64,000 nucleotides of DNA from Gemella morbillorum (GCF_900476045.1 NZ_LS483440.1:1240001-1304000); one strand, 5' to 3'. Counted from the stretch's first letter, positions 1 to 64,000 are shown. Notes: a model not told the origin generated them from the letters alone. Made by a program: numbers and translations.

Positions 1-1711
1 AATAAAGTAATTCTAAAACTTTTTCTTCAAATTTAACTAATTTCTCTTCTGCTATATCTTTATTTTCGTCTTTTACATAAATGTAAAGCTTAACTTTTGG
101 TTCTGTTCCACTTGGACGTAATGTATACCAAGATTCATCTGCATAACTGAATTTAACAGCGTCTGTTTTTTCAATATCAATAGCTTTTTCTTCTCCAGTA
201 GCTACTGTTTTTTCTTTTTGAGTTAGGTAATCAGTTACTGAAACTACCTCGCTTCCTGCAATCTCACGTGCAAAAATTTCACGATATTGTTCCATCATAC
301 GTTTGATTCTTTGGGCTCCTGCAGCTCCTTCTAACACGATTGAGATAGTTTTATCCATGTAATATCCGTATTTTTCATAAAATGCATCTAATACATCCAC
401 TAATGTTTTACCTTGTTTTTTATAGAACGCTGCTGCTTCTACTAATAACATAGCAATAGTAACACCATCTTTATCTCTTAAGAACGTTCCTACATTATAT
501 CCAATACTTTCTTCGTATCCCATAACATAGTTTTTCTCACCTGTATTATCCCATTCATTAGGCAATGCACAAATATTTTTAAATCCTGTAAGAACATCAA
601 TTACTTCTACTCCATATTCTCTACATAACGGTTCTACCATCTTAGAAGTAACGATAGATTTTACTAAAACAGGATTTTCTGGTAACTTCCCTTGCTTAGC
701 TAAGTTTTCAATTACATATTGAACTAAAATAGCTCCAACTTGGTTACCATTAAATGATACCACTTCTCCGTTGTGAATAGCTTCCACCGCTAAACGGTCA
801 CAGTCAGGGTCAGTTGCAATAAGAATTTCTGCATTAACTTTTTTGGCTAATCTTTCACTATATTCAAATGCTGCAGTATCTTCTGGGTTTGGATATTCGA
901 TAGTTGGGAACGTTCCATCTGGATCTTTTTGTTCTGCAACGACATGAACATTTTCAAAGCCACGACGTGCAAGAACTGTAGTTACAGCCTTGTACCCAGC
1001 ACCATTAAGCGGTGTGTAAACTACTGAAATATTTTTATCTATATTCTCATCATTTATTGTACAGTTTAGAGATTCTTTATAAAATTCCTCGTCAACTTCT
1101 TCTCCAATATAAACTAATAATCCTTTTTCTAATGCTTCTTCTTCTGTTAATGTAACATATTCTTCGAAAATATCCATTGAATTAATATACTCAAGAACTT
1201 TATCACTTATATCAGATTTAATTTGAGAACCTTCTTGCCAATATACTTTATATCCATTATATTCTTTTGGATTGTGGCTTGCGGTAATATTAATTCCACT
1301 AGCAGTTCCTAAATAACGAACTGCAAATGACAATTCTGGAGTTGGACGTAAATCTTCAAATAAATATGCTTTAACTCCATTACTAGCCATTACTAATGCT
1401 GCCAATTTTGCAAATTCTTTTGAAAATAGACGTGGGTCATGTGCAATAGCTATACCTTTTTCTTGTAATCCATTGTCAATAATAGTTTGCGCTAAGGCTT
1501 TAGTTGCACGTGCAATAATAAAACGGTTCATTCTATTTGAACCCATTCCTACTTTACCACGAAGTCCTGCAGTTCCAAATTCTAATTCTTTATAAAATCT
1601 GTCTTCTTTTTCTGTTTCATCATTCTCTACAGCTTTTAGTTGAAGCTTTTCTTCTTCTGTCAAAGCTGGACTATTAAGCCATTTTTCATATAACTCTTGA
1701 TAATTAATCAT
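1..1711 (-). CDS. pgcA: alpha-phosphoglucomutase / phosphomannomutase (3' end cut by window edge)
   Basis: The reading frame is open from an ATG at 1711 to the left edge, about 570 codons, so the C-terminus is missing. An AAAAGGAGC ribosome binding site precedes the ATG. Visible family marks are the phosphoserine loop (ITASHNPKEYNGYKVYW), the metal-binding loop (ATDPDCDRLAV), the sugar-binding GYEESIGY and the phosphate-binding RPSGTEPKVK near the cut end. Members interconvert glucose 1-phosphate and glucose 6-phosphate in the cytoplasm. This links phosphorylase-derived glucose 1-phosphate (glgP in this window) to glycolysis and supplies precursors for wall and lipid glycosylation. deoD lies 24 bases upstream on the same strand, so co-transcription is likely. 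The exact hexose preference cannot be read from sequence. Confidence 0.95.
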   Translation of the reverse strand, partial: MINYQELYEKWLNSPALTEEEKLQLKAVENDETEKEDRFYKELEFGTAGLRGKVGMGSNRMNRFIIARATKALAQTIIDNGLQEKGIAIAHDPRLFSKEFAKLAALVMASNGVKAYLFEDLRPTPELSFAVRYLGTASGINITASHNPKEYNGYKVYWQEGSQIKSDISDKVLEYINSMDIFEEYVTLTEEEALEKGLLVYIGEEVDEEFYKESLNCTINDENIDKNISVVYTPLNGAGYKAVTTVLARRGFENVHVVAEQKDPDGTFPTIEYPNPEDTAAFEYSERLAKKVNAEILIATDPDCDRLAVEAIHNGEVVSFNGNQVGAILVQYVIENLAKQGKLPENPVLVKSIVTSKMVEPLCREYGVEVIDVLTGFKNICALPNEWDNTGEKNYVMGYEESIGYNVGTFLRDKDGVTIAMLLVEAAAFYKKQGKTLVDVLDAFYEKYGYYMDKTISIVLEGAAGAQRIKRMMEQYREIFAREIAGSEVVSVTDYLTQKEKTVATGEEKAIDIEKTDAVKFSYADESWYTLRPSGTEPKVKLYIYVKDENKDIAEEKLVKFEEKVLELLY

Positions 1712-1735
1712 AATTTCTGCTCCTTTTACATATTT

Positions 1736-2446
1736 TTACGCTAAGTTTAATGCGATTTCCATCATTTTAGTAAATGCTGTTTGCCTTTCTTCTGGTGTTG
1801 TTTCTTCTCCAGTAACTAATGAATCACTTACTGTTAAAATTGTTAATGCATTTACTCCTGCTGCTGTTGCATTCGCATACAATGCTGTACTTTCCATTTC
1901 AACTGCTAGTACACCCATTTTTATCCAGTTATTCATAGCTTCTTTATCAGCATTATAAAAAATCTCACTACATAAGATATTTCCTACATGTACCGGTTGT
2001 CCCATTTCTTGAGCTTTGTTGTAAGCTTTTAGTAGTAAATCAAATGATGCTGTTAAACTATAATTCCCTGGTATATTATATTGGTGCATATAGTTTGAGT
2101 TAGTTGATGAACCCATTCCTAAAATTACGTCATATAACTTAACCTCTGGTTGTAAAGCTCCACAAGTTCCTATTCTTATTAAATTTTTAACTCCAAAAAC
2201 ATGAATTAATTCATAAGAATAAATACCTATACTTGCTGGCCCCATTCCAGTTCCCATTACAGAAATCTTTTTACCTTTGTATGTTCCAGTATATCCAAGC
2301 ATTCCACGAACTTCGTTAAAACAAACCGCATCTTCTAAAAATGTTTCAGCAATAAACTTAGCTCTAAGTGGATCTCCAGGTAATAAAATAGTTTCGGCAA
2401 TTTCTACTCCATTTGGTTTAATATGTGGTGTTTGTTTATGTGACAT
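1736..2446 (-). CDS. deoD: purine nucleoside phosphorylase, DeoD type
   Basis: 236 residues, the usual length for the hexameric DeoD family. The enzyme cleaves purine (deoxy)nucleosides with phosphate to base and (deoxy)ribose 1-phosphate in nucleoside salvage. The phosphate-binding region ([10 protein letters not shown]), the RIGTCGAL segment, and [10 protein letters not shown] with TVSDSL near the C-terminus are present. I chose the ATG at 2446 because an AGGGGG ribosome binding site lies just upstream and the protein then begins MSHKQTPHI, as in relatives. A longer frame reaching 2506 would run through the promoter. It is followed by pgcA, which can use pentose or hexose 1-phosphate mutase activity, so the pairing makes metabolic sense. 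Confidence 0.96.
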
Positions 2447-2465
2447 CTTGGTCCCCCTGTTTATA

Positions 2466-2517
2466 TTTAATAACTCTATTATACCTTTTTTCTTTTTCTT
2501 AAACAAGAGTTATTAAA
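2466..2517 (-). promoter_or_regulatory. deoD promoter bracketed by an 11-bp inverted repeat
   Basis: On the minus strand TTGTTT (2506-2501) and TATAAT (2483-2478) are separated by exactly 17 bases, a good sigma-A promoter. Perfect 11-bp inverted arms TTTAATAACTC (2466-2476) and GAGTTATTAAA (2507-2517) sit directly outside the two hexamers. This is an operator-like arrangement. No regulator is assigned. Confidence 0.7.
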
Positions 2518-2746
2518 AAAATAATTATCTATATTTTATTCTAAGGAAAAGCGTTAGTCTTCTGTATAGCCTTTTTTATTTATACTTTAATATATGTATT
2601 TTTGAAATCGTTTTTATAATAATATTTATACTCTTGTAGAAAGTATTTAATATTAAAATTTGTTACTTTATTGATAAAAATTAACATTTACTAAAGAAAT
2701 AACTTTATTAAAGTCACAAAGTAATTTTCTAAAAAGTGAATTTTAA

Positions 2747-2775
2747 TGGTATTTTAAGCTATTTTGTTATATAAT
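2747..2775 (+). promoter_or_regulatory. probable mrp operon promoter
   Basis: A perfect TATAAT (2770-2775) lies 40 bases before the mrpA start. The -35 position (TGGTAT, 2747-2752) is poor, so the promoter may need an activator or be weak. The rest of the gap between deoD and mrpA (about 2518-2746) is AT-rich, and I see no gene or strong hairpin in it. Confidence 0.45.
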
Positions 2776-2814
2776 AAGTGTTATGAAGAAAATTTATTAG
2801 AAAGAGGTTTTTTT

Positions 2815-5181
2815 ATGTTACAATTAGCCGTCTTTTTACCAGTAATTGCTATGTTCTTCGTTCCATTCTTTAGAAAAACATTTAACAAAATTCATACTGG
2901 TAAATTTGTTATAATTGTACCTTTAATCTTATTTGGATATTTTGTATTTAATACTAAAAATATCTATTTAGGTGGTACTATCTATAAAACTTGGGCATTT
3001 GCTTCTAACGTAGGATTAGATATAAACCTAAAACTTGATGGATTATCACTATTATTTGCTCTTCTTATTACAGGAATTGGTACATTAGTAATATTATATT
3101 CTTGTTATTACATGAGTATAGCAGATGAAAAATTACATAAGTTCTATATATTTTTATTAATTTTCATGTCTGCAATGTTGGGGATTGTCCTATCAGACAA
3201 TTTACTAAGTATGTATATGTTCTGGGAAATGACTTCAGTGTCTTCTTTCCTACTAATTAGTTATTGGCATGAAAATGATGCTTCAAGAAAAGGAGCTTTA
3301 AAGTCATTAATTATTACTGTTTTTGGTGGTGTTTTAATGCTTGGAGGAATATTCGTCCTTCATAGAATCACTGGAAGTTTTAATATAAGTGAAATTATAG
3401 AATATAGTAATAATCATGGTTTTAATACTACATACTTTATCGCTATGATATTAATACTATTTGGGGCATTCACTAAATCTGCACAGTTCCCATTCCACAT
3501 TTGGTTACCTGATGCTATGGCTGCGCCTACTCCAATTAGTAGTTATTTACATTCCGCAACAATGGTTAAGGCAGGTATTTATTTACTTCTTAGAATAGGT
3601 ATAGTTTTTTCATTTACTCCTATCTTTGGAAATATATTAATCATTGTTGGAACTGTAACAATGGTTATTGGTTCAATTTCTGCTATTTTCCTTAAAGATT
3701 TAAAAGGAATTTTAGCTTACTCTACTATAAGTCAACTCGGTATGATGACTTTAATGATAGGTATAGCGAATTTAGGTCTATATAATGACAATAACTATGT
3801 TTATACCTTTGCATTTTATGCTGTTTGCTTCCATATCATTAATCATGCTGCATTTAAGGCTGGCTTATTTATGATTACTGGCGTTATCGATCATACATTT
3901 CACACGCGTGACATAGATAAATTACGCGGTATTCGTAAATTTATGCCAATTAGTTTTATTCTTAGTATTATCGCTGGATTCTCAATGGCTGGTATTCCTC
4001 CTTTAAGTGGATTCTATTCAAAAGAGTACTTCTTAACTGCTGTTTATAGTTTAACTAGTTCTAGTATTCTTTACATTGTAGTTGCCATTTTAGTAGTTAT
4101 CGCAGCAATAGGAACTGCAATTTATTCATTTATTTTATCATTCAAACCTTTTATGGGGACTCTTGATAAAAATAAACTCGAAGGAAAAAGAATTCATCTT
4201 CCAAATAACAGTATTTTTATAGCACCTACTATTTTAGTATTTTTTGTAATTATTAATACTTTTATAAAAGACTATATTGTAATACCTGCACAAAAAGCAG
4301 CACTTGCTGTTAATGTTACGAATAATGAAGTTATTAATCACGTTAATCATGGAAGTTTCTTTTCAATAGAATTAATTACTTCTATTTTTATTATAATAGT
4401 TGCTGGTGTTCTTTATAAATTATACGCTAGTACTAACAATATATATAAATATAACCCAACTATCTTTTCAGTTCATGGTACGTACAATAGTCTAGGAAAT
4501 ACGCTTCACAAAGGAAGTGCACTTCTTCATGATGCTTTTGTTACAAACGAACTTAGAAGAAATATGAGTTATATCTTTGGTGTTTTATCTATAACTATTA
4601 TTGGTGGATACTTCACAGTTGGTTCGCCAATTGTTATAAATAAATTTTCTACCGTACATATCATGAATATTTTTATCGGGCTTTGCATCGCTGTGTGTTG
4701 TATTGCTTTAGCTAAAACATATAATCGCCTTGTGCTTATTATCCTTTCATCTGGAATTGGCTTTATGATGACTGCACTTTATGTTACTTTCAGAGCACCG
4801 GACCTTGCAATGACACAATTTGTTATAGAATCTATTTCAACTATTATTTTCTTAGTTGCCTTTATTCTATTAACTGACAAAACAAAACATGTTGAAAAAC
4901 AACCATTTAAACTAACTAATGCTATTATAGCTACACTTAGCGGAATCAGCTTTATCATTATTGGTTTAGTTGCATATGCTTATAAACATCCATCAGAAAT
5001 TAGCCAGTTTTATTTTGATAATGTTGTTGCCTCTGGTGGAGGAAATATAGTTAATGTTATTATTGTTGACTTCAGGGGATTTGATACATTATTTGAAGTT
5101 ACAGTTATGACAATGGTAGCACTAATTATTTATGCAATGTTTAAAATTATCAAACGAGGAGGTCCTAAAGATGAAAACTAA
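2815..5181 (+). CDS. mrpA: Mrp Na+/H+ antiporter subunit A
   Basis: 788 residues starting at the ATG at 2815, behind AAAGAGG; an upstream in-frame ATG at 2764 overlaps the -10 box and is unlikely. MrpA is the largest membrane subunit of the multi-subunit cation/proton antiporter, homologous to NuoL of complex I, and sits in the cytoplasmic membrane. Visible are the NuoL-like essential glutamate (MFWEMTSVSSF), the lysine segment FTKSAQFPFHIWLPDAM with MVKAGIY, and a C-terminal extension with the DLAMTQFVIES motif typical of the MrpA/MrpB-like domain. It is the first of seven overlapping or closely spaced genes in the canonical A-G order. Role: Na+ export, pH homeostasis and use of the proton gradient. 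Confidence 0.97.
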   Translation: MLQLAVFLPVIAMFFVPFFRKTFNKIHTGKFVIIVPLILFGYFVFNTKNIYLGGTIYKTWAFASNVGLDINLKLDGLSLLFALLITGIGTLVILYSCYYMSIADEKLHKFYIFLLIFMSAMLGIVLSDNLLSMYMFWEMTSVSSFLLISYWHENDASRKGALKSLIITVFGGVLMLGGIFVLHRITGSFNISEIIEYSNNHGFNTTYFIAMILILFGAFTKSAQFPFHIWLPDAMAAPTPISSYLHSATMVKAGIYLLLRIGIVFSFTPIFGNILIIVGTVTMVIGSISAIFLKDLKGILAYSTISQLGMMTLMIGIANLGLYNDNNYVYTFAFYAVCFHIINHAAFKAGLFMITGVIDHTFHTRDIDKLRGIRKFMPISFILSIIAGFSMAGIPPLSGFYSKEYFLTAVYSLTSSSILYIVVAILVVIAAIGTAIYSFILSFKPFMGTLDKNKLEGKRIHLPNNSIFIAPTILVFFVIINTFIKDYIVIPAQKAALAVNVTNNEVINHVNHGSFFSIELITSIFIIIVAGVLYKLYASTNNIYKYNPTIFSVHGTYNSLGNTLHKGSALLHDAFVTNELRRNMSYIFGVLSITIIGGYFTVGSPIVINKFSTVHIMNIFIGLCIAVCCIALAKTYNRLVLIILSSGIGFMMTALYVTFRAPDLAMTQFVIESISTIIFLVAFILLTDKTKHVEKQPFKLTNAIIATLSGISFIIIGLVAYAYKHPSEISQFYFDNVVASGGGNIVNVIIVDFRGFDTLFEVTVMTMVALIIYAMFKIIKRGGPKDEN

Positions 5182-5596
5182 TGATGTTATTTTAAAATCA
5201 CTATCTATTATAATCTCAGGTTGTATATTTTTACTATCACTTAGTTTATATTTTGGCGGCCATTTCCTCCCTGGTGGTGGATTCGTAGGAGGACTTTTGT
5301 GTACTATGGCTTTGGCTCTTGCAATGTTCACTTATGGAATTGACAAAGTAAATAAATTGCTACCTATTAATTATGTTTATGTCACTGCACTAGGATTACT
5401 ATTTTCAATCGGAACTGCGTTTAGTGGTATAGTAGCAGGAAAAAATTTCTTCAAACATCACTTTACACACATCCATGTACCACTTATGGGGGAGATGGAG
5501 TTGCATACAGCTGCAATTTTTGACCTTGGTGTATATTTAATTGTTGTTGGTGTATTGATGTCTGTAATCTTAGCTTTTGGAAAGGATGGTAAATAA
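5171..5596 (+). CDS. mrpB: Mrp Na+/H+ antiporter subunit B
   Basis: 141 residues. The ATG at 5171 follows GAGGAGG and lies inside the last codons of mrpA (11-base overlap), suggesting translational coupling. The protein is almost entirely hydrophobic with about four membrane segments and carries the family segment GGHFLPGGGFVGGLL near its N-terminus. It corresponds to the MnhB/MrpB family, a structural membrane subunit of the antiporter. Length and position match the family. Confidence 0.95.
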   Translation: MKTNDVILKSLSIIISGCIFLLSLSLYFGGHFLPGGGFVGGLLCTMALALAMFTYGIDKVNKLLPINYVYVTALGLLFSIGTAFSGIVAGKNFFKHHFTHIHVPLMGEMELHTAAIFDLGVYLIVVGVLMSVILAFGKDGK

Positions 5597-5955
5597 TGGA
5601 ATTTTATATGATTATCTTATGTGGTATTCTAGTTGGATTTGGCGTTTACCTTATGCTTTCTAAAAGTATGATGCGTATTATCATTGGAGTCGGTCTTTTT
5701 GGGCATGCTGCAAACTTAATTATTCTAATTGCTGGTGGTTTGTATGATGGAGATATCCCTATTATCTCAGAACTTGGGAAAAACTATATTGATCCCGTGC
5801 CGGCAGCTTTAATACTTACTGCAATTGTTATCGGATTTGCAGTTACCTGTCTTTTAATTTCAATTTATATCGCAAACTATAAGCTAAAAGGTAGCGATAA
5901 TGTTATTGAGTTAGAAGATGTAGAACACATAAAGGAGGTTAATAAAAATGCATAG
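5596..5955 (+). CDS. mrpC: Mrp Na+/H+ antiporter subunit C
   Basis: 119 residues, three predicted membrane helices, homologous to NuoK of complex I. The ATG overlaps the mrpB stop by one base. The conserved FGHAANLIIL and DPVPAALILTAIVIGFA segments are characteristic of MrpC/MnhC. Its C-terminal hydrophilic tail is slightly longer than usual, and the codons overlap mrpD by 8 bases. Part of the proton pathway of the Mrp complex. Confidence 0.95.
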   Translation: MEFYMIILCGILVGFGVYLMLSKSMMRIIIGVGLFGHAANLIILIAGGLYDGDIPIISELGKNYIDPVPAALILTAIVIGFAVTCLLISIYIANYKLKGSDNVIELEDVEHIKEVNKNA

Positions 5956-7429
5956 TAATTTACCTGTTATTCCTATTTTTATACCTCTTTTATTCGCGGC
6001 AATTACTATATTGTTTAGAAAAAGAATAGGTATGCAACGCTTTTTAACGTTTGTGGCTACTATCCTTACCTTTGGATTTTCAATTTACAATATTTATTTA
6101 GTAAATAAACACAAAATTTTAATCTTAGAAATGGGTAATTGGATGAGTCCATTTGGTATAACACTAACACTTGATGGTTTAAATAGTATTCTAGTGACGA
6201 CATCTAGCGTAGTATTTCTAGCTACACTATTTTATTCATTTAAAACTATTGATAAAATACGTGAACTTAGCTTCTTTTATCCTGGATTTTTATTAATCAT
6301 GGTTGGAGTTAACGGAGCATTTACAACTGGAGATATATTTAACCTTTTTGTTTTCTATGAAATACTTCTTATGGCTTCATACTTACTGCTTTTAGTAGGT
6401 ATTAACAAAGAACAGCTTAAATCTTCAATAAGTTATGTATTAATGAATGTTTTTGCTGGAAGTTTATTTGTTATTAGTATTGGTTATTTATATACGATTG
6501 TTGGTAGTTTAAATATGGCATATATTTCTCAAACTATTGCTAATATGAATGACCGCCGTAGTATTTATCTTGTTGGTGCAGTTATGATTTTTGTTTTCTG
6601 TATGAAGGGGGCATTGTTCCCATTATTTACATGGATGAATAGATCATATGCAGCTCCACCTATTGCTGTATCAGTAATTTTTGCTGCACTACTAACAAAG
6701 GTTGGTTTGTACTCTATTATTAGAACTTATGGATTATTCTATTACGGATCAAGTTTTATTAAATCATATTTATTAATTCTTGGGGCTATTTCTATTATTG
6801 CAGGGTGCATTGGAGCTATCTACCAAAAAAATCTAAAACAAATCGTAATTTTCAATATAGTTATTTCTCTTGGAGTTATGGTTTGTGGAACTGCTACTCT
6901 TAATATTTTTGGTGTTAAAGGTGCATTATTCTATGTTGTGAATGATATACTTCTAAAAGCAGCTCTCTTTATAGTTGTTGGATTAATAATATATGTTAGC
7001 GGAGTTAAAGCTCTTAAAAAATGTGGCTTAATAAATAAATATCCACTCTTAGCATGGACTTACTTCATTATAGTATTGTCTCTTGCTGGTGTACCACCAT
7101 TCAGTGGTTTTTATGGTAAAGCACTTATTATTCGTGGATTAGTTCTGGATAATAATATATTTATTGCTGTTCTAGTTGCAGGTTCAGGTTTAGTAGTATT
7201 TTATTCTCTAATTAAAATATTCCTTAATATTTTCTATGATAATATTAATAAAAGCCTTATATTAACAGCTTTACCAAAAGGTATATTAATACCTCTTGTA
7301 TCATTAGTTGCTATTGCTTTTATTATAGGAATATATTCTAATCAACTGGATTCTTTCTTTGAGCAAGCAGTCCAAATGATTTTAAAACCTGAACAATACA
7401 TTGATTTAGTACTTAAGAAAGGAGCATAA
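5948..7429 (+). CDS. mrpD: Mrp Na+/H+ antiporter subunit D
   Basis: 493 residues with about 14 hydrophobic segments, homologous to NuoM/NuoN proton-translocating subunits. The glutamate in NLFVFYEILLMASY and the lysine in LLTKVGLYSIIR are the family's proton-path residues, and MKGALFPLFTWM is also typical. AAAGGAGG precedes the ATG, which overlaps mrpC by 8 bases. With MrpA it forms the antiport core of the membrane complex. Confidence 0.96.
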   Translation: MHSNLPVIPIFIPLLFAAITILFRKRIGMQRFLTFVATILTFGFSIYNIYLVNKHKILILEMGNWMSPFGITLTLDGLNSILVTTSSVVFLATLFYSFKTIDKIRELSFFYPGFLLIMVGVNGAFTTGDIFNLFVFYEILLMASYLLLLVGINKEQLKSSISYVLMNVFAGSLFVISIGYLYTIVGSLNMAYISQTIANMNDRRSIYLVGAVMIFVFCMKGALFPLFTWMNRSYAAPPIAVSVIFAALLTKVGLYSIIRTYGLFYYGSSFIKSYLLILGAISIIAGCIGAIYQKNLKQIVIFNIVISLGVMVCGTATLNIFGVKGALFYVVNDILLKAALFIVVGLIIYVSGVKALKKCGLINKYPLLAWTYFIIVLSLAGVPPFSGFYGKALIIRGLVLDNNIFIAVLVAGSGLVVFYSLIKIFLNIFYDNINKSLILTALPKGILIPLVSLVAIAFIIGIYSNQLDSFFEQAVQMILKPEQYIDLVLKKGA

Positions 7430-7431
7430 GT

Positions 7432-7929
7432 ATGGCACTACAATTTTTAATAAATATACTTGTTGGAGTTATATGGATGTTCTTTTCAGCAAACTATAAC
7501 TCAGAATATTTTGCTGTAGGTTTCTTTTGGGGTATGGTACTTCTATTTATCTTTAGAAATACCTTCGCTAAGAATTTTTTAGGGAAACAACTATATTATG
7601 TTTATCTCTACAAATGGCTAAAACTAATAGTAATGTTTCTTATAGAATTATTAAAAGCTGATATCAACGTATTAAAAATGATGTTAAAAAAAGATTTGGA
7701 TATTAATCCTGTAATTTTTGAATATCCTTTAACAGTTAAGAAAAATTGGCAAATAACACTACTTGCCAATATGATTACATTAACACCAGGAACATTGACT
7801 GTTAATGTAGGACATGAAAATAAACAATTGTTTATCCATTGTCTTGATACTAATAATATTGCAGGTGAAATTGAAGGAATTAAAAATAGTTTTGAAAAAG
7901 CAATACTGGAGGTTGATTTAGATGGATAA
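7432..7929 (+). CDS. mrpE: Mrp Na+/H+ antiporter subunit E
   Basis: 165 residues, with two N-terminal membrane segments and a cytoplasmic C-terminal domain containing the family's NMITLTPGTLTVNV signature. It is a small accessory membrane subunit required for full antiporter activity in characterised Mrp systems. It starts 2 bases after the mrpD stop behind AAAGGAGC and overlaps mrpF by 8 bases. Confidence 0.95.
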   Translation: MALQFLINILVGVIWMFFSANYNSEYFAVGFFWGMVLLFIFRNTFAKNFLGKQLYYVYLYKWLKLIVMFLIELLKADINVLKMMLKKDLDINPVIFEYPLTVKKNWQITLLANMITLTPGTLTVNVGHENKQLFIHCLDTNNIAGEIEGIKNSFEKAILEVDLDG

Positions 7930-8212
7930 AATCTTAGATTACACTATTATAATAGGTATTTTTGCAAGTATAGCTATGATATTCTTCCTATTAGTATATA
8001 TTGTTAAAAAACCAAGTATCTTTGATAAACTAATAGCCAGTGATTTACTTGCTATGCCTCTTATTTGTTTAATAGTTTTGGTAAGTATGTATTACAAAAC
8101 ATTCTCTTATGTTTCACTTATCTTAATTATTGCAATTATTTGCTTAGTTGGAACAATTGTCACAGCAAAATTCTTAGCAAAAAAGGAGGTTTTCAGTGAT
8201 GATACTAAATAG
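7922..8212 (+). CDS. mrpF: Mrp Na+/H+ antiporter subunit F
   Basis: 96 residues, three predicted membrane helices, MnhF/MrpF family. A CTGGAGG site inside mrpE drives the overlapping start. The segment FDKLIASDLLAMPLICLIV matches the family's conserved first loop. It overlaps mrpG by 17 bases, continuing the tightly coupled operon. Confidence 0.94.
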   Translation: MDKILDYTIIIGIFASIAMIFFLLVYIVKKPSIFDKLIASDLLAMPLICLIVLVSMYYKTFSYVSLILIIAIICLVGTIVTAKFLAKKEVFSDDTK

Positions 8213-8570
8213 TATTTTAGATATTATAATGATTATCCTTATCCTTATTTCTGTAGTAGCTATGGCTGCAACAGTAATTGGATTTATAAGACTTCCTGAT
8301 GAATTAACAAAAATACATGCAGCTGGAGTTACAGGATCATTTGCAGTTGAATTAATTTTAATAACTGGCTTTATCTATTTCTATAGATATCTCCAAATAT
8401 TTGAGTTTAAATTTTTATTAGCAATTGCTTTCTTATTTCTAGTAGCACCTGTATCTGCACATATGATTTCGATAAGTGCGATAATTTTTAACAAAAAGGT
8501 TTACTCTAAAAATCAAAAAGATGAAGCTAAAAAAGTTTTAGATGACATACAGAAATTAAATAAACAATAG
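8196..8570 (+). CDS. mrpG: Mrp Na+/H+ antiporter subunit G
   Basis: 124 residues, three membrane helices, MnhG/MrpG family; IGFIRLPDELTKIHAAGVTG is the family hallmark. A GGAGG at 8185-8189 serves adjacent GTG (8196) and ATG (8199) codons, and either could be used. It is the last gene of the mrp operon, which ends at the hairpin right after it. A lysine-rich cytoplasmic tail closes the protein. Confidence 0.94.
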   Translation: MMILNSILDIIMIILILISVVAMAATVIGFIRLPDELTKIHAAGVTGSFAVELILITGFIYFYRYLQIFEFKFLLAIAFLFLVAPVSAHMISISAIIFNKKVYSKNQKDEAKKVLDDIQKLNKQ

Positions 8571-8603
8571 AAAAAGACGATTGCATCTGCAATCGTCTTT
8601 TTT
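8571..8603. terminator. bidirectional terminator between mrpG and the CNNM gene
   Basis: A perfect 15-bp stem (8571-8585 with 8588-8602) has A and T tracts on both outer sides, so it can end the mrp operon and the convergent gene. Confidence 0.92.
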
Positions 8604-9909
8604 AATTTTCTTCCGTTTCCCAAACTTCTAAAGTTCTTATTTGATTTTCTTCTACTTTTCTAACCACAAAAGTTAGTTTATCAACTATGTATGTTGCTCC
8701 TACTTTTGCCTCATATTTTTCTAAATAAATATATGCTCCTATCGTATCTACCTCTTCATGTGGTAGTTGAACATGGAAAAGTGCATTAACATCTTGAATA
8801 GGAACCCAACCATCTAATAAGTAATGACCATTTTTTAATTTCTTAATTAAACTTTGCTCATCATCATCAAATTCATCTCTAATTTCACCAGTAATCTCTT
8901 CTACAATATCTTCTAATGTAACTACTCCACTAGTCCCACCATATTCGTCTGTAATGACTATCATATGCTCTCGACTTTGTTTTATAGTCGCTAACACTTG
9001 AGAAATAGGTGTATGCTCGAAAACCTTTATAGCTGGCGTTATATACTTTTCTAAATCCTCTGTTTTTTCTAGCGGTTTATCTGTAAACAATAATTTTTTT
9101 ACATTCAGAATACCTAATATTTCATCCTTGTCTCCATCTTCAATTACTGGATACCTTGTATATTCTTCTTGTTTTAATTGACGCATAATAATTCCTAAAG
9201 AATCACTCATGTCAATCGCTTCGACTTCAGTCCTTGGAGTCATAATTTCTTTTGCAATTTTGTTATCAAATTCGAAAATTTTCTCCACATATCTATATTC
9301 AACATCGTTTATCTGACCATGTTCTCGTGAAGATTTCATAATCGTACGTAGTTCTTGCTCACTATGTATCTCATCATGTTCAGATGCTGGTTCAAATCCA
9401 AATAATTTAGCAATAAGGTTTGCCAATGAATTTAACAACCATACTAGTGGACGCATAATTTTATCAAACATGTACATTGGCCATGCAACTCTCAAACACG
9501 TCTTTTCAGCCGATTGTATAGCAATTGTCTTAGGAACTAATTCTCCTAATACTACATGTAATAATGTCATAAATCCAAACGCAACTACCAACGAAATTGT
9601 ATGTGTAAGTGTTGAATTCAGGTCTAAAAGTTCAAACATTGGTGTGAAAAGAGTATGGAATGTTGATTCTCCTAACCACCCTAACCCTAAAGATACAATG
9701 GTAATTCCAAGCTGTGTTGCTGATAAATAATGATCTAATTGTTCCACCATCATTACTAAAATTTTAGCAGTCTTATTCCCTGATTCTGCCATTTCATTAA
9801 CGCGTGTTGGCCTTAACTTCACTAGTGCAAACTCAAACATTACAAATATTGCTGAAGCAATAAGTAATAATATAATTATTAATATTTTAATTAAGATACT
9901 GAGATCCAT
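8602..9909 (-). CDS. CNNM / CBS-pair / CorC-HlyC family membrane protein
   Basis: 435 residues. The order is an N-terminal CNNM (DUF21) membrane domain of about four helices (1-190), a CBS pair (about 210-330, with MTPRTEVEAID at its start and ITDEYGGTSGVVTLEDIVEEI near its end) and a C-terminal CorC_HlyC domain (about 345-430). Relatives, often annotated hemolysin C or TlyC, are implicated in Mg2+ or Co2+ efflux, with the CBS pair sensing adenine nucleotides. The hemolysin name is historical. It is a single gene, convergent with the mrp operon. The exact ion is unknown. Confidence 0.9.
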   Translation of the reverse strand: MDLSILIKILIIILLLIASAIFVMFEFALVKLRPTRVNEMAESGNKTAKILVMMVEQLDHYLSATQLGITIVSLGLGWLGESTFHTLFTPMFELLDLNSTLTHTISLVVAFGFMTLLHVVLGELVPKTIAIQSAEKTCLRVAWPMYMFDKIMRPLVWLLNSLANLIAKLFGFEPASEHDEIHSEQELRTIMKSSREHGQINDVEYRYVEKIFEFDNKIAKEIMTPRTEVEAIDMSDSLGIIMRQLKQEEYTRYPVIEDGDKDEILGILNVKKLLFTDKPLEKTEDLEKYITPAIKVFEHTPISQVLATIKQSREHMIVITDEYGGTSGVVTLEDIVEEITGEIRDEFDDDEQSLIKKLKNGHYLLDGWVPIQDVNALFHVQLPHEEVDTIGAYIYLEKYEAKVGATYIVDKLTFVVRKVEENQIRTLEVWETEEN

Positions 9910-10111
9910 ATGGTTCTAATTTATCCTCTTTCTTTTTATGTATTAATATATAATTTTACTATATAAAAACAAATTTTTCAAATATTAAAAGTTTTATTAT
10001 AATAATTTTTCTAATTATATTATAGCTACTTTCTCTCAATAAATAATATACTATAAATTTTTATTGTATTAAGTAAAATACTAAGTATCAAAGAATTTTT
10101 TAATATAATTT

Positions 10112-10140
10112 AACCAGTCTGTATTTTTTACAGACTGGTT
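10112..10140 (-). terminator. gdhA terminator
   Basis: An 11-bp perfect stem AACCAGTCTGT / ACAGACTGGTT with a 7-base loop lies 13 bases after the gdhA stop. A related stem core appears at 44454-44483. Confidence 0.85.
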
Positions 10141-10152
10141 GTCTTTTTATTT

Positions 10153-11412
10153 TTAACTAATTTTTCCTTTTAATTCCATGTTTTTAACAATCTTCTCTAT
10201 TGAATTGACATATGCAGCTTTTCTCATCGGAATAGTAAATCTTTCTTTGACTTCCCAGATATCATTAAATGCTTTTGTCATAACTCTGTCTTGTTTCTCT
10301 ACTACTTCTTCTTCAGTCCAATAATAACCTTGTAAGTTTTGAACCCATTCGAAATAAGAAACCGTAACTCCTCCACTGTTGGCTAGGATATCAGGAATTA
10401 CTACAATCCCTTTTTCTTGAAGCATATTATCCCCTGCTAATGTTGCTGGTCCATTTGCCCCTTCAGAGATGACTGGTGCTTTAATAAGTTTAGCTTCTTG
10501 CTCATCAATGGCATTTTCTAATGCACATGGACAAAGCACATCTACATCTAACGCCCAAAATTCATCTAATGTTAAACGTTTAGTATTTGGCAATGTATGG
10601 AATCTAACTTTTTTATCTTTGCATTCTTGAAGTTCATCATAAGTTAATCCTTCTGCTCGATAAACAGCATATTGAATACCGTCATCATCACGTTCAGTAG
10701 CTGCTACTACTGTAGCACCATATTCAATTGCAGTACTCACCGTATAACTACCAACATTACCAAATCCTTGGACCGCAAATTTTGCTCCCTCAACAGATTT
10801 CCCTAATTTTTCTAAAGCAAGCTTAGCAGCTAATGCAACTCCATGCCCAGTCGCTTGTGTTCTACCTAATGATCCTCCAAGTTCTAAAGGTTTTCCTGTT
10901 AAAGTCCCTATTCCTTGCTCACCTGTAAGAATATTGGACTCATCTATCATCCAAGACATAATTTGACCATTTGTGTTTACATCAGGTGCTGGAATATCTT
11001 GTTTTTCTCCAAGATATTTATATAGTCCTCGAATATATCCACGCGATAATCTTTCTAATTCTCCTTTAGATAATTCATTAGGATCTACTATAACTCCACC
11101 TTTTCCTCCACCATATGGAAGATTAGCAACAGCACATTTGAATGTCATCCAAATTGACAATGCTTTTACTTCATCTCCTGTAACCTGTGGATGGAAACGA
11201 AGTCCACCTTTTGTTGGGCCAATAGCATCATTGTGTTGTGAGCGGAAACCTTTGAAATACTTAACTTCACCATTATCCATTCTTACCGGGATAGAAATTT
11301 CTATAAAACGTTGAGGATCTTTTAGTGCTTCATATACTTCTTCTTTATAACCTAATATATCACAAGCATTTTTTATTTGTTCTCTTGCATTCATTAATGG
11401 ATTGTTATTCAT
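10153..11412 (-). CDS. gdhA: glutamate dehydrogenase (catabolic NAD-type, GudB/RocG family)
   Basis: 419 residues, the length of the short hexameric Gram-positive enzyme. It interconverts glutamate and 2-oxoglutarate plus ammonium. Visible are the catalytic lysine region (FKCAVANLPYGGGKGGV), the glutamate-binding GGLRFHP, and a Rossmann nucleotide site (VQGFGNVGSYT) whose following residues suggest an NAD-preferring enzyme. The start has AAGGAGA at good distance. It is monocistronic with its own promoter and terminator. The sequence does not settle whether it works anabolically or catabolically. Confidence 0.95.
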   Translation of the reverse strand: MNNNPLMNAREQIKNACDILGYKEEVYEALKDPQRFIEISIPVRMDNGEVKYFKGFRSQHNDAIGPTKGGLRFHPQVTGDEVKALSIWMTFKCAVANLPYGGGKGGVIVDPNELSKGELERLSRGYIRGLYKYLGEKQDIPAPDVNTNGQIMSWMIDESNILTGEQGIGTLTGKPLELGGSLGRTQATGHGVALAAKLALEKLGKSVEGAKFAVQGFGNVGSYTVSTAIEYGATVVAATERDDDGIQYAVYRAEGLTYDELQECKDKKVRFHTLPNTKRLTLDEFWALDVDVLCPCALENAIDEQEAKLIKAPVISEGANGPATLAGDNMLQEKGIVVIPDILANSGGVTVSYFEWVQNLQGYYWTEEEVVEKQDRVMTKAFNDIWEVKERFTIPMRKAAYVNSIEKIVKNMELKGKIS

Positions 11413-11465
11413 AGATTAATTCTCCTTAAACTTTTAAATTATATTTTATAACTGTCTCTTTTTTT

Positions 11466-11494
11466 ATTATAACAGACTCCGAAACATTTTGTAA
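11466..11494 (-). promoter_or_regulatory. gdhA promoter
   Basis: Minus-strand TTACAA (11494-11489), a 17-base spacer and TATAAT (11471-11466) give a plausible sigma-A promoter about 55 bases before the gdhA start. Confidence 0.5.
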
Positions 11495-11561
11495 ATTATT
11501 TTTTGATATTTTTCATTATTTTTCTGAAAAGTAAGGGTGCTATCTATACTTTCACAACTAA

Positions 11562-11596
11562 AAAACTCTAAGTAACTTTTCAGTTACCTAGAGTTT
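11562..11596 (-). terminator. polA terminator
   Basis: Stem 11563-11570 / 11589-11596 continued by 11572-11576 / 11583-11587 with one mismatch. A T-run follows on the minus strand, downstream of polA. Confidence 0.85.
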
Positions 11597-11655
11597 ATTA
11601 TATACCTTATTTTATCCATTAAATATTTTTTGTTAAATTATTTAACATAGCGTAA

Positions 11656-14277
11656 TTATTTAGTGTCATACCACGAGCTTCCGCTACTAGCTTCTGCTTT
11701 AAGCTTAACATCTAGTTCGACCGCTTCTTCCATAATTTTTACCATTTCGATAGCAAACTCATCTACCACATCTTTATTTACATCAAAAATAAGTTCATCA
11801 TGTACCTGAAGTAATAATTTTGCATCAACTTTTGTTTTTTCAATATAGTCAAAAGCATTTATCATAGCAAGTTTTATTATATCAGCTGCAGTACCTTGAA
11901 TTGGCGTATTCATAGCTAACCTCGCATTGAGACTTGCTACTATTTTATTTTTAGCATTAATTTCTGGTAAAGCACGACGGCGATTATATAAAGTTTCTAC
12001 ATATCCATGTTCCTTAGCAAACTCAACTATATCTGTCATATATTTGTTAACACCACTAAATGTTTCTAAATATTTGTCAATAAATTCTTTAGCTCTCTTG
12101 CGTGTTATTCCTAAGTTATTTGATAACCCAAAGTCAGAAATTCCATAAACTATACCAAAGTTTACGGCTTTAGCCTCTCTACGCATAGTTGAAGTTACCT
12201 CATCTAAACTTACTCCATTTACTTCACTAGCTGTCTTAGTATGAATATCTAAATCATGAGTAAATGCATCAATCATTCCCTTATCCTGTGCCATATGGGC
12301 TAATACACGTAGTTCAATTTGAGAATAGTCGATAGATAATATTACTCTATCATCCGAAGCAGGAATAAACGCCTTGCGAATTTTTTTACCCTCTTCTATT
12401 CTCGTAGGAATATTTTGCAAGTTTGGATTAACAGATGACAATCGCCCCGTTTGTGTTAATGTTTGTTCATAACGTGTATGAATTTTCCCTTTACGAGTAA
12501 TATCTTTAACCAAACCTTTGGCATAAGTTGAGTTCAATTTTGTTAATACTCTATACTCCATTATTAAAGGTATGATTTCATGGCTATGTTGAAGTTGTTC
12601 TAATACTTCCACCGACGTAGAATAACCTGTTTTTGTTTTCTTTACAGGGGGTAATCCTAAATCTTCAAATAATACTATTCCCAATTGTTTTGGTGAGGCA
12701 ATATTAAACTCTGAACCCGCTAGCGTATGAATACTTGCTTCAAGTATTTTTATTCGCTCATCTAACTCATCACTCATATCCTCTAATGCTTTCTTACTAA
12801 CATGTATTCCTTCATACTCCATATTAGCCAAAACACGCGCTACTTTTACTTCGATATTTTTATAAAGAGAATCCATATTTTCTTCTTTTAATCTCGCACT
12901 TTGAATTTCTTTTAAATCAAAAATACTTTTTACTACTTGTGCTAAGTACGGATAAAGAATTTCATTGGTTGGCAATGTACGTTTTACACCTTTTCCATAG
13001 ATTTCTTCTTCACTTTTTATAATATTACCTAAGGTATTAAATACTATTTTATCAAGTTCTGTTTTTACCGTAACGTCTAAAAGATATGAAGCAATTTTTA
13101 CATCAAAAACATTACCAGCTATGTCGGAAATACCATTTCTTTTCGCAATATACAAGATTTTCTTGTAATCATAAACTACTTTTTCTGCATCACTTTCCAA
13201 ATAGTTACGCACAAATTTATTTTCAAAGAAGTTATCTTCACTAAAAATATAGACATTTTCATCTTTGTATACTGCTATATTAACAACATCTGAATTATGA
13301 TAATCTTCTGTAAAACATTCAATATGTAGTGAACTATTTTCAAAAGATAGTTCTGTTTTTTCATCAGCATTTATTATTTCTAGTTCTTTTTCTTCTTTTC
13401 CATCAACATCTACATCGTTATTTTCAGCTAATTTTTTTAAGAAAGAAACAAACTCTAATTTTTCAAATAATTCTTTTTTCTTGCTTCTATTCTCACTAAA
13501 AGTTAAATCCTCTAACTTGTTTTCTACTGGAACTTCTGTAAAAATTGTAGCAAGTTCTTTACTAAGTAAAGCATCTTCTTTACCTTCTGCTAAACGTTCT
13601 TTTAGTTTTTTCCCGCTAATATTATCAATATTATCTAAAACATTTTCTACAGTTTTGTATTCAGCTAGCAATTTTATCGCCGTTTTTTCTCCTATACCAG
13701 CTACCCCTGGTATATTATCACTTTTATCTCCCATTAAGCCCTTCATATCAATGATTTGTTCTGGACTCAAACCATATTTTTCATTGATAAATTCTGGAGT
13801 ATAGTGATCAACTTCAGTAACTCCTCGTCTGGTATAGTAGATTGTAATATTATCACTAGCTAATTGTGTTAAGTCTTTATCTCCGGAAATAATTATTACT
13901 TCAAGACCTGCTTTCTCTGCTAGCTTAGCATAGCTTCCTATAATGTCATCAGCTTCATAATCAAAGTGCTCTTCATATTTTATTCCATAAGAGTCTAGCA
14001 ATTCTCTTACATAGCCAAATTGTTCAACAAGTTCACTTGGTGTTTTATCTCGTGTACCTTTATAATCTTTATAAGTTTTATGACGGAAAGTTTGTTTCCC
14101 TTTGTCAAAAGCTACTAATGCGTACTTTGGCTTTATATCTTCTAACATTCTTTCTAACATCAAAGTAAAACCATATACACTATTGGTATATAAGCCACTT
14201 TTGTTTTGTAGAGCAGGCATAGCATAAAAAGCACGATAACTCAAGCTATTCCCATCTAATAAAATTATTTTATCCAT
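11656..14277 (-). CDS. polA: DNA polymerase I
   Basis: 873 residues. The order is a 5'-3' flap nuclease (1-290; IILLDGNSLSYRAFYA, DYEADDIIGSYA, GLMGDKSDNIPGV), a degenerate 3'-5' exonuclease domain (about 300-465) and a family A polymerase (about 470-873; DYSQIELRVLAHMAQD, REAKAVNFGIVYG, LLQVHDELIFDV). The first exonuclease motif lacks the DxE carboxylates (here LHIECF), so proofreading is very probably absent, as in Bacillus enzymes. It fills gaps, removes RNA primers and acts in repair. An AGGAGAGG site precedes the start. The upstream glycosyltransferase gene is on the same strand, 84 bases away. Confidence 0.97.
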   Translation of the reverse strand: MDKIILLDGNSLSYRAFYAMPALQNKSGLYTNSVYGFTLMLERMLEDIKPKYALVAFDKGKQTFRHKTYKDYKGTRDKTPSELVEQFGYVRELLDSYGIKYEEHFDYEADDIIGSYAKLAEKAGLEVIIISGDKDLTQLASDNITIYYTRRGVTEVDHYTPEFINEKYGLSPEQIIDMKGLMGDKSDNIPGVAGIGEKTAIKLLAEYKTVENVLDNIDNISGKKLKERLAEGKEDALLSKELATIFTEVPVENKLEDLTFSENRSKKKELFEKLEFVSFLKKLAENNDVDVDGKEEKELEIINADEKTELSFENSSLHIECFTEDYHNSDVVNIAVYKDENVYIFSEDNFFENKFVRNYLESDAEKVVYDYKKILYIAKRNGISDIAGNVFDVKIASYLLDVTVKTELDKIVFNTLGNIIKSEEEIYGKGVKRTLPTNEILYPYLAQVVKSIFDLKEIQSARLKEENMDSLYKNIEVKVARVLANMEYEGIHVSKKALEDMSDELDERIKILEASIHTLAGSEFNIASPKQLGIVLFEDLGLPPVKKTKTGYSTSVEVLEQLQHSHEIIPLIMEYRVLTKLNSTYAKGLVKDITRKGKIHTRYEQTLTQTGRLSSVNPNLQNIPTRIEEGKKIRKAFIPASDDRVILSIDYSQIELRVLAHMAQDKGMIDAFTHDLDIHTKTASEVNGVSLDEVTSTMRREAKAVNFGIVYGISDFGLSNNLGITRKRAKEFIDKYLETFSGVNKYMTDIVEFAKEHGYVETLYNRRRALPEINAKNKIVASLNARLAMNTPIQGTAADIIKLAMINAFDYIEKTKVDAKLLLQVHDELIFDVNKDVVDEFAIEMVKIMEEAVELDVKLKAEASSGSSWYDTK

Positions 14278-14361
14278 TTACCTCTCCTAATAATTAAATA
14301 TTTATAACTAAAAGAAAACTAGTTTTATATTTAATTTATATCTTTAATTAACCTTAATATT

Positions 14362-15564
14362 TTATAACAAATTATAGATAGTTTCTATTTTTTTCTTCCA
14401 AGAATGTCTTTCTACTTCTTCTAATAATTCTTGTGGTAGTTTTCTTTCTTTTCTTGTTCTTTCTATCATAAGTTCCAATGCAGCTACTATTCTTTCAATA
14501 AAAGCAGGTTTTTCTTCTTCTACTGCTTTATCAGTATCATAAATAGTCGGCATAGCAATATATTCTATAATATCTGAGTTATTTATTTTATCTCCTAAAA
14601 ACTCAATAAGCCCCTCTATTTCAGTAGCAACCACTCGCAACCCGCTTCCTAGAGCCTCTACAGCTATAAGACCTAACCCTTCAAAATAAGATGGCAAAAT
14701 AAAAATATCTTTTTGACGCATAATTTCTCCGAGATGCGCTTGATCCATTGTATTATAAATTTTAATATTTTTTGAATCTCCTACCAAACTGTAAACACGT
14801 TCTTTATCTTCTTCTTTTAAATTTCCTATTAAATCTAGCTCAACATCTTTTACTTTTGTCTCTAATATTCTAAAAGCTTTTATAAGCTCATAAAAACCTT
14901 TTGACTCATCAAACTTACCTGCATATAATATTTCTGATTTTTCTTTTGGTTCATAGTTATTTAGTGGAAAAAATACCTTCTCATTATAGCCAGCTCCTAT
15001 ATTAATAATATTTTCTTTTGAATAGTTATATACAGTTACTATCTCATCAATTTGACTACTGCTAAGTGCTAATATTTTATCCAATTTATGTAAATTTGTT
15101 ACATACCTTTCTTTTATACTTGGATTTTTCTCTGCCTGACGTAAATCAGTATTATGGCAAATCGCCAGAACTTTTTCATCAGTAAAAATTTCACAGACAA
15201 TTGAACTTAATATCCATAAGTGATGCGTAATAACAACATCTGGTTTAAACTCTTCTTTAGCTTTTAATAATTTTTTTCGAAAAGCATTTTGCCATGTAGT
15301 CATCATATTCTCACTCATATTTTTATAAAGAGTATTATTATAAGGCATAACATCACTCATTCCCACAATAGGAAAGTCAATATCTTCACCTTCAAACTCC
15401 ACTTCATACACTGTATCTAAAATATTAAAATCATATTCTGGTGTTGTCCCATAAATTGCAGCTTGTTCTACTTCATAATTTTTCAAACCATCTATAACGT
15501 TAGTAAAATATACCCCACTTCCCGTTTTTACTGGTAATTGAGCAAGAACATGTAAAATTTTCAT
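14362..15564 (-). CDS. GT-B fold glycosyltransferase, family 4 type
   Basis: 400 residues from the ATG at 15564, which has GAGGA upstream; an earlier in-frame ATG gives an unlikely lysine-rich extension. The N-terminal half starts with MKILHVLAQLPVKTGSG, the usual acceptor-side Rossmann strand with a glycine-rich loop. The C-terminal half has the donor-site E-x7-E motif (YFEGLGLIAVEALGSG) and LYAGKFDESKG. Such enzymes transfer sugar from a nucleotide sugar to a lipid, protein or polysaccharide acceptor at the inner face of the membrane. The acceptor cannot be predicted, and no wall-polysaccharide cluster surrounds it. Confidence 0.8.
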   Translation of the reverse strand: MKILHVLAQLPVKTGSGVYFTNVIDGLKNYEVEQAAIYGTTPEYDFNILDTVYEVEFEGEDIDFPIVGMSDVMPYNNTLYKNMSENMMTTWQNAFRKKLLKAKEEFKPDVVITHHLWILSSIVCEIFTDEKVLAICHNTDLRQAEKNPSIKERYVTNLHKLDKILALSSSQIDEIVTVYNYSKENIINIGAGYNEKVFFPLNNYEPKEKSEILYAGKFDESKGFYELIKAFRILETKVKDVELDLIGNLKEEDKERVYSLVGDSKNIKIYNTMDQAHLGEIMRQKDIFILPSYFEGLGLIAVEALGSGLRVVATEIEGLIEFLGDKINNSDIIEYIAMPTIYDTDKAVEEEKPAFIERIVAALELMIERTRKERKLPQELLEEVERHSWKKKIETIYNLL

Positions 15565-15653
15565 AGTATGAATCCTCTTTTTTAAAATTTTATCTATCTT
15601 TATATTATACCACACAATAAAAATATACCCTACTAAGTACTTAAAATCATATA

Positions 15654-15689
15654 AAAAACTTTGAAGATAAAAGTATCTTCAAAGTTTTT
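15654..15689 (-). terminator. terminator after the rhodanese gene
   Basis: A perfect 16-bp stem (15654-15669 / 15674-15689) with a four-base AAAG loop. The minus-strand T tract is part of the stem end. Confidence 0.9.
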
Positions 15690-15728
15690 ACTATAACGAT
15701 AACCTTATCGTTTTATTAAATTCTACCC

Positions 15729-16454
15729 TCAAGCGCTACAAGTTGCTTGTTGTTCTGCTGGATTTTCATCATAATCTTTCGGATTATAAAAAGCATTTCG
15801 GTACCGCTTAGTATAGAATGGTTCTATTAAATTAATAATAGTATACCCTTCTTCTCCTAATTTTTTACAAACTGGTTTACTTTCCTCTGGAGTATCACTA
15901 TAAACAAAAATATCCGCATTTTTATCTAATTTGTCTTTTACTGAATCAATGTCTGTTGGTGAAATTTTAATCTCATCATCGTTTAAGATTTCAGTACCTA
16001 AATTTAACAATTGTTTATTTTTACTCTTAGTAAGTCGATATTTAAATTCTGACAGCAAAGCATTTGTGTAAATAGCTTTACCATAATCATATTGTTTTAC
16101 TCCGTCTCCAATATGAAGTTTAGTGAATCCACGTTCTAGCAATAATTTCTCAGTAGCACGTGATGTTACATCCACAACACAGTAAAGAATAATATCTTTA
16201 TCTTTATAATCATCTAGAACGTCACTACCATCTTTAAATAGCTTTATCGGTAAGTTTACAGCGTTTATAGCATGTCCTCTGGCATATTCTTTACGCCAAC
16301 GTACATCCACAACTAATGCCTCTTCATAAGTTTTCTTCTCTACATCATGACCTTGAATACGTCCTGGCTTTCCTTTTTTCAATTTCAACCAAAAAGCATA
16401 TAGTCCCAAAACAATAATTAAGAAAATTATTGCAATTATTGATAAAATATTCAT
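15729..16454 (-). CDS. membrane-anchored rhodanese-like protein with two rhodanese-type halves
   Basis: 241 residues from the ATG at 16454 (AAAGGGG upstream). A single N-terminal membrane helix (3-24) is followed by a basic stretch and a rhodanese domain (about 42-135) with the active-site cysteine C92 in ILYCVVDVTSRA. The second half (about 140-230) has rhodanese-like strands (IFVYSDTPEESK) but no cysteine at the equivalent site, so it looks inactive. The C-terminus ends in CSA. Rhodaneses carry persulfide sulfur; the physiological partner is unknown. It is divergent from the ClC gene. Confidence 0.78.
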   Translation of the reverse strand: MNILSIIAIIFLIIVLGLYAFWLKLKKGKPGRIQGHDVEKKTYEEALVVDVRWRKEYARGHAINAVNLPIKLFKDGSDVLDDYKDKDIILYCVVDVTSRATEKLLLERGFTKLHIGDGVKQYDYGKAIYTNALLSEFKYRLTKSKNKQLLNLGTEILNDDEIKISPTDIDSVKDKLDKNADIFVYSDTPEESKPVCKKLGEEGYTIINLIEPFYTKRYRNAFYNPKDYDENPAEQQATCSA

Positions 16455-16608
16455 TGTTATACCCCTTTCCATTACCTTCTAATTTTATCATATTTTCTTT
16501 AATTTTTACAATAAATTATTTTAAAATTACTTTGATTTTTTTGCTATTAGGAGTAAAATATAAATTAGGTATATATTAACAATAAATAAAAAAAGAAAGG
16601 AGTTAAAT

Positions 16609-18135
16609 GTGAAAATCAATAATATTAATAATATTGAAAATAAAAATATGAAAATTGAATCTTCACTCCTGCTTAATGGTATATTAGTTGGTATTTTCGC
16701 CGGTGTCGTTGGCGCTATCTACAGACTTCTTATAGGTTATAGTGAAAAACTAGTTCACTTCACTGCTGAGTATATCAAATCAGGAATTTTTTATAAATTT
16801 ATTCTTTTAATAATACTGATTATTCTTGCCCTTATTTCTGGATTTCTTCTAAAACGTGAACCTATGGCTAGCGGCAGTGGTATCCCACAAGTTTCTGCTG
16901 AAATAACAGGTCGTCTTAATTCAAATCCTTTGAAAGTCTTAATTTATAAAATAACCGGTGGTTTAGTCGCTAGTCTTGGAGGTTTATCACTTGGACGAGA
17001 AGGACCATCTATTCAACTTGGTGCCATGAGCGGTAAGTTAGTATCTAAGCTTTTGCGAAGAAATAGTGTTGATGAAAAATACCTAATTACATCTGGAGCC
17101 AGTGCTGGCCTTTCAATCGCATTTGGTGCTCCTCTTGCTGGTGTTTTATTTTCGATAGAAGAAGTTCATAAAAATGTTACTAAAAAAATAATTATAGGTT
17201 GCTTCAGTGCAGCTGTAGTTGCTAATATTATTGGACAATACATTTTTAGCTTAAAACCTGTATTCTCTTTTCCAGATATTGATTACGTAACTCCTAGTAT
17301 CTATCCTTGGATTGTTATCCTTGGAATTTTACTTGGGATTTTTGGAACATTTTATAATAATACGATAAAAATTTTATATAAGTTTTATGAAAAACTGAAC
17401 TTAAATATAGTATTTAGACCACAGGTAGCGTTCCTAACATCTTTTATTCTTTTTATTTTATGTCCTATCGTGTTAGGTAGTGGGCATGGTTTGGTTAGTT
17501 TCTTATTAGAGCATAAACTTAGTATTTTATTTTTAATAACTTTGTACTTTGTAAAAACCTTATTCTCAATTATTTCATTCACATCTGGTGTAGCAGGTGG
17601 AATATTTTTACCGATATTAATTCAAGGTGCTATACTAGGTACTTTATTCAGTAATTTTTTTGATAGCAAATATACTGGTCTATTCATTATTTTAGCTATG
17701 TCCGGCTATTTAACAGCCATCGTACGTAGCCCAATTACATCTGTTATTCTATTATTTGAAATGACTCAAAAATTAAATTACTTTCTTCCTATCGCATTGT
17801 GCTGCTTATTTGCATATTTTACTGCAAATATCCTTGGTACAAAACCCGTCTATGAATATTTATTAGATAGAATTCTAACTAGTAATAAAATAAAAGATAA
17901 TGAAGTTGATATGGAAGTGGAAATCACAACAACTATAACAAACGATAGTACATTGATTGGAAAGGCTATTAGTGAAATCCAGTGGACTAAAAATACATTA
18001 GTATCAAATATCGAACGCTCTGGGAGAGAAATTGTCCCTAAAGGAACTACTATCCTTGAAGCTAATGATAGACTTACAGTAATCATGCCAAAAAGAGCGG
18101 TTGATGAATTTCTAAAAAAATTTAATGATGTGTAA
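16609..18135 (+). CDS. ClC-family chloride/proton antiporter with TrkA-C domain
   Basis: 508 residues starting at GTG 16609, chosen because AAGGAG (16597-16602) is ideally spaced; the overlapping ATG is out of frame. The ClC signature motifs are GSGIP (89-93), GREGP (129-133, with gating glutamate E131) and GIFLPILIQGA. The gating glutamate suggests an H+-coupled exchanger and not a passive channel. The C-terminal 75 residues form a TrkA-C-like cytoplasmic ligand domain (TLIGKAISEIQW, ILEANDRLTVI). It is monocistronic and acts in the cytoplasmic membrane. The transported anion could be chloride; the fluoride-type ClC motif is not seen. Confidence 0.9.
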   Translation: MKINNINNIENKNMKIESSLLLNGILVGIFAGVVGAIYRLLIGYSEKLVHFTAEYIKSGIFYKFILLIILIILALISGFLLKREPMASGSGIPQVSAEITGRLNSNPLKVLIYKITGGLVASLGGLSLGREGPSIQLGAMSGKLVSKLLRRNSVDEKYLITSGASAGLSIAFGAPLAGVLFSIEEVHKNVTKKIIIGCFSAAVVANIIGQYIFSLKPVFSFPDIDYVTPSIYPWIVILGILLGIFGTFYNNTIKILYKFYEKLNLNIVFRPQVAFLTSFILFILCPIVLGSGHGLVSFLLEHKLSILFLITLYFVKTLFSIISFTSGVAGGIFLPILIQGAILGTLFSNFFDSKYTGLFIILAMSGYLTAIVRSPITSVILLFEMTQKLNYFLPIALCCLFAYFTANILGTKPVYEYLLDRILTSNKIKDNEVDMEVEITTTITNDSTLIGKAISEIQWTKNTLVSNIERSGREIVPKGTTILEANDRLTVIMPKRAVDEFLKKFNDV

Positions 18136-18157
18136 TAATATAATTTTAAAGAAATAG

Positions 18158-18192
18158 AAAAAATCTTTGAGGAAGATCCTCAAAGATTTTTT
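18158..18192. terminator. bidirectional terminator
   Basis: A perfect 16-bp stem (18158-18173 / 18177-18192) with a 3-base loop and A/T tracts on both sides, between the ClC gene and the convergent HAD gene. It overlaps the HAD stop codon by two bases. Confidence 0.9.
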
Positions 18193-18988
18193 ATTCTAAT
18201 ACTCTAAAATGTTTTAAAGCATAAGTAATTCCATCATCATCAACATCTGCTGTAACAAAATCCGCTATTTCTTTTACATCATCCCTTGCATTCCCCATAG
18301 CAACACCAACACCTACATGTTTCAACATATCTATGTCGTTTCCACCATCACCAAAAGCCATGATTTCTTCTACTTTAATGTCTAAATGATTAGCTATAGC
18401 ATCTATTCCTTTGTCTTTTCCACCATCGCTTGGAATAACATCGGTAAATGCTGATGTCCAACGAGCCGACTTTGAATTTGGCATATATTCTAAGAATGCT
18501 ACCTCCTCTTCTTCAGTAACAAAGACATTTAGTTGATAAATTTTTTCATTTAGTGCTTTTTCATATGCATCTTCTAAAACAATAAAACGCTCATGATCTC
18601 CTAGCTCATCTTCAAGCCATTTTACACGACTATTTTTCAAATTCATAAATGCTCCCTCTAATAAAGCAAAGTCACAAGCAATATTATTTTCTTTAAAGTA
18701 TGGTAAAACATTTTCTATATCCTCTTTTGGTAGTACTTGGTTATTAAGAACTTCTCCAGTAGATAAATAGCAATATTGACCATTAATAGTTACATAACCA
18801 TCAAACTCAAAATCTATTAAATCTTTTAATGTGATATGAAAAGGTGCTCGTCCTGTAGCTATAAATAGTTTAATTCCTTTTTCTCTTAATGCTCGTAATG
18901 TTTCTTTTGTATTTTCCGGTATTGTTTTTGTTTTAAAACTCCTTAATGTCCCATCTATGTCAAAAAATATCGCTTTTATTTTAGTCAT
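18191..18988 (-). CDS. Cof-type HAD-superfamily phosphatase
   Basis: 265 residues. Motif I is FFDIDGTLRSF (nucleophile Asp), motif II lies in ATGRAPF, and motifs III/IV are in GKDKGIDAI and MAFGDGGNDIDML. The C2B cap between them is typical of the Cof/YidA subfamily, which dephosphorylates sugar phosphates or flavin precursors with broad specificity. It is 15 bases downstream of a LacI-type regulator, suggesting that the pair is one transcript. The substrate is unknown. Confidence 0.88.
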   Translation of the reverse strand: MTKIKAIFFDIDGTLRSFKTKTIPENTKETLRALREKGIKLFIATGRAPFHITLKDLIDFEFDGYVTINGQYCYLSTGEVLNNQVLPKEDIENVLPYFKENNIACDFALLEGAFMNLKNSRVKWLEDELGDHERFIVLEDAYEKALNEKIYQLNVFVTEEEEVAFLEYMPNSKSARWTSAFTDVIPSDGGKDKGIDAIANHLDIKVEEIMAFGDGGNDIDMLKHVGVGVAMGNARDDVKEIADFVTADVDDDGITYALKHFRVLE

Positions 18989-19003
18989 TTCTTTCTCTAC
19001 TTT

Positions 19004-20002
19004 CTATAAATTATTTAAATCTACAACACTACTTCTAGTTTTCAAGTCGTAACCTATTAGTATTTTCATCTCAGTTTCTTTTTTCTTAATAACATTAAGT
19101 AGCATTTCCACCGTCTTTTTAGCTGCATCTTCTAAATCAAATTTTATCGTTGTTAATGGTGACTTTAATAATGCTGATGAAGCATAATCCCCAAAAGCTG
19201 CCACAGAATAATCTGTACCTATATTTAATCCATTTTCCTCAAGAGCTTTTATAGCACCATAAGCTAAATTATCAGTAGCACATATCAAACACGTAGCTTT
19301 TCTTAGCTTATCTATATTTTCATTAATTAAGCGATAACTATCTTCCATGCCAAAATTCGTTACAAGAACCTCTATTGGTGAAAGATTATACTTTTCAAGG
19401 GTAGTCATAAATCCTAATTTTCTATAATAACCTACCGCAATATCTTCCTCACCCACACCAAGGTAAGCTATCTTTCTGTGACCACACGCTAAAACAAAAT
19501 TAGCTAAATCTCTAGCTGCATTAAAATCATTATATTCAACACTATATGTATACTCCCCTTCTTGACCTAAAAGAACAACTGGAACATCTATTGATTTAAT
19601 AGTGCTCTCATAACTTTTGCTCATTGTTGTAGGAAGTAAAATTATTCCATCAACATTCATTCTAGCAAGTTTTCTTATATAATCAAGTTGCTTTTCCTCA
19701 TCAAAATTTGCATTCATAATTAATGTTTCATAATTATTTTCTTTTAAATTTTGATCTATGTACTTCAAAGTATTTGAACTTACATAAGAGTGTAAACATG
19801 GAACAATCACTCCAATAATTTTGCTATCTGTCCCTTTTAAGGCCTTAGCAAATGTATTAGGCGTGTAATTATACTCCTCTACTATTTTTTTTATTTTTTC
19901 TCTAGTTTCTTTTTTTAAATTTCCACCGTTAAAGTATCTAGATACAGTAGTAGAACCTACTCCTGCCATTTTGGCTATATCTACTATAGTCAATTTTTTC
20001 AT
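19004..20002 (-). CDS. LacI-family transcriptional regulator
   Basis: 332 residues: an N-terminal LacI helix-turn-helix (TIVDIAKMAGVGSTTVSRYF) with hinge helix, then a periplasmic-binding-like sugar sensor (about 60-332). The ribosome site AAGGGGG is a little distant. The HAD phosphatase follows in the same direction. No sugar transporter is adjacent, so the effector and regulon cannot be named; the distant maltose operon is one candidate target. Confidence 0.88.
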   Translation of the reverse strand: MKKLTIVDIAKMAGVGSTTVSRYFNGGNLKKETREKIKKIVEEYNYTPNTFAKALKGTDSKIIGVIVPCLHSYVSSNTLKYIDQNLKENNYETLIMNANFDEEKQLDYIRKLARMNVDGIILLPTTMSKSYESTIKSIDVPVVLLGQEGEYTYSVEYNDFNAARDLANFVLACGHRKIAYLGVGEEDIAVGYYRKLGFMTTLEKYNLSPIEVLVTNFGMEDSYRLINENIDKLRKATCLICATDNLAYGAIKALEENGLNIGTDYSVAAFGDYASSALLKSPLTTIKFDLEDAAKKTVEMLLNVIKKKETEMKILIGYDLKTRSSVVDLNNL

Positions 20003-20167
20003 AAAATACTATAACCCCCTTAGCTATCTTATATCAATATCTTTCACTTTTTCTAAAAAATTTTTTACTTTATATAAACACATATCTTATTATAAACTAT
20101 ACATAAAAATAAATAAAGTCTTTAATAAAGTTTTACGACTGCAATTATTTTATCAAATTTTCCGGTA

Positions 20168-20207
20168 AGTTGTATTAGTCTACGTTCTACGTTTGAATAA
20201 TACAGCT
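20168..20207. other. imperfect inverted repeat in the 329-base gap before metN
   Basis: The gap 20003-20331 separates the LacI gene from metN. It holds arms AGTTGTATTA (20168-20177) and TAATACAGCT (20198-20207), with one wobble pair, enclosing a tandem TACGTT repeat. It lies about 80 bases upstream of the metN -35 box. It could be an operator. There is no SAM riboswitch consensus and no room for one after the predicted start site. Confidence 0.4.
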
Positions 20208-20285
20208 TTAATAAAACCTTATAATAATTATTTTAAAGTGTATTCAGTGAAGAATGAAAAAATTAATACATATAGTATCTTTTTC

Positions 20286-20314
20286 TTGAACTCCTTTTCA
20301 AAAAGTGGTATATT
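20286..20314 (+). promoter_or_regulatory. metNIQ promoter
   Basis: TTGAAC (20286-20291), a 17-base spacer and TATATT (20309-20314). The predicted start is only about 10-12 bases before the metN ATG region, so the leader is very short. Confidence 0.7.
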
Positions 20315-20331
20315 CTTCCTTGGAGGTTATT

Positions 20332-21066
20332 ATGATAGTTCAATTAAAAAACATATCCAAACAATATAAAGATGCTAAGTTTAAACTTCAAAATATTTCT
20401 TTTGATATAAATAAGAAAGAAGTTATTGGAATTATTGGGCGTAATGGTACTGGAAAAAGCACTATTTTGAAAATGATTAATGGCATTGTCAACTATGATA
20501 GCGGTGATATTCTTTATAAGAATCAATCTCTTAGTGAACTGACTCCAGCTACTCTTAGACAAACTAGAAAAAATCTTGCTTATATATTTCAACATTCTAA
20601 TCTTATTGATAACAAAAGTGTATATTATCATTTAAGCCTGGTATATAAATTAAATAAAGTCCCTGTTGATAAAAAGAAGGTAAATTATATCCTTGAGTTT
20701 ATGAATATATCCCGTCTAAAAGACAGTCTTTGTGGTAGTCTTAGCGGTGGCGAACAGCAAAAAGTAGCTATTGCTATGGCACTTCTTCAAGAACCTGAAG
20801 TATTACTTTGCGATGAGATTAGTTCAGCACTCGACACCAATAGTGAAAAAGAAATTTTTACACTGTTAAACAAACTACGAGAAACATCAGATATCTCTAT
20901 AGTAATGATTTCTCACAGTTTATCTTTACTTAAAAACTTCTGCGATAAAGTAATTATCATCGATGATTCTACAATTAAAGATATTATTATACCTAACAAA
21001 GATATTAAAGATGATTACGACAGCAATTATTATAAGTATGTAAAGGAGTTTTTATTGGATGATTGA
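20332..21066 (+). CDS. metN: methionine-type ABC transporter ATP-binding protein, short form
   Basis: 244 residues from the ATG at 20332 behind TTGGAGG; an upstream in-frame GTG lies in the promoter. It has Walker A (GRNGTGKST), the LSGGEQQK signature, Walker B (VLLCDEISSAL) and the switch histidine (MISHS). It pairs with a MetI-type permease and an NlpA/MetQ lipoprotein, so uptake of methionine is the likely role. Well-studied MetN proteins are about 340 residues and end in a NIL/ACT-like methionine-sensing domain, and this one stops after the ATPase core. A different amino acid substrate is possible. Confidence 0.85.
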   Translation: MIVQLKNISKQYKDAKFKLQNISFDINKKEVIGIIGRNGTGKSTILKMINGIVNYDSGDILYKNQSLSELTPATLRQTRKNLAYIFQHSNLIDNKSVYYHLSLVYKLNKVPVDKKKVNYILEFMNISRLKDSLCGSLSGGEQQKVAIAMALLQEPEVLLCDEISSALDTNSEKEIFTLLNKLRETSDISIVMISHSLSLLKNFCDKVIIIDDSTIKDIIIPNKDIKDDYDSNYYKYVKEFLLDD

Positions 21067-21730
21067 TTTATTCTTAAAAAATTATGATGGTATAGTAAAA
21101 GCTTTTTGGGAAACAAATTATATGATGGGAATTTCTATGGTTACAGTTTTTGTAATCTCTATGCCACTAGGTATTCTATTATTTTCACTTAATAAAGATT
21201 ATTTACTGAAAAATAAAGCATTATATGAAGGGCTTAGTATTTTCTTAAATGCTCTTCGCAGTGTCCCCTTCTTAATATTTGTATTTATATTAATACCTGT
21301 CAATAGATTTTTATTTAAAACGTCATTTGGTAATATTGCAGCTATTTTACCTTTAACACTCGTTGGAGTTAGCTTATATGCTCGTTTTGTAGAGCAAGCA
21401 TTGCTGAATGTTCCTCAAAAAATTATTGATAGAGCTATTAGTATGGGAGCTACGAAATTCCAAATTATTAGATACTTTCTCTTACCAGCAACAGTCGGAA
21501 ATTTAATTTTATCCTTTACCTATACAACCATTAGCTTGTTAGCATATACCACTGTAATGGGTGTTATTGGGGCTGGCGGATTAGGTGAATTTGCCTTCAG
21601 GTATGGCTATCAAGAATACGATTATAATCTTATGTATTTAATTGTACTTATATTTATTATATATGTATTTATTATTCAAACAATTGGTTATGGATTAGCC
21701 AAAAAATTCACAGGTAAAAAAGAAAAATAA
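21059..21730 (+). CDS. metI: methionine-type ABC transporter permease
   Basis: 223 residues, five predicted membrane helices. The EAA loop that contacts the ATPase reads RAISMGATKFQIIRYFLLPA, matching MetI. The start overlaps metN by 8 bases (AAGGAG within metN), so the two are translationally coupled. It forms the membrane channel of the importer. Confidence 0.9.
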   Translation: MIDLFLKNYDGIVKAFWETNYMMGISMVTVFVISMPLGILLFSLNKDYLLKNKALYEGLSIFLNALRSVPFLIFVFILIPVNRFLFKTSFGNIAAILPLTLVGVSLYARFVEQALLNVPQKIIDRAISMGATKFQIIRYFLLPATVGNLILSFTYTTISLLAYTTVMGVIGAGGLGEFAFRYGYQEYDYNLMYLIVLIFIIYVFIIQTIGYGLAKKFTGKKEK

Positions 21731-21817
21731 TTTTATTGAACTATTTTATAAACATATATTCCTATAAATAAGTATTCAAACACCTCTAAACTTATAAACA
21801 ATCTAAGGAGACAAAAA

Positions 21818-22630
21818 ATGAAAAAATTACTATCAATTTGCGCAAGTTTATTAGCGCTTGTATTAGTATTAACCGCTTGTTCAAGCAAAACTGAAACTAA
21901 AAAAGAAAATGTTACTATCAAAGTAGCTTCTCATACTGCACCTATGACAGATATGCTAGAGATGATTAAAGACGATTTGAAAAAAGAAGGATATAACCTT
22001 GAATTAGTTAAAGTATCTGATAATGTTCAAGCTAACGTTGCATTAAATAATAAAGAAGTAGATGCAAACTTCTTCCAACACAAACCATTTATGGAGCAAT
22101 TTAACGCAAAAAACAAAGGTAATTTAGTTGCGGTTCAACCTATTTACAATGCAACTGTTGCTTTCTATTCAAAAGATATTAAAGACATTAAAGATCTTAA
22201 AAACGGAGCTGATGTAGCTATTCCATCTGATCCAACAAATATGGCACGTGCTTTACGCCTATTAGATCATGGTAAAGTTATCACACTTAAAGATCCAAAT
22301 AGTTATACTGTAACTGTAGATGATATTAAAGAAAATCCAAAAAATCTTAAATTCTCACCTATTAGTTTACTTAACTTAAATGAAGCATATAAAGAAAAAG
22401 ACCTAGTATTCAACTACCCTACTTATATTGCTAAATTAAACCTTACACCTGGTAAAGATGGACTTCTAGTTGAAGATGAAAAAGATTCTACTTTTGCAGT
22501 AAGTTTAGTTGCACGTGAAGATAATAAAGACTCTGATGCAGTAAAAGCTCTTAAAAAAGCTCTTGCTAGTGAAAAAATTAAAAACTTCATTAATGAAAAA
22601 CTAAAAGGACACGCAACTCCTGCATTTTAA
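21818..22630 (+). CDS. metQ: NlpA/MetQ-family substrate-binding lipoprotein
   Basis: 270 residues. A lipoprotein signal peptide ends at the lipobox LTAC with C21, so the protein is anchored to the outer face of the membrane. The rest is the Lipoprotein_9 fold (KVASHTAPMTDML, VDANFFQHKPFM). AAGGAGA precedes the start. It lies 87 bases after metI and is closed by its own terminator. It presumably delivers D/L-methionine to MetNI. Confidence 0.93.
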   Translation: MKKLLSICASLLALVLVLTACSSKTETKKENVTIKVASHTAPMTDMLEMIKDDLKKEGYNLELVKVSDNVQANVALNNKEVDANFFQHKPFMEQFNAKNKGNLVAVQPIYNATVAFYSKDIKDIKDLKNGADVAIPSDPTNMARALRLLDHGKVITLKDPNSYTVTVDDIKENPKNLKFSPISLLNLNEAYKEKDLVFNYPTYIAKLNLTPGKDGLLVEDEKDSTFAVSLVAREDNKDSDAVKALKKALASEKIKNFINEKLKGHATPAF

Positions 22631-22667
22631 TTTTAACTCTTACTCATAAAGATTTTTTACCACTATT

Positions 22668-22710
22668 TCCTTAAAGTTAGATTAGAAGTCTAGCTTTAAG
22701 GATTTTTTTT
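22668..22710 (+). terminator. metNIQ terminator
   Basis: A 14-bp stem with one wobble (22668-22681 / 22689-22702) followed by eight T residues. Confidence 0.92.
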
Positions 22711-22730
22711 CACTCTAAATAAACATAGAA

Positions 22731-22754
22731 AAAACGAGTCTTTCGACTCGTTTT
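22731..22754 (-). terminator. maltose operon terminator
   Basis: A perfect 10-bp stem AAAACGAGTC / GACTCGTTTT with a TTTC loop, 12 bases beyond the stop of the PTS gene. Confidence 0.9.
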
Positions 22755-22766
22755 CTTATTACTTTT

Positions 22767-24350
22767 CTATTTTAATAATTTTTCAAATGCTTCTCTTACT
22801 TGTCCTACAGAGAATCCAATAATTACTTGAATAGCTTTACCATTACGCGCAACTCCAAGAGCTCCAGATTGTTTAATAAAGTTATCATCTTTTACTAAGC
22901 TTTCATCTTGTACATTAACACGTAATCTTGTTACACAGTTAGTTACATCAACGACGTTATCTTTTCCACCTAAACCTTCTAAAATAATTGCTGCTTGATC
23001 CGCATAAGCTGTAGCATCATCAACAACTTCTGTTTTAGCTGCTTCTTTACCTCTTTCACGGTATTCTTGTTTAGAGTAAAGTTTAGTTTCAGCATCATCT
23101 TCTTCACGACCTGGTGTGTTTAAGTTGAATTTAAGAATCATAAATCTAAACACGAAGAAGTAAATTACTGAGAATATTAATCCTATTATAATTTGAACAA
23201 ACATTTGTCCAGAGTGATTTTTGAACATTGGTAGCCAGTTAAGTGCTAAGAAGTCGATTAATCCACTTCCGAAGTTACCTACAACTCCAAATTGATACAT
23301 AGTTGCTGACATTGCTGCTCCTAATACTGCGTGAGTAGCGAATAACATTGGAGCTGCGAATAAGAATGTAAACTCGATTGGTTCAGTAATTCCTGTTAAG
23401 AAACCAGTAAGAGCTGCTGGGATTAATAACCCTGCTACAACCTTTTTCTTTTTATCTTTAGCTGTAACATACATAGCTAAAGCTGCTGCTGGTAAACCAA
23501 ATACTTTTGAGTTACCGTGTAATGAGAATCCACCTTGTGGGAATAACTCTTTTAATGGAGTTGTGCTTTGAGAGAACTCTTTAATATGTTGCACCCAGTA
23601 CGCTGTAATTCCATTTTCTACTGCTGCTGGTCCAAACATAAATGGTCCATAGATGAAGTGGTGTAATCCTGTTGGGATTAAAATTCTTTCTAAGAAAGTA
23701 TAAGTAAATACTCCAGCAATTCCAGATACTTTTAAGAATCCTTGTAAAGCAGCAATTCCTAATTGAACTTTTGGCCATAAAAGAGCTGTTAAAAATGCAG
23801 CTGGAATCATTAAAATAAATCCTATTAAAATAACAAATGTTGAACCTTGGAAAATTCCTAATAACTCAGGAAGTTTTTTATCAAAGTATTTGTTGTGAAT
23901 CCAAACTGAAATTGATGCAATAATGATAGAACCGATAATTGAAGTATCTAGTGTGATTGCTCCAGCGATTCTAGTTAAACCTGTTGGTAATTTTAAAGCT
24001 GGCGTTACATCCACTCCGAAGAATGGGAATACTGTTAAGAACCCATTGATGAAGTAGTTAAAAATCATATAAATTAAGAACGCTTCTAATGCTGCACGCC
24101 CATTTGCTTTTTTAGCAAGACCAATCGGAATACCAAGAGCGAAAACTACTGGCATTTGGTTAAAGATTGTCCATCCACCTTGTTCTATTACGAACCAGAA
24201 GTTGTACCAAAGTGTCCCTTCTGTCGCAATGCTCCCTACTAAGTTAGGGTTTTTAAAGATTGAAGTTAATCCTACTACTAATCCGAAGAATGCGAATATA
24301 ATAGATGGCATTAACATAGCGCCTCCAAAACGCTGAATTTTTTGTAACAT
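22767..24350 (-). CDS. malT: PTS alpha-glucoside (maltose) transporter, EIICB
   Basis: 527 residues: a membrane EIIC domain (1 to about 405; GITEPIEFTFLFAAP and LHHFIYGPFMFGP are family marks) joined to EIIB (about 440-527) with the phosphorylated cysteine C472 in TNCVTRLRV. No EIIA domain is fused or encoded nearby, so it must borrow one. It belongs to the glucose/alpha-glucoside superfamily; position next to an EEP phosphatase, a phosphorylase and MalQ points to maltose, imported as maltose 6'-phosphate. AAGGAGG precedes the start. It is the last gene of the operon, 19 bases after mapP. Confidence 0.87.
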   Translation of the reverse strand: MLQKIQRFGGAMLMPSIIFAFFGLVVGLTSIFKNPNLVGSIATEGTLWYNFWFVIEQGGWTIFNQMPVVFALGIPIGLAKKANGRAALEAFLIYMIFNYFINGFLTVFPFFGVDVTPALKLPTGLTRIAGAITLDTSIIGSIIIASISVWIHNKYFDKKLPELLGIFQGSTFVILIGFILMIPAAFLTALLWPKVQLGIAALQGFLKVSGIAGVFTYTFLERILIPTGLHHFIYGPFMFGPAAVENGITAYWVQHIKEFSQSTTPLKELFPQGGFSLHGNSKVFGLPAAALAMYVTAKDKKKKVVAGLLIPAALTGFLTGITEPIEFTFLFAAPMLFATHAVLGAAMSATMYQFGVVGNFGSGLIDFLALNWLPMFKNHSGQMFVQIIIGLIFSVIYFFVFRFMILKFNLNTPGREEDDAETKLYSKQEYRERGKEAAKTEVVDDATAYADQAAIILEGLGGKDNVVDVTNCVTRLRVNVQDESLVKDDNFIKQSGALGVARNGKAIQVIIGFSVGQVREAFEKLLK

Positions 24351-24369
24351 AACATTTTCCTCCTTTTAT

Positions 24370-25164
24370 TTATTTTTCTGCTAATGTTACTTCTAAGCCA
24401 TTATGGTCAGAAATTATTGGATAATTTACATTATTAAAGATAACATAACTTTCTTCAACATTTAATTTTTTGTTAGAAAATATATAATCCAATTTCTTCT
24501 GACACATAGAATCTTCCCAACCACTGATATTTTTATACACGGTAACTCCTTTATCTTTTTTTAGAGCCATTTCATAAGTATCAAATAAACCTTGTTCAAG
24601 TATAGCTTTATATTCATCTACTTGATTAAAGTAATCTGTATTGAAATCTCCCATAAAAATTTTAAGATTTGTATTATCTGTATAATTTACTAAGTTGTAA
24701 AGATTTTGTTCTATGTCTTCTCCTTTACAAGTTGGCAAGTTCATATGACAACTGTAAAATTCTACAATTTCATCATTTATTTTTAAATCTACTTTTAAAA
24801 TTTTTCTTGATTCTATAGAGGTCACGGTTTGTTGTGCCGTACAGTAAAAATCCTCTACGGCAACAACGTCACCTTTAGCTAAGATTGCTAAGCCCTCTTC
24901 AAATTTATCAAAACCAATATGTGAGTAAGTCCAATAATATTTATATCCTTGCTCTCCATATTCATTTATTTTATCTAATAATAATTTTCCGAAATTGTCT
25001 TCTCTAATCCCTAGTTCTATAAGTTCACTACTAATCAATTGGTTTACTTCTTGCATCGCTATCACGTCATATTTTTTTTCTACGATAGTTTTCGCTAAAA
25101 TATTCAATTTTTCTAGTTGATTTTCTTCTAACCAACTATGAACATTTATTGTTAGTAGTTTCAT
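24370..25164 (-). CDS. mapP: EEP-family phosphatase, probable maltose 6'-phosphate phosphatase
   Basis: 264 residues from the ATG at 25164 (GTGAGGA upstream). The fold is endonuclease/exonuclease/phosphatase: N-terminal MKLLTINVHSW, metal-binding E39 in IAMQEVNQ, GDFNTDYF and C-terminal SDHNGLEV. MapP of Enterococcus faecalis and Lactobacillus casei is an EEP protein that removes phosphate from maltose 6'-phosphate delivered by a MalT PTS. Here the gene sits exactly between a PTS EIICB and maltodextrin enzymes, and no 6-phospho-alpha-glucosidase is present, which supports that role and not nuclease function. The assignment is inferred from family and context. Confidence 0.78.
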   Translation of the reverse strand: MKLLTINVHSWLEENQLEKLNILAKTIVEKKYDVIAMQEVNQLISSELIELGIREDNFGKLLLDKINEYGEQGYKYYWTYSHIGFDKFEEGLAILAKGDVVAVEDFYCTAQQTVTSIESRKILKVDLKINDEIVEFYSCHMNLPTCKGEDIEQNLYNLVNYTDNTNLKIFMGDFNTDYFNQVDEYKAILEQGLFDTYEMALKKDKGVTVYKNISGWEDSMCQKKLDYIFSNKKLNVEESYVIFNNVNYPIISDHNGLEVTLAEK

Positions 25165-25186
25165 AGTTACATCCTCACTATTTTTT

Positions 25187-27442
25187 CTATTTATTCCAAA
25201 TTTCTTCATTGTACTGAGTAATTGTACGGTCTGATGAGAAGAATCCTGCTTTAGCTATATTAACAATTACTTTTCTTAACCATAAGTCACGATCTTCATA
25301 ATCTGCTAACATCTCTTCTTTTTTCGCATAATACTCTTCAAAATCAATAAGTGTCATGAACCAGTCTTTGTTTAATAGTTCATTGTACAATCTTTCTAAT
25401 CTTTCTTTATTTCCAAGTTTTACTAAATCTTCTGAAATAATAAAGTCAACTACTTCTTTTACTCCATCTTTATTGTAGTAATCTTTTGAAACATACCCAG
25501 CAGTTTCATATAGTTTGATAATCTCATCACTTTCTTTACCGAAAATATAGATATTCTCACGTCCAACAAGCTCATCAATCTCTACATTAGCACCATCTAA
25601 TGTTCCAAGTGTTAATGCTCCATTTAGCATAAATTTCATATTACCTGTTCCACTAGCTTCTTTTGATGCTAGTGAGATTTGTTCAGAAATATCTGTCGCT
25701 GGAATTAATTTTTCTGCAACACTTACGTTGTAGTTTTCAACTAAGTATACATTTAAGTATTTATTTACTTCTGGATCATTATTAATTAACTCTGATAGAC
25801 ATAAAATTAAATGAATGATATCTTGTGCTATGACATATGCTGGAGCAGCTTTACCACCGAAAAATACTGTAATTTTACGTTTTGGTAATTTTCCATTTTT
25901 AATATCAAGATATTTTTTTATTACATATAAAGCGTTCATTTGTTGACGTTTATATTCATGGAATCTCTTGATTTGAGTATCGATAATACTATTTTCATCT
26001 AACTCAATTCCTTGTGTTTCTTTCAAGTATTCTTTTAGAATAAGTTTATTTTCGTGTTTAATTTCTTCTAATTTAGCTGCTACTTCTTTACTATCAACAA
26101 AAGCTAATAGTTTTTCTAATTTAGTTGCATCTGTTAAATACTCATCACCAATTAGTTCTTTTAAGTACGCTGCTAATGGTCTATTAGAAAACTCTAACCA
26201 ACGTCTAAATGTGATACCATTAGTTTTGTTGTTGAATTTCTCTGGATATAACTCATAGAAATGTTTTAATTCAGAGTTCTTAAGAATTTCTGTGTGTAAG
26301 TAAGCAACTCCGTTTACACTATTTGAGAAGTGAATATCCATGTTTGCCATATGTACACGATTATATTTATCAATGATTTGAATGTCTTCACCTTCATATT
26401 TAGAACGTATTACTGCATCTAATTTCTTAATAATTGTTACTAAATGCGGCACTACTTCTTCTAAAAATTCTAATGGCCATTTTTCTAATGCTTCAGCCAA
26501 GATAGTATGGTTTGTATATCCTGTCATTTTTTGGACGATTGAGTATGCTTCTTCAAACTCAATTCCATAATTTTCTATCATAAGACGAATAAGTTCTGGA
26601 ATTACCATACTTGGATGCGTATCATTAATTTGAACATACGCGTATTCATATAAATCATGAATATTGCTTCCTTTAGCACGAGCTTCATCAATAATTAATT
26701 GTGCCGCATTTGATACCATGAAGTATTGTTGATAAATACGTAAAAGTTCACCATTTCTATCACTATCATCTGGATATAAGAACAATGTTAAATTTTTCTT
26801 GATATCTGTTTTATCAAAACTAATTCCTTCGTTAATAATCGAACTATCGATTGAATCAATATCAAATAAGTTTAGATAGTTTTTAGTCTCTTTTTTATAA
26901 CCAAGGACATCAATTCGTTTTAATGATGATGTTAGACTAAAGTTTTTAAATGGTACTGTATATTTTACATCAGTATCTATTAACCAAGAATTATCTTCAA
27001 TCCAGAAGTTTGGTTCTGCATGTTGTTCATTTTTAGAAAATACTTGTTTAAATAAACCACAGTGGTAATTTAATCCTACACCATCTCCGTTAATTCCTAA
27101 AGAAGAGATAGAATCAATAAAACATGATGCTAAACGTCCTAACCCTCCATTACCTAATGATGGCTCTAATTCTACTTCTTCAACTTCACTTAGACGTTTA
27201 TTTGCTGCTGCTAATTCTTTTTCAACTTCGTCATATATTCCAAGATTTATTAAATTATTTGATAATAATTTACCAATTAAAAATTCTGCAGAAATATAAT
27301 AAACTTTTTTCTTATCGCTGTTTAATTCTTTTTTCTCAGCTTCTTCTTTTACATAGTTCAACAATTGAATATAAAGTTCTTTATTATTCAAATCACTTAG
27401 ATTTTTTGTTGTTTTTTCTCGTACATAATTACTAAAAGTCAT
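25187..27442 (-). CDS. glgP: glycogen/maltodextrin phosphorylase
   Basis: 751 residues from the ATG at 27442 (GAGAGGAT upstream). It is a GT35 enzyme: [19 protein letters not shown] near the N-terminus, NDTHP, and the pyridoxal-phosphate lysine in [16 protein letters not shown]. It releases glucose 1-phosphate from alpha-1,4-glucans. In a maltose operon it works on maltodextrins made by MalQ and is often called MalP. It is 1 base after malQ. It is slightly shorter than the 800-residue norm, consistent with an unregulated maltodextrin enzyme. Confidence 0.94.
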
Positions 27443-27443
27443 A

Positions 27444-28934
27444 TTATCCTCTCTCTCTTGCATATAGTTTTGTAATATTTTTCAAGAACTCTTTTCGTTC
27501 TGAAGTTAGGTCCTCTTCTAACATTCTCCATTCCCAGTTTCCTCCAACTGTAGATGGAATGTTCATTCTACTAGTAGTATCTTTATCTAGTAAATCTTGC
27601 ATTGTTACAATCGCATAGTCACTTACTGATGAATAAATTCCTCGAATCATTGCTTCTGTAATTTTTTCACCATCTCGACGGTTTAAATAAGTATCAACAA
27701 ACTCTTTTCCTTTTTCATCCAATTCAGCATACCAACCGTTAACTACATCATTATCATGTGTCCCAGTGTATGCTACACTATTTTGCGTATAATGATGTGG
27801 ACGGTCTAAGTTGTCTTCTCCAGGAAACGCAAATTGAAGAATCTTCATACCTGGATAAGTAGAATCTTCTAGAAGTTTTTCGGCTTTAGCATCGATAAAT
27901 CCAAGATTTTCTGCAATAATTGGTAAATCTCCTAATTCTGCTTTTATTTTTTCAAATAGTTCAATACCAGGTCCTGCTTCCCAAGTTCCTATAGCTGCTA
28001 TTTCAGCATTACTGTCTATTTGCCAGTAATCAGAAAATCCTTTGAAGTGATCTATACGAAGCACATCATACATTTTGAAACTTTCTTGAACTCGATATAC
28101 CCACCAAGAATAATTTTGTTCTCTATGTTTTTCCCAATTATAGATTGGATTCCCCCAAAGTTGACCAGTAGGGCTAAAATCATCAGCAGGGCATCCTGCT
28201 ACATAAAGAGGTTCATTATCTTCATTCACCTTGAATAGTTCTGGCATTGTCCACATTTCTACACTATCAGCACTAACATATATTGGCATATCTCCAATAA
28301 TTTTAATTCCTTTTGAGTTTGCGTAATTCTTAAGAGCTAACCATTGTTTGAAGAAAAAGTACTGCGTTATTGTGTAATAACGAATACTATCTTGTAGCTC
28401 TATACGATATTTTTCGCGGGCACTTATTTCAGCACGTTTTATATCCTCATCCCAATGAATGAAGCTTTGATAACCAAAACTTTCTTTAATTGCCATATAT
28501 TCAGCATAATCAACTAACCAGCTTGCATTTTCTTTTTCAAATTTCTCAATTTCGGCTAAAACTTTATCGCTTTTAACAACATTAGCGACCGCTTTTTCTA
28601 AAATTGGTCTTCTCGCATCAAACAGTAATCCATAGTCTACTTTTTCTGGATTATCTCCAAAGTTAACTCCTTCATAGTCTACTTTTTCTAAAAGACCTTC
28701 TTCTTCTAATAAGTCGAAGTCAATTAGATTTAAATTCCCTGCCACTGCAGAAAAACTTTGATAAGGAGAATCTCCGTAACTCGTTGTTGTTAGTGGTAAA
28801 AGTTGCCAATATGTTTGTTGAGTCTCTTCTAAAAAATCAACAAAATCATAAGCGCTTTTCCCAAATGTTCCAATACCTTGTTTCCCAGGTAGTGATGTAA
28901 TATGCATCAATACCCCACTTGAACGTCTTCTCAT
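27444..28934 (-). CDS. malQ: 4-alpha-glucanotransferase (amylomaltase)
   Basis: 496 residues, GH77. It begins with [23 protein letters not shown]. It contains the catalytic region ([14 protein letters not shown]), the acid/base segment (IIAENLGFI) and [14 protein letters not shown]. It transfers glucan chains between maltose and maltodextrins, releasing glucose, and so converts maltose into phosphorylase substrates. It is the first gene of the leftward maltose operon, with a consensus promoter 60 bases upstream. Confidence 0.95.
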
Positions 28935-28993
28935 TTTCGTCTCCTCCGTAAAATTTTACAACTTATAATTACTTTAACTACTTAACAATAATT

Positions 28994-29022
28994 ATTATAA
29001 TAAAACCGTTTCATCTTGTCAA
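28994..29022 (-). promoter_or_regulatory. malQ-glgP-mapP-malT promoter
   Basis: Minus-strand TTGACA (29022-29017), a 17-base spacer and TATAAT (28999-28994), both consensus. The spacer carries AAACGGTTT and the sequence AAGATGAAA, which also occurs in opposite orientation at the divergent gntR start. Confidence 0.85.
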
Positions 29023-29102
29023 TACATTTAGGTAATTCTTTTATTTTTTTCTTCTGACATATCCGTAAATGTTAGATTTTTATAAAGAGATTTATGTTAC
29101 TC

Positions 29103-29131
29103 TTGATTTTTTATGACTATACGTTTATAAT
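29103..29131 (+). promoter_or_regulatory. gntR promoter
   Basis: TTGATT (29103-29108), a 17-base spacer and TATAAT (29126-29131). AAGATGAAA (29135-29143) lies at the predicted start of transcription. Confidence 0.75.
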
Positions 29132-29164
29132 AGTAAGATGAAATTTTAGAAAGGTTTAGGGAGT

Positions 29165-29872
29165 ATGAGTAAATATAAGCAAGTCTATAATGATATCAAA
29201 GGAAAAATTGATACACGTTTCTATAAACGTAATACTGAATTGCCTAGTGAAAATGACTTAGTAAGAGAATATGGTTATTCAAAAGATACAATAAGAAAAG
29301 CATTATCACTTTTAGAATTAGATGGATATATACAAAAAATAAAAGGAAAAAATTCTTTAATTCTAGGACATGGACGTATTAAAAACAATTATTTAGGAAA
29401 TATTAAAACTTCAGCAGAATTAAATATAGATGGAAAATACGAAATAAAAACAAACCTTGAAAGCCTATATATAATTCAAGGTGATAAAAGAATTATGGAT
29501 ATCTTTGGCGCAAATGAAAGCAATGATTTTTATCGCGTCAGTCGAAGCAGAACAATTAATGGAGAACGACTTGAGTATGAAGTTTCATATTTTGATCGTT
29601 CATTAGTCCCTTTTTTAAATAAAGATATAGCAGAAAATTCAATTTATAAATATTTAGAAACTGAACTTGGTCTTAATATCACACATTCACGTCGTGAAAT
29701 TTCATTCAGATATGCTACTGATGAAGAAAAACAACATATGGATCTTGGAATCTATGATATGGTTGCTGTTGTTGAAAGTATTACTTACTTATCGAATGGT
29801 AATATTCTTCAATACGGTGTTTTAAGTTACCGTCCAGATAAATTCACCTTTGTTACAATGGCAAAAAGATAA
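29165..29872 (+). CDS. GntR-family regulator with UTRA domain (TreR-like)
   Basis: 235 residues: a winged helix (2-68; LPSENDLVREYGYSKDTIRKALSLLE) followed by a UTRA ligand domain (about 90-230). The layout and the N-terminus are closest in memory to TreR-type repressors of disaccharide PTS operons. It is divergent from the maltose operon with both promoters in the 230-base gap, so it likely controls that operon, sensing a phosphorylated sugar. It could instead be a trehalose regulator, but no trehalose gene is present. Confidence 0.85.
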   Translation: MSKYKQVYNDIKGKIDTRFYKRNTELPSENDLVREYGYSKDTIRKALSLLELDGYIQKIKGKNSLILGHGRIKNNYLGNIKTSAELNIDGKYEIKTNLESLYIIQGDKRIMDIFGANESNDFYRVSRSRTINGERLEYEVSYFDRSLVPFLNKDIAENSIYKYLETELGLNITHSRREISFRYATDEEKQHMDLGIYDMVAVVESITYLSNGNILQYGVLSYRPDKFTFVTMAKR

Positions 29873-29887
29873 CACAAAAAACTAATC

Positions 29888-29940
29888 AAACACACCTCAA
29901 ATATTAGACTTTTCTCAAGTCCAATCTTCGAGGTGTGTTT
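29888..29940. terminator. terminator between gntR and pgi
   Basis: An outer 11-bp stem AAACACACCTC / GAGGTGTGTTT (29888-29898 / 29930-29940) extended inward by imperfect pairing. It can serve both convergent genes. Confidence 0.82.
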
Positions 29941-29959
29941 TAAATTTATTTATTAGCTT

Positions 29960-31309
29960 CTATTTTAATCTTTCTTCTAATTCTGCTTTTAATTCTTCGA
30001 ATCCTGGTTTTCCTAGAAGTGCAAACATATTTTTCTTATATGCTTCTACTCCTGGTTGGTCAAATGGATTTAATCCTTGCATATATCCAGAGATACCTAC
30101 TGCTTTTTCAAAGAAGTATACTAAGTATCCGAATGTAAACTCACTCATATCTGGAAGTTCAACTACAAAGTTAGGTACTCCTCCATCTGTATGCGCAAGT
30201 AATGTACCTTCAAATGCTTTTGTATTGACAAAATCCATAGTTTTTCCTGCCAGGTAATTAAGCCCATCAAGATTATTTTCAGCTTCTTTAAGTTCTATAT
30301 CTTTGTTTGGAGTTTTAACTTTTAAGATTGTTTCTAAAAGAATACGACGTCCTTCTTGAACATATTGTCCCATTGAGTGTAAGTCTGTTGAAAAGCATAC
30401 ACTTGATGGATATAATGCTTTTCCATCTTTACCTTCAGACTCTCCATAAAGTTGTTTCCACCATTCATTAAAGTAAACCATTGACGGCTCATAAGAAACT
30501 AAGATTTCAATTAATTTTCCTTTTTGTTGTAAAATGTTACGCATTACTGCATATTGGTATGCAATGTTTTTGCTTAAATCTGGTATAGAAAGTTCATCCT
30601 GTGCTAACTTAGCACCTGCCATCATTTTATCAATATCAACACCACTAACCGCGATTGGTAATAATCCAACAGCTGTAAGAACTGTAAAACGTCCTCCAAC
30701 ATCGTCAGGTACTACAAAAGTTTCATATCCTTCATCATCAGCAAGTGATTTTAATGCCCCACGTGCTTTATCTGTTGTTGCATAAATTCTTTCGCGAGCT
30801 CCTTCTTTTCCATATTTTTCTTCAAGTAATTCTTTAAAAATACGAAAAGCTATTGCTGGTTCAGTAGTTGTCCCTGATTTTGAAATTACATTTACTGAAA
30901 AATCTTTTCCAGTAGTTTTCAGGTAATTCACTAATTCTTGCGTATAAGTTGAAGAAATTGTGTGACCTACAAAAAATACTTGAGGAGTTTTGCGATCTTT
31001 TTCATAGAAGTTGTAAAAACTATCATTTAACATTTCTATAGCTGCACGAGCTCCTAAATAAGATCCACCTATTCCGATAACAACAAGCACATCAGAATTG
31101 TTTTGAATTTTTTTACTAGCTTCTTTAATACGTGCAAATTCCTCTTTATCATAATTAGTCGGTAATTCCAACCAACCTAAGAAATCATTTCCGATCCCTG
31201 TTTTGTTATGCAGCTGATTATGTGCAACTTTCACATAATCCTCCATATTTTTCACTTCTTGTTCATTAAAGAAATTTAACGCTTTCGAATAATCAAAATT
31301 TAAGTGCAT
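29960..31309 (-). CDS. pgi: glucose-6-phosphate isomerase
   Basis: 449 residues, the short Gram-positive form. It interconverts glucose 6-phosphate and fructose 6-phosphate. [30 protein letters not shown] and the C-terminal [13 protein letters not shown] are family signatures. It follows yvcK by 22 bases on the same strand and may be expressed from that operon, occupying the place where whiA usually stands. Confidence 0.96.
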
Positions 31310-31331
31310 TTTTGTTCTCCTTTGTTTGACT

Positions 31332-32315
31332 TTATCTCTTATTATAAATCATTGTTGGCTTGTCGTCTATAATATAATCATAAATTAATTCAGAAACTTT
31401 TTCTGCATTGTGTCTAATCACATTATTTTCAACGATTCCAACATCTCTATTTTCTATTAATTCAATTCCCAATTTATTTATTTCTTCATAGTCAATTCGA
31501 ACAGCTTCTTGTTTTTCTTTGTGATATTTTTCTAAAACTTTCGAATCGAACTCACGTGAATTAGCAATAACTATATCGAAAATATTTTCTTCAACATGTT
31601 TATTTATAGCCTTTATATGATCTGAAACAGTATAATTATCCGTTTCACCATGTTGTGTCATGACGTTGCAAACATATATCTTTTTAGCTTCACTCTCGCG
31701 TATTCTTTCTGATACATTAGAAATTACTAAATTTGGAATTATAGATGTATATAGACTACCTGGCCCCATGATAATGTAATCCGCCTCTTCAATTGCTTTT
31801 AACACATCCTCATTAGGTCTGACTCTAGACGGGGTTATATAAACATGATCAATAATCCCACCGGCTTCAGTTATCGATGACTCACCACGAATAATTTCTC
31901 CAGTAGACAACACCGCATTAAGTGTTGCAATATCATTTGTTGTTGGTAATACCTTACCACGTACATTTAGTATTTTACTCATTACTTTTACCGCTGTTGT
32001 AAAATCACCATGAATATCCGTCATTGCAGCTAACATTAAGTTTCCTACTGGATGGCCTTTTACTTCTCCAGAGTCAAATCTATATTGAAACATCTTCTCC
32101 AAGTACGGCTCAACATCTGATAAAGCCGCTATAACATTCCTTATATCTCCAGGAGATGGAATATTCATATCACTTCTAATTTTTCCAGAACTTCCCCCAT
32201 CATCTGCTACAGTAACTATTGCTGTTATATCCAGAGGATACTTCTTTAATCCTCTAAGAAGAACAGATAAGCCTGTTCCTCCACCTATAGTTACTACTTT
32301 TACTTTTGTTCTCAT
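31332..32315 (-). CDS. yvcK: YvcK / CofD-like gluconeogenesis factor
   Basis: 327 residues with the UDP-sugar-binding signature [17 protein letters not shown] and [13 protein letters not shown] at the N-terminus, and [14 protein letters not shown]. YvcK proteins bind UDP-GlcNAc and couple carbon flow to wall synthesis and cell shape. It is 3 bases after rapZ. In most Bacilli the order continues to whiA; here pgi follows instead. Confidence 0.93.
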
Positions 32316-32318
32316 TTC

Positions 32319-33179
32319 CTACCTACCCTTGTCTATATCTCGATGTTCAAGATAAACTTTATATCCTAATTTCGAAATATCTTCATGTATTTTTCGAGCA
32401 ATACTTACTGAGCGATGCTTCCCTCCAGTACAACCTATTGCAATCGCTACTTTATCTCGCCCTTCATACTGATACTTATCAATCATATAAACTATTAAAT
32501 CTTTATATTTCTCATAAAATTCCTGTGTCATACTATCTGAAAAAACATAATCGAACACTTCTGCATCTTGTCCAGTTTTTTCACGAAGCTCATTTATATA
32601 AAATGGATTTTTTAAAAATCTAACATCCACTATGTTATCAGCATCAATGGGTAACCCATATTTATAACCGAAACTAGAGACCGTTATATGATAACTATCT
32701 TTCTTTTCTATTCCAAAATCTGCCAATATTTTTTGTTGCAAATCTTTTACCTTTAAATTAGTAGTATCATAAATGTAGTTTGCAATACCTTTAACTCCAT
32801 CCATAGCGCGACGCTCTTGTTTTATACCTTCGAGAAGACTATATTCTGTCGATAATGGATGATTTTTTCTCGTTTCTTTATAACGATTAACCAAAACTTG
32901 ATCTTCACTATCTAAAAAGATAATCTTTAAGTCAAAATATTCATTATGCTGAATTTTTTTAAATAATTCTTTTAAATCAACATGAAGATGCTTACTTCGA
33001 ATATCTATACTAATAGCCGTTTTGTCTATCTCTTTTTCTTCAATTATACGTAAAAAATCCTCAACTAAAAGTCCAGGTAGATTATCTGTACAAAAATATC
33101 CTTGACTTTCAAAAATACTTAACGCTGTATTCTTACCTGCTCCACTTATTCCCGTAATTATTACTAATTTTTTTTTCAT
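32319..33179 (-). CDS. rapZ: RapZ / YvcJ nucleotide-binding protein
   Basis: 286 residues. The N-terminal P-loop domain begins KLVIITGISGAGKNTAL; Walker A here has asparagine (N17) where serine or threonine normally follows the lysine. The C-terminal domain contains VAIAIGCTGGKHRSVSIA, the strongly conserved RapZ motif. In Enterobacteria RapZ is an RNase adapter for a glucosamine-synthase sRNA; in Firmicutes YvcJ is a nucleotide-binding protein with a less clear role. It is translationally close to yvcK. Confidence 0.92.
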   Translation of the reverse strand: MKKKLVIITGISGAGKNTALSIFESQGYFCTDNLPGLLVEDFLRIIEEKEIDKTAISIDIRSKHLHVDLKELFKKIQHNEYFDLKIIFLDSEDQVLVNRYKETRKNHPLSTEYSLLEGIKQERRAMDGVKGIANYIYDTTNLKVKDLQQKILADFGIEKKDSYHITVSSFGYKYGLPIDADNIVDVRFLKNPFYINELREKTGQDAEVFDYVFSDSMTQEFYEKYKDLIVYMIDKYQYEGRDKVAIAIGCTGGKHRSVSIARKIHEDISKLGYKVYLEHRDIDKGR

Positions 33180-33309
33180 AGCTTCACATCCATCTTATAA
33201 TATATCTGCATCATTCAACAATTTGATGTATTTTCTAGATAATCATCAAATTCTAATTTCTATTGTACACTAAAAAAAAACTTTTGTGTAGTATTTTCAA
33301 AATTAAAAA

Positions 33310-33350
33310 AGATTAACTCTATCACATATTATATATAATAGAGCTAATCT
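33310..33350 (-). terminator. terminator after the class A PBP gene
   Basis: Arms 33310-33322 and 33338-33350 pair with one mismatch, and a T-rich run follows on the minus strand. Confidence 0.8.
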
Positions 33351-33358
33351 CTTATCCT

Positions 33359-35788
33359 TTATCCATTATTTGAATTATTGTTATTTCTGTTTGATCTATT
33401 ATTAGAAGCGGTATTTCCACTATTATTTGAGTTGTTATTTCTATTGTTCGTCGTGTTAGAATCTTTATCATCGTTATCTGAATTATTATTCTCAGAACGA
33501 TTTCTTTCTTCTTGCGCTCTTCTTTGCTGCTCTTCTATTTGACGGCGTTCACTATCTGAAATAACCCTTACACCACCATCTATTGAACCAACATTTCCTG
33601 GAACATTAAATCCTTTAGGCGGATGAATACGAACTATATTTTGCATATTCAATCTATATAACATTTGTGTTCTTTGTGTATCTTGTTGTGTCATAAATTT
33701 AGTTGGTCCATCAATAGCATCAAACCCTTGCCATACAGCTAAAGTATAATTACTCGTGTATCCTATTGTCCAAGAATCTTTTGAATAGTTATTTATATCA
33801 AAGCCATATTTTTGTGCTTCAGCTTCACCAAAAGTTGTAGTTCCTGTTTTAACCGCCATATCTGCTCCACTTATACGTGCATAAGCTGCTGTCCCATTAA
33901 CTACGTTACGTAACATTGATGTTATTATATACGCTGTAGACTCTTTGATAACTCTCTTTCTGTCATCAGTACTAAAACTCTTTATCTCTGTACCTTCACT
34001 GTCATAAACTTTTTTAATAGCTTTTGGCGTCGCATAATATCCTCCATTGCTGAATGGTACATAGGCTGCAGCCATTTGAAGTGGTGAATAACCATCACTA
34101 CTTCCTCCTATCGGCGTTGTTATAGAATCATCTTTTACTTCCATGCCTACATTAGCTGCATATTGCTTAACTCTTTCAAATCCAACTTGCTGATATGCTT
34201 TAATCGCTGGTATATTATATGACCATGTTAATGCATTATTCATCGTAATATTACCATGGTATTGTCTATCCCAGTTTTGAATTTGAGTGCCAGGTATTGC
34301 TTTATCTTCTATTGTTTGCCCTGATCCCCAATTTAAGTACTCAATAGCTGGTCCATAAGCCAAAATTGGTTTAATTGATGATCCAGCTTGTAACTTCGCT
34401 TGCGTTGCTATATTATATCCATGGAAAGTCTGATTTTTCCCACCATATAAAGCCGCAATTCCACTATTTTCATTATTTAAAACAACCATCGATACATTAC
34501 TTGCCTGTTTTATACCTACTAAATTACTACTCATACTTGTACTTAATGAATCTTGGATTTTCGGATCGAAATTAGTGTAAATCTTAAGTCCTAAGTTTAG
34601 CACGTCTCCTTCATAATCCTTATATTCTTTACTATTCTTAAGTTCTCTAACTATTTCATTCATATATGAAGTGTATTTACTATCAAACTCACTAGAAAGA
34701 ATAACACGTTCATTTTCATTTCTTTTCACTATACCTGCAAGTACATCTGTGTTTTTAGCAGCAGTTGCTTCTTGTTCAGTAATTTTCCCGTGATATTGCA
34801 TTAAATAAAGTACTGTATCACGACGTGTTTTAGCCGCTTCTGCATTATCATATGGATTATAAGTATTAGGATGTTGAGGTAATCCAGCAAGTAGTGCCAT
34901 TTGCGGCAATGTTAATTGACTTAATTCTTTACCATAGTAATACTTCGCTGCTGTTTTCAATCCATAAACACCATCTGAATAATAAATTCTATTTACATAC
35001 ATAGTAAAAATAGACTCTTTATCATAATTTTGTTCTAATTTATAAGCTAAGTATGCTTCCTGAACTTTACGTTTTACACTCTTATTATCATCTAGAAACG
35101 TTCTTTTAATAAGCTGCTGTGAAATTGTAGATCCCCCTTGAGAACCAAAACCACTCGTAAGATTAGAAAAGACAGCTTTTACTAATCGGCGATAGTCTAC
35201 TGCTCCATGTTCAAAGAATCTATTATCCTCCGTTGCTAATATTGCCTCCTGCATTTTTTCAGGAATATCAGATGCTTCTAAATTTTCACCAACTTGATTA
35301 CCAAGTTTAGCTACCTCATTATTATTTACATCATAAACAACTGTCCTACTATTGTTATCTAATATTTTCGAATCAAAAGCTGGTGCTTGATAAATCCAAA
35401 ATACACATAGTAAAAATATTGAAATGATAGCAATACTTGCGGCATATAGACCATATCTCAAAATTTTCAGCCATAGTCCTTTTTTCCCATTATTGAAATT
35501 TGGCTTACTTATTCTTCCTGGTGGTAGGGGTCTTCTTCCGTTAGGATTACCCCCTCTCCCTCCTAAACCATGTTGTCCTTGAGGTGAATTTGACGACGTT
35601 TGCTGACTACTTTTAAGTTTTTGAGCACGTCTTCTCATCACTTCTTCATTTATTGCTCGCCTTTGTTGTTCATTTGTTTTTGAACTATTAATATTTTTTC
35701 TAGATATATATCCACCTGGCATAACTGTCTTTTTCTCTGTTGAATGCTTATCTCTTCTCGATAAACGCTCGTTATTATTTTCTGCCAT
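33359..35788 (-). CDS. class A penicillin-binding protein (PBP1A family)
   Basis: 809 residues. A basic cytoplasmic tail (1-104), one membrane helix (about 105-133), a GT51 transglycosylase (about 160-340; catalytic E187 in ATEDNRFFEHG, GSQGGSTISQQL) and a transpeptidase with S470-x-x-K473, SYN and KTGTT. The last 60 residues are Asn/Ser/Asp-rich low complexity outside the cell, perhaps a flexible wall linker. It polymerises and crosslinks peptidoglycan at the outer membrane face. It is monocistronic. Confidence 0.94.
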   Translation of the reverse strand: MAENNNERLSRRDKHSTEKKTVMPGGYISRKNINSSKTNEQQRRAINEEVMRRRAQKLKSSQQTSSNSPQGQHGLGGRGGNPNGRRPLPPGRISKPNFNNGKKGLWLKILRYGLYAASIAIISIFLLCVFWIYQAPAFDSKILDNNSRTVVYDVNNNEVAKLGNQVGENLEASDIPEKMQEAILATEDNRFFEHGAVDYRRLVKAVFSNLTSGFGSQGGSTISQQLIKRTFLDDNKSVKRKVQEAYLAYKLEQNYDKESIFTMYVNRIYYSDGVYGLKTAAKYYYGKELSQLTLPQMALLAGLPQHPNTYNPYDNAEAAKTRRDTVLYLMQYHGKITEQEATAAKNTDVLAGIVKRNENERVILSSEFDSKYTSYMNEIVRELKNSKEYKDYEGDVLNLGLKIYTNFDPKIQDSLSTSMSSNLVGIKQASNVSMVVLNNENSGIAALYGGKNQTFHGYNIATQAKLQAGSSIKPILAYGPAIEYLNWGSGQTIEDKAIPGTQIQNWDRQYHGNITMNNALTWSYNIPAIKAYQQVGFERVKQYAANVGMEVKDDSITTPIGGSSDGYSPLQMAAAYVPFSNGGYYATPKAIKKVYDSEGTEIKSFSTDDRKRVIKESTAYIITSMLRNVVNGTAAYARISGADMAVKTGTTTFGEAEAQKYGFDINNYSKDSWTIGYTSNYTLAVWQGFDAIDGPTKFMTQQDTQRTQMLYRLNMQNIVRIHPPKGFNVPGNVGSIDGGVRVISDSERRQIEEQQRRAQEERNRSENNNSDNDDKDSNTTNNRNNNSNNSGNTASNNRSNRNNNNSNNG

Positions 35789-36062
35789 AACATATCCTTT
35801 CTTTACTTAATATTTAAACTTCCTATTCCTTTACTTCAACTTTTATTTCTAAAAATAAAAGTTCAATATACTAAACTAATTTTAATGTATATTGAAAAAA
35901 AAATCAATTTACTTAGCTAAATATTATTAATATTTGAAATTATTTAATGTATTTGTAATATAACGATACCTATGATTAAACTCATCTGCCTTTATCGCAA
36001 ATTAGTTACTAAGTAGCACTTATCTATTAAATTATATTTATTTCACCTTATACTAAACTTAA
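35789..36062. other. AT-rich intergenic region upstream of the PBP gene
   Basis: No gene is seen. A perfect 11-bp inverted repeat AACTTTTATTT / AAATAAAAGTT (35838-35848 / 35853-35863) with a 4-base loop lies about 50 bases upstream of the PBP start. A possible PBP promoter, TTGAAG with a 17-base gap to TAAATA, is just inside it on the minus strand. Confidence 0.4.
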
Positions 36063-36100
36063 AAAAGCGACTTTGAAAATCATCATTCAAAGTCGCTTTT
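36063..36100 (-). terminator. ppdK terminator
   Basis: A perfect 15-bp stem (36063-36077 / 36086-36100) with an 8-base loop and T tract on the minus strand. Confidence 0.92.
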
Positions 36101-36125
36101 ACCTAGTTTATTAATTTATTGTTAA

Positions 36126-38762
36126 TTATTTTGTTGAAGAAGCTTCTACATCCCCTATTGCTGCTTTAGCTGCTGCTATACGCGCAATTATTACACGATA
36201 TGGAGAACAAGATACATAACCTAAACCTAGTTTAGAACATAGAAGAATTGATTTTTCATCTCCTCCGTGCTCTCCACAAATTCCAAGTTTAATAGCTGGT
36301 TTTGTCTCACGAGCTTTTTGAACCGCAAGTTGCATCAACTCTAGCACTCCACTTTCATCTAAATGAACAAAAGGATCAGATTCTAGAATATTTTTCTTTT
36401 TATAAATGTCGATAAATTTCTCGGCGTCATCTCTAGAATAACCGAAAGTAAGTTGTGTTAAGTCGTTTGTACCAAAACTGAAGAAATCAGCATGTTTTGC
36501 AATCTTATCTGCAATTAAGCATGCGCGTGGTATTTCTATCATAGTACCTACTTTATAATTAAACTCTGCATTATACAAATGAATCTCTTTTTCAACTAAT
36601 TCTACTATTTGATCTCTAAGTGTTGACAATTCTTTCTCTAAACCTACTAGTGGAATCATAATTTCAACATTAACATCTATTCCTTCTTTTCTAGCTCTTA
36701 TCGCTGCTGAACTAATAGCTTTAGCTTGCATTAGATAAATTTCCGGATAAGTAATACCTAAACGGCAGCCTCGGTGTCCCATCATCGGGTTGAATTCTGC
36801 AATACTAGCTACTTTAGATTTCAATTGAGATGCTGTTACATTTAGCTCTTCTGCTATAACTTCTATTGTTTTATCATCTTTTGGTAAAAATTCATGTAGA
36901 GGTGGGTCTAATAGACGAATATTAACTGATTTACCATTAGCAGCCTTAAATATTTTATAGAAATCTTCACTTTGAATTGGTTGTAATCTATCTAAGAATT
37001 TCACCCTTTCAGTTGTGTCAGCTGCTAAAATCATTTTTCTTACTAAGCTAATTCTATCTTCTTCAAAGAACATATGTTCCGTTCTGCAAAGTCCTATACC
37101 CTCAGCTCCAAACTCAAAAGCAACTTTTGCATCAATTTCATTATCTGCATTTGCAAAAACACTCATTTGACGAATTTCATCTGCCCAACTTAATAATTTT
37201 TTAAATCTTGAACTAAACGTTGCTTCAACCTTCTCAACTTCTCCAAGATAAACTTTACCACTACTTCCATCAACAGAAATTGTATCACCTTCACGTAAAA
37301 CTAAGTCAGAAATTCTTAGAGTTTTCTCTTTGTAATCGATAATCATGTTTTGACATCCACAAACACAACATTTACCCATTCCGCGTGCTACTACAGCAGC
37401 ATGTGATGTCATTCCACCTCTAAGAGTAACTATCGCTTCAGAACTAACCATCCCCTCAATATCTTCTGGAGAAGTTTCTTCACGAACTAAAACTACTGCT
37501 TCTGTTTTTGCAGCTTCTACTGCATCTTCTGCTGAAAAGTATATTTTACCTACAGCCGCACCTGGTGATGCTGCTAACCCTTGTGTCAGTTGTTTTGCAC
37601 CTTTTAGACTTTTCTCTTCGAATGTTGCATGTAAAAGTTTATTAATTTCTTCAGTTCCTATTCTTAAAATAGCTTCCTCTTTAGTTATAACCCCTTCTTC
37701 TACTAAAGATACCGCTACTTCTACAACCGCATTAGGAGTTCTTTTCGCATTACGAGTTTGAAGGATATATAATTTTCCATCTTCAATTGTGAACTCGATA
37801 TCTTGCATATCTTTATAATGTCTTTCCAGTTTTTTAGAGATGTCAACAAATTCTTCATAAAGATGTGGCATATCTTCTTCTAAAATACTAATATTTTTCG
37901 GAGTTCTAATACCTGCTACTACGTCTTCCCCTTGAGCATTTATTAAATATTCTCCAAAAAGTTTATCTTCACCTGTTACTGGATTTCTGCTGAATGATAC
38001 TCCCGTACCACAATTATCTCCCATATTCCCAAATACCATTGCTTGAATATTAACAGCTGTACCCAGCTTATCGCTTATATTATGTAATCTACGGTAAACT
38101 TTAGCACGATTATTATTCCAAGACTTGAATACCGCCTCAACTGCAAGCATAAGTTGCTCTTTTACACTCATTGGGAAATCACGGCCTACTTCTTTTCTGT
38201 AAATAGCTTTGAATTCTTCAACTACTTTAAATAAGTCTTTTTCATTCATATCACTATCTTGTGCATAGCCATTTTCTGCCTTAACACGTGTTAAAACTTC
38301 TTCGAATTTGTATTTTTCAACGTTCATAACAACATCAGAAAACATTTGAATAAAACGACGATAACTATCATACGCAAAACGATAATTGTTATTTTTCTTC
38401 GCTAATACTATAGTAGTCTCATCATTTAATCCTAAGTTTAAGATTGTATCCATCATCCCTGGCATTGAGAACACTGCACCACTACGCACTGAAACTAACA
38501 ATGGATTTTCTAAGCTACCTAATTTCTTCCCAATTTCTTTTTCTAGTGTTGCTAATTGGTCATTTATTTGTTTTAAAATTTCAGGTTTTATTCTTTCCCC
38601 ATTTTCATAATAGCTATTACAGCTTTCTGTTGTAATAGTAAATCCAGGAGGTACATTTATCCCTAAGCTCTTCATTTCTGCAAGATTTGCACCTTTTCCT
38701 CCCAGTAAAGATCTCATATCTTTATTTCCTTCACTGAAATTATAAACATATTTTTTTGTCAT
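36126..38762 (-). CDS. ppdK: pyruvate, phosphate dikinase
   Basis: 878 residues from the ATG at 38762; GGGGGA upstream supports this start over the in-frame ATG 15 bases earlier. Order: ATP-grasp domain (GGKGANLAEMKSLGI), swivelling phosphohistidine domain (GGMTSHAAVVARGMGK) and PEP/pyruvate TIM barrel (GAEGIGLCRTEHMFFEEDR, GICGEHGGD). It interconverts pyruvate + ATP + Pi and PEP + AMP + PPi. The threonine next to the catalytic histidine is the known target of the regulator encoded upstream. The trio suggests control of the PEP-pyruvate node. Confidence 0.97.
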   Translation of the reverse strand: MTKKYVYNFSEGNKDMRSLLGGKGANLAEMKSLGINVPPGFTITTESCNSYYENGERIKPEILKQINDQLATLEKEIGKKLGSLENPLLVSVRSGAVFSMPGMMDTILNLGLNDETTIVLAKKNNNYRFAYDSYRRFIQMFSDVVMNVEKYKFEEVLTRVKAENGYAQDSDMNEKDLFKVVEEFKAIYRKEVGRDFPMSVKEQLMLAVEAVFKSWNNNRAKVYRRLHNISDKLGTAVNIQAMVFGNMGDNCGTGVSFSRNPVTGEDKLFGEYLINAQGEDVVAGIRTPKNISILEEDMPHLYEEFVDISKKLERHYKDMQDIEFTIEDGKLYILQTRNAKRTPNAVVEVAVSLVEEGVITKEEAILRIGTEEINKLLHATFEEKSLKGAKQLTQGLAASPGAAVGKIYFSAEDAVEAAKTEAVVLVREETSPEDIEGMVSSEAIVTLRGGMTSHAAVVARGMGKCCVCGCQNMIIDYKEKTLRISDLVLREGDTISVDGSSGKVYLGEVEKVEATFSSRFKKLLSWADEIRQMSVFANADNEIDAKVAFEFGAEGIGLCRTEHMFFEEDRISLVRKMILAADTTERVKFLDRLQPIQSEDFYKIFKAANGKSVNIRLLDPPLHEFLPKDDKTIEVIAEELNVTASQLKSKVASIAEFNPMMGHRGCRLGITYPEIYLMQAKAISSAAIRARKEGIDVNVEIMIPLVGLEKELSTLRDQIVELVEKEIHLYNAEFNYKVGTMIEIPRACLIADKIAKHADFFSFGTNDLTQLTFGYSRDDAEKFIDIYKKKNILESDPFVHLDESGVLELMQLAVQKARETKPAIKLGICGEHGGDEKSILLCSKLGLGYVSCSPYRVIIARIAAAKAAIGDVEASSTK

Positions 38763-38911
38763 TGCATTTTCCCCCATAAAATAATTTATATATATTTTTT
38801 AAAAAACTTTTATAATTTTTAATTATCAAATTATTTATAACAAAAGTGATTCTCCGTGTCACAATAAATAACTTTTCATCTTCCATTAATTAAAACAATT
38901 AATTATTTTGT

Positions 38912-39721
38912 TTAAACCTCAAGTCCTCTTTCTCTCATAATCCCAATAATTATTTCTGCTGTTTCCTCAATTGCTTTGTTATGCACATCGATTACAGGAC
39001 ACCCAATTTTTTCCATGATACCTAGTGCATATTCCAACTCTTCAAAGATTCGCATCTCATCCGTATAATCCGTCCCATGATTAACTCCAAGTGCTTTTAG
39101 TCGTTCTCCCCTCAACTTATTAAGCTGCTCCACAGAATTCGTTAATCCAACAATTTTACGTTTAGCCTCATACAATTCTTCCGGTAAAATTAGATCCTTG
39201 ACTATCGGAACATTCATAACTTTAATATTTCTATTTGCTAAATATAAACTAAGTGGCGTCTTAGAAGTACGCGATACTCCCAAAATTATCACATCCGCTT
39301 CTTTAAACCCATTTATATCTTTGCCATCATCGTATTTTACAGCAAATTCTAATGCATCTACCCTTTTAAAATACTCTGCTCCCATTTTTCTAATTAAACC
39401 TGGATTATTCTCAGATTTAACTTTTAATTTTTCTTCAAAAATATTCAGCATATCACTTAATAGATCAATAACTTTAACATTTTTTTCTTCTGCAAGCTGT
39501 CTTGCATATTTTGCTAGTTCTTTATCTACTAATGTTTGGACAACTACATCATCTTCTGCTATATTTTCTATAATTGAAGCTATTCTTTCTTTTGTGCAAA
39601 CATTAGAGTTTTTTAAAACTTTATATTTTACTTGGCCATAAGAAAACTGAATTAACGCAGCATCAACTACATCTTTCGCAGTATTACCTATGGAATCTGA
39701 AATTATGTGTACAGTTAACAT
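38912..39721 (-). CDS. PPDK regulatory protein (bifunctional kinase/pyrophosphorylase, DUF299)
   Basis: 269 residues. The P-loop-like GVSRTSKT (148-155) and C-terminal VIDVHNKAIEETA are hallmarks of the family that inactivates PPDK by ADP-dependent phosphorylation of the active-site threonine and reactivates it with phosphate. It starts one base from the ccpN stop (translational coupling) and is followed by ppdK after 150 bases. The gap before ppdK contains no terminator. Confidence 0.93.
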   Translation of the reverse strand: MLTVHIISDSIGNTAKDVVDAALIQFSYGQVKYKVLKNSNVCTKERIASIIENIAEDDVVVQTLVDKELAKYARQLAEEKNVKVIDLLSDMLNIFEEKLKVKSENNPGLIRKMGAEYFKRVDALEFAVKYDDGKDINGFKEADVIILGVSRTSKTPLSLYLANRNIKVMNVPIVKDLILPEELYEAKRKIVGLTNSVEQLNKLRGERLKALGVNHGTDYTDEMRIFEELEYALGIMEKIGCPVIDVHNKAIEETAEIIIGIMRERGLEV

Positions 39722-39722
39722 T

Positions 39723-40340
39723 TTAACCCTCCAGTATCTCTAGTAATAATTTTATCAATGTAGTTTTTGAAACTTTACCTACGATTATCTTATTACCATT
39801 GTCCTCCCTGACAACCGGTAAACAGTCAATCTCATGCAAAATAATTTTCCTTAATGCATCACTTACTAATTCATCCTCATGAATATAAATTACATTAGGA
39901 ACGCGTGTCATAGCAAGTGCTATAGGTAATGAATCAGCATCGGCATTTCTTGCTAGTTTCAACATATCTTTTCTAGAAGTAACTCCAACTAAATGATTCT
40001 CTTCATTAACTATAAAAATAGTGCCTACATCATAAATAAATAACTTCGATAATACTTCAGAATAACTTGCTGTACTTTTAGCTGTTATAGCTATCCCCAT
40101 TATTTCTTTAACAGATTTCCTTTTTACTTCTTCTCTTTGCTCCCCTGGTAAAAAGTTATAATTGTAATAATATCCCACATTTGGTTTTGCCTCTAGCACT
40201 TCTAACATGCCAAGAACCGCTAAATCATTCCTAAGTGTAGATTTTCCTAAAGAGAGTCTTTCTGCAATTTCATCACTAGTAATTGGTTCAAACTCTTTTA
40301 CTATTTCAATTATAGCTTTATGTCTCTCTGTTAATTTCAT
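39723..40340 (-). CDS. ccpN: CcpN-type transcriptional repressor with CBS pair
   Basis: 205 residues: an N-terminal helix-turn-helix (LTERHKAIIEIVKEF... SLGKSTLRNDLAVL) and two CBS domains (about 75-200; VTSRKDMLKLA, CLPVV). CcpN of Bacillus subtilis represses gluconeogenic genes under glycolytic conditions and senses ATP/ADP through its CBS pair; its gene also neighbours the PPDK-regulator gene there. AAAGGAGG precedes the start. It is the first gene of the trio, with an operator-like repeat over its own promoter. Confidence 0.9.
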   Translation of the reverse strand: MKLTERHKAIIEIVKEFEPITSDEIAERLSLGKSTLRNDLAVLGMLEVLEAKPNVGYYYNYNFLPGEQREEVKRKSVKEIMGIAITAKSTASYSEVLSKLFIYDVGTIFIVNEENHLVGVTSRKDMLKLARNADADSLPIALAMTRVPNVIYIHEDELVSDALRKIILHEIDCLPVVREDNGNKIIVGKVSKTTLIKLLLEILEG

Positions 40341-40371
40341 TGTTCCTCCTTTATTGTGTTTTACAACTATA

Positions 40372-40427
40372 ATTATATAATATATTACACATTATTTCAA
40401 GATTAAAATTAAATAATGTGTAATATA
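40372..40427 (-). promoter_or_regulatory. ccpN promoter overlapped by a 17-bp inverted repeat
   Basis: Minus-strand TTGAAA (40400-40395), a 17-base spacer and TATAAT (40377-40372). A perfect 17-bp inverted repeat has one arm at 40381-40397 within and beside the spacer and the other at 40411-40427 upstream of -35. It is very likely an operator, possibly for CcpN itself. Confidence 0.75.
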
Positions 40428-40577
40428 TCTGTTTTTATAACAAAATGTTGTGAAACTCAATATTTTTATTGTATTAAATTTTAATAAAGCAGCCCCTCTT
40501 GATTATTATTTGTAAAACTTAATTTATATTTAAAGATATATATGATATAATAAAATAAAAAAGTAATGAGGTGTATT

Positions 40578-41180
40578 ATGTCAAAATTATCAAAACTTTT
40601 AATAATTGGTTCTGGAATCGCAGTAGCTAACTATTACACTAAAAACTCAGAAAAACTAGAAGAACATTTTAACTTTATAAAGAAAAAAGCAAAAGATTCA
40701 TACGGTTATACTAGATGTATGATTCGTTATGCAGAAAAAAATGGAATTACTGAAGCCGCTGATTATTTATATAAAGATGCAATTAAAGTTGCCAATCGCA
40801 CAAAAGATAAACTAACAGAAACATACAATGATGCTGTTGACTATGGAAAAAAGTTATCTGACAACGCATGTGAAATAAAAGAACACGCTAGTAATATCCG
40901 TGAGTATTCTGCCGAATTCAAGGAAAATCTAGGCTCTGCTAAAAAAGTTGCTGAAGAAATCAAACCGAATATTTCTAATTTTGTTGAAACTGCAAAACAA
41001 AAAGTTAATTCAATAAAAGAGAAAGTAGAAGATATTAAAGAAGATTTAGAAGCAGACAAAGTTAAAGAAAAAATCCAAACGTTCTCTGATAATGCAGAAA
41101 GAACAATAGAAGAAGTTAAAGAAAAAATAGAAACTGAAGTTTTAAAAGAAAGCACTGAAACAGAAAACAACGAACAATAG
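40578..41180 (+). CDS. YtxH-like helical protein of unknown function
   Basis: 200 residues from the ATG at 40578 with GAGG upstream. A short hydrophobic N-terminus (LLIIGSGIAVANYY, residues 5-18) may anchor it to the membrane; the rest is highly charged, lysine/glutamate-rich and predicted helical or coiled coil, with repeated KEKVEDIKEDL-like heptads. That composition recalls YtxH and LEA/apolipoprotein-like stress proteins, but this is resemblance only. A TATAAT box is about 30 bases upstream. It is followed after 12 bases by the LPxTG microprotein, sharing its terminator. Confidence 0.7.
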   Translation: MSKLSKLLIIGSGIAVANYYTKNSEKLEEHFNFIKKKAKDSYGYTRCMIRYAEKNGITEAADYLYKDAIKVANRTKDKLTETYNDAVDYGKKLSDNACEIKEHASNIREYSAEFKENLGSAKKVAEEIKPNISNFVETAKQKVNSIKEKVEDIKEDLEADKVKEKIQTFSDNAERTIEEVKEKIETEVLKESTETENNEQ

Positions 41181-41192
41181 TGAGGTATATTT

Positions 41193-41330
41193 ATGAATTT
41201 ATTATCTATTGATACATTACCTAACACTGGTGAAGTAGTTAAAAATTATGGAGCGTATATAGGTATTGCTGTTATTCTCTTAGTTATAATCTTCCTTTTT
41301 TGGAAAAAGAAAAACAACAAAGATGAATAA
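41193..41330 (+). CDS. 45-residue LPxTG microprotein
   Basis: A complete small gene with GAGG seven bases before its ATG and a stop at 41328-41330. Residues 9-14 are LPNTGE, residues 21-37 form one membrane helix and the tail is KKKNNKDE. That is the exact layout of a sortase sorting signal, but almost nothing precedes it and there is no signal peptide. It lies 12 bases after the YtxH-like gene and just before a terminator, so it is clearly part of that operon. It may be a small membrane protein resembling a sorting signal or a real sortase substrate. Confidence 0.8.
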   Translation: MNLLSIDTLPNTGEVVKNYGAYIGIAVILLVIIFLFWKKKNNKDE

Positions 41331-41351
41331 ACTTATTTATAAAACAAAAAC

Positions 41352-41379
41352 CCTTAAACATAATTTTTTATGTTTAAGG
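41352..41379 (+). terminator. terminator of the YtxH-like / LPxTG operon
   Basis: A 12-bp stem CCTTAAACATAA / TTATGTTTAAGG with a TTTT loop followed by a T-rich run. It may also serve convergent valS. Confidence 0.88.
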
Positions 41380-41391
41380 ATTTTTATTTTA

Positions 41392-44034
41392 TTATTTTAA
41401 ATTATCTAACGCATTAATACGTTCTTTAACACTATCATATTGTTCTTGATATGCTACTTGTTTTTCTTTTTCTTTAGCTACAACAGCTTCTGGAGCAGAA
41501 CCAACAAATTTTTCATTAGAAAGTTTTTTGTTTACTCTATCTAATTCTTGTTGTAATTTCTCTAGTTCCTTTCCTAGACGTTCTTTTTCTTTAACTACAT
41601 CGATTAAATCACTTAATGAAACGTAGATTTCAGCACCTGGTAAAATACGACTGATGTCAGTTTCACTCGCTTCTACTTCACGTTCTATGATAAGTTCGCT
41701 AGGACGAGCAAACTTTTCTAAATATGAACTCCCACTTAATAATACTTCTTTTACGTTTTCTTGAGCATATTTAATCTTAATAGGTATTTCACGTGACATA
41801 GGTGCATTAACTTCACTACGAATATTACGCACTGCTGTTATTACATCTTGGATAAATTGCATATCTTCCGTTTCTTTTTCAAATACTAAGTTTGAATCTA
41901 CTTCAGCTAATTGGCTAGTCACAATACTGTCTCCTACGTGAGGAATGTGTTGCCAAATTTCTTCTGTAACAAACGGCATAAATGGATGTAGCATTTTTAG
42001 TGAAGCGTCTAGTACATATACTAAAATAGATTTAGTAGTTTTCTTAGCAACTTCATCTTCTCCATTTAATGGAATCTTAGCAATTTCAATATACCATGAA
42101 CAAAACTCTTCCCACACAAAGTTATACAGAATACGACTTGCTTCTCCAAACTCATATTTCTCAAATAATCTTTCGAAATCTTCAATAGTTTTAGCAAGTT
42201 TTGTTAAGATATATTTATCAGCTAGTGTTTTTTCTCCTGATAAATCTATATCATTGTACTCAAACCCTTCTAGATTCATAATTACGAAACGAGAAGCGTT
42301 CCAGATTTTATTGATATAGTTCCAACTTGCTTCAATTTTTTCAGTTGAGTAACGTAAATCTTGTCCTGGTGTTGAGTTTGTAGCTAAGAAGTAACGTAAG
42401 CTATCGGCTCCGTATTGTTCAATTACTTCCATCGGATCTACACCATTACCAAGAGACTTACTCATCTTACGGCCTTGTTCATCACGAACTAAACCGTGGA
42501 TTAAACAATCTTCAAATGGACGAGTTCCTGTAAATTCTAATCCCTGGAATACCATACGAGCAACCCAGAAGAAGATAATATCGTATCCAGTTACTAGACA
42601 GCTGTTTGGATAGTAACGTTTGAAATCTTCACTTTCTAAATCCGGCCATCCTAATGTTGAGAATGGGAATAATGCTGAAGAGTACCAAGTATCAAGAACA
42701 TCTTCATCTTGGACATAGTTTTCTATATCTTTAGGTGGATTTACATCCACATAAACTTCACCAGTTTCTTTGTGATACCAAGCTGGAATACGATGTCCCC
42801 ACCATAATTGACGAGAAATACACCAGTCTTGAATATTTTCCATCCATGTATTTAATGTATGCTCAAAACGTGGTGGATAAAAATTAACTTTTCCATCTTC
42901 ATCTTTTTGATTTTCTAAAACTTTATCAGCAAGAGGTTTCATATCAACAAACCATTGTTTAGAAAGATATGGCTCAACAACCGCACCACTACGTTCTGAA
43001 TGCCCTACTGAGTGAAGATGTTTTTCGATTTTGAAACAAACTCCACTTTCTTGCAAGTCTGCAATAAGTGCTTTTCGACATTCAAAACGATCCATACCAT
43101 TATATTTATCTGCATGCTCGTTCATTACAGCACCTTCATCCATAACGATAATACGTGGTAAGTTATGACGTTCCCCTACTTCAAAGTCATTTGGATCGTG
43201 CGCTGGAGTAATCTTAACAACGCCACTTCCAAAATCTTTTTCAACATATTCATCTGCAACAACTGGAATTTCTTTATTTGTCACTGGTAGAAGAACTGTT
43301 TTACCAATGTATTTTTGATATCTCTCATCTTCAGGATGAACCGCAACAGCAGTATCTCCAAATAGAGTTTCTGGACGTGTAGTTGCTACTTCTAAATAAT
43401 CTCCACTTTCGTCAGCTAAGAAATATTTAAGATGATAAAATGCACCTTCTACGTCTTTGTGAATTACTTCAATATTAGAAAGAGCTGTTCTTTGAACTGG
43501 ATCCCAGTTAATAATTTTTTCTCCGCGATAAATAGTTCCATTATTATAATGGTCTACAAAGATTTTTGTTACAGCTTTGTTTAATCCTTCATCAAGGGTA
43601 AATCTTTCACGAGAATAATCAAGACCCAATCCTAATTTTGCCCATTGCGCACGAATATAACCAGCATATTCTTCTTTCCATTCCCACGCACGCTCTAAGA
43701 ATTTTTCACGACCTAAGTCATAACGTGAAATTCCTTCCTCACGCATTTTTGCTTCTACTTTCGCTTGAGTCGAAATACCCGCATGATCCATTCCTGGAAG
43801 ATAAAGTACATCAAATCCTTTTAGACGTTTGTAACGTATTAACATATCTTGTAATGTTGTATCCCATGCGTGTCCAATATGTAATTTCCCAGTTACGTTT
43901 GGTGGTGGAATTACTATTGTATATGGATTTTTATTACTTTTATTGTCGGCTTTAAAAACTTCTTTTTCTAACCACCAATTGTAACGATTTTGTTCAACTT
44001 CGGTCGGATTATATTTTGTAGACATTTCAGTCAT
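41392..44034 (-). CDS. valS: valyl-tRNA synthetase
   Basis: 880 residues. Class I synthetase: HIGH motif at 52-55 ([11 protein letters not shown]), editing insertion in the middle, KMSKS in [14 protein letters not shown], anticodon-binding domain and a C-terminal coiled coil ([16 protein letters not shown]). It charges tRNA-Val. The start has AGGAGG seven bases upstream. Expression is controlled by the T-box leader directly upstream. Confidence 0.98.
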
Positions 44035-44120
44035 AGCTTTTCCTCCTAATTATTAAATATTTTTAATTTCTCACTTTATTTATTAAGTTTATTTGTGGCT
44101 TATATATTAAATTTTAGATA

Positions 44121-44375
44121 AAAAAATAACCTTCATCCTGATATAAGGACGAAAGTTTCCGTGGTACCACCTTTATTCTAATTATAATTAGCACTTAATA
44201 AGATTAACGCTCTAACCACGTTTAAAGCTACTTACCTTTCACTCTAAATGCTCACCGTCTACTTCAAAGTCCTGCCTAGGAGAAATCTCTCAACCACTGA
44301 TTTCTTTTCTGTATCCTACGGTACGCAAGAACTTCTACTTATCGGCTCATCGCATATATTTTATAATTAAAATAC
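44121..44375 (-). promoter_or_regulatory. T-box leader of valS (valine specifier GTA)
   Basis: On the minus strand the conserved T-box GGTGGTACCACGG (around 44170-44158) is followed by a 10-bp terminator stem (44155-44146 / 44139-44130) and a T run (44128-44121). The Stem I base pairs GTTCTTGC with GCAGGAC, and the 3' side of the specifier loop reads GAAGTAGAC, giving the Val codon GTA at 44262-44260. An AGTA box is in the 5' strand. Uncharged tRNA-Val should stabilise the antiterminator and switch valS on. Confidence 0.92.
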
Positions 44376-44382
44376 GTTTAAT

Positions 44383-44411
44383 ATAATATCACAATTCACA
44401 AAAGAATGCAA
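44383..44411 (-). promoter_or_regulatory. valS promoter
   Basis: Minus-strand TTGCAT (44411-44406), a 17-base spacer and TATTAT (44388-44383), just upstream of the T-box leader. Confidence 0.65.
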
Positions 44412-44453
44412 GGAATATATCGCTCTATGATAAATATCTAGATATTTTTAAAA

Positions 44454-44483
44454 AACCAGTCTACTATTTCTAATAGACTGGTT
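44454..44483 (-). terminator. terminator of the alanine/sodium symporter gene
   Basis: Stem AACCAGTCTA / TAGACTGGTT (44454-44463 / 44474-44483), with T residues following on the minus strand. Confidence 0.85.
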
Positions 44484-44490
44484 ATTCTCA

Positions 44491-45918
44491 TTAATCTTCT
44501 TTTTTATTTTCCCATGCTGTAGCGTTATTTATTTTTATCGGTAAATTATCTAAGTAAAATTCTGGATCTTTCCCTTGCTTATGCTGTTTAACATAGTCTT
44601 TTAACACTACATAAACTACGCCAGAAAGACCGATAATAGCGATTAAGTTAAGTAAACTCATGATACCCATTGTTATATCAGCAAGACCCCAAACTAAGTC
44701 TAGGTCCATTACGCTTCCGATATACACAAATATACATACAATAACACGATATACATTTACCGCCCATTTTTTAGGTAGTAAATATTGAATATTAGTTTCT
44801 CCATAGTAGTAGTTCCCAATAACTGAACTATATCCAAATAAAAAGATTGCTACGATTAAGAAAACAGTACCTATACTTCCAATTTGAGAAGTAAGTGCAG
44901 CCTGTGTAAGTCTAATACCTTGTAAGCTACCTTTCCCATACTCTATACCTGGGTATAACAAAATTAAAAATGCTGTCGCTGTACATACTAAACAAGTATC
45001 AAAATATACTCCAAGTGTTTGGATAAACCCTTGTTTAGCAGGATGAGTACTATCAGCTGTCGCTGCTGCGTTCGGTGTAGAACCAAGACCCGCTTCGTTA
45101 GTAAACATTCCTCGTTTTACCCCAAGTAAAATTGAAGTCCCCATACCAATTACACCACCACCAACTTGTTCAAGACCAAAAGCAGATCTTACAATTTGGC
45201 TAAATACTCCTGGAATTTTATCAAAATTAATAATCATAATTATAAAAACTATAAATAAATAAATAACAGCCATAATAGGAACTAACCATTGAGTAATTTT
45301 TACAACTTTTGTCACTCCTCCAAAAATAACAAAAACTGTAAGCACTAGAAGTGCAATACCTGCAACTTTAGAATTAATATTGTAAATCTCTAATGATTGA
45401 GCTATAGTATTTGTTTGTACTGAGTTGAATGCAATACCATAAGTTATTGAAATAACAATCGCGAACAATACACCCATCCATTTTTGACCAAGACCTTTTT
45501 CCATATAGTATGCTGGCCCCCCACGATAAACACCTTTTCTATCGCGCACTTTATATACTTGGGCAAGCGTAGATTCTGCAAAAGACGAGGCACCCCCAAA
45601 AAGAGCCATTACCCACATCCAAAATACTGAACCAGGACCTCCTAATGCTATCGCAATAGCAACACCAGCAATAGTTCCTGTTCCCACACGTGATGCAGCA
45701 GAAATAGTAAAGGCTTGGAATGCTGATACTCCTTTTTGTTCTCCATCTTTTCCTACTTTTGGTTTTTCAGAAATTAATCTGAACATTTCTTTTATATAAG
45801 TAAATTGAACAAATTTCGTACTAAATGTAAAATAAATACCTGTAACAATTACTAATCCAATTAGAAAGTATGACCACATAAAGTCATTTAGACTAGTAAG
45901 TAAATCCATTATATTCAT
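44491..45918 (-). CDS. alanine (amino acid):sodium symporter, AGCS family
   Basis: 475 residues, about eleven membrane helices. The AGCS signature region is GVSAFQAFTISAASRVGTGTIAGVAIAIALGG (positions about 63-94), and GGPAYYMEKGLG and TNEAGLGSTPNAAATA are further marks. These proteins import alanine or glycine with Na+, which fits a cell with an Mrp Na+ exporter. AAGGAGA precedes the start. It is monocistronic. Exact amino acid preference is not visible. Confidence 0.93.
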   Translation of the reverse strand: MNIMDLLTSLNDFMWSYFLIGLVIVTGIYFTFSTKFVQFTYIKEMFRLISEKPKVGKDGEQKGVSAFQAFTISAASRVGTGTIAGVAIAIALGGPGSVFWMWVMALFGGASSFAESTLAQVYKVRDRKGVYRGGPAYYMEKGLGQKWMGVLFAIVISITYGIAFNSVQTNTIAQSLEIYNINSKVAGIALLVLTVFVIFGGVTKVVKITQWLVPIMAVIYLFIVFIIMIINFDKIPGVFSQIVRSAFGLEQVGGGVIGMGTSILLGVKRGMFTNEAGLGSTPNAAATADSTHPAKQGFIQTLGVYFDTCLVCTATAFLILLYPGIEYGKGSLQGIRLTQAALTSQIGSIGTVFLIVAIFLFGYSSVIGNYYYGETNIQYLLPKKWAVNVYRVIVCIFVYIGSVMDLDLVWGLADITMGIMSLLNLIAIIGLSGVVYVVLKDYVKQHKQGKDPEFYLDNLPIKINNATAWENKKED

Positions 45919-46238
45919 AATAAAGTCTCCTTAATATAATAAAGTAAAGTTAGAAATTTTAATTTATAATTATTAACTTCATTATTATACTTGAATATAC
46001 TTTATTATCTAAATATATGTTATATTTTCTAACACTTCTTAATCTTCTGATATAGAGAATCTTTTTAAAATATTATAGTTTATCTTATCTTCTATAACAA
46101 AAAAATCTTTTTAGATTATAAAGTTTCACTATTTTAATCTAAAAAGATTTCTACACATAATGTATATTAGTTAATTAATTTTGTAGAATAGTAAAATTAT
46201 TCTATATCTTCTTTTTTATCTTCCATTTCTTGGTTAAA
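45919..46238. other. gap between the AGCS gene and the membrane-protein gene
   Basis: An AT-rich 320-base region. It contains a TATAAT on the minus strand near 45986 that may serve the symporter gene, and the terminator at 46103-46150. I see no coding sequence in the rest. Confidence 0.5.
46103..46150 (-). terminator. terminator after the 210-residue membrane protein gene
   Basis: A perfect 16-bp stem (46103-46118 / 46135-46150) with a 16-base loop and a T run on the minus strand. Confidence 0.8.
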
Positions 46239-46871
46239 TTATAAATAATAACTTTTTCCATCTTCTACAGGATGAATTAACATTCTACCTCTTGACTTTA
46301 ACTCCACTCTTATTTCATCATAACTTAGTTTTCCATAATCTAATTTTTCATAAAGCACATATTTTTTACTCCTTATTTTATACCACATATCAAATGCCCC
46401 AATAAAATACACTATCATAAAACTTACACTAATAATTAATTGGTAATTCTCAATACTATAATTTAATAAATATAATATAAAAGGCAAGAGTACGTTTAAT
46501 AATAATACTGCTTTAAAAAGTTTATTTTTTAATACCGGAAAATATTGTATTACTAAAAAAATACTTCTAGTTACAAGTATTACTATAATAGTTAATGGTC
46601 CTAAAAAAGATATTATTAATATAGTTAAAACTTTTGAAAAAACACAAAGAGTGACTATTATAAAAATTATATTATATAATACACCCCAATTTTTCTTCCA
46701 AACTCGACCTTGATATTCTTTATAGATAAGATATGTATTATAAAAAGGGATAAATGCTAAACTAGTTCTAACCCCTAACATCTCAAACATTATCGTTGAA
46801 AAATATACAGAGATTACATATCCAATTAAGATTACTATAAAGAAAATTATTGCAAATAATCCATTTAACAT
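46239..46871 (-). CDS. unrecognised multi-pass membrane protein
   Basis: 210 residues with six or so hydrophobic segments spread over residues 1-165 and a hydrophilic C-terminal 45 residues. I do not recognise a family. The motif FIPFYNTYLIYKEYQGR after the first helix pair is reminiscent of small bacterial DUF proteins with a 'P-x-Y-N' loop, but no function follows. AAAGGAGG precedes the start, and it has its own terminator. It lies between the symporter gene and rlmH. Confidence 0.65.
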   Translation of the reverse strand: MLNGLFAIIFFIVILIGYVISVYFSTIMFEMLGVRTSLAFIPFYNTYLIYKEYQGRVWKKNWGVLYNIIFIIVTLCVFSKVLTILIISFLGPLTIIVILVTRSIFLVIQYFPVLKNKLFKAVLLLNVLLPFILYLLNYSIENYQLIISVSFMIVYFIGAFDMWYKIRSKKYVLYEKLDYGKLSYDEIRVELKSRGRMLIHPVEDGKSYYL

Positions 46872-46993
46872 AATAAAATCCTCCTTTATAACTAACTATA
46901 TATAAAAGCTCTCTAATACATCAACAAATATTATTCCTTATCTTTATTATACCAGATAATCTACACAATTAATATTAATTATGTTATGACTCA

Positions 46994-47470
46994 CTACTTA
47001 TGATAACTAGCACCTGTTATTATACGATATGCACGGTACACCTGCTCAAGTAAAATTACTCTCATCATTTGGTGTGGGAATGTCATCTTACTAAAAGATA
47101 GTGCATAATTACTACATTTTTTCACTTCATCAGATAGGCCATAGCTCCCACCAATTACAAGAACAACATCACTGTTTCCTGATAACATAAGATTATTAAT
47201 TTTTTCTGCAAAATCCTCACTTGATAGATTTTTTCCGAGAATCTCTAACGTAATAACATATTGATTATCTTTAATTTTCGAAAGAATATTTTTCCCCTCT
47301 TTGTCCATAGCAATGGCAATCTCTGATGGATTTTCCACCTTTACTTTCTCATCATTTATTTCTATTGTATTTAATTTTATATATGCTCCTAGTCGCTTTT
47401 CATATTCTTTTATCGCATCACGATAAAATTTTTCCTTTACTTTTCCAACACATATTAATGTTACTTTCAT
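46994..47470 (-). CDS. rlmH: 23S rRNA (pseudouridine-1915 N3) methyltransferase
   Basis: 158 residues, a complete SPOUT-fold methyltransferase. [15 protein letters not shown] and [26 protein letters not shown] form the SAM-binding knot, and the C-terminus SYHK is invariant. It methylates pseudouridine 1915 in helix 69. In staphylococci the 3' end of this gene is the SCC integration site, but here no cassette is inserted at that end. Confidence 0.97.
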
Positions 47471-47492
47471 TTTTTCCTCTTTCCAAAAGAAA

Positions 47493-47513
47493 GGGCGATA
47501 CTTTGTATCGTCC
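47493..47513 (-). terminator. weak hairpin between the HAD gene and rlmH
   Basis: GGGCGATAC / GTATCGTCC with a TTT loop forms 9 bp, with one wobble, between two same-strand genes. The following minus-strand run CCCTTTCTTTT is a poor T tract, so it may only attenuate. Confidence 0.45.
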
Positions 47514-47520
47514 GTCTATC

Positions 47521-48333
47521 TTAATTTTCATTATTTAAAATAAATTTTTCAATTGCATAAGCAAATCCATCTTCATCGTTACTCTTTGATATAAAGTCTG
47601 CCGCTTCTTTTAAAACTGGGTTAGCATTATCTACTGCAACACCCATACCAGCAAACTCTATCATACTTAAATCATTAAGTCCATCTCCAAGAGCCATTAC
47701 ATTGTCTTTAGTTAGGCCTAGTTTTTTACATAGTGCGTCTAGTGAGTTCCCTTTAGAAATACCTTTGTCATTAACTTCTATAAAAAATGGTTTTGAAGTT
47801 GCTACTTCGTACTCATCACCTAACTCTTTTTGAAGTTTTTCTTTAACAGCTTGTGCTTCGCCAGGGTGTTTTAATATAATTACCTTAGCTGCACCTTCTT
47901 TTATGTGCTCTTTCATGTTTTCAGCAATTATAAGTTTTGCTCCTACCAACCCTACTTCTACACGTGCATATTCATTATCACGATTTGTTAACACATCGCC
48001 ATTTTGATATGTTAGAATATCACAATCGTTTTCCAGTGCTTTATCTATTAAAAATTTAATTCTTTCCGGTGATAAGAATTTTTCATAAACAACTTCTCCA
48101 GTTTTTAGATTAGCTATTCTTGCTCCGTTATATGATAGTAGATAATTATCATAACTATCTAGTTTTAAATCTTCAACTATCTTCATCATACCAAAATCTG
48201 GTCTTCCTGAAGCTAAAATAACTTTTATATCTTGCTCCTTACATTTTTCTATTACTTCTCTATTTTTTTTAGAAATTTCGTTTCTACTATTTACTAACGT
48301 ATCATCTATATCTGTAACAACTAATTTTATCAT
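47521..48333 (-). CDS. Cof-type HAD-superfamily phosphatase (YidA-like)
   Basis: 270 residues. Motif I is VVTDIDDTLVNSRNE, motif II in ILASGRPDF, motif III/IV in ISKGNSLDAL and MALGDGLNDLSMIEFAG. YidA-type enzymes hydrolyse sugar phosphates with broad specificity. It is upstream of rlmH with about 50 bases between. Its start (AAAAGGAGC upstream) follows an unusual structured non-coding block of about 200 bases. Confidence 0.9.
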   Translation of the reverse strand: MIKLVVTDIDDTLVNSRNEISKKNREVIEKCKEQDIKVILASGRPDFGMMKIVEDLKLDSYDNYLLSYNGARIANLKTGEVVYEKFLSPERIKFLIDKALENDCDILTYQNGDVLTNRDNEYARVEVGLVGAKLIIAENMKEHIKEGAAKVIILKHPGEAQAVKEKLQKELGDEYEVATSKPFFIEVNDKGISKGNSLDALCKKLGLTKDNVMALGDGLNDLSMIEFAGMGVAVDNANPVLKEAADFISKSNDEDGFAYAIEKFILNNEN

Positions 48334-48355
48334 ACAAAAGCTCCTTTTTTTATCA

Positions 48356-48550
48356 CTAGGGGGTGCAAAACCCTCTTAGGGGGTGCAACGGAACAATTCG
48401 ATTGGATGATAAATCATCTCAATCTCATACGCTCGCCACTATTTGGTGAGCAAGCTAGTTCCCTTACTAACTCCGTAGTGATATCTTTCGTTTATCGCTA
48501 CTTTGTGCCACACTTTTTAACGATTTAGGCAACCCTCATTATTTCTCATC
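48356..48550. other. structured non-coding block, possible leader RNA, sRNA or insertion-element end
   Basis: This 195-base stretch is richer in G and C than its surroundings and has no coding frame. It contains two copies of TAGGGGGTGCAA (48357-48368, 48377-48388, period 20), a hairpin GTAGTGATA / TATCGCTAC (48475-48483 / 48493-48501), another GCTCGCCA / TGGTGAGC around 48431-48451, and a near-perfect stem around 48409-48434. Two stems keep G-U pairs only if the plus strand is the RNA; one favours the minus strand. It matches no riboswitch I know. Confidence 0.5.
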
Positions 48551-48566
48551 TCTGTTAATCTTTTAT

Positions 48567-48575
48567 ATTATATCA
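48567..48575 (-). promoter_or_regulatory. extended -10 promoter facing the HAD gene
   Basis: Minus-strand TGATATAAT (48575-48567) is a perfect extended -10. No good -35 is visible. A transcript from here would carry the structured block as a 5' leader of about 225 bases. Confidence 0.5.
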
Positions 48576-48594
48576 TAAAATGAATGTTTCATTC
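48575..48594. other. attachment-site-like motif, copy 1
   Basis: ATAAAATGAA (48575-48584) followed by TTTCATTC (48587-48594). The same two blocks recur in the same order at 52599-52630, each just after the 3' end of a serine recombinase sequence on the minus strand. It overlaps the extended -10 box above. Confidence 0.3.
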
Positions 48595-48608
48595 CATTCA
48601 TAAAAACA

Positions 48609-48634
48609 GTCAGATCATATTTCTATGACCTGAC
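48609..48634 (-). terminator. terminator of the radical SAM operon
   Basis: An 11-bp stem with one wobble (48609-48619 / 48624-48634) and a minus-strand run TGTTTTTATG. It lies across the end of the recombinase remnant, downstream of the small membrane protein gene. Confidence 0.85.
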
Positions 48635-48762
48635 CATTTTTGAAGTGGACTTCTGCTTTATCTTTCGTATATATAACCATTTTTTTCAACTAATATATTG
48701 AACAGTTTCTCATCAAACGCTGTGACCATGTGTTCTTGTTTCGTTAGTAATTCTATAAACAT
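48615..48762 (-). pseudogene. C-terminal remnant of a large serine recombinase, frameshifted
   Basis: The minus strand from 48762 reads MFIELLTKQEHMVTAFDEKL and continues to a stop at 48658. One extra A in an A-rich run breaks the frame; skipping it restores DKAEVHFKNGQVIEI and a TGA at 48617-48615. Both parts align with the C-terminus of the intact recombinase at 52667-54232 (IFIDSLEKQGELLTEYDAKL, then KRIEIHLKNGEVISI), though they differ in sequence. About 48 codons remain of some 520. The break point coincides with the end of the membrane-protein gene. It marks an older integrated element at this site. Confidence 0.85.
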
Positions 48763-48773
48763 CTTAAAAATTA

Positions 48774-49097
48774 TTATAATTTCAAAGACGAGTATAATAT
48801 ATACAGTACAAAAAGTCCTCCAATAAAAGAAATTACCCCCATAATTTTCGCACCTTTTTCATACTTAAGTCTTATTTCTATATCACTTTCAGATTTTTTC
48901 AATTCTTCTTCCGTCATACCAGCCAATAAATTATAACTCTTTTTATAAAATAAAAGATACGATGTATATATAAGAAAACTAGCTAAAAATACATTAGTTA
49001 TTACAGCCCATTCACGTATATCACTTATAAAAAAATAAGATATAAATATAGAAATCCCTATCACTATTATTAAACATATATATTTCTTTCTTGTCAT
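48774..49097 (-). CDS. small membrane protein, candidate immunity or export helper
   Basis: 107 residues from the ATG at 49097; a GTG at 49106 in the same frame is an alternative, and AAGGTGAG overlaps it. Three hydrophobic segments are evident (near residues 5-25, 30-48 and 82-105), separated by a charged loop (MTEEELKKSESDIEIRLKYE). No family is recognised. It follows the 245-residue protein with about 10 bases between and shares its operon, the usual place for an immunity protein, but that role is only inferred from position. Confidence 0.7.
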   Translation of the reverse strand: MTRKKYICLIIVIGISIFISYFFISDIREWAVITNVFLASFLIYTSYLLFYKKSYNLLAGMTEEELKKSESDIEIRLKYEKGAKIMGVISFIGGLFVLYILYSSLKL

Positions 49098-49107
49098 TTC
49101 ACTCACC

Positions 49108-49845
49108 TTAATTTATTAAATCTAAACAATTTTTATATGGAAGATTATATTCATATTTTTGGCTAATAAGCTCATTTTTCATTTTTTCTGAAGATTCATA
49201 TATTATAAATTTAAATAAGTTGTTTTCTTGTTCCTTTTTATTCATATATTTATCTAAATCTACATTTGAAAAACTAAACTTAGGAAATAATTCTTTAATA
49301 AGAGTAAGTAATTTAGATTCAATACTATATCCATAGACTTTAAACTTTATGCTAACCTCTACCCAAAGGTTTGCCCCTGCTCCGACATTAACAGCCGCTC
49401 CTGCACTGTGAACAAGTACTGCGTATACAGCTCCAACAAAAACAAATACTCCAGCTACCGGAAAGACATATACAGCTGACTGCGGAGTAGGTTCTTCATC
49501 CCCTGCTTGTATTTTTAATATTTTTGAATATGCATTTTTATATAAATTTCTTTTTGGTATTACTTCTAAATCTTCCAGCCTCTTATATATCTCTTTATAA
49601 TTTTTTTCTTTTATATATTCTAACAATACTCTATCTTTTTTTAGCTTATACTCATATATAATACCATCATCCAATTTATACTTAGTTTGAATATTATCTA
49701 ATTCATATACATCAGTTTTTTCTAATATTCCTATTATTTCACTTATATTATTACTACTTACATTTTCTATATTTAATGTAAAATCTTCTTCATTTACTTT
49801 TTCTAAATAATCTGGTGTTCCAAATATTGTATCATTACTAAACAT
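49108..49845 (-). CDS. putative radical-SAM substrate with internal Val/Ala/Gly-rich segment
   Basis: 245 residues; the start has AAGGAGG at ideal distance. Residues 1-120 are a charged, probably folded N-terminal domain. Residues 123-164 (SAVYVFPVAGVFVFV... to NVGAGANLWVEV) are strikingly rich in Val, Ala, Gly and aromatic residues with no charge until the final Glu. Residues 165-245 are again a charged, helical domain. The segment recalls the composition of cores epimerised or methylated in polytheonamide-type proteusins, but there is no nitrile-hydratase-like leader and the segment is internal. It could also be a membrane-inserting stretch. I recognise no family. The neighbouring radical SAM gene makes it the likely substrate. 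Confidence 0.72.
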   Translation of the reverse strand: MFSNDTIFGTPDYLEKVNEEDFTLNIENVSSNNISEIIGILEKTDVYELDNIQTKYKLDDGIIYEYKLKKDRVLLEYIKEKNYKEIYKRLEDLEVIPKRNLYKNAYSKILKIQAGDEEPTPQSAVYVFPVAGVFVFVGAVYAVLVHSAGAAVNVGAGANLWVEVSIKFKVYGYSIESKLLTLIKELFPKFSFSNVDLDKYMNKKEQENNLFKFIIYESSEKMKNELISQKYEYNLPYKNCLDLIN

Positions 49846-49858
49846 ATTTGTTTCCTCC

Positions 49859-50890
49859 TTAAATATTTAAATTATAACTACTATTTCTCATATTTTCATA
49901 CTTTACAAGTATTGATGTTACTATTTCTTTATAGTGATTATTTAAGGTTTCTCTAACTTCAGGATTTCTATAAATTATGGCACATGCTTGACATGGATGA
50001 ACTATATTTTTAATATATTTCTCTAATTTATTATTTTTTTGATAAGCAAAATATAATATTTTTTCTGCTCCACTAACCTTTAGCCATATTTTCATAAAAT
50101 CATTAAAATTATTATAATACATTTCTTTTAATGTACCTTTTTTATATTTTCCTGCTTTCATAGATGGTATATATTCCATTGTAAGACCACAACAATTTAT
50201 GACATTTCCTAATGGATTTATCCCTAAAAAATTTAAAATAGCATCACAAGGCTTATAATTATAATTCTCATCCAATTTTCTTCCACTTTTTTCAATTGTT
50301 TTTGGATTTTTCAATGAAATCCAAGAAGCTTTAACTTCTGAAAGACATCCCGTCTTTTCTTTTATAGATTTTACCTTATCGTTATTAACAAAATCTTCGT
50401 AACTAAAAGTAGAACCCGTAAAACTTTCTATACTTACCAACGTTATTAATCCTCTGTCACATGAAGACTCACAGGCATTAATTATGCTTTCAAAAGGTAC
50501 CCATTCTTGATGATTATCTCCTGTAGAATAATTTATTTCATTTAAGCCTGCGTCTATTAACTTATCTATCATCCTATCAGCTAATTTTTTTGTTTTTGCC
50601 CAAGACGCATTAGTAACTATTCTAGACTTTAATCCTAAACTATTTACTAATTTTATGGCTTTAAATAAATCTTCTCCTAATAGTGTACATTCTCCACCTG
50701 TAAACACACAAAGTTCTAAAGTATCTTTAAAGTTATCATATGATTCCAATATAAAATTTTCTATTTCTTCATAAGATAACCTTATTTCTATTTTAGGTGT
50801 ACATTGAAAACAACATTCTTTACAAGCGGCTGAACATTTGTAAGTTGTAAGAATAGTTACCATTTTAGGGTTTATAGGTTCAACTAACAT
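49859..50890 (-). CDS. radical SAM enzyme with C-terminal auxiliary cysteines
   Basis: 343 residues. The SAM [4Fe-4S] motif C19-x3-C23-x2-C26 follows the first strand, with extra C27 and C30. GGE (65-67) and the strand IVTNAS fit the radical SAM barrel. The C-terminal part has C215, C233-C234, C280 and C283, suggesting a SPASM/twitch-type auxiliary cluster, as in enzymes that modify ribosomal peptides. AGGAGG precedes the start. It sits 2 bases after the ABC exporter and 13 before its presumed substrate gene. The chemistry (thioether, epimerisation, C-C link) cannot be told from sequence. Confidence 0.88.
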   Translation of the reverse strand: MLVEPINPKMVTILTTYKCSAACKECCFQCTPKIEIRLSYEEIENFILESYDNFKDTLELCVFTGGECTLLGEDLFKAIKLVNSLGLKSRIVTNASWAKTKKLADRMIDKLIDAGLNEINYSTGDNHQEWVPFESIINACESSCDRGLITLVSIESFTGSTFSYEDFVNNDKVKSIKEKTGCLSEVKASWISLKNPKTIEKSGRKLDENYNYKPCDAILNFLGINPLGNVINCCGLTMEYIPSMKAGKYKKGTLKEMYYNNFNDFMKIWLKVSGAEKILYFAYQKNNKLEKYIKNIVHPCQACAIIYRNPEVRETLNNHYKEIVTSILVKYENMRNSSYNLNI

Positions 50891-50892
50891 TT

Positions 50893-52485
50893 TTACACCT
50901 CCTCTACATATATATTTTTATTTTCTTTTTCTATTTTATATTGTTTCACCTCTCTTAAGTTTATTAATATTTCATCGTAATGTGATATAATTATTAATGA
51001 AATTTTCCTTTCTAAACAATATTTAATTATATTATTTCTAGTTTTCTTATCAATACTAGAAAATGCTTCATCAGCAATAATAAATTTAGGTTCTCTATAT
51101 AATTCTCTTGCAAAAATTATTTTTTCTTTTTCTCCTGAACTTAGTGACACAGGCATAATTATTTGTTCTTTATTAGCAATAAGTGTTTTAATATTAAGCA
51201 TATTAATAATTTTATCTAATTTATCAATATCATATTTTTCACCCAATAGTATATTATTGATGAGTGAGTCAGTATATATAATACTTTCTCCAGTTAATAA
51301 ACTTAATTTTTTGGGCACTGTTAACTTTCCAACTAAATCTAAACAATCGTCTGTTAGTCCTGATAAAATATTTGCAAATAAACTTTTCCCCACCCCGTTA
51401 TTGCCGCTAATATAAACCAAATCTCCTTCTCTACAAGAAAATTTTGGAACACTTAAAGAATCTCCCCAAGGAAATTTTACACTAAAGTTATTTATAATTA
51501 TTTCATTATTTTTTTCAATTTGATCTTGAGTTGTACATATATCTCTGGTTTCTTCTAAAAAGTATTTTAACCTATTGTAAGAAACCACTAATATTTTGTA
51601 ACTAGAAAAACTCTGCATAAGTGATTGTATAGGCGAAAACATTAATCCTTGATAACTTACAAATGTAATTAATTCTCCTATTGAGATTTTTCCATTTTTT
51701 ATAAATGTTATACCTACAATAAAAATAATTATAGGTGCTATTGAAATCACAAAAGATAATATTGTATTCATAATTAAAATTAATTTATTTTGAGTTATAG
51801 ATAATTGTTTATTTTGATTAAATATAGTATTTATTTTATTTTTTCTAAAATTAAAAATATCATTTACTTTAACTTCTCTAGAATTAAATAAATTTTCATA
51901 TATTACCGTTGAGGTACTATCTTTATTTAATTATAATTCTGTTGTTTTTTCTTCAATTTTTGCTCCTATTTTCATATATACATATACTACAAACGGCATT
52001 AATATTACATTTATTAAAAATAGTATATTATTTATTGCAAACATAATAAATGAATAAGCTATCAGCAACACTATATTAGTTGAAATACTCCAAAATATAC
52101 TGTAAGAATATATAGCTACCACTGAAGTATCATTAGTTAAAATAGTTTGAGAATTCCCTATATCAATATTATTAAATTTAACTTTAGAATTAAAGATTTT
52201 ATTGTATAATATTTTTTTTAAAGAATACATATAATTTTGTATTAATTTAATTGATAGATAGTTAGAAATATAATTACCTAATACCTGTATAATAATAATA
52301 ATTAAAAATATTAATAATACTTTGTATAGTATTTCATAATTTTTTGGTATTATTATATCATCAATAATTATCTTAGATAAATAAGGAAGTGGAAGGCTAC
52401 TAATAATATTTATTATAAAAAATATTATTATAAAGAATAGACTTCTTTTATTCTTCACAACGAATTCTGTTATATAACTATTCAC
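50893..52485 (-). pseudogene. ABC exporter (TMD-NBD) interrupted by one in-frame TAA
   Basis: Both parts share a single frame. From GTG 52485 (GGAGG seven bases upstream) the N-terminal membrane domain runs to codon 184, codon 185 is TAA (51933-51931), and the frame continues through LNKDSTSTVIYENLFNSREV, the rest of the membrane domain and a complete ATPase: Walker A SGNNGVGKSL, signature LSSGEKEK, Walker B FIIADEAFSSID and the switch histidine IISHYD. Total 530 codons. There is no C39 peptidase domain. No ribosome site supports a restart after the stop. It would export the operon's product. The stop means inactivation, a very recent mutation, or a sequencing error. Confidence 0.85.
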
Positions 52486-52512
52486 AATAACACCTCCTGA
52501 CTCTTCACCTTT

Positions 52513-52541
52513 ATTATAACAGTTTTTAATGTTATTAACAA
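52513..52541 (-). promoter_or_regulatory. promoter of the ABC / radical SAM operon
   Basis: Minus-strand TTGTTA (52541-52536), a 17-base spacer and TATAAT (52518-52513), about 28 bases before the GTG start of the exporter. Genes from here to 48774 run in one direction with gaps of 2-13 bases. Confidence 0.8.
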
Positions 52542-52598
52542 ATAAAACCATTTAAATTCTATTTATTAATTAATAAAATATGAGTATGTTTTTCATTG

Positions 52599-52630
52599 AT
52601 AAAATGAACAATTATCTACATATTTCATTC
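52599..52630. other. attachment-site-like motif, copy 2 (probable prophage left end)
   Basis: ATAAAATGAA (52599-52608) and TTTCATTC (52623-52630) repeat the two blocks found at 48575-48594. The first block is the right half of a dyad TTTCATT-GATA-AAATGAA. It lies 37 bases beyond the recombinase stop, in the only gap between the prophage genes and the radical SAM operon. Confidence 0.35.
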
Positions 52631-52666
52631 AACAATAATTTTCCCAATTCAATATATAAAAAAGTC

Positions 52667-54232
52667 CTAAATTGATATGACTTCTCCGTTTTTTAAATGA
52701 ATTTCTATTCTTTTTCCTTCATGAATTATTATCGTATCTACCAAATAATTAAATAGCTTAGCATCGTATTCTGTTAGTAACTCACCTTGTTTTTCTAATG
52801 AGTCGATAAATATTTTCAGTTCTCTTACTCTCTTGTTTTTACTCAGTAAATCTAAGTTTCTCTGTTCTAATTGTTTTTCTAACAATTTATACTCTTCTAT
52901 CAGTTTATTATATTTTCTAGTGTACTCTTCTTGATCCTGTGCTATTTTGGAATTCGTTATTATCAACTTTTCTACATCATTTCTGATGTCTTCTAATTTT
53001 TCTTCGAGTTGAATGATTTCATCATCTGCCCCTCTATCTTCTTTTATCATCTTCATCAGGAGTTTTATATTACCTATAATTTCTTTTCTATTATCAATTA
53101 CCTTATTTAATGCTGATACTATCCATCTTTGAATCTCATCATCTCTAATATGAGGTGTATTACATTTTTCTTCATTTTTATACTTATCTTTACATCTATA
53201 TATTGTCTCTTTATATTTATTGGTTGAGTGCCATAAATGTCTCACGTATGAACTACCGCAACATCCACACCTAATTTTTCCAAAGTAGTTTTTCTCTGTA
53301 TACCACTTTTTATTTTCGCTTAGTTGCACTTGAACTGCATCAAATACTTCTTTATCAATTATTGCTTCATGGCTATTTTCTACATAATACTGAGGTAGCT
53401 CTCCGTTGTTCCTTTTCTGAGTCTTGTTTAAGAAGTCTGCTATATAGTATTTTTGAAGTAAGGCATCACCTTTATATTTTTCGTTTGTTAAAATACTTCT
53501 TACACTGCTATAACTCCATTTTTCTTTTCCTCTTGGTGTCGATATTTTATTTTCAGTTAGATGCTTTGCTATTTGATTAGGATTTTTTCCTGATAAGAAC
53601 TGTCCAAATATGTATCTTACTATTCTGGCTTGCTCTTTATCTACTTCAAATCCTCCATCCTCTTTTGGTTTAAACCCTAATACATTATTGTATGGAAACG
53701 TAACCTTACCTTCAGCAGCTTGTTTTCTCTTAGACCATGTTATATTTTCTGATATTGATCTACTTTCTTCTTGTGCTAGGGAGCTCATTATTGTAATAAG
53801 CAATTCACCCTTTGAATCAAATGTCCAGATGTTTTCTTTTTCGAAGTATATCTCTACTCCAACATCTTTTAGTTTTCTTACAGTTGATAGTGAATCCACC
53901 GTATTTCTTGCGAACCTACTTACACTTTTTGTTAATATGAGGTCTATCTTACCTGCTAGTGCATCATTTACCATTTCTTGAAACCCTAGACGTTTTTTTG
54001 TATTTGTTCCACTTATTCCCTCATCTGAATACATCTTCACAAACTCCCAATCTTTTCTACTTGATATGTACTCTTCATAATACTTCATTTGAGTTTCATA
54101 AGAACTTGTTTGATCTTCATTATCTGTCGATACTCTGGCGTAACCTGCGACCTTTTTCTTTTTTATACTAGGTAGTTTTGACTGACGACTAAGGTCCTTA
54201 TTGGCTTGTATAGTTGTAATTTTTCTATTCAT
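52667..54232 (-). CDS. large serine recombinase (prophage integrase)
   Basis: 521 residues: a resolvase catalytic domain (about 25-175; S35 in AGYARVSTDNEDQ, TKSVSRFARNTVDSL), a recombinase domain (about 190-300), a zinc ribbon (CGCCGSSYV... RCKDK... CNTPH) and a coiled coil (about 395-480) with a C-terminal strand domain. Such proteins integrate and excise phage or conjugative elements between short att sites without host factors. AAGGAG precedes the start 3 bases after the upstream recombinase. The frame is intact. Confidence 0.95.
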   Translation of the reverse strand: MNRKITTIQANKDLSRQSKLPSIKKKKVAGYARVSTDNEDQTSSYETQMKYYEEYISSRKDWEFVKMYSDEGISGTNTKKRLGFQEMVNDALAGKIDLILTKSVSRFARNTVDSLSTVRKLKDVGVEIYFEKENIWTFDSKGELLITIMSSLAQEESRSISENITWSKRKQAAEGKVTFPYNNVLGFKPKEDGGFEVDKEQARIVRYIFGQFLSGKNPNQIAKHLTENKISTPRGKEKWSYSSVRSILTNEKYKGDALLQKYYIADFLNKTQKRNNGELPQYYVENSHEAIIDKEVFDAVQVQLSENKKWYTEKNYFGKIRCGCCGSSYVRHLWHSTNKYKETIYRCKDKYKNEEKCNTPHIRDDEIQRWIVSALNKVIDNRKEIIGNIKLLMKMIKEDRGADDEIIQLEEKLEDIRNDVEKLIITNSKIAQDQEEYTRKYNKLIEEYKLLEKQLEQRNLDLLSKNKRVRELKIFIDSLEKQGELLTEYDAKLFNYLVDTIIIHEGKRIEIHLKNGEVISI

Positions 54233-54235
54233 CTT

Positions 54236-55132
54236 TTACTCCTTTTTTAGGTTACCTTGTTTTTTTATTTCTTGAACTTTATTGAATATTTTCTGAGAAA
54301 TAATTGCTTCATGTGCATTTTCTACTATGTACATAGTCTTCTCACCAGTATTTTTTACTGAACGACCTTTTTCTCTTACATTAAAAGTCTTTTGTAATAT
54401 AAGTTTCCCTGTATAAGTTTCTTGGGATAATATTCTATAGATAGCTAGTCTTGAAAACTTTTCTCCTCTTCTTGTGCGTTTACCTTCCTCATTTAATACC
54501 CTTGATATCTGTGTTGGTTTTATTCCTGATAGGTATAACTTATAAATCTTTCTAATAATGTCAGCTTCTGACTCTTCAATTTTATAAGAATCTCCTATCC
54601 ATCTATATCCTAATATAGGTTGTGGGCTATGTGGTAATCCTTGTTCAAACTTCTTCTTTACACTCCACCTTACATTACTACCTATCGCCTTTGATTCTTC
54701 TTCAGAAACAGCAGCGAGTAACGTTAGTAATAACTCTCCATCTGTAGTGAGTGTATCGATATTCTCTTTTTCAAATTGAACCCCTATGTTTAATTTCTTT
54801 AGTTCTCGTATTGTTTCTAGCAACTCAATAGTATTTCTTCCAAATCGTGATATGGACTTTGTAAGAATTATATCAATCTTTCCTTTCCTACAGTCATCTA
54901 TTAATCTTAAATACTCCTTTCGTTTTTTTGTATTTCTTCCACTTACAGAGTTATCAAAATACACTCCAGCATACTCCCAACTAGGATTATCTTGTATAAG
55001 TTTATTATAATAGCTTATTTGTTCAGATAGTGATTGTAGTAAATCTCTATGTGATACTCTTGCATAAGCTGCGACCTTTTGCCTTTTAGCATCAGTCACA
55101 TTTAGCGCTTCTAACTTTTTTATAATTTTCAT
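54236..55132 (-). CDS. short serine recombinase
   Basis: 298 residues from the ATG at 55132 (AGGAGG upstream; a 19-residue longer frame is unlikely). It has a resolvase domain with catalytic S27 (AAYARVSHRDLLQS) and LTKSISRFGRNTIELL, followed by a recombinase domain (about 165-285), but lacks the zinc ribbon and coiled coil of its neighbour. Tandem serine recombinases of this kind are seen in some Firmicute prophages and transposons, where the two may act together. It precedes the large recombinase and is probably translated with it. Confidence 0.9.
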   Translation of the reverse strand: MKIIKKLEALNVTDAKRQKVAAYARVSHRDLLQSLSEQISYYNKLIQDNPSWEYAGVYFDNSVSGRNTKKRKEYLRLIDDCRKGKIDIILTKSISRFGRNTIELLETIRELKKLNIGVQFEKENIDTLTTDGELLLTLLAAVSEEESKAIGSNVRWSVKKKFEQGLPHSPQPILGYRWIGDSYKIEESEADIIRKIYKLYLSGIKPTQISRVLNEEGKRTRRGEKFSRLAIYRILSQETYTGKLILQKTFNVREKGRSVKNTGEKTMYIVENAHEAIISQKIFNKVQEIKKQGNLKKE

Positions 55133-55178
55133 TATTGTATCCTCCTTTTCGTCATTACTATATATCACTCTAAAGCAA

Positions 55179-55346
55179 CTATTTATCAAGTGATAACTCC
55201 ATAAATTCAGATATTTTGGGAGTATACTTTTCTAACATCTTATGCTTGAATGAATCAAATTCATCTTTTGTGATTAGATTTTTTCTAAACAAGCTACTTA
55301 ATATTTTAATTGTGATTTGGTAGGTTACTTCATTTTTATTGTTCAT
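55179..55346 (-). CDS. small recombinase-associated protein
   Basis: 55 residues from the ATG at 55346, chosen for TTGGAGG directly upstream; a longer frame to 55433 has no such site. Pattern: MNNKNEVTYQITIKILSSLF, then LITKDEFDSFKHKMLEKY. Short proteins of this form commonly accompany serine recombinases in Firmicute elements and resemble a SHOCT-like module; the biochemical role is not established to my knowledge. It overlaps the preceding gene by 11 bases. Confidence 0.75.
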   Translation of the reverse strand: MNNKNEVTYQITIKILSSLFRKNLITKDEFDSFKHKMLEKYTPKISEFMELSLDK

Positions 55347-55728
55347 AACTACCTCCAAATCTGTGTTTAATATAACATTCATGACTGCAATACTTTCTTT
55401 TATTATTAGAATAAGATGTAAATTCTCTCTCACAATATTTACATTGATGTGTAGAAAATGCCTTTCTATTCATCTTGTCTTGATTATTCTTCCACCATTT
55501 CATTCGGCAAGCATCACTACAATATTTCTTTTGTTTTTTCCCATTTAAATGAGTTAACTTTTCTCCACATACCTTACAAGTATCAAAATCTTCTGTATCT
55601 AACTTTTCTAATTTTTCTCTTCTACAAATCGACTTAACTGTATTAGCTGATACATTTAAATATACAGCTATTTTCTTATACCCTAATCCTTTTTCTCTTA
55701 GTTTTTTTATTTCATCTTTCAGTTCCAT
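55336..55728 (-). CDS. HTH protein with two zinc ribbons, recombinase operon
   Basis: 130 residues from the ATG at 55728 (GGAG upstream). An N-terminal helix-turn-helix (LREKGLGYKKIAVYLNVSAN) is followed by two C-x2-C ... C-x3-C zinc ribbons (CKVCGEKL... CSDAC and CKYCEREF... CSHEC). Proteins like this head recombinase operons in several Firmicute mobile elements and are probably regulators. It is first in the recombinase operon and divergent from the endonuclease gene. Confidence 0.78.
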   Translation of the reverse strand: MELKDEIKKLREKGLGYKKIAVYLNVSANTVKSICRREKLEKLDTEDFDTCKVCGEKLTHLNGKKQKKYCSDACRMKWWKNNQDKMNRKAFSTHQCKYCEREFTSYSNNKRKYCSHECYIKHRFGGSYEQ

Positions 55729-55951
55729 ACTTCTCACTCCTATGATGTTTTTATTCTCTACATCACAGGTAAAGAAAACTAAGGAAAATTTAACCAACGA
55801 ACAAAAAAATTAAAAAATAGGTATTCACATATTTTCTATTTCTAATAAAGCGTATCTATGGTAAAATTACTTTATATATATAACAAAAAATAATTAATTA
55901 ATAGACGTTTTTATCTTAATAAATTTTAAATAAATAAGGAGGTAGTATATT

Positions 55952-56656
55952 ATGAATACTGAATTTGATTTTATAGATTTATATTTACTTATCCAGGAAA
56001 CAAAAAAAATAAATTTTTCTTCTGAAAAGACAATAAACAAATTATATGACAAATACCTCTCAAACTATAAAAAAATAGGTAAATTAAATAAAAAATCTTT
56101 AAAAAAATTCCTTAGAGAAGACAATTACTATAACAGAAGTGAAATATTAGATCACCTTCCATCAGGATATAAAACCCTAGTGATTAAAAAGAAAATATAT
56201 AATAGCGATTTACAATGTGATAAAAAAACAAATAAAGGAAACCAATTGAAAAATTTACCAAATTGGAATAAATTACAAAATCGAAGTATTTATAACAAAT
56301 CTCACATTATAGCTAGAGAATTAGGAGGAAAAAGAATCTATCATTCTTCAGGTGAATATTACAACGGTTTTATAGGTACTGAACATGCCAATGTCGGTAG
56401 AAATGGAAAGTCAGGAATGCGCTGTATAGAAGGAGTAATCCGGAAACATTTATGTGAAAACAAAAATAATTATATAGTATATGAGTGTCGTGTCATTTAT
56501 AAAAGACCTAAAGATATAATTCCAATATTCATCGTTATTATTATAGTTTCAGGCGATTATTCAATCAATAAAATCTATTTTGTTTGGAACACTCAAAATG
56601 GATATATTATAGATTACAAAACAGGGAATTATCTTCCTTATGATAAAAAAATATAA
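55952..56656 (+). CDS. DNA/RNA non-specific (NUC-type) endonuclease, phage cargo gene
   Basis: 234 residues with AAGGAGG 11 bases before the start. Residues 100-200 fit the NUC beta-beta-alpha-metal fold: RSIYNKSHIIARELGG holds the probable catalytic H118 (the DRGH motif here reads NKSH), and GFIGTEHANVGRNGKSGMR carries the metal-binding Asn (N147). The first 95 residues are unrecognised, lysine-rich and helical. There is no signal peptide, unlike secreted streptococcal phage DNases. It is the only rightward gene in the prophage part, with its own terminator, a typical moron layout between lysis and integration genes. Confidence 0.72.
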   Translation: MNTEFDFIDLYLLIQETKKINFSSEKTINKLYDKYLSNYKKIGKLNKKSLKKFLREDNYYNRSEILDHLPSGYKTLVIKKKIYNSDLQCDKKTNKGNQLKNLPNWNKLQNRSIYNKSHIIARELGGKRIYHSSGEYYNGFIGTEHANVGRNGKSGMRCIEGVIRKHLCENKNNYIVYECRVIYKRPKDIIPIFIVIIIVSGDYSINKIYFVWNTQNGYIIDYKTGNYLPYDKKI

Positions 56657-56687
56657 GCCTAGAAGAAATTTTCTTTTCCTCTAGGCT
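56656..56687. terminator. terminator between endonuclease and endolysin genes
   Basis: An 8-bp outer stem AGCCTAGA / TCTAGGCT (56656-56663 / 56680-56687) with further A/T pairing inside. The flanking T-rich sequences suit both convergent genes. Confidence 0.75.
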
Positions 56688-56693
56688 CATATT

Positions 56694-57545
56694 TTATCCT
56701 AATATTTCATTCACTTTTTGCTGAACTTCACTGTAGTTATATCCAGCATTAGTCAGTCTGTTTACTCGGTCTTGCCCATTACCCCACTTACCTTGAATTA
56801 CTTCTTGGGCTATTTCATCTAAATTATTAGATGTATAATTTCCATTCAGTAATCTATTCACTACTTCTTGAACCTCACTTGCATTATATCCTGCGTTAGT
56901 TAATCTGTTTACTCTATCCTCTCCATTACCCCATGCTCCTGAAATAACCTCTCGTGCAATTTTTTCATTGCTTTTATCTCCAGTTGATACTGAGTTTGTA
57001 GATGTACTTGGTTCTGAGATACTAGTATTACCTAACATTTCATCAACTGTTTCTCCTAAAGTCGCAAAATAATTCATACGTTCTACAAAGTAAGTTTTAA
57101 CACTATCAGTTGTTCCACCGTGTAAAGCTAAACTACGGTGTGGACAACTAGTTGGACTAAACTCATGATGAAGTCTTACCGTTTGTTTATTAATTGGCAA
57201 GCCATAATAAATCAAGTCTTCTGTCGCCTGCATTAATGCCATATCTTCATTGGCTAAAAAGTCCTCATCTGAGACTTTCATACTCTCACATACTTCATAA
57301 CCAATCGAGTGGGTATTACTCCACCACTCACCAGTATGATATCCAATGTTGTATGTATCTATTACTCTTGCGATACTATATCGGTTACAGTAATAGTGAG
57401 CTATCCCCAGTGCTTTATCTCGATATCTTAACCATTCCACATATTGTTCAGGTGTCATACTTCCTGCATCATTATGAATTACTACAAAGTCTATGCTGTC
57501 AAGTTGACCTGCGTTCATTAGTGTTTCATTTATTATTTGTACCAT
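56694..57545 (-). CDS. phage endolysin: amidase plus two CW_7 repeats
   Basis: 283 residues. N-terminal N-acetylmuramoyl-L-alanine amidase_2/PGRP fold (about 18-150) with probable zinc ligands H24 (VVIHNDAG), H126/H127 and C134 (VRLHHEFSPTSCPH). After a Ser/Thr linker come two CW_7 (Cpl-7-type) wall-binding repeats at 193-233 and 242-282, each with the WGNG-x-DRVNRLTNAGYN core. It cleaves the peptidoglycan stem at lysis. It starts one base after holin. Confidence 0.93.
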   Translation of the reverse strand: MVQIINETLMNAGQLDSIDFVVIHNDAGSMTPEQYVEWLRYRDKALGIAHYYCNRYSIARVIDTYNIGYHTGEWWSNTHSIGYEVCESMKVSDEDFLANEDMALMQATEDLIYYGLPINKQTVRLHHEFSPTSCPHRSLALHGGTTDSVKTYFVERMNYFATLGETVDEMLGNTSISEPSTSTNSVSTGDKSNEKIAREVISGAWGNGEDRVNRLTNAGYNASEVQEVVNRLLNGNYTSNNLDEIAQEVIQGKWGNGQDRVNRLTNAGYNYSEVQQKVNEILG

Positions 57546-57546
57546 C

Positions 57547-57945
57547 TTATTTTTCCTCCTTGTTTAATTGTTGTAAAATGTTTTGTAGTTTCTCAGGTAC
57601 TGGTAGTCCTAATTTTGAAGTATTTTCTAGTATAGAAATACCTTCATTAGATAGGTAGAAAAATATTACCGCTGCTCTTAATACTCCTACATGACCTAAA
57701 ATATAAACATCTAGTATGTTAGCTACCCCAACTAGTGAAAATATAATAATTTTTCTAGCTATTCCCTTAAAGCCTACTGAACTAGATAATTCTTTTTTAT
57801 CAATTGCACACATTATTCCAGTCACATAGTCTATTACTGAAAATGCTAAAAGTGCATAAATAAGTCCATCCATACCTCCTAAAAATGCTCCTAAAACACC
57901 ACCTATACTTGAGATTATAAGTTTATAATTTAATAATGTATTCAT
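57547..57945 (-). CDS. phage holin (holin 4 / TcdE-like family)
   Basis: 132 residues with three or four membrane helices. YALLAFSVIDYVTGIMCA and RKIIIFSLVGVANILD are typical of the phage_holin_4 family. GGGAGG precedes the start. It permeabilises the membrane so the adjacent endolysin reaches the wall; holin-lysin order is as usual. Confidence 0.92.
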   Translation of the reverse strand: MNTLLNYKLIISSIGGVLGAFLGGMDGLIYALLAFSVIDYVTGIMCAIDKKELSSSVGFKGIARKIIIFSLVGVANILDVYILGHVGVLRAAVIFFYLSNEGISILENTSKLGLPVPEKLQNILQQLNKEEK

Positions 57946-57946
57946 T

Positions 57947-59305
57947 TTATTTACCTCCCGTTAAATAATATGTAATTTTCATTGTTTTATCCGCCGTTTT
58001 TTCTACTGTCTTCGATAAATTATTTATTGTTGCTGAGTATGGTGTAATTAAGTATAAAACTTTTCTTAAATACTTATCCCCTGAACTTTCTCCGTTCGCA
58101 AAATACCCTAGTAAAAATGGTCCATAGCTTAATGGAATGCATTCTATTGTTGATAAATCGCTTTGTGCTATTTCTGTAATTTTATCATTTTTATCAATAG
58201 TAAAATTAGTCCCTATTATCATATCTCCTAATATATACATTCCACATCCTGTTGTATGTCTTGATACTGATCCTGTTTTTAGAGTAAACTTAGGTTCTAT
58301 TTTAGTTACATCTACTGGGTTATTTATCGCAAACTTCACAACATATTTTTCATCTGTACTAACTGCATACACATATCCTCCTCTCAATACAGATTTAATA
58401 GTTCTATAGTAATCATAGTCTAATGAGTATGCGCCTATATTTTCTATTTTCACATTTTCTAATGTGAATTCAGTTTCTTCCATAGAATTATTTGCTTTAT
58501 TTATTTTCAACTTAGTTACATTGGTATTACCTCCGCTAGTACTAGTTTTCAATAAATAATAATTCTCTTCGTCCACATAAATACACACTCCATATGTCCC
58601 GTAAGATTTCTTATACTTTATTTTTGTTTCTGTTGTATTCTTCTCATTTAAAAATGATAATGAATCATCTAATCTAAAGTTAAGCAGTGGTTCTCTTGAT
58701 TTTATTATTCTAAGATGATCACTTTCAGGAACTATTGATACTATATAATTTTCTTCGAAGTTAGCTTCTACTACATTGACATATTTTTTCTTCATCTCAG
58801 TATCTGTATTCTTAATAAGATATTTATCTTCACCTAGTTTTATACGATTTGTTTCACCATTACTCTTTGTTCCAAAATAACCACCTCCCGCTTTGGCATT
58901 AGTTAAACAAACACTCGATATTTTACCATTTGCTTTTGATGTTCCAAAATCCCAAACAAACTTATAACCATTTGACGTTGCTTTTGATTCTTGTTTATTA
59001 AAACTACCTTGCAGTGGATTTTCCTGAACTCCTTCTACTTGTCCTGCATAGCCAATACATTCATTACTTGTACTTACAAAGCTAGTATTTTTATCTTCTG
59101 TTATTTTATCTTTAAATAACAAGATTCCTCCTACTATCTTTTCAACTATTGGATAAAAGGTATCTTTATTAATATTTGTAAGTAGTCCATTGGGATTTAA
59201 TGTTAGAATCTTTTCTAAAACATCAGTTACGAGGTTATCATCTTTTAAAACCTCTTTCTTTTTTGTTTTAACATCGGTTAATTCTACTATTGTCTTACCT
59301 TTCAT
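57947..59305 (-). CDS. phage tail-tip / receptor-binding candidate
   Basis: 452 residues, beta-rich, no membrane segment. I do not recognise a named domain. Its first 55 residues (KTIVELTDVKTKKKEVLKDD) look like an attachment module, and the rest has repeated strand-turn patterns with dispersed Gly and Thr. Position between the tail-tip protein and holin is where baseplate or receptor-binding genes usually lie. It overlaps the upstream gene by 11 bases. Confidence 0.65.
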   Translation of the reverse strand: MKGKTIVELTDVKTKKKEVLKDDNLVTDVLEKILTLNPNGLLTNINKDTFYPIVEKIVGGILLFKDKITEDKNTSFVSTSNECIGYAGQVEGVQENPLQGSFNKQESKATSNGYKFVWDFGTSKANGKISSVCLTNAKAGGGYFGTKSNGETNRIKLGEDKYLIKNTDTEMKKKYVNVVEANFEENYIVSIVPESDHLRIIKSREPLLNFRLDDSLSFLNEKNTTETKIKYKKSYGTYGVCIYVDEENYYLLKTSTSGGNTNVTKLKINKANNSMEETEFTLENVKIENIGAYSLDYDYYRTIKSVLRGGYVYAVSTDEKYVVKFAINNPVDVTKIEPKFTLKTGSVSRHTTGCGMYILGDMIIGTNFTIDKNDKITEIAQSDLSTIECIPLSYGPFLLGYFANGESSGDKYLRKVLYLITPYSATINNLSKTVEKTADKTMKITYYLTGGK

Positions 59306-61091
59306 TTTTCTCCTCCACTTCTACATTCTCAGTTATATTTCCAAATACAAATTTTCGTTTTAAATCATTTTTTATAATCACATCACTAAATTCATATTTA
59401 GGAACATCATAAGTGTCAACCTCTATACTACCTTCGCTCAAATCCACTTGTTTTCTATGAGATAGTATTAACTTACCTAAGTTCTCATTTACTTTTATTT
59501 TACCGTCCCAAGGTACATCTCCTCCTAAGGCACTACCTATGATCGCAGCACTTATTCCCTCTATTGGAATAACTAGACTACCTTTTTCTAACTCAAAATC
59601 AACAGTAAATCTATTAATCACTTTTTCTTTTAAGTTTATTAGTGGGTAGAATAATGTAACCATTTGGCTTCCTACTTTAGCTATAAACTTTGGTACGTGA
59701 TTTTTTATTGTAAGTTCATTTAATGAGTAAATAATATTAAGCTTTTGATCTTCTTCAACTTCTCTAATCAAGGTTATTTTCTTTTCTTCTTTTTCATCTT
59801 TTAAAGTAACAGTCTCTTCAATATGTTTTTTTAAACTTTTAACATCAAATAACACAGTAGCAATAAAAAAAGCATCAGTTTCTTTACTTGATGCAAATTC
59901 TATATCTATTATTGTTTGTGAATTCTGTCCTATTTTTATTTCAGTTCCATTAACGTAAGCATTCACCTTTACTCTGTCAGACTCAATAGTTTGTAATATA
60001 CCTTGAATATTTTTGTCTTGTTTACTCTTACCTTTAGATAGTAATGCATTTTTACCTACACTCTTAATTCTATATTTCCCATGAATTTTATACTCAATTG
60101 ATGTAATTATAGTGTGATAACTTTCAACACCAACCTTAAAAGTAATCTTGTCTCCAACCTCAAATGCTGGATTACTTACGACTACACTATCTAATGGCGT
60201 ATAGTTAAATGTAGATACTTCTTCTAAAATTGCTTTACACATCCTTACTCGTTTTTCAGGAAGTCCTAACTGCATCAAAGGATTAACACCAATATTCATA
60301 GTTAAAGCATTGTCATTTTCTTTTGAATAATACTCTGATATTTTTGTTTTAAGATTTGTACTTTGTACTGCAGTATACCTAGTTGTGAAATCTGAAATAC
60401 TTAATTCATACCTATCTATTTCTTTTATTTCATAATTTGAGTTCGTATTAAATCTTTTTAATATTAACTTACCAAAACGATCTATAGTCGCAAAACTTGC
60501 AGTAGTTGCACTAATATAATGAATTAAATCACGATACGTTTCTATATCATGCTCGGCATAAATCCCAACTCTTTCTACACCATTTGGTAATTTTTCAATT
60601 TCTTCTTTACTTATTCCAAGTTCTACACTACACTTCTTACAACAAAATTCTAGAAGTTCATAAATAGTCCCAGATGTTTCTTTAAAACTCAGAGTTTTAT
60701 TAAACTTAACCATAAAGTCATAACCTTTAATTTCAACAAATTTCTTCGTTCTATTAGCTTCAGTTGTTTCAAATATTCCTAGTGGTATTTTTTCAGTTTC
60801 ATTATTTTCCAAGACTAAGTTGAAATATAGTTTTATAATGCTTCCGTCTAATGTTATTTCTCTTAATTCATCAAGTTTCAAAGTAATGCCCATCTCCGCA
60901 GCGTAAACAGAACCTAGTTCTATTTCATTACTTCCTGAACACGAATTACTTATATAGCCACTATCTTTTAGAATATGTTTATCATCAAAATTAATTATTT
61001 TTCCCGTTTTTAATCCTATCTCTCCTGTCCAAAAATACTTTCTACTTTTATTTTTTATCGTCTTATTGAAGTTAACACTTGTCTGATACAT
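59295..61091 (-). CDS. phage minor structural / tail-associated protein
   Basis: 598 residues. The N-terminal 250 residues resemble tail proteins in the distal-tail / Tal position (IELGSVYAAEMGITLKLDEL, GIFETTEANRTKKFVEIKGYD), and beta-rich C-terminal modules follow. No catalytic motif is obvious. It starts immediately downstream of the 119-residue gene and overlaps the receptor-binding candidate, as in siphovirus tail-tip clusters. Confidence 0.75.
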   Translation of the reverse strand: MYQTSVNFNKTIKNKSRKYFWTGEIGLKTGKIINFDDKHILKDSGYISNSCSGSNEIELGSVYAAEMGITLKLDELREITLDGSIIKLYFNLVLENNETEKIPLGIFETTEANRTKKFVEIKGYDFMVKFNKTLSFKETSGTIYELLEFCCKKCSVELGISKEEIEKLPNGVERVGIYAEHDIETYRDLIHYISATTASFATIDRFGKLILKRFNTNSNYEIKEIDRYELSISDFTTRYTAVQSTNLKTKISEYYSKENDNALTMNIGVNPLMQLGLPEKRVRMCKAILEEVSTFNYTPLDSVVVSNPAFEVGDKITFKVGVESYHTIITSIEYKIHGKYRIKSVGKNALLSKGKSKQDKNIQGILQTIESDRVKVNAYVNGTEIKIGQNSQTIIDIEFASSKETDAFFIATVLFDVKSLKKHIEETVTLKDEKEEKKITLIREVEEDQKLNIIYSLNELTIKNHVPKFIAKVGSQMVTLFYPLINLKEKVINRFTVDFELEKGSLVIPIEGISAAIIGSALGGDVPWDGKIKVNENLGKLILSHRKQVDLSEGSIEVDTYDVPKYEFSDVIIKNDLKRKFVFGNITENVEVEEKNER

Positions 61092-61451
61092 CTAGTATTC
61101 CTCCAATTTAAAACTAACACTCCAAATTCCAAGACTACCGTTTTTATTTAAAAGACTAACCTTAAAATTTGTACAATAAGTATTTATTTCTTTTTCTTCT
61201 AGTGAATAAGGATCGAAATATTTAACTGGGATTGTATTTTGCTTTAACATTTTTGATAACTTTAAAAGATACTGACTTGTTAGAGTTAGTTTCAAAGATA
61301 TGGATATCACACTTTCCCTTACAATATCTCTATGTGTTATTCCTGCTTCAGTAACTCCGCTACTGCTACCTTCAATATCTCTAAACTCAAAGTCTATCTC
61401 ATCAGGAGTTGGTATTGTTTCATTATTAATTTTTATATATGATTTTTTCAT
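61092..61451 (-). CDS. small phage tail protein (DUF6711-like)
   Basis: 119 residues, predominantly beta: KKSYIKINNETIPTPDEIDF at the start, and SGVTEAGITHRDIVRES. It recalls a small tail-protein family found right after the tape measure gene in Clostridium and related siphoviruses. Position fits a distal-tail or adaptor protein. It begins one base after the tape measure stop. Confidence 0.7.
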   Translation of the reverse strand: MKKSYIKINNETIPTPDEIDFEFRDIEGSSSGVTEAGITHRDIVRESVISISLKLTLTSQYLLKLSKMLKQNTIPVKYFDPYSLEEKEINTYCTNFKVSLLNKNGSLGIWSVSFKLEEY

Positions 61452-61452
61452 A

Positions 61453-64000
61453 TTACCTTCCTCCTGATTTTATAATTTGTCTGTTTTGTGCGTTTATTAT
61501 TATTTCATCAAGTAATGTTCCACCTAAATAAACCGGGATAACTATATCGCCAGTTGTCTCGTGTGGTATATTTATAGCTTGAATTAATTTGTTTAAATCA
61601 TCACTACTTATGCCTGATGTTGCATTGACTCTTGGAAGTGTGAATCCTTTTAAATCTGGATTTATCACCAAATCATTTGATAATTTAGCTACCGAGTTTT
61701 TCAAAAGATTTCTACTACTATCTAAACCTTTAGACAATCCTTTTATAAAGTCTGGCATCCAATCCTCATAGTCTGTAAGTGGTCCTACCTCTGGAACACT
61801 AAAGTGTAAATAACTCCAAATTGTCTCAGCTACACCTTTTACCGCATCAACAACCGCACCTATCTTATCCCTAATTCCATTAACAATTCCTGAAATTAAA
61901 TCACTCCCCCAAGAATAAGCTGAGTTTACCAGTCCCCAAATATAATCTACTGCACTTTGAAATCCATTTTGGATTGTTGAACTAATATTTCCTATAATAT
62001 TTCCCACAGCTGATAACATATTATTAAATGCACTTTGAACATAGTTATAAGCTGAGTTTACAAGATTAGAGATTGTTGAATAAATATTATTCCAGATATT
62101 TGAAACTGTACTAAAAATAGTATCTAAAATATTACTTATAACATTTTTTATATTATTCCAAGAGGTGCTTATAAAATCACTAATTGCTTGTACTATCGTA
62201 TTTATAGAGTTATTAATATTTTGCCATATAGTAGATAAGAAATCTTTTATACTATTCCAAATTGTACTTGTAGTTTGAAATACAAAATCCCAGTAACTTG
62301 TAATGATATTTTTTATTACATCAAGAACTGTTTGGAAAATTGTTTTTATTGTTTCCCAAGTTGTTGATAAGAAATTTTTTATACTCTCCCACACGGTTGT
62401 AAAGAGAGTTTGAATTGCTGTAAAGGTAGTTGTAAAATATGTTTTGATATTCTCCCAAACTGTAGTCACTACTAAGGTTATACTTTGCCAAAGTTCTGTG
62501 AAATAAGTTTTAACACCCTCCCAAGCAGTTGTAAATATAAGACTAATCGCTGTAAGTGTTGTTGAAAAATAGTTTTTTATAACTTCCCATACAACCGTTA
62601 TAGTAGTACTTATAGCCGTCCATGTTTCTGAAAAGTAAGTTTTTATACCTTCCCAAAGATTTATAAAAAAGTCTTTTATTTCACTCCAATGATCTTTTAA
62701 ATAACTACCTATAGATATCAATGTTACAACCGCAGCTATTATAGCGAGTATTGGTACTACCGCACCAGATAAACCAGCCATAACACCACTCATCGCACTA
62801 AAAGCACCAGAAATTGCTGCAACACCCGTTATTATATTTCCTATTGAACCAATGACTGTACCAATTATTACTAAAAGTGGTCCTATCGCAGCTACTATAA
62901 GTCCAATTATTACGACTATCTGTTTAGCAGTTGGACTTAGACTATTCAACCAAGTTGCTATACCCCCAAGAACTGTAGCTACCCCTTGTAAAATTGGTCC
63001 TAAAACATCAGAAATTGCTTCTCCTAAACTACCTAATGCTAACTTAGCATTATTACTAGCTACTTTAAATTTATCTATACCGTCCTCTGTTCCTTCAAAT
63101 GTTTTGTCTACAACATCCCCGTACTCAGACATACTTTTTGATAAATCATCTATAGAAAATCTACCTTCTCTTATAGCCCTAGTCATCTCTGCAGCACCTT
63201 TAGTTCCGAAAATCTTAGTCGCAATCGTTAGTGCTTCAGTTTCACTTCCTGCATTTTTTATCGATTCAATTGTTTTCTTAAGAGCTTCGTCCATAGAAAG
63301 TCCATCCTTAGTATAGGCTGCAACTGCCTTTCTAAAACCTCTTAGTGCTTGATCTGCATTTACACCATTTGCTTCAAATTGTGCAAGTAAGTTAATACTC
63401 TGACCTAGATTTAACCCCATTTCTTTTAGAATTGCTCCGTGTTGCTGAACTCCGTTCATAAGAGTATCAACACTTATTCCTGTATCCTGTGCTTTTTGTG
63501 TTATTAATCCTAACACATTGGCAGTTTCTTTAGCGTCAATCCCCCACTGAACCATTATTCTGTTTGTCATTCCTATAGCGGTATTTAGGTCTGTTTCATT
63601 TATCTCTGCGAACTTAAGAAATAAAGTAGATAGTTCTTGAAGCTCATCACCAGTAACTTTAAACCTAGTATTAACCTCACCTACCGCAACACCTACATCA
63701 CTCATACTTACAGGTAAACTTTTAAAAATATTATCCGCAACATTTTTTAATCCCTTGAAACTTTCTCCAGTTGCTCCAGTCTTTTTGATGATAGTGTCGT
63801 ACCCTTCATCAATTTCACGAAAGGCTAATGTTGCTGCTGCTCCAACTGCTACAATTGGTGCTGTCACATTTTTTGATAGAGTTGTACCTACTGAAGATAT
63901 TTTTTCTCCAGTCTCTTTAAACTTACCCCCAACTTCTTTAAGTGTAGCTTGCATTGAACTATCAGTGTGTTTTAGTTTTTCAGTGAATTTATCTAGTTCT
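61453..64000 (-). CDS. phage tail tape measure protein (5' end beyond window)
   Basis: At least 849 residues; the frame stays open to 64000, so the start is outside the window. The N-terminal part has the TP901-type core (GATGESFKGLKNVADNIFKSLP, ANVLGLITQKAQDTG, GVNADQALRGFRKAVA), then hydrophobic helices, then a long run of about 11-residue repeats with Trp/Phe at fixed spacing (pattern W-x-x-I-K-x-x-F), typical of tape measure proteins that set tail length. Transcription is leftward with the rest of the late genes. Confidence 0.94.
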   Translation of the reverse strand, partial: ELDKFTEKLKHTDSSMQATLKEVGGKFKETGEKISSVGTTLSKNVTAPIVAVGAAATLAFREIDEGYDTIIKKTGATGESFKGLKNVADNIFKSLPVSMSDVGVAVGEVNTRFKVTGDELQELSTLFLKFAEINETDLNTAIGMTNRIMVQWGIDAKETANVLGLITQKAQDTGISVDTLMNGVQQHGAILKEMGLNLGQSINLLAQFEANGVNADQALRGFRKAVAAYTKDGLSMDEALKKTIESIKNAGSETEALTIATKIFGTKGAAEMTRAIREGRFSIDDLSKSMSEYGDVVDKTFEGTEDGIDKFKVASNNAKLALGSLGEAISDVLGPILQGVATVLGGIATWLNSLSPTAKQIVVIIGLIVAAIGPLLVIIGTVIGSIGNIITGVAAISGAFSAMSGVMAGLSGAVVPILAIIAAVVTLISIGSYLKDHWSEIKDFFINLWEGIKTYFSETWTAISTTITVVWEVIKNYFSTTLTAISLIFTTAWEGVKTYFTELWQSITLVVTTVWENIKTYFTTTFTAIQTLFTTVWESIKNFLSTTWETIKTIFQTVLDVIKNIITSYWDFVFQTTSTIWNSIKDFLSTIWQNINNSINTIVQAISDFISTSWNNIKNVISNILDTIFSTVSNIWNNIYSTISNLVNSAYNYVQSAFNNMLSAVGNIIGNISSTIQNGFQSAVDYIWGLVNSAYSWGSDLISGIVNGIRDKIGAVVDAVKGVAETIWSYLHFSVPEVGPLTDYEDWMPDFIKGLSKGLDSSRNLLKNSVAKLSNDLVINPDLKGFTLPRVNATSGISSDDLNKLIQAINIPHETTGDIVIPVYLGGTLLDEIIINAQNRQIIKSGGR

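Follow-up and report, generated by a model that had tools for sequence, protein, structure and literature searches.

The epipeptide system of Bacillus subtilis (EpeXEPAB/YydFGHIJ) comprises a short precursor, YydF, the radical SAM (rSAM) epimerase EpeE/YydG, the protease YydH, and the transporter YydIJ. The channel-forming proteusins polytheonamide and aeronamide have Val/Ala/Gly/Asn-rich cores and are characterised by NHLP leaders and PoyD-like epimerases. Another known pair is formed by the SDP cannibalism toxin and its immunity protein SdpI, SDP not being an rSAM product. For EpeE, Cys223 has been proposed as the hydrogen donor, and no significant homology exists between the EpeE and PoyD epimerases (PMC8326336). 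The activity of AerE and PoyE has also been described (PMC11285071).

The locus analysed here lies in a window of Gemella morbillorum (the whole stretch of 64,000 nucleotides under analysis, from a genome of 1.76 Mb) and is neither an epipeptide nor a proteusin locus, and it would work like both. It shares with the epipeptide system the rSAM fold, the CxxxCxxC, C-x(n)-CC, and CxxC cysteines, the hydrogen-donor Cys, and export of the ABC type. In contrast, its enzyme family (Gemella and relatives) scores 67–86 bits with the YydG model, whose cut-off is 300, its precursor is a 245-aa protein with an internal V/A/G core and an FGxP leader instead of the short YydF, its exporter is of another type, and it carries a candidate DUF3784-like immunity protein. 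Neither the YydH protease nor the YydIJ transporter was found in the operon or its flanks. Like the proteusins, it has a Val/Ala/Gly/Asn-rich core, and its sister clusters show Asn in alternation as well as methyltransferases, both AerE-like ones and a B12-rSAM C-methyltransferase. However, no NHLP leader was matched, the epimerase is EpeE-like and not PoyD-like, and the Gemella operon itself is without a methyltransferase and has few Asn. Regarding SDP/SdpI, the precursors of Thermus, Klebsiella, and Halocatena have small membrane proteins of the SdpI family or DUF3784 as neighbours, whereas the Gemella 110-aa protein matches DUF3784 below the cut-off only. No description of this family was found in the openly accessible literature, subscription papers lying outside the search.

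Four minus-strand ORFs encode an ABC exporter, an rSAM enzyme, a 245-aa protein, and a 110-aa membrane protein (Table 1). The gaps between them are 2 bases (exporter/rSAM), 13 bases (rSAM/245-aa protein), and a single base (245-aa protein/GTG of the 110-aa ORF), the last becoming 10 bases if the start is the ATG used in G. cuniculi; the tight spacing described in the initial annotation (2–13 bases) was thus found, with measured gaps of 1–13 bases. A promoter-like site is present where a single promoter had been proposed, but such matches are no commoner in the region than in shuffled sequences (33 found, 39.7 expected). In contrast, the single terminator could not be confirmed, as the scan found none at the 3′ end of the operon and the sole terminator-like site lies inside the 245-aa gene. 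As a whole, that description of the operon was therefore partly confirmed. The end of a prophage adjoins the operon (52667–63954, genes named by reading their sequences), including two serine recombinase genes (52667–54232 and 54236–55189), amidase-like and holin-like genes (56694–57945), and tail/tape-measure genes up to 63954; the G. cuniculi copy of the operon is not inside such a prophage.

Table 1. Features of the Gemella locus, in coordinates of the window.
Feature	Position	Strand	Basis
Membrane protein of 110 aa, resembling DUF3784 below threshold; candidate for immunity; alternative ATG start at 49097	48774..49106	-	Pfam, synteny
Precursor-like protein of 245 aa, with a leader, an internal core, and a follower	49108..49845	-	Sequence, neighbourhood scoring
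Putative Cys-free core of Val/Ala/Gly/aromatic composition, approximately residues 121-168	49342..49485	-	Sequence
FGTP leader motif, residues 8-11	49813..49824	-	Motif comparison
EpeE/YydG-like radical SAM enzyme, 343 aa; C19/C23/C26, C215, C233, C234, C300, C303	49859..50890	-	Sequence, profile, fold
C234 codon, equivalent of EpeE Cys223, proposed H-atom donor	50189..50191	-	Profile alignment to 8ai1 and 8ai3
ABC exporter, interrupted; ABC_membrane and ABC_tran; likely GTG start behind AGGAGG	50893..52485	-	Domain matches; start inferred from G. cuniculi ATG
In-frame TAA truncating the exporter	51931..51933	-	Sequence reading
Promoter-like site TTGTTA-17-TATAAT, extended -10 (TG)	52513..52541	-	Consensus match alone; not above shuffles for the region

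Analysis of the rSAM enzyme revealed the CxxxCxxC motif and the five late cysteines already annotated. Its only Pfam match was the generic Radical_SAM, and the best NCBIfam model was the YydG epimerase (TIGR04078), matched over residues 11–140 with 67 bits and thus short of the equivalog cut-off of 300 bits. Given this difference, extending to the whole family, the enzymes form a branch separate from YydG; the tree of relatives contains several well-separated branches, YydG being one long branch among them. Only YydG/EpeE structures were matched in a single-sequence search of the PDB, and a profile built from eleven relatives, which aligns to EpeE over nearly its full length, placed EpeE (8ai1) at the top (E = 1.5e-35 over positions 8–313), the next family following at 7.5e-4. 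In a fold search with the AlphaFold model (pLDDT 78; alignment of window and genome loci), nine EpeE chains came first (E about 1e-14, TM 0.65–0.70), followed by BlsE (5e-10). The eight cysteines are invariant in 17 family members and YydG, and C234 aligns with the position occupied by Cys in 8ai1 and by Ala in 8ai3 (C223A mutant), so that both the two-cluster pattern and the equivalent of the donor Cys223 are present in Gemella. On the other hand, Asp210 of EpeE (mutated in 8ai6) appears not to be conserved in the profile alignment. Both its sequence and its structural model make the enzyme distantly homologous to EpeE/YydG, the epimerase of the B. subtilis epipeptide, and it does not belong to a known non-peptide rSAM family. 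Kinship with PoyD was also considered and rejected: no PoyD-type model appeared among the matches, the best being YydG, and auxiliary cysteines are present, whereas PoyD-type epimerases have a C-terminal RRE and no auxiliary cluster. As the enzyme is EpeE/YydG-like and conserves the donor Cys, epimerisation is predicted instead of undescribed chemistry. The initial annotation had suggested a possibly undescribed system, but the type of the enzyme is recognisable.

The 245-aa protein had been proposed as the substrate of this enzyme. It gave no match in NCBIfam or Pfam, including the YydF-type precursor; NHLP, Nif11, and YydF models matched neither this protein nor the precursors of relatives (ten relatives in the case of the NHLP leader), and no protease is encoded in the operon, in agreement with what had been noted before. 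Its uncharged stretch, also noted before, ranks as the top V/A/G/N-rich uncharged 30-mer of its neighbourhood and contains Tyr, Phe, and Trp among its aromatic residues. The sole Cys of the protein is near the C-terminus and is missing in G. cuniculi; sactipeptide/ranthipeptide thioether chemistry was ruled out, since the core is without Cys. Structure prediction, recommended as a check, gave a usable model for the enzyme but not for the precursor, whose model (pLDDT 37) was too poor for use and showed the uncharged stretch as a low-confidence helix. No homologues of the protein outside Gemella were found in 399 Bacilli genomes, plasmids, phages, and viral contigs. As the precursor was found by sequence in Gemella only, its relatives were traced by way of the rSAM enzyme.

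Full-length relatives of the enzyme were found in Bacillota (several further genomes among them), Actinomycetota, Pseudomonadota, Thermus, the archaeon Halocatena, and prophages, those borne on plasmids belonging to Enterococcus mundtii, Lactococcus lactis, Streptomyces canus, Thermus aquaticus, Eleftheria, Halocatena, Collinsella, Klebsiella, and Rhizobium. In most of them, an uncharged V/A/G(/N/Y)-rich segment is encoded by an unannotated gene close by, and some of these candidate precursors are peptides of 70–76 aa. When a fixed rule was used to score the top V/A/G/N-rich uncharged segment per neighbourhood in 17 loci, this segment lay at most two same-strand genes from the rSAM gene in 11 of them (4.6 expected, P = 0.0012) and elsewhere in the other six. 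The Allochromatium and Paraclostridium enzymes (tyrosine/other SPASM relatives), outliers in the tree, were not counted as family, and G1118, in which multiple rSAM genes and a candidate peptide of a different kind are present, was left out. In addition, an [FY]GxP leader motif is present in Gemella (IFGTP) and in six of the eight other precursors of its branch (G230, LYGVP; G832, KYGIP; G1032, IYGIP; Eleftheria, LYGTP; prophages, VFGEP and KFGEP), against a background of 12 among the 552 ORFs pooled from the loci, a number that includes several of the precursors themselves; the L. lactis precursor has LFGTA and that of E. mundtii is without the motif. Core segments are also alike, as in Gemella (HSAGAAVNVGAGA), Halocatena (NTAGAAVNVVAAV), and prophage L082 (TYAGAAINVAAAL). 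Profile comparison of whole precursors, Gemella versus other clade members, gave no significant homology, and kinship between them thus rests on the short motif, position, and composition. Taken together, the recurrent neighbouring core genes and the common leader motif support the 245-aa protein as the probable substrate, and the earlier interpretation of the locus was, as a whole, partly supported.

The exporter has ABC_membrane and ABC_tran domains, but its frame (50893–52551) is not intact, containing a single internal TAA that had been missed; no peptidase domain was matched in it. The GTG at 52485 aligns with the ATG of G. cuniculi and is likely the true start. With its exporter truncated, this strain may be unable to release a product; the pathway is probably impaired, and secretion is doubtful. 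The closest named relative of the operon is in Gemella cuniculi DSM 15828, and the locus is also broken in both other Gemella species that keep it, the three loci being damaged differently. In the G. cuniculi copy (L004 5065–7066), the exporter end and the rSAM start are deleted, and in the other (G001, L058 5487–6808), a fusion joins the start of the exporter to the core, the rSAM gene is gone, and two 110-aa-like genes are left. Precursor genes without an intact rSAM partner in these two genomes are the consequence of decay and not of independence from the enzyme. Directly upstream of the G. cuniculi copy, a degraded yyd-type epipeptide locus was detected (L004 1950–4767), with YydG-like fragments, peptidase-like, and ABC genes.

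When the window was compared with G. cuniculi, dS was about 1.5 for HAD and rlmH, which flank the operon, and 0.05–0.24 for the operon genes, so the operon has moved between Gemella species recently. An orphan 110-aa gene in G004 (97% identical, at the syntenic site, precursor and rSAM absent) showed a dS of 0.014 versus 1.30 for its HAD neighbour, and the site upstream of HAD–rlmH is variable across the genus. Sequence comparison demonstrates horizontal spread of the operon. Within the precursor, divergence is concentrated in the second half (dS of 0.09 in the leader and 0.43 in the core), as if core segments had been exchanged. The dN/dS values of the rSAM remnant (0.05) and the precursor (0.29) point to constraint at least until recently.

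The 110-aa protein scored 15.3 bits with DUF3784 (PF12650), below the gathering score of 28.1, and a paralogue in the same genome reached 27.3 bits. Because paralogues occur away from any rSAM gene in Gemella genomes, an immunity role is proposed only tentatively. Copies were located at L054 12473–12805 (G004), L055 7085–7913, and L056 6528–6860, and some paralogues lie elsewhere in the window's own genome.

In the reading that we favour, with a probability of roughly 0.7, the operon is a RiPP locus whose core would be epimerised by the EpeE-type enzyme and exported as a membrane-active product, the 110-aa protein protecting the producer. In the precursor, an N-terminal leader of a new type, starting with FGxP, would be followed by the Val/Ala/Gly/aromatic core and this by a helical follower. 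The 5′-deoxyadenosyl radical generated by the two-cluster enzyme would remove the alpha-hydrogen from chosen core residues, and C234 would return hydrogen from the opposite face, converting L-residues into D. A host protease, none being encoded in the operon, would release the D/L core, which would be exported by the ABC transporter to attack the membranes of rivals, perhaps inserting into them like polytheonamide, whereas the 110-aa protein would shield the producer.

The same RiPP logic could serve another rSAM change, such as a carbon–carbon or carbon–oxygen crosslink of the core aromatics, for which Tyr, Phe, and Trp are available and to which the appearance of the SPASM/twitch maturases SuiB and SkfB lower in the fold search would correspond; however, these stand many orders of magnitude below EpeE and the cysteine used as donor in epimerisation is invariant, which makes a crosslink quite unlikely. 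It also seems unlikely that the 245-aa protein is a membrane protein or partner with an ordinary membrane segment. The stretch is indeed hydrophobic, long enough for a membrane span, and modelled as a low-confidence helix in a protein that matches no family model, but it is V/A/G/N-rich instead of Leu-rich, similar segments recur beside rSAM genes across phyla, some in the 70–76 aa peptides, and the alternating-Asn repeats of sister genes are not membrane helices.

The chances are nearly even, on the other hand, that the locus in this strain is in decay and yields no product at present, in which case homology would tell the function of the ancestor only. The in-frame TAA, the deletions in G. 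cuniculi, and the fusion and rSAM loss in G001 all point that way, whereas the rSAM, precursor, and small genes are intact in the window, the dN/dS values of the first two speak for constraint at least until recently, and the stop could stem from faulty assembly or another exporter could substitute.

Beyond Gemella, the epimerised RiPP reading could extend, somewhat short of an even chance, to a cross-phylum family in which long Val/Ala/Gly/Asn cores would be turned by EpeE-type and not PoyD-type epimerases into membrane-spanning peptides of alternating D and L residues, a second route to polytheonamide-like channels. The leaders of such a family would be FGxP or other non-NHLP ones, some branches would add tailoring of the AerE type or by B12-rSAM enzymes, producers would be protected by proteins of the SdpI/DUF3784 type, and plasmids and prophages would spread the clusters. 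If so, one enzyme family would join the short epipeptides of B. subtilis to long polytheonamide-like peptides, so far tied to another epimerase and leader type. Genome mining would gain a search criterion, an EpeE-like rSAM enzyme below the YydG cut-off beside a V/A/G/N-rich precursor, for pairs that current family models miss. In addition, compact clusters in easily handled bacteria would become available for studying how the pattern of D-residues is set, together with candidate self-protection proteins against such peptides.

The precursors of Klebsiella, Rhizobium, Collinsella, and Thermus have Asn-rich cores in which Asn spacing is almost only 2 and 4. The best solved relatives of the methyltransferases beside Asn-rich precursors are 7rc2–7rc6, which we take to be structures of AerE, the Asn side-chain N-methyltransferase of aeronamide. 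The Rhizobium cluster also includes a RiPP C-methyltransferase above the cut-off (TIGR03975), and SdpI-family proteins were detected in the Thermus and Klebsiella clusters, and a DUF3784 protein in that of Halocatena. Signal-like sequences, some of them twin-arginine, stand at the start of the precursors from Thermus, Eleftheria, and prophages, which suggests export without an ABC transporter in these systems.

In prophage contigs L078–L084, the rSAM gene is accompanied by a precursor and a small membrane protein, one group being located directly behind a late-control-like phage gene. A single stretch of a Rhizobium plasmid (L070 1272–7159) contains a NANA-repeat precursor, a B12-rSAM C-methyltransferase, an EpeE-like rSAM enzyme, and an AerE-like methyltransferase, with a transposase-like gene in between. 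Finally, in the Thermus aquaticus plasmid pTA14 (L016 2599–4905), the precursor starts like a twin-arginine/lipoprotein sequence, contains 16 Asn in alternating register, and is followed by rSAM, SdpI, and methyltransferase genes.
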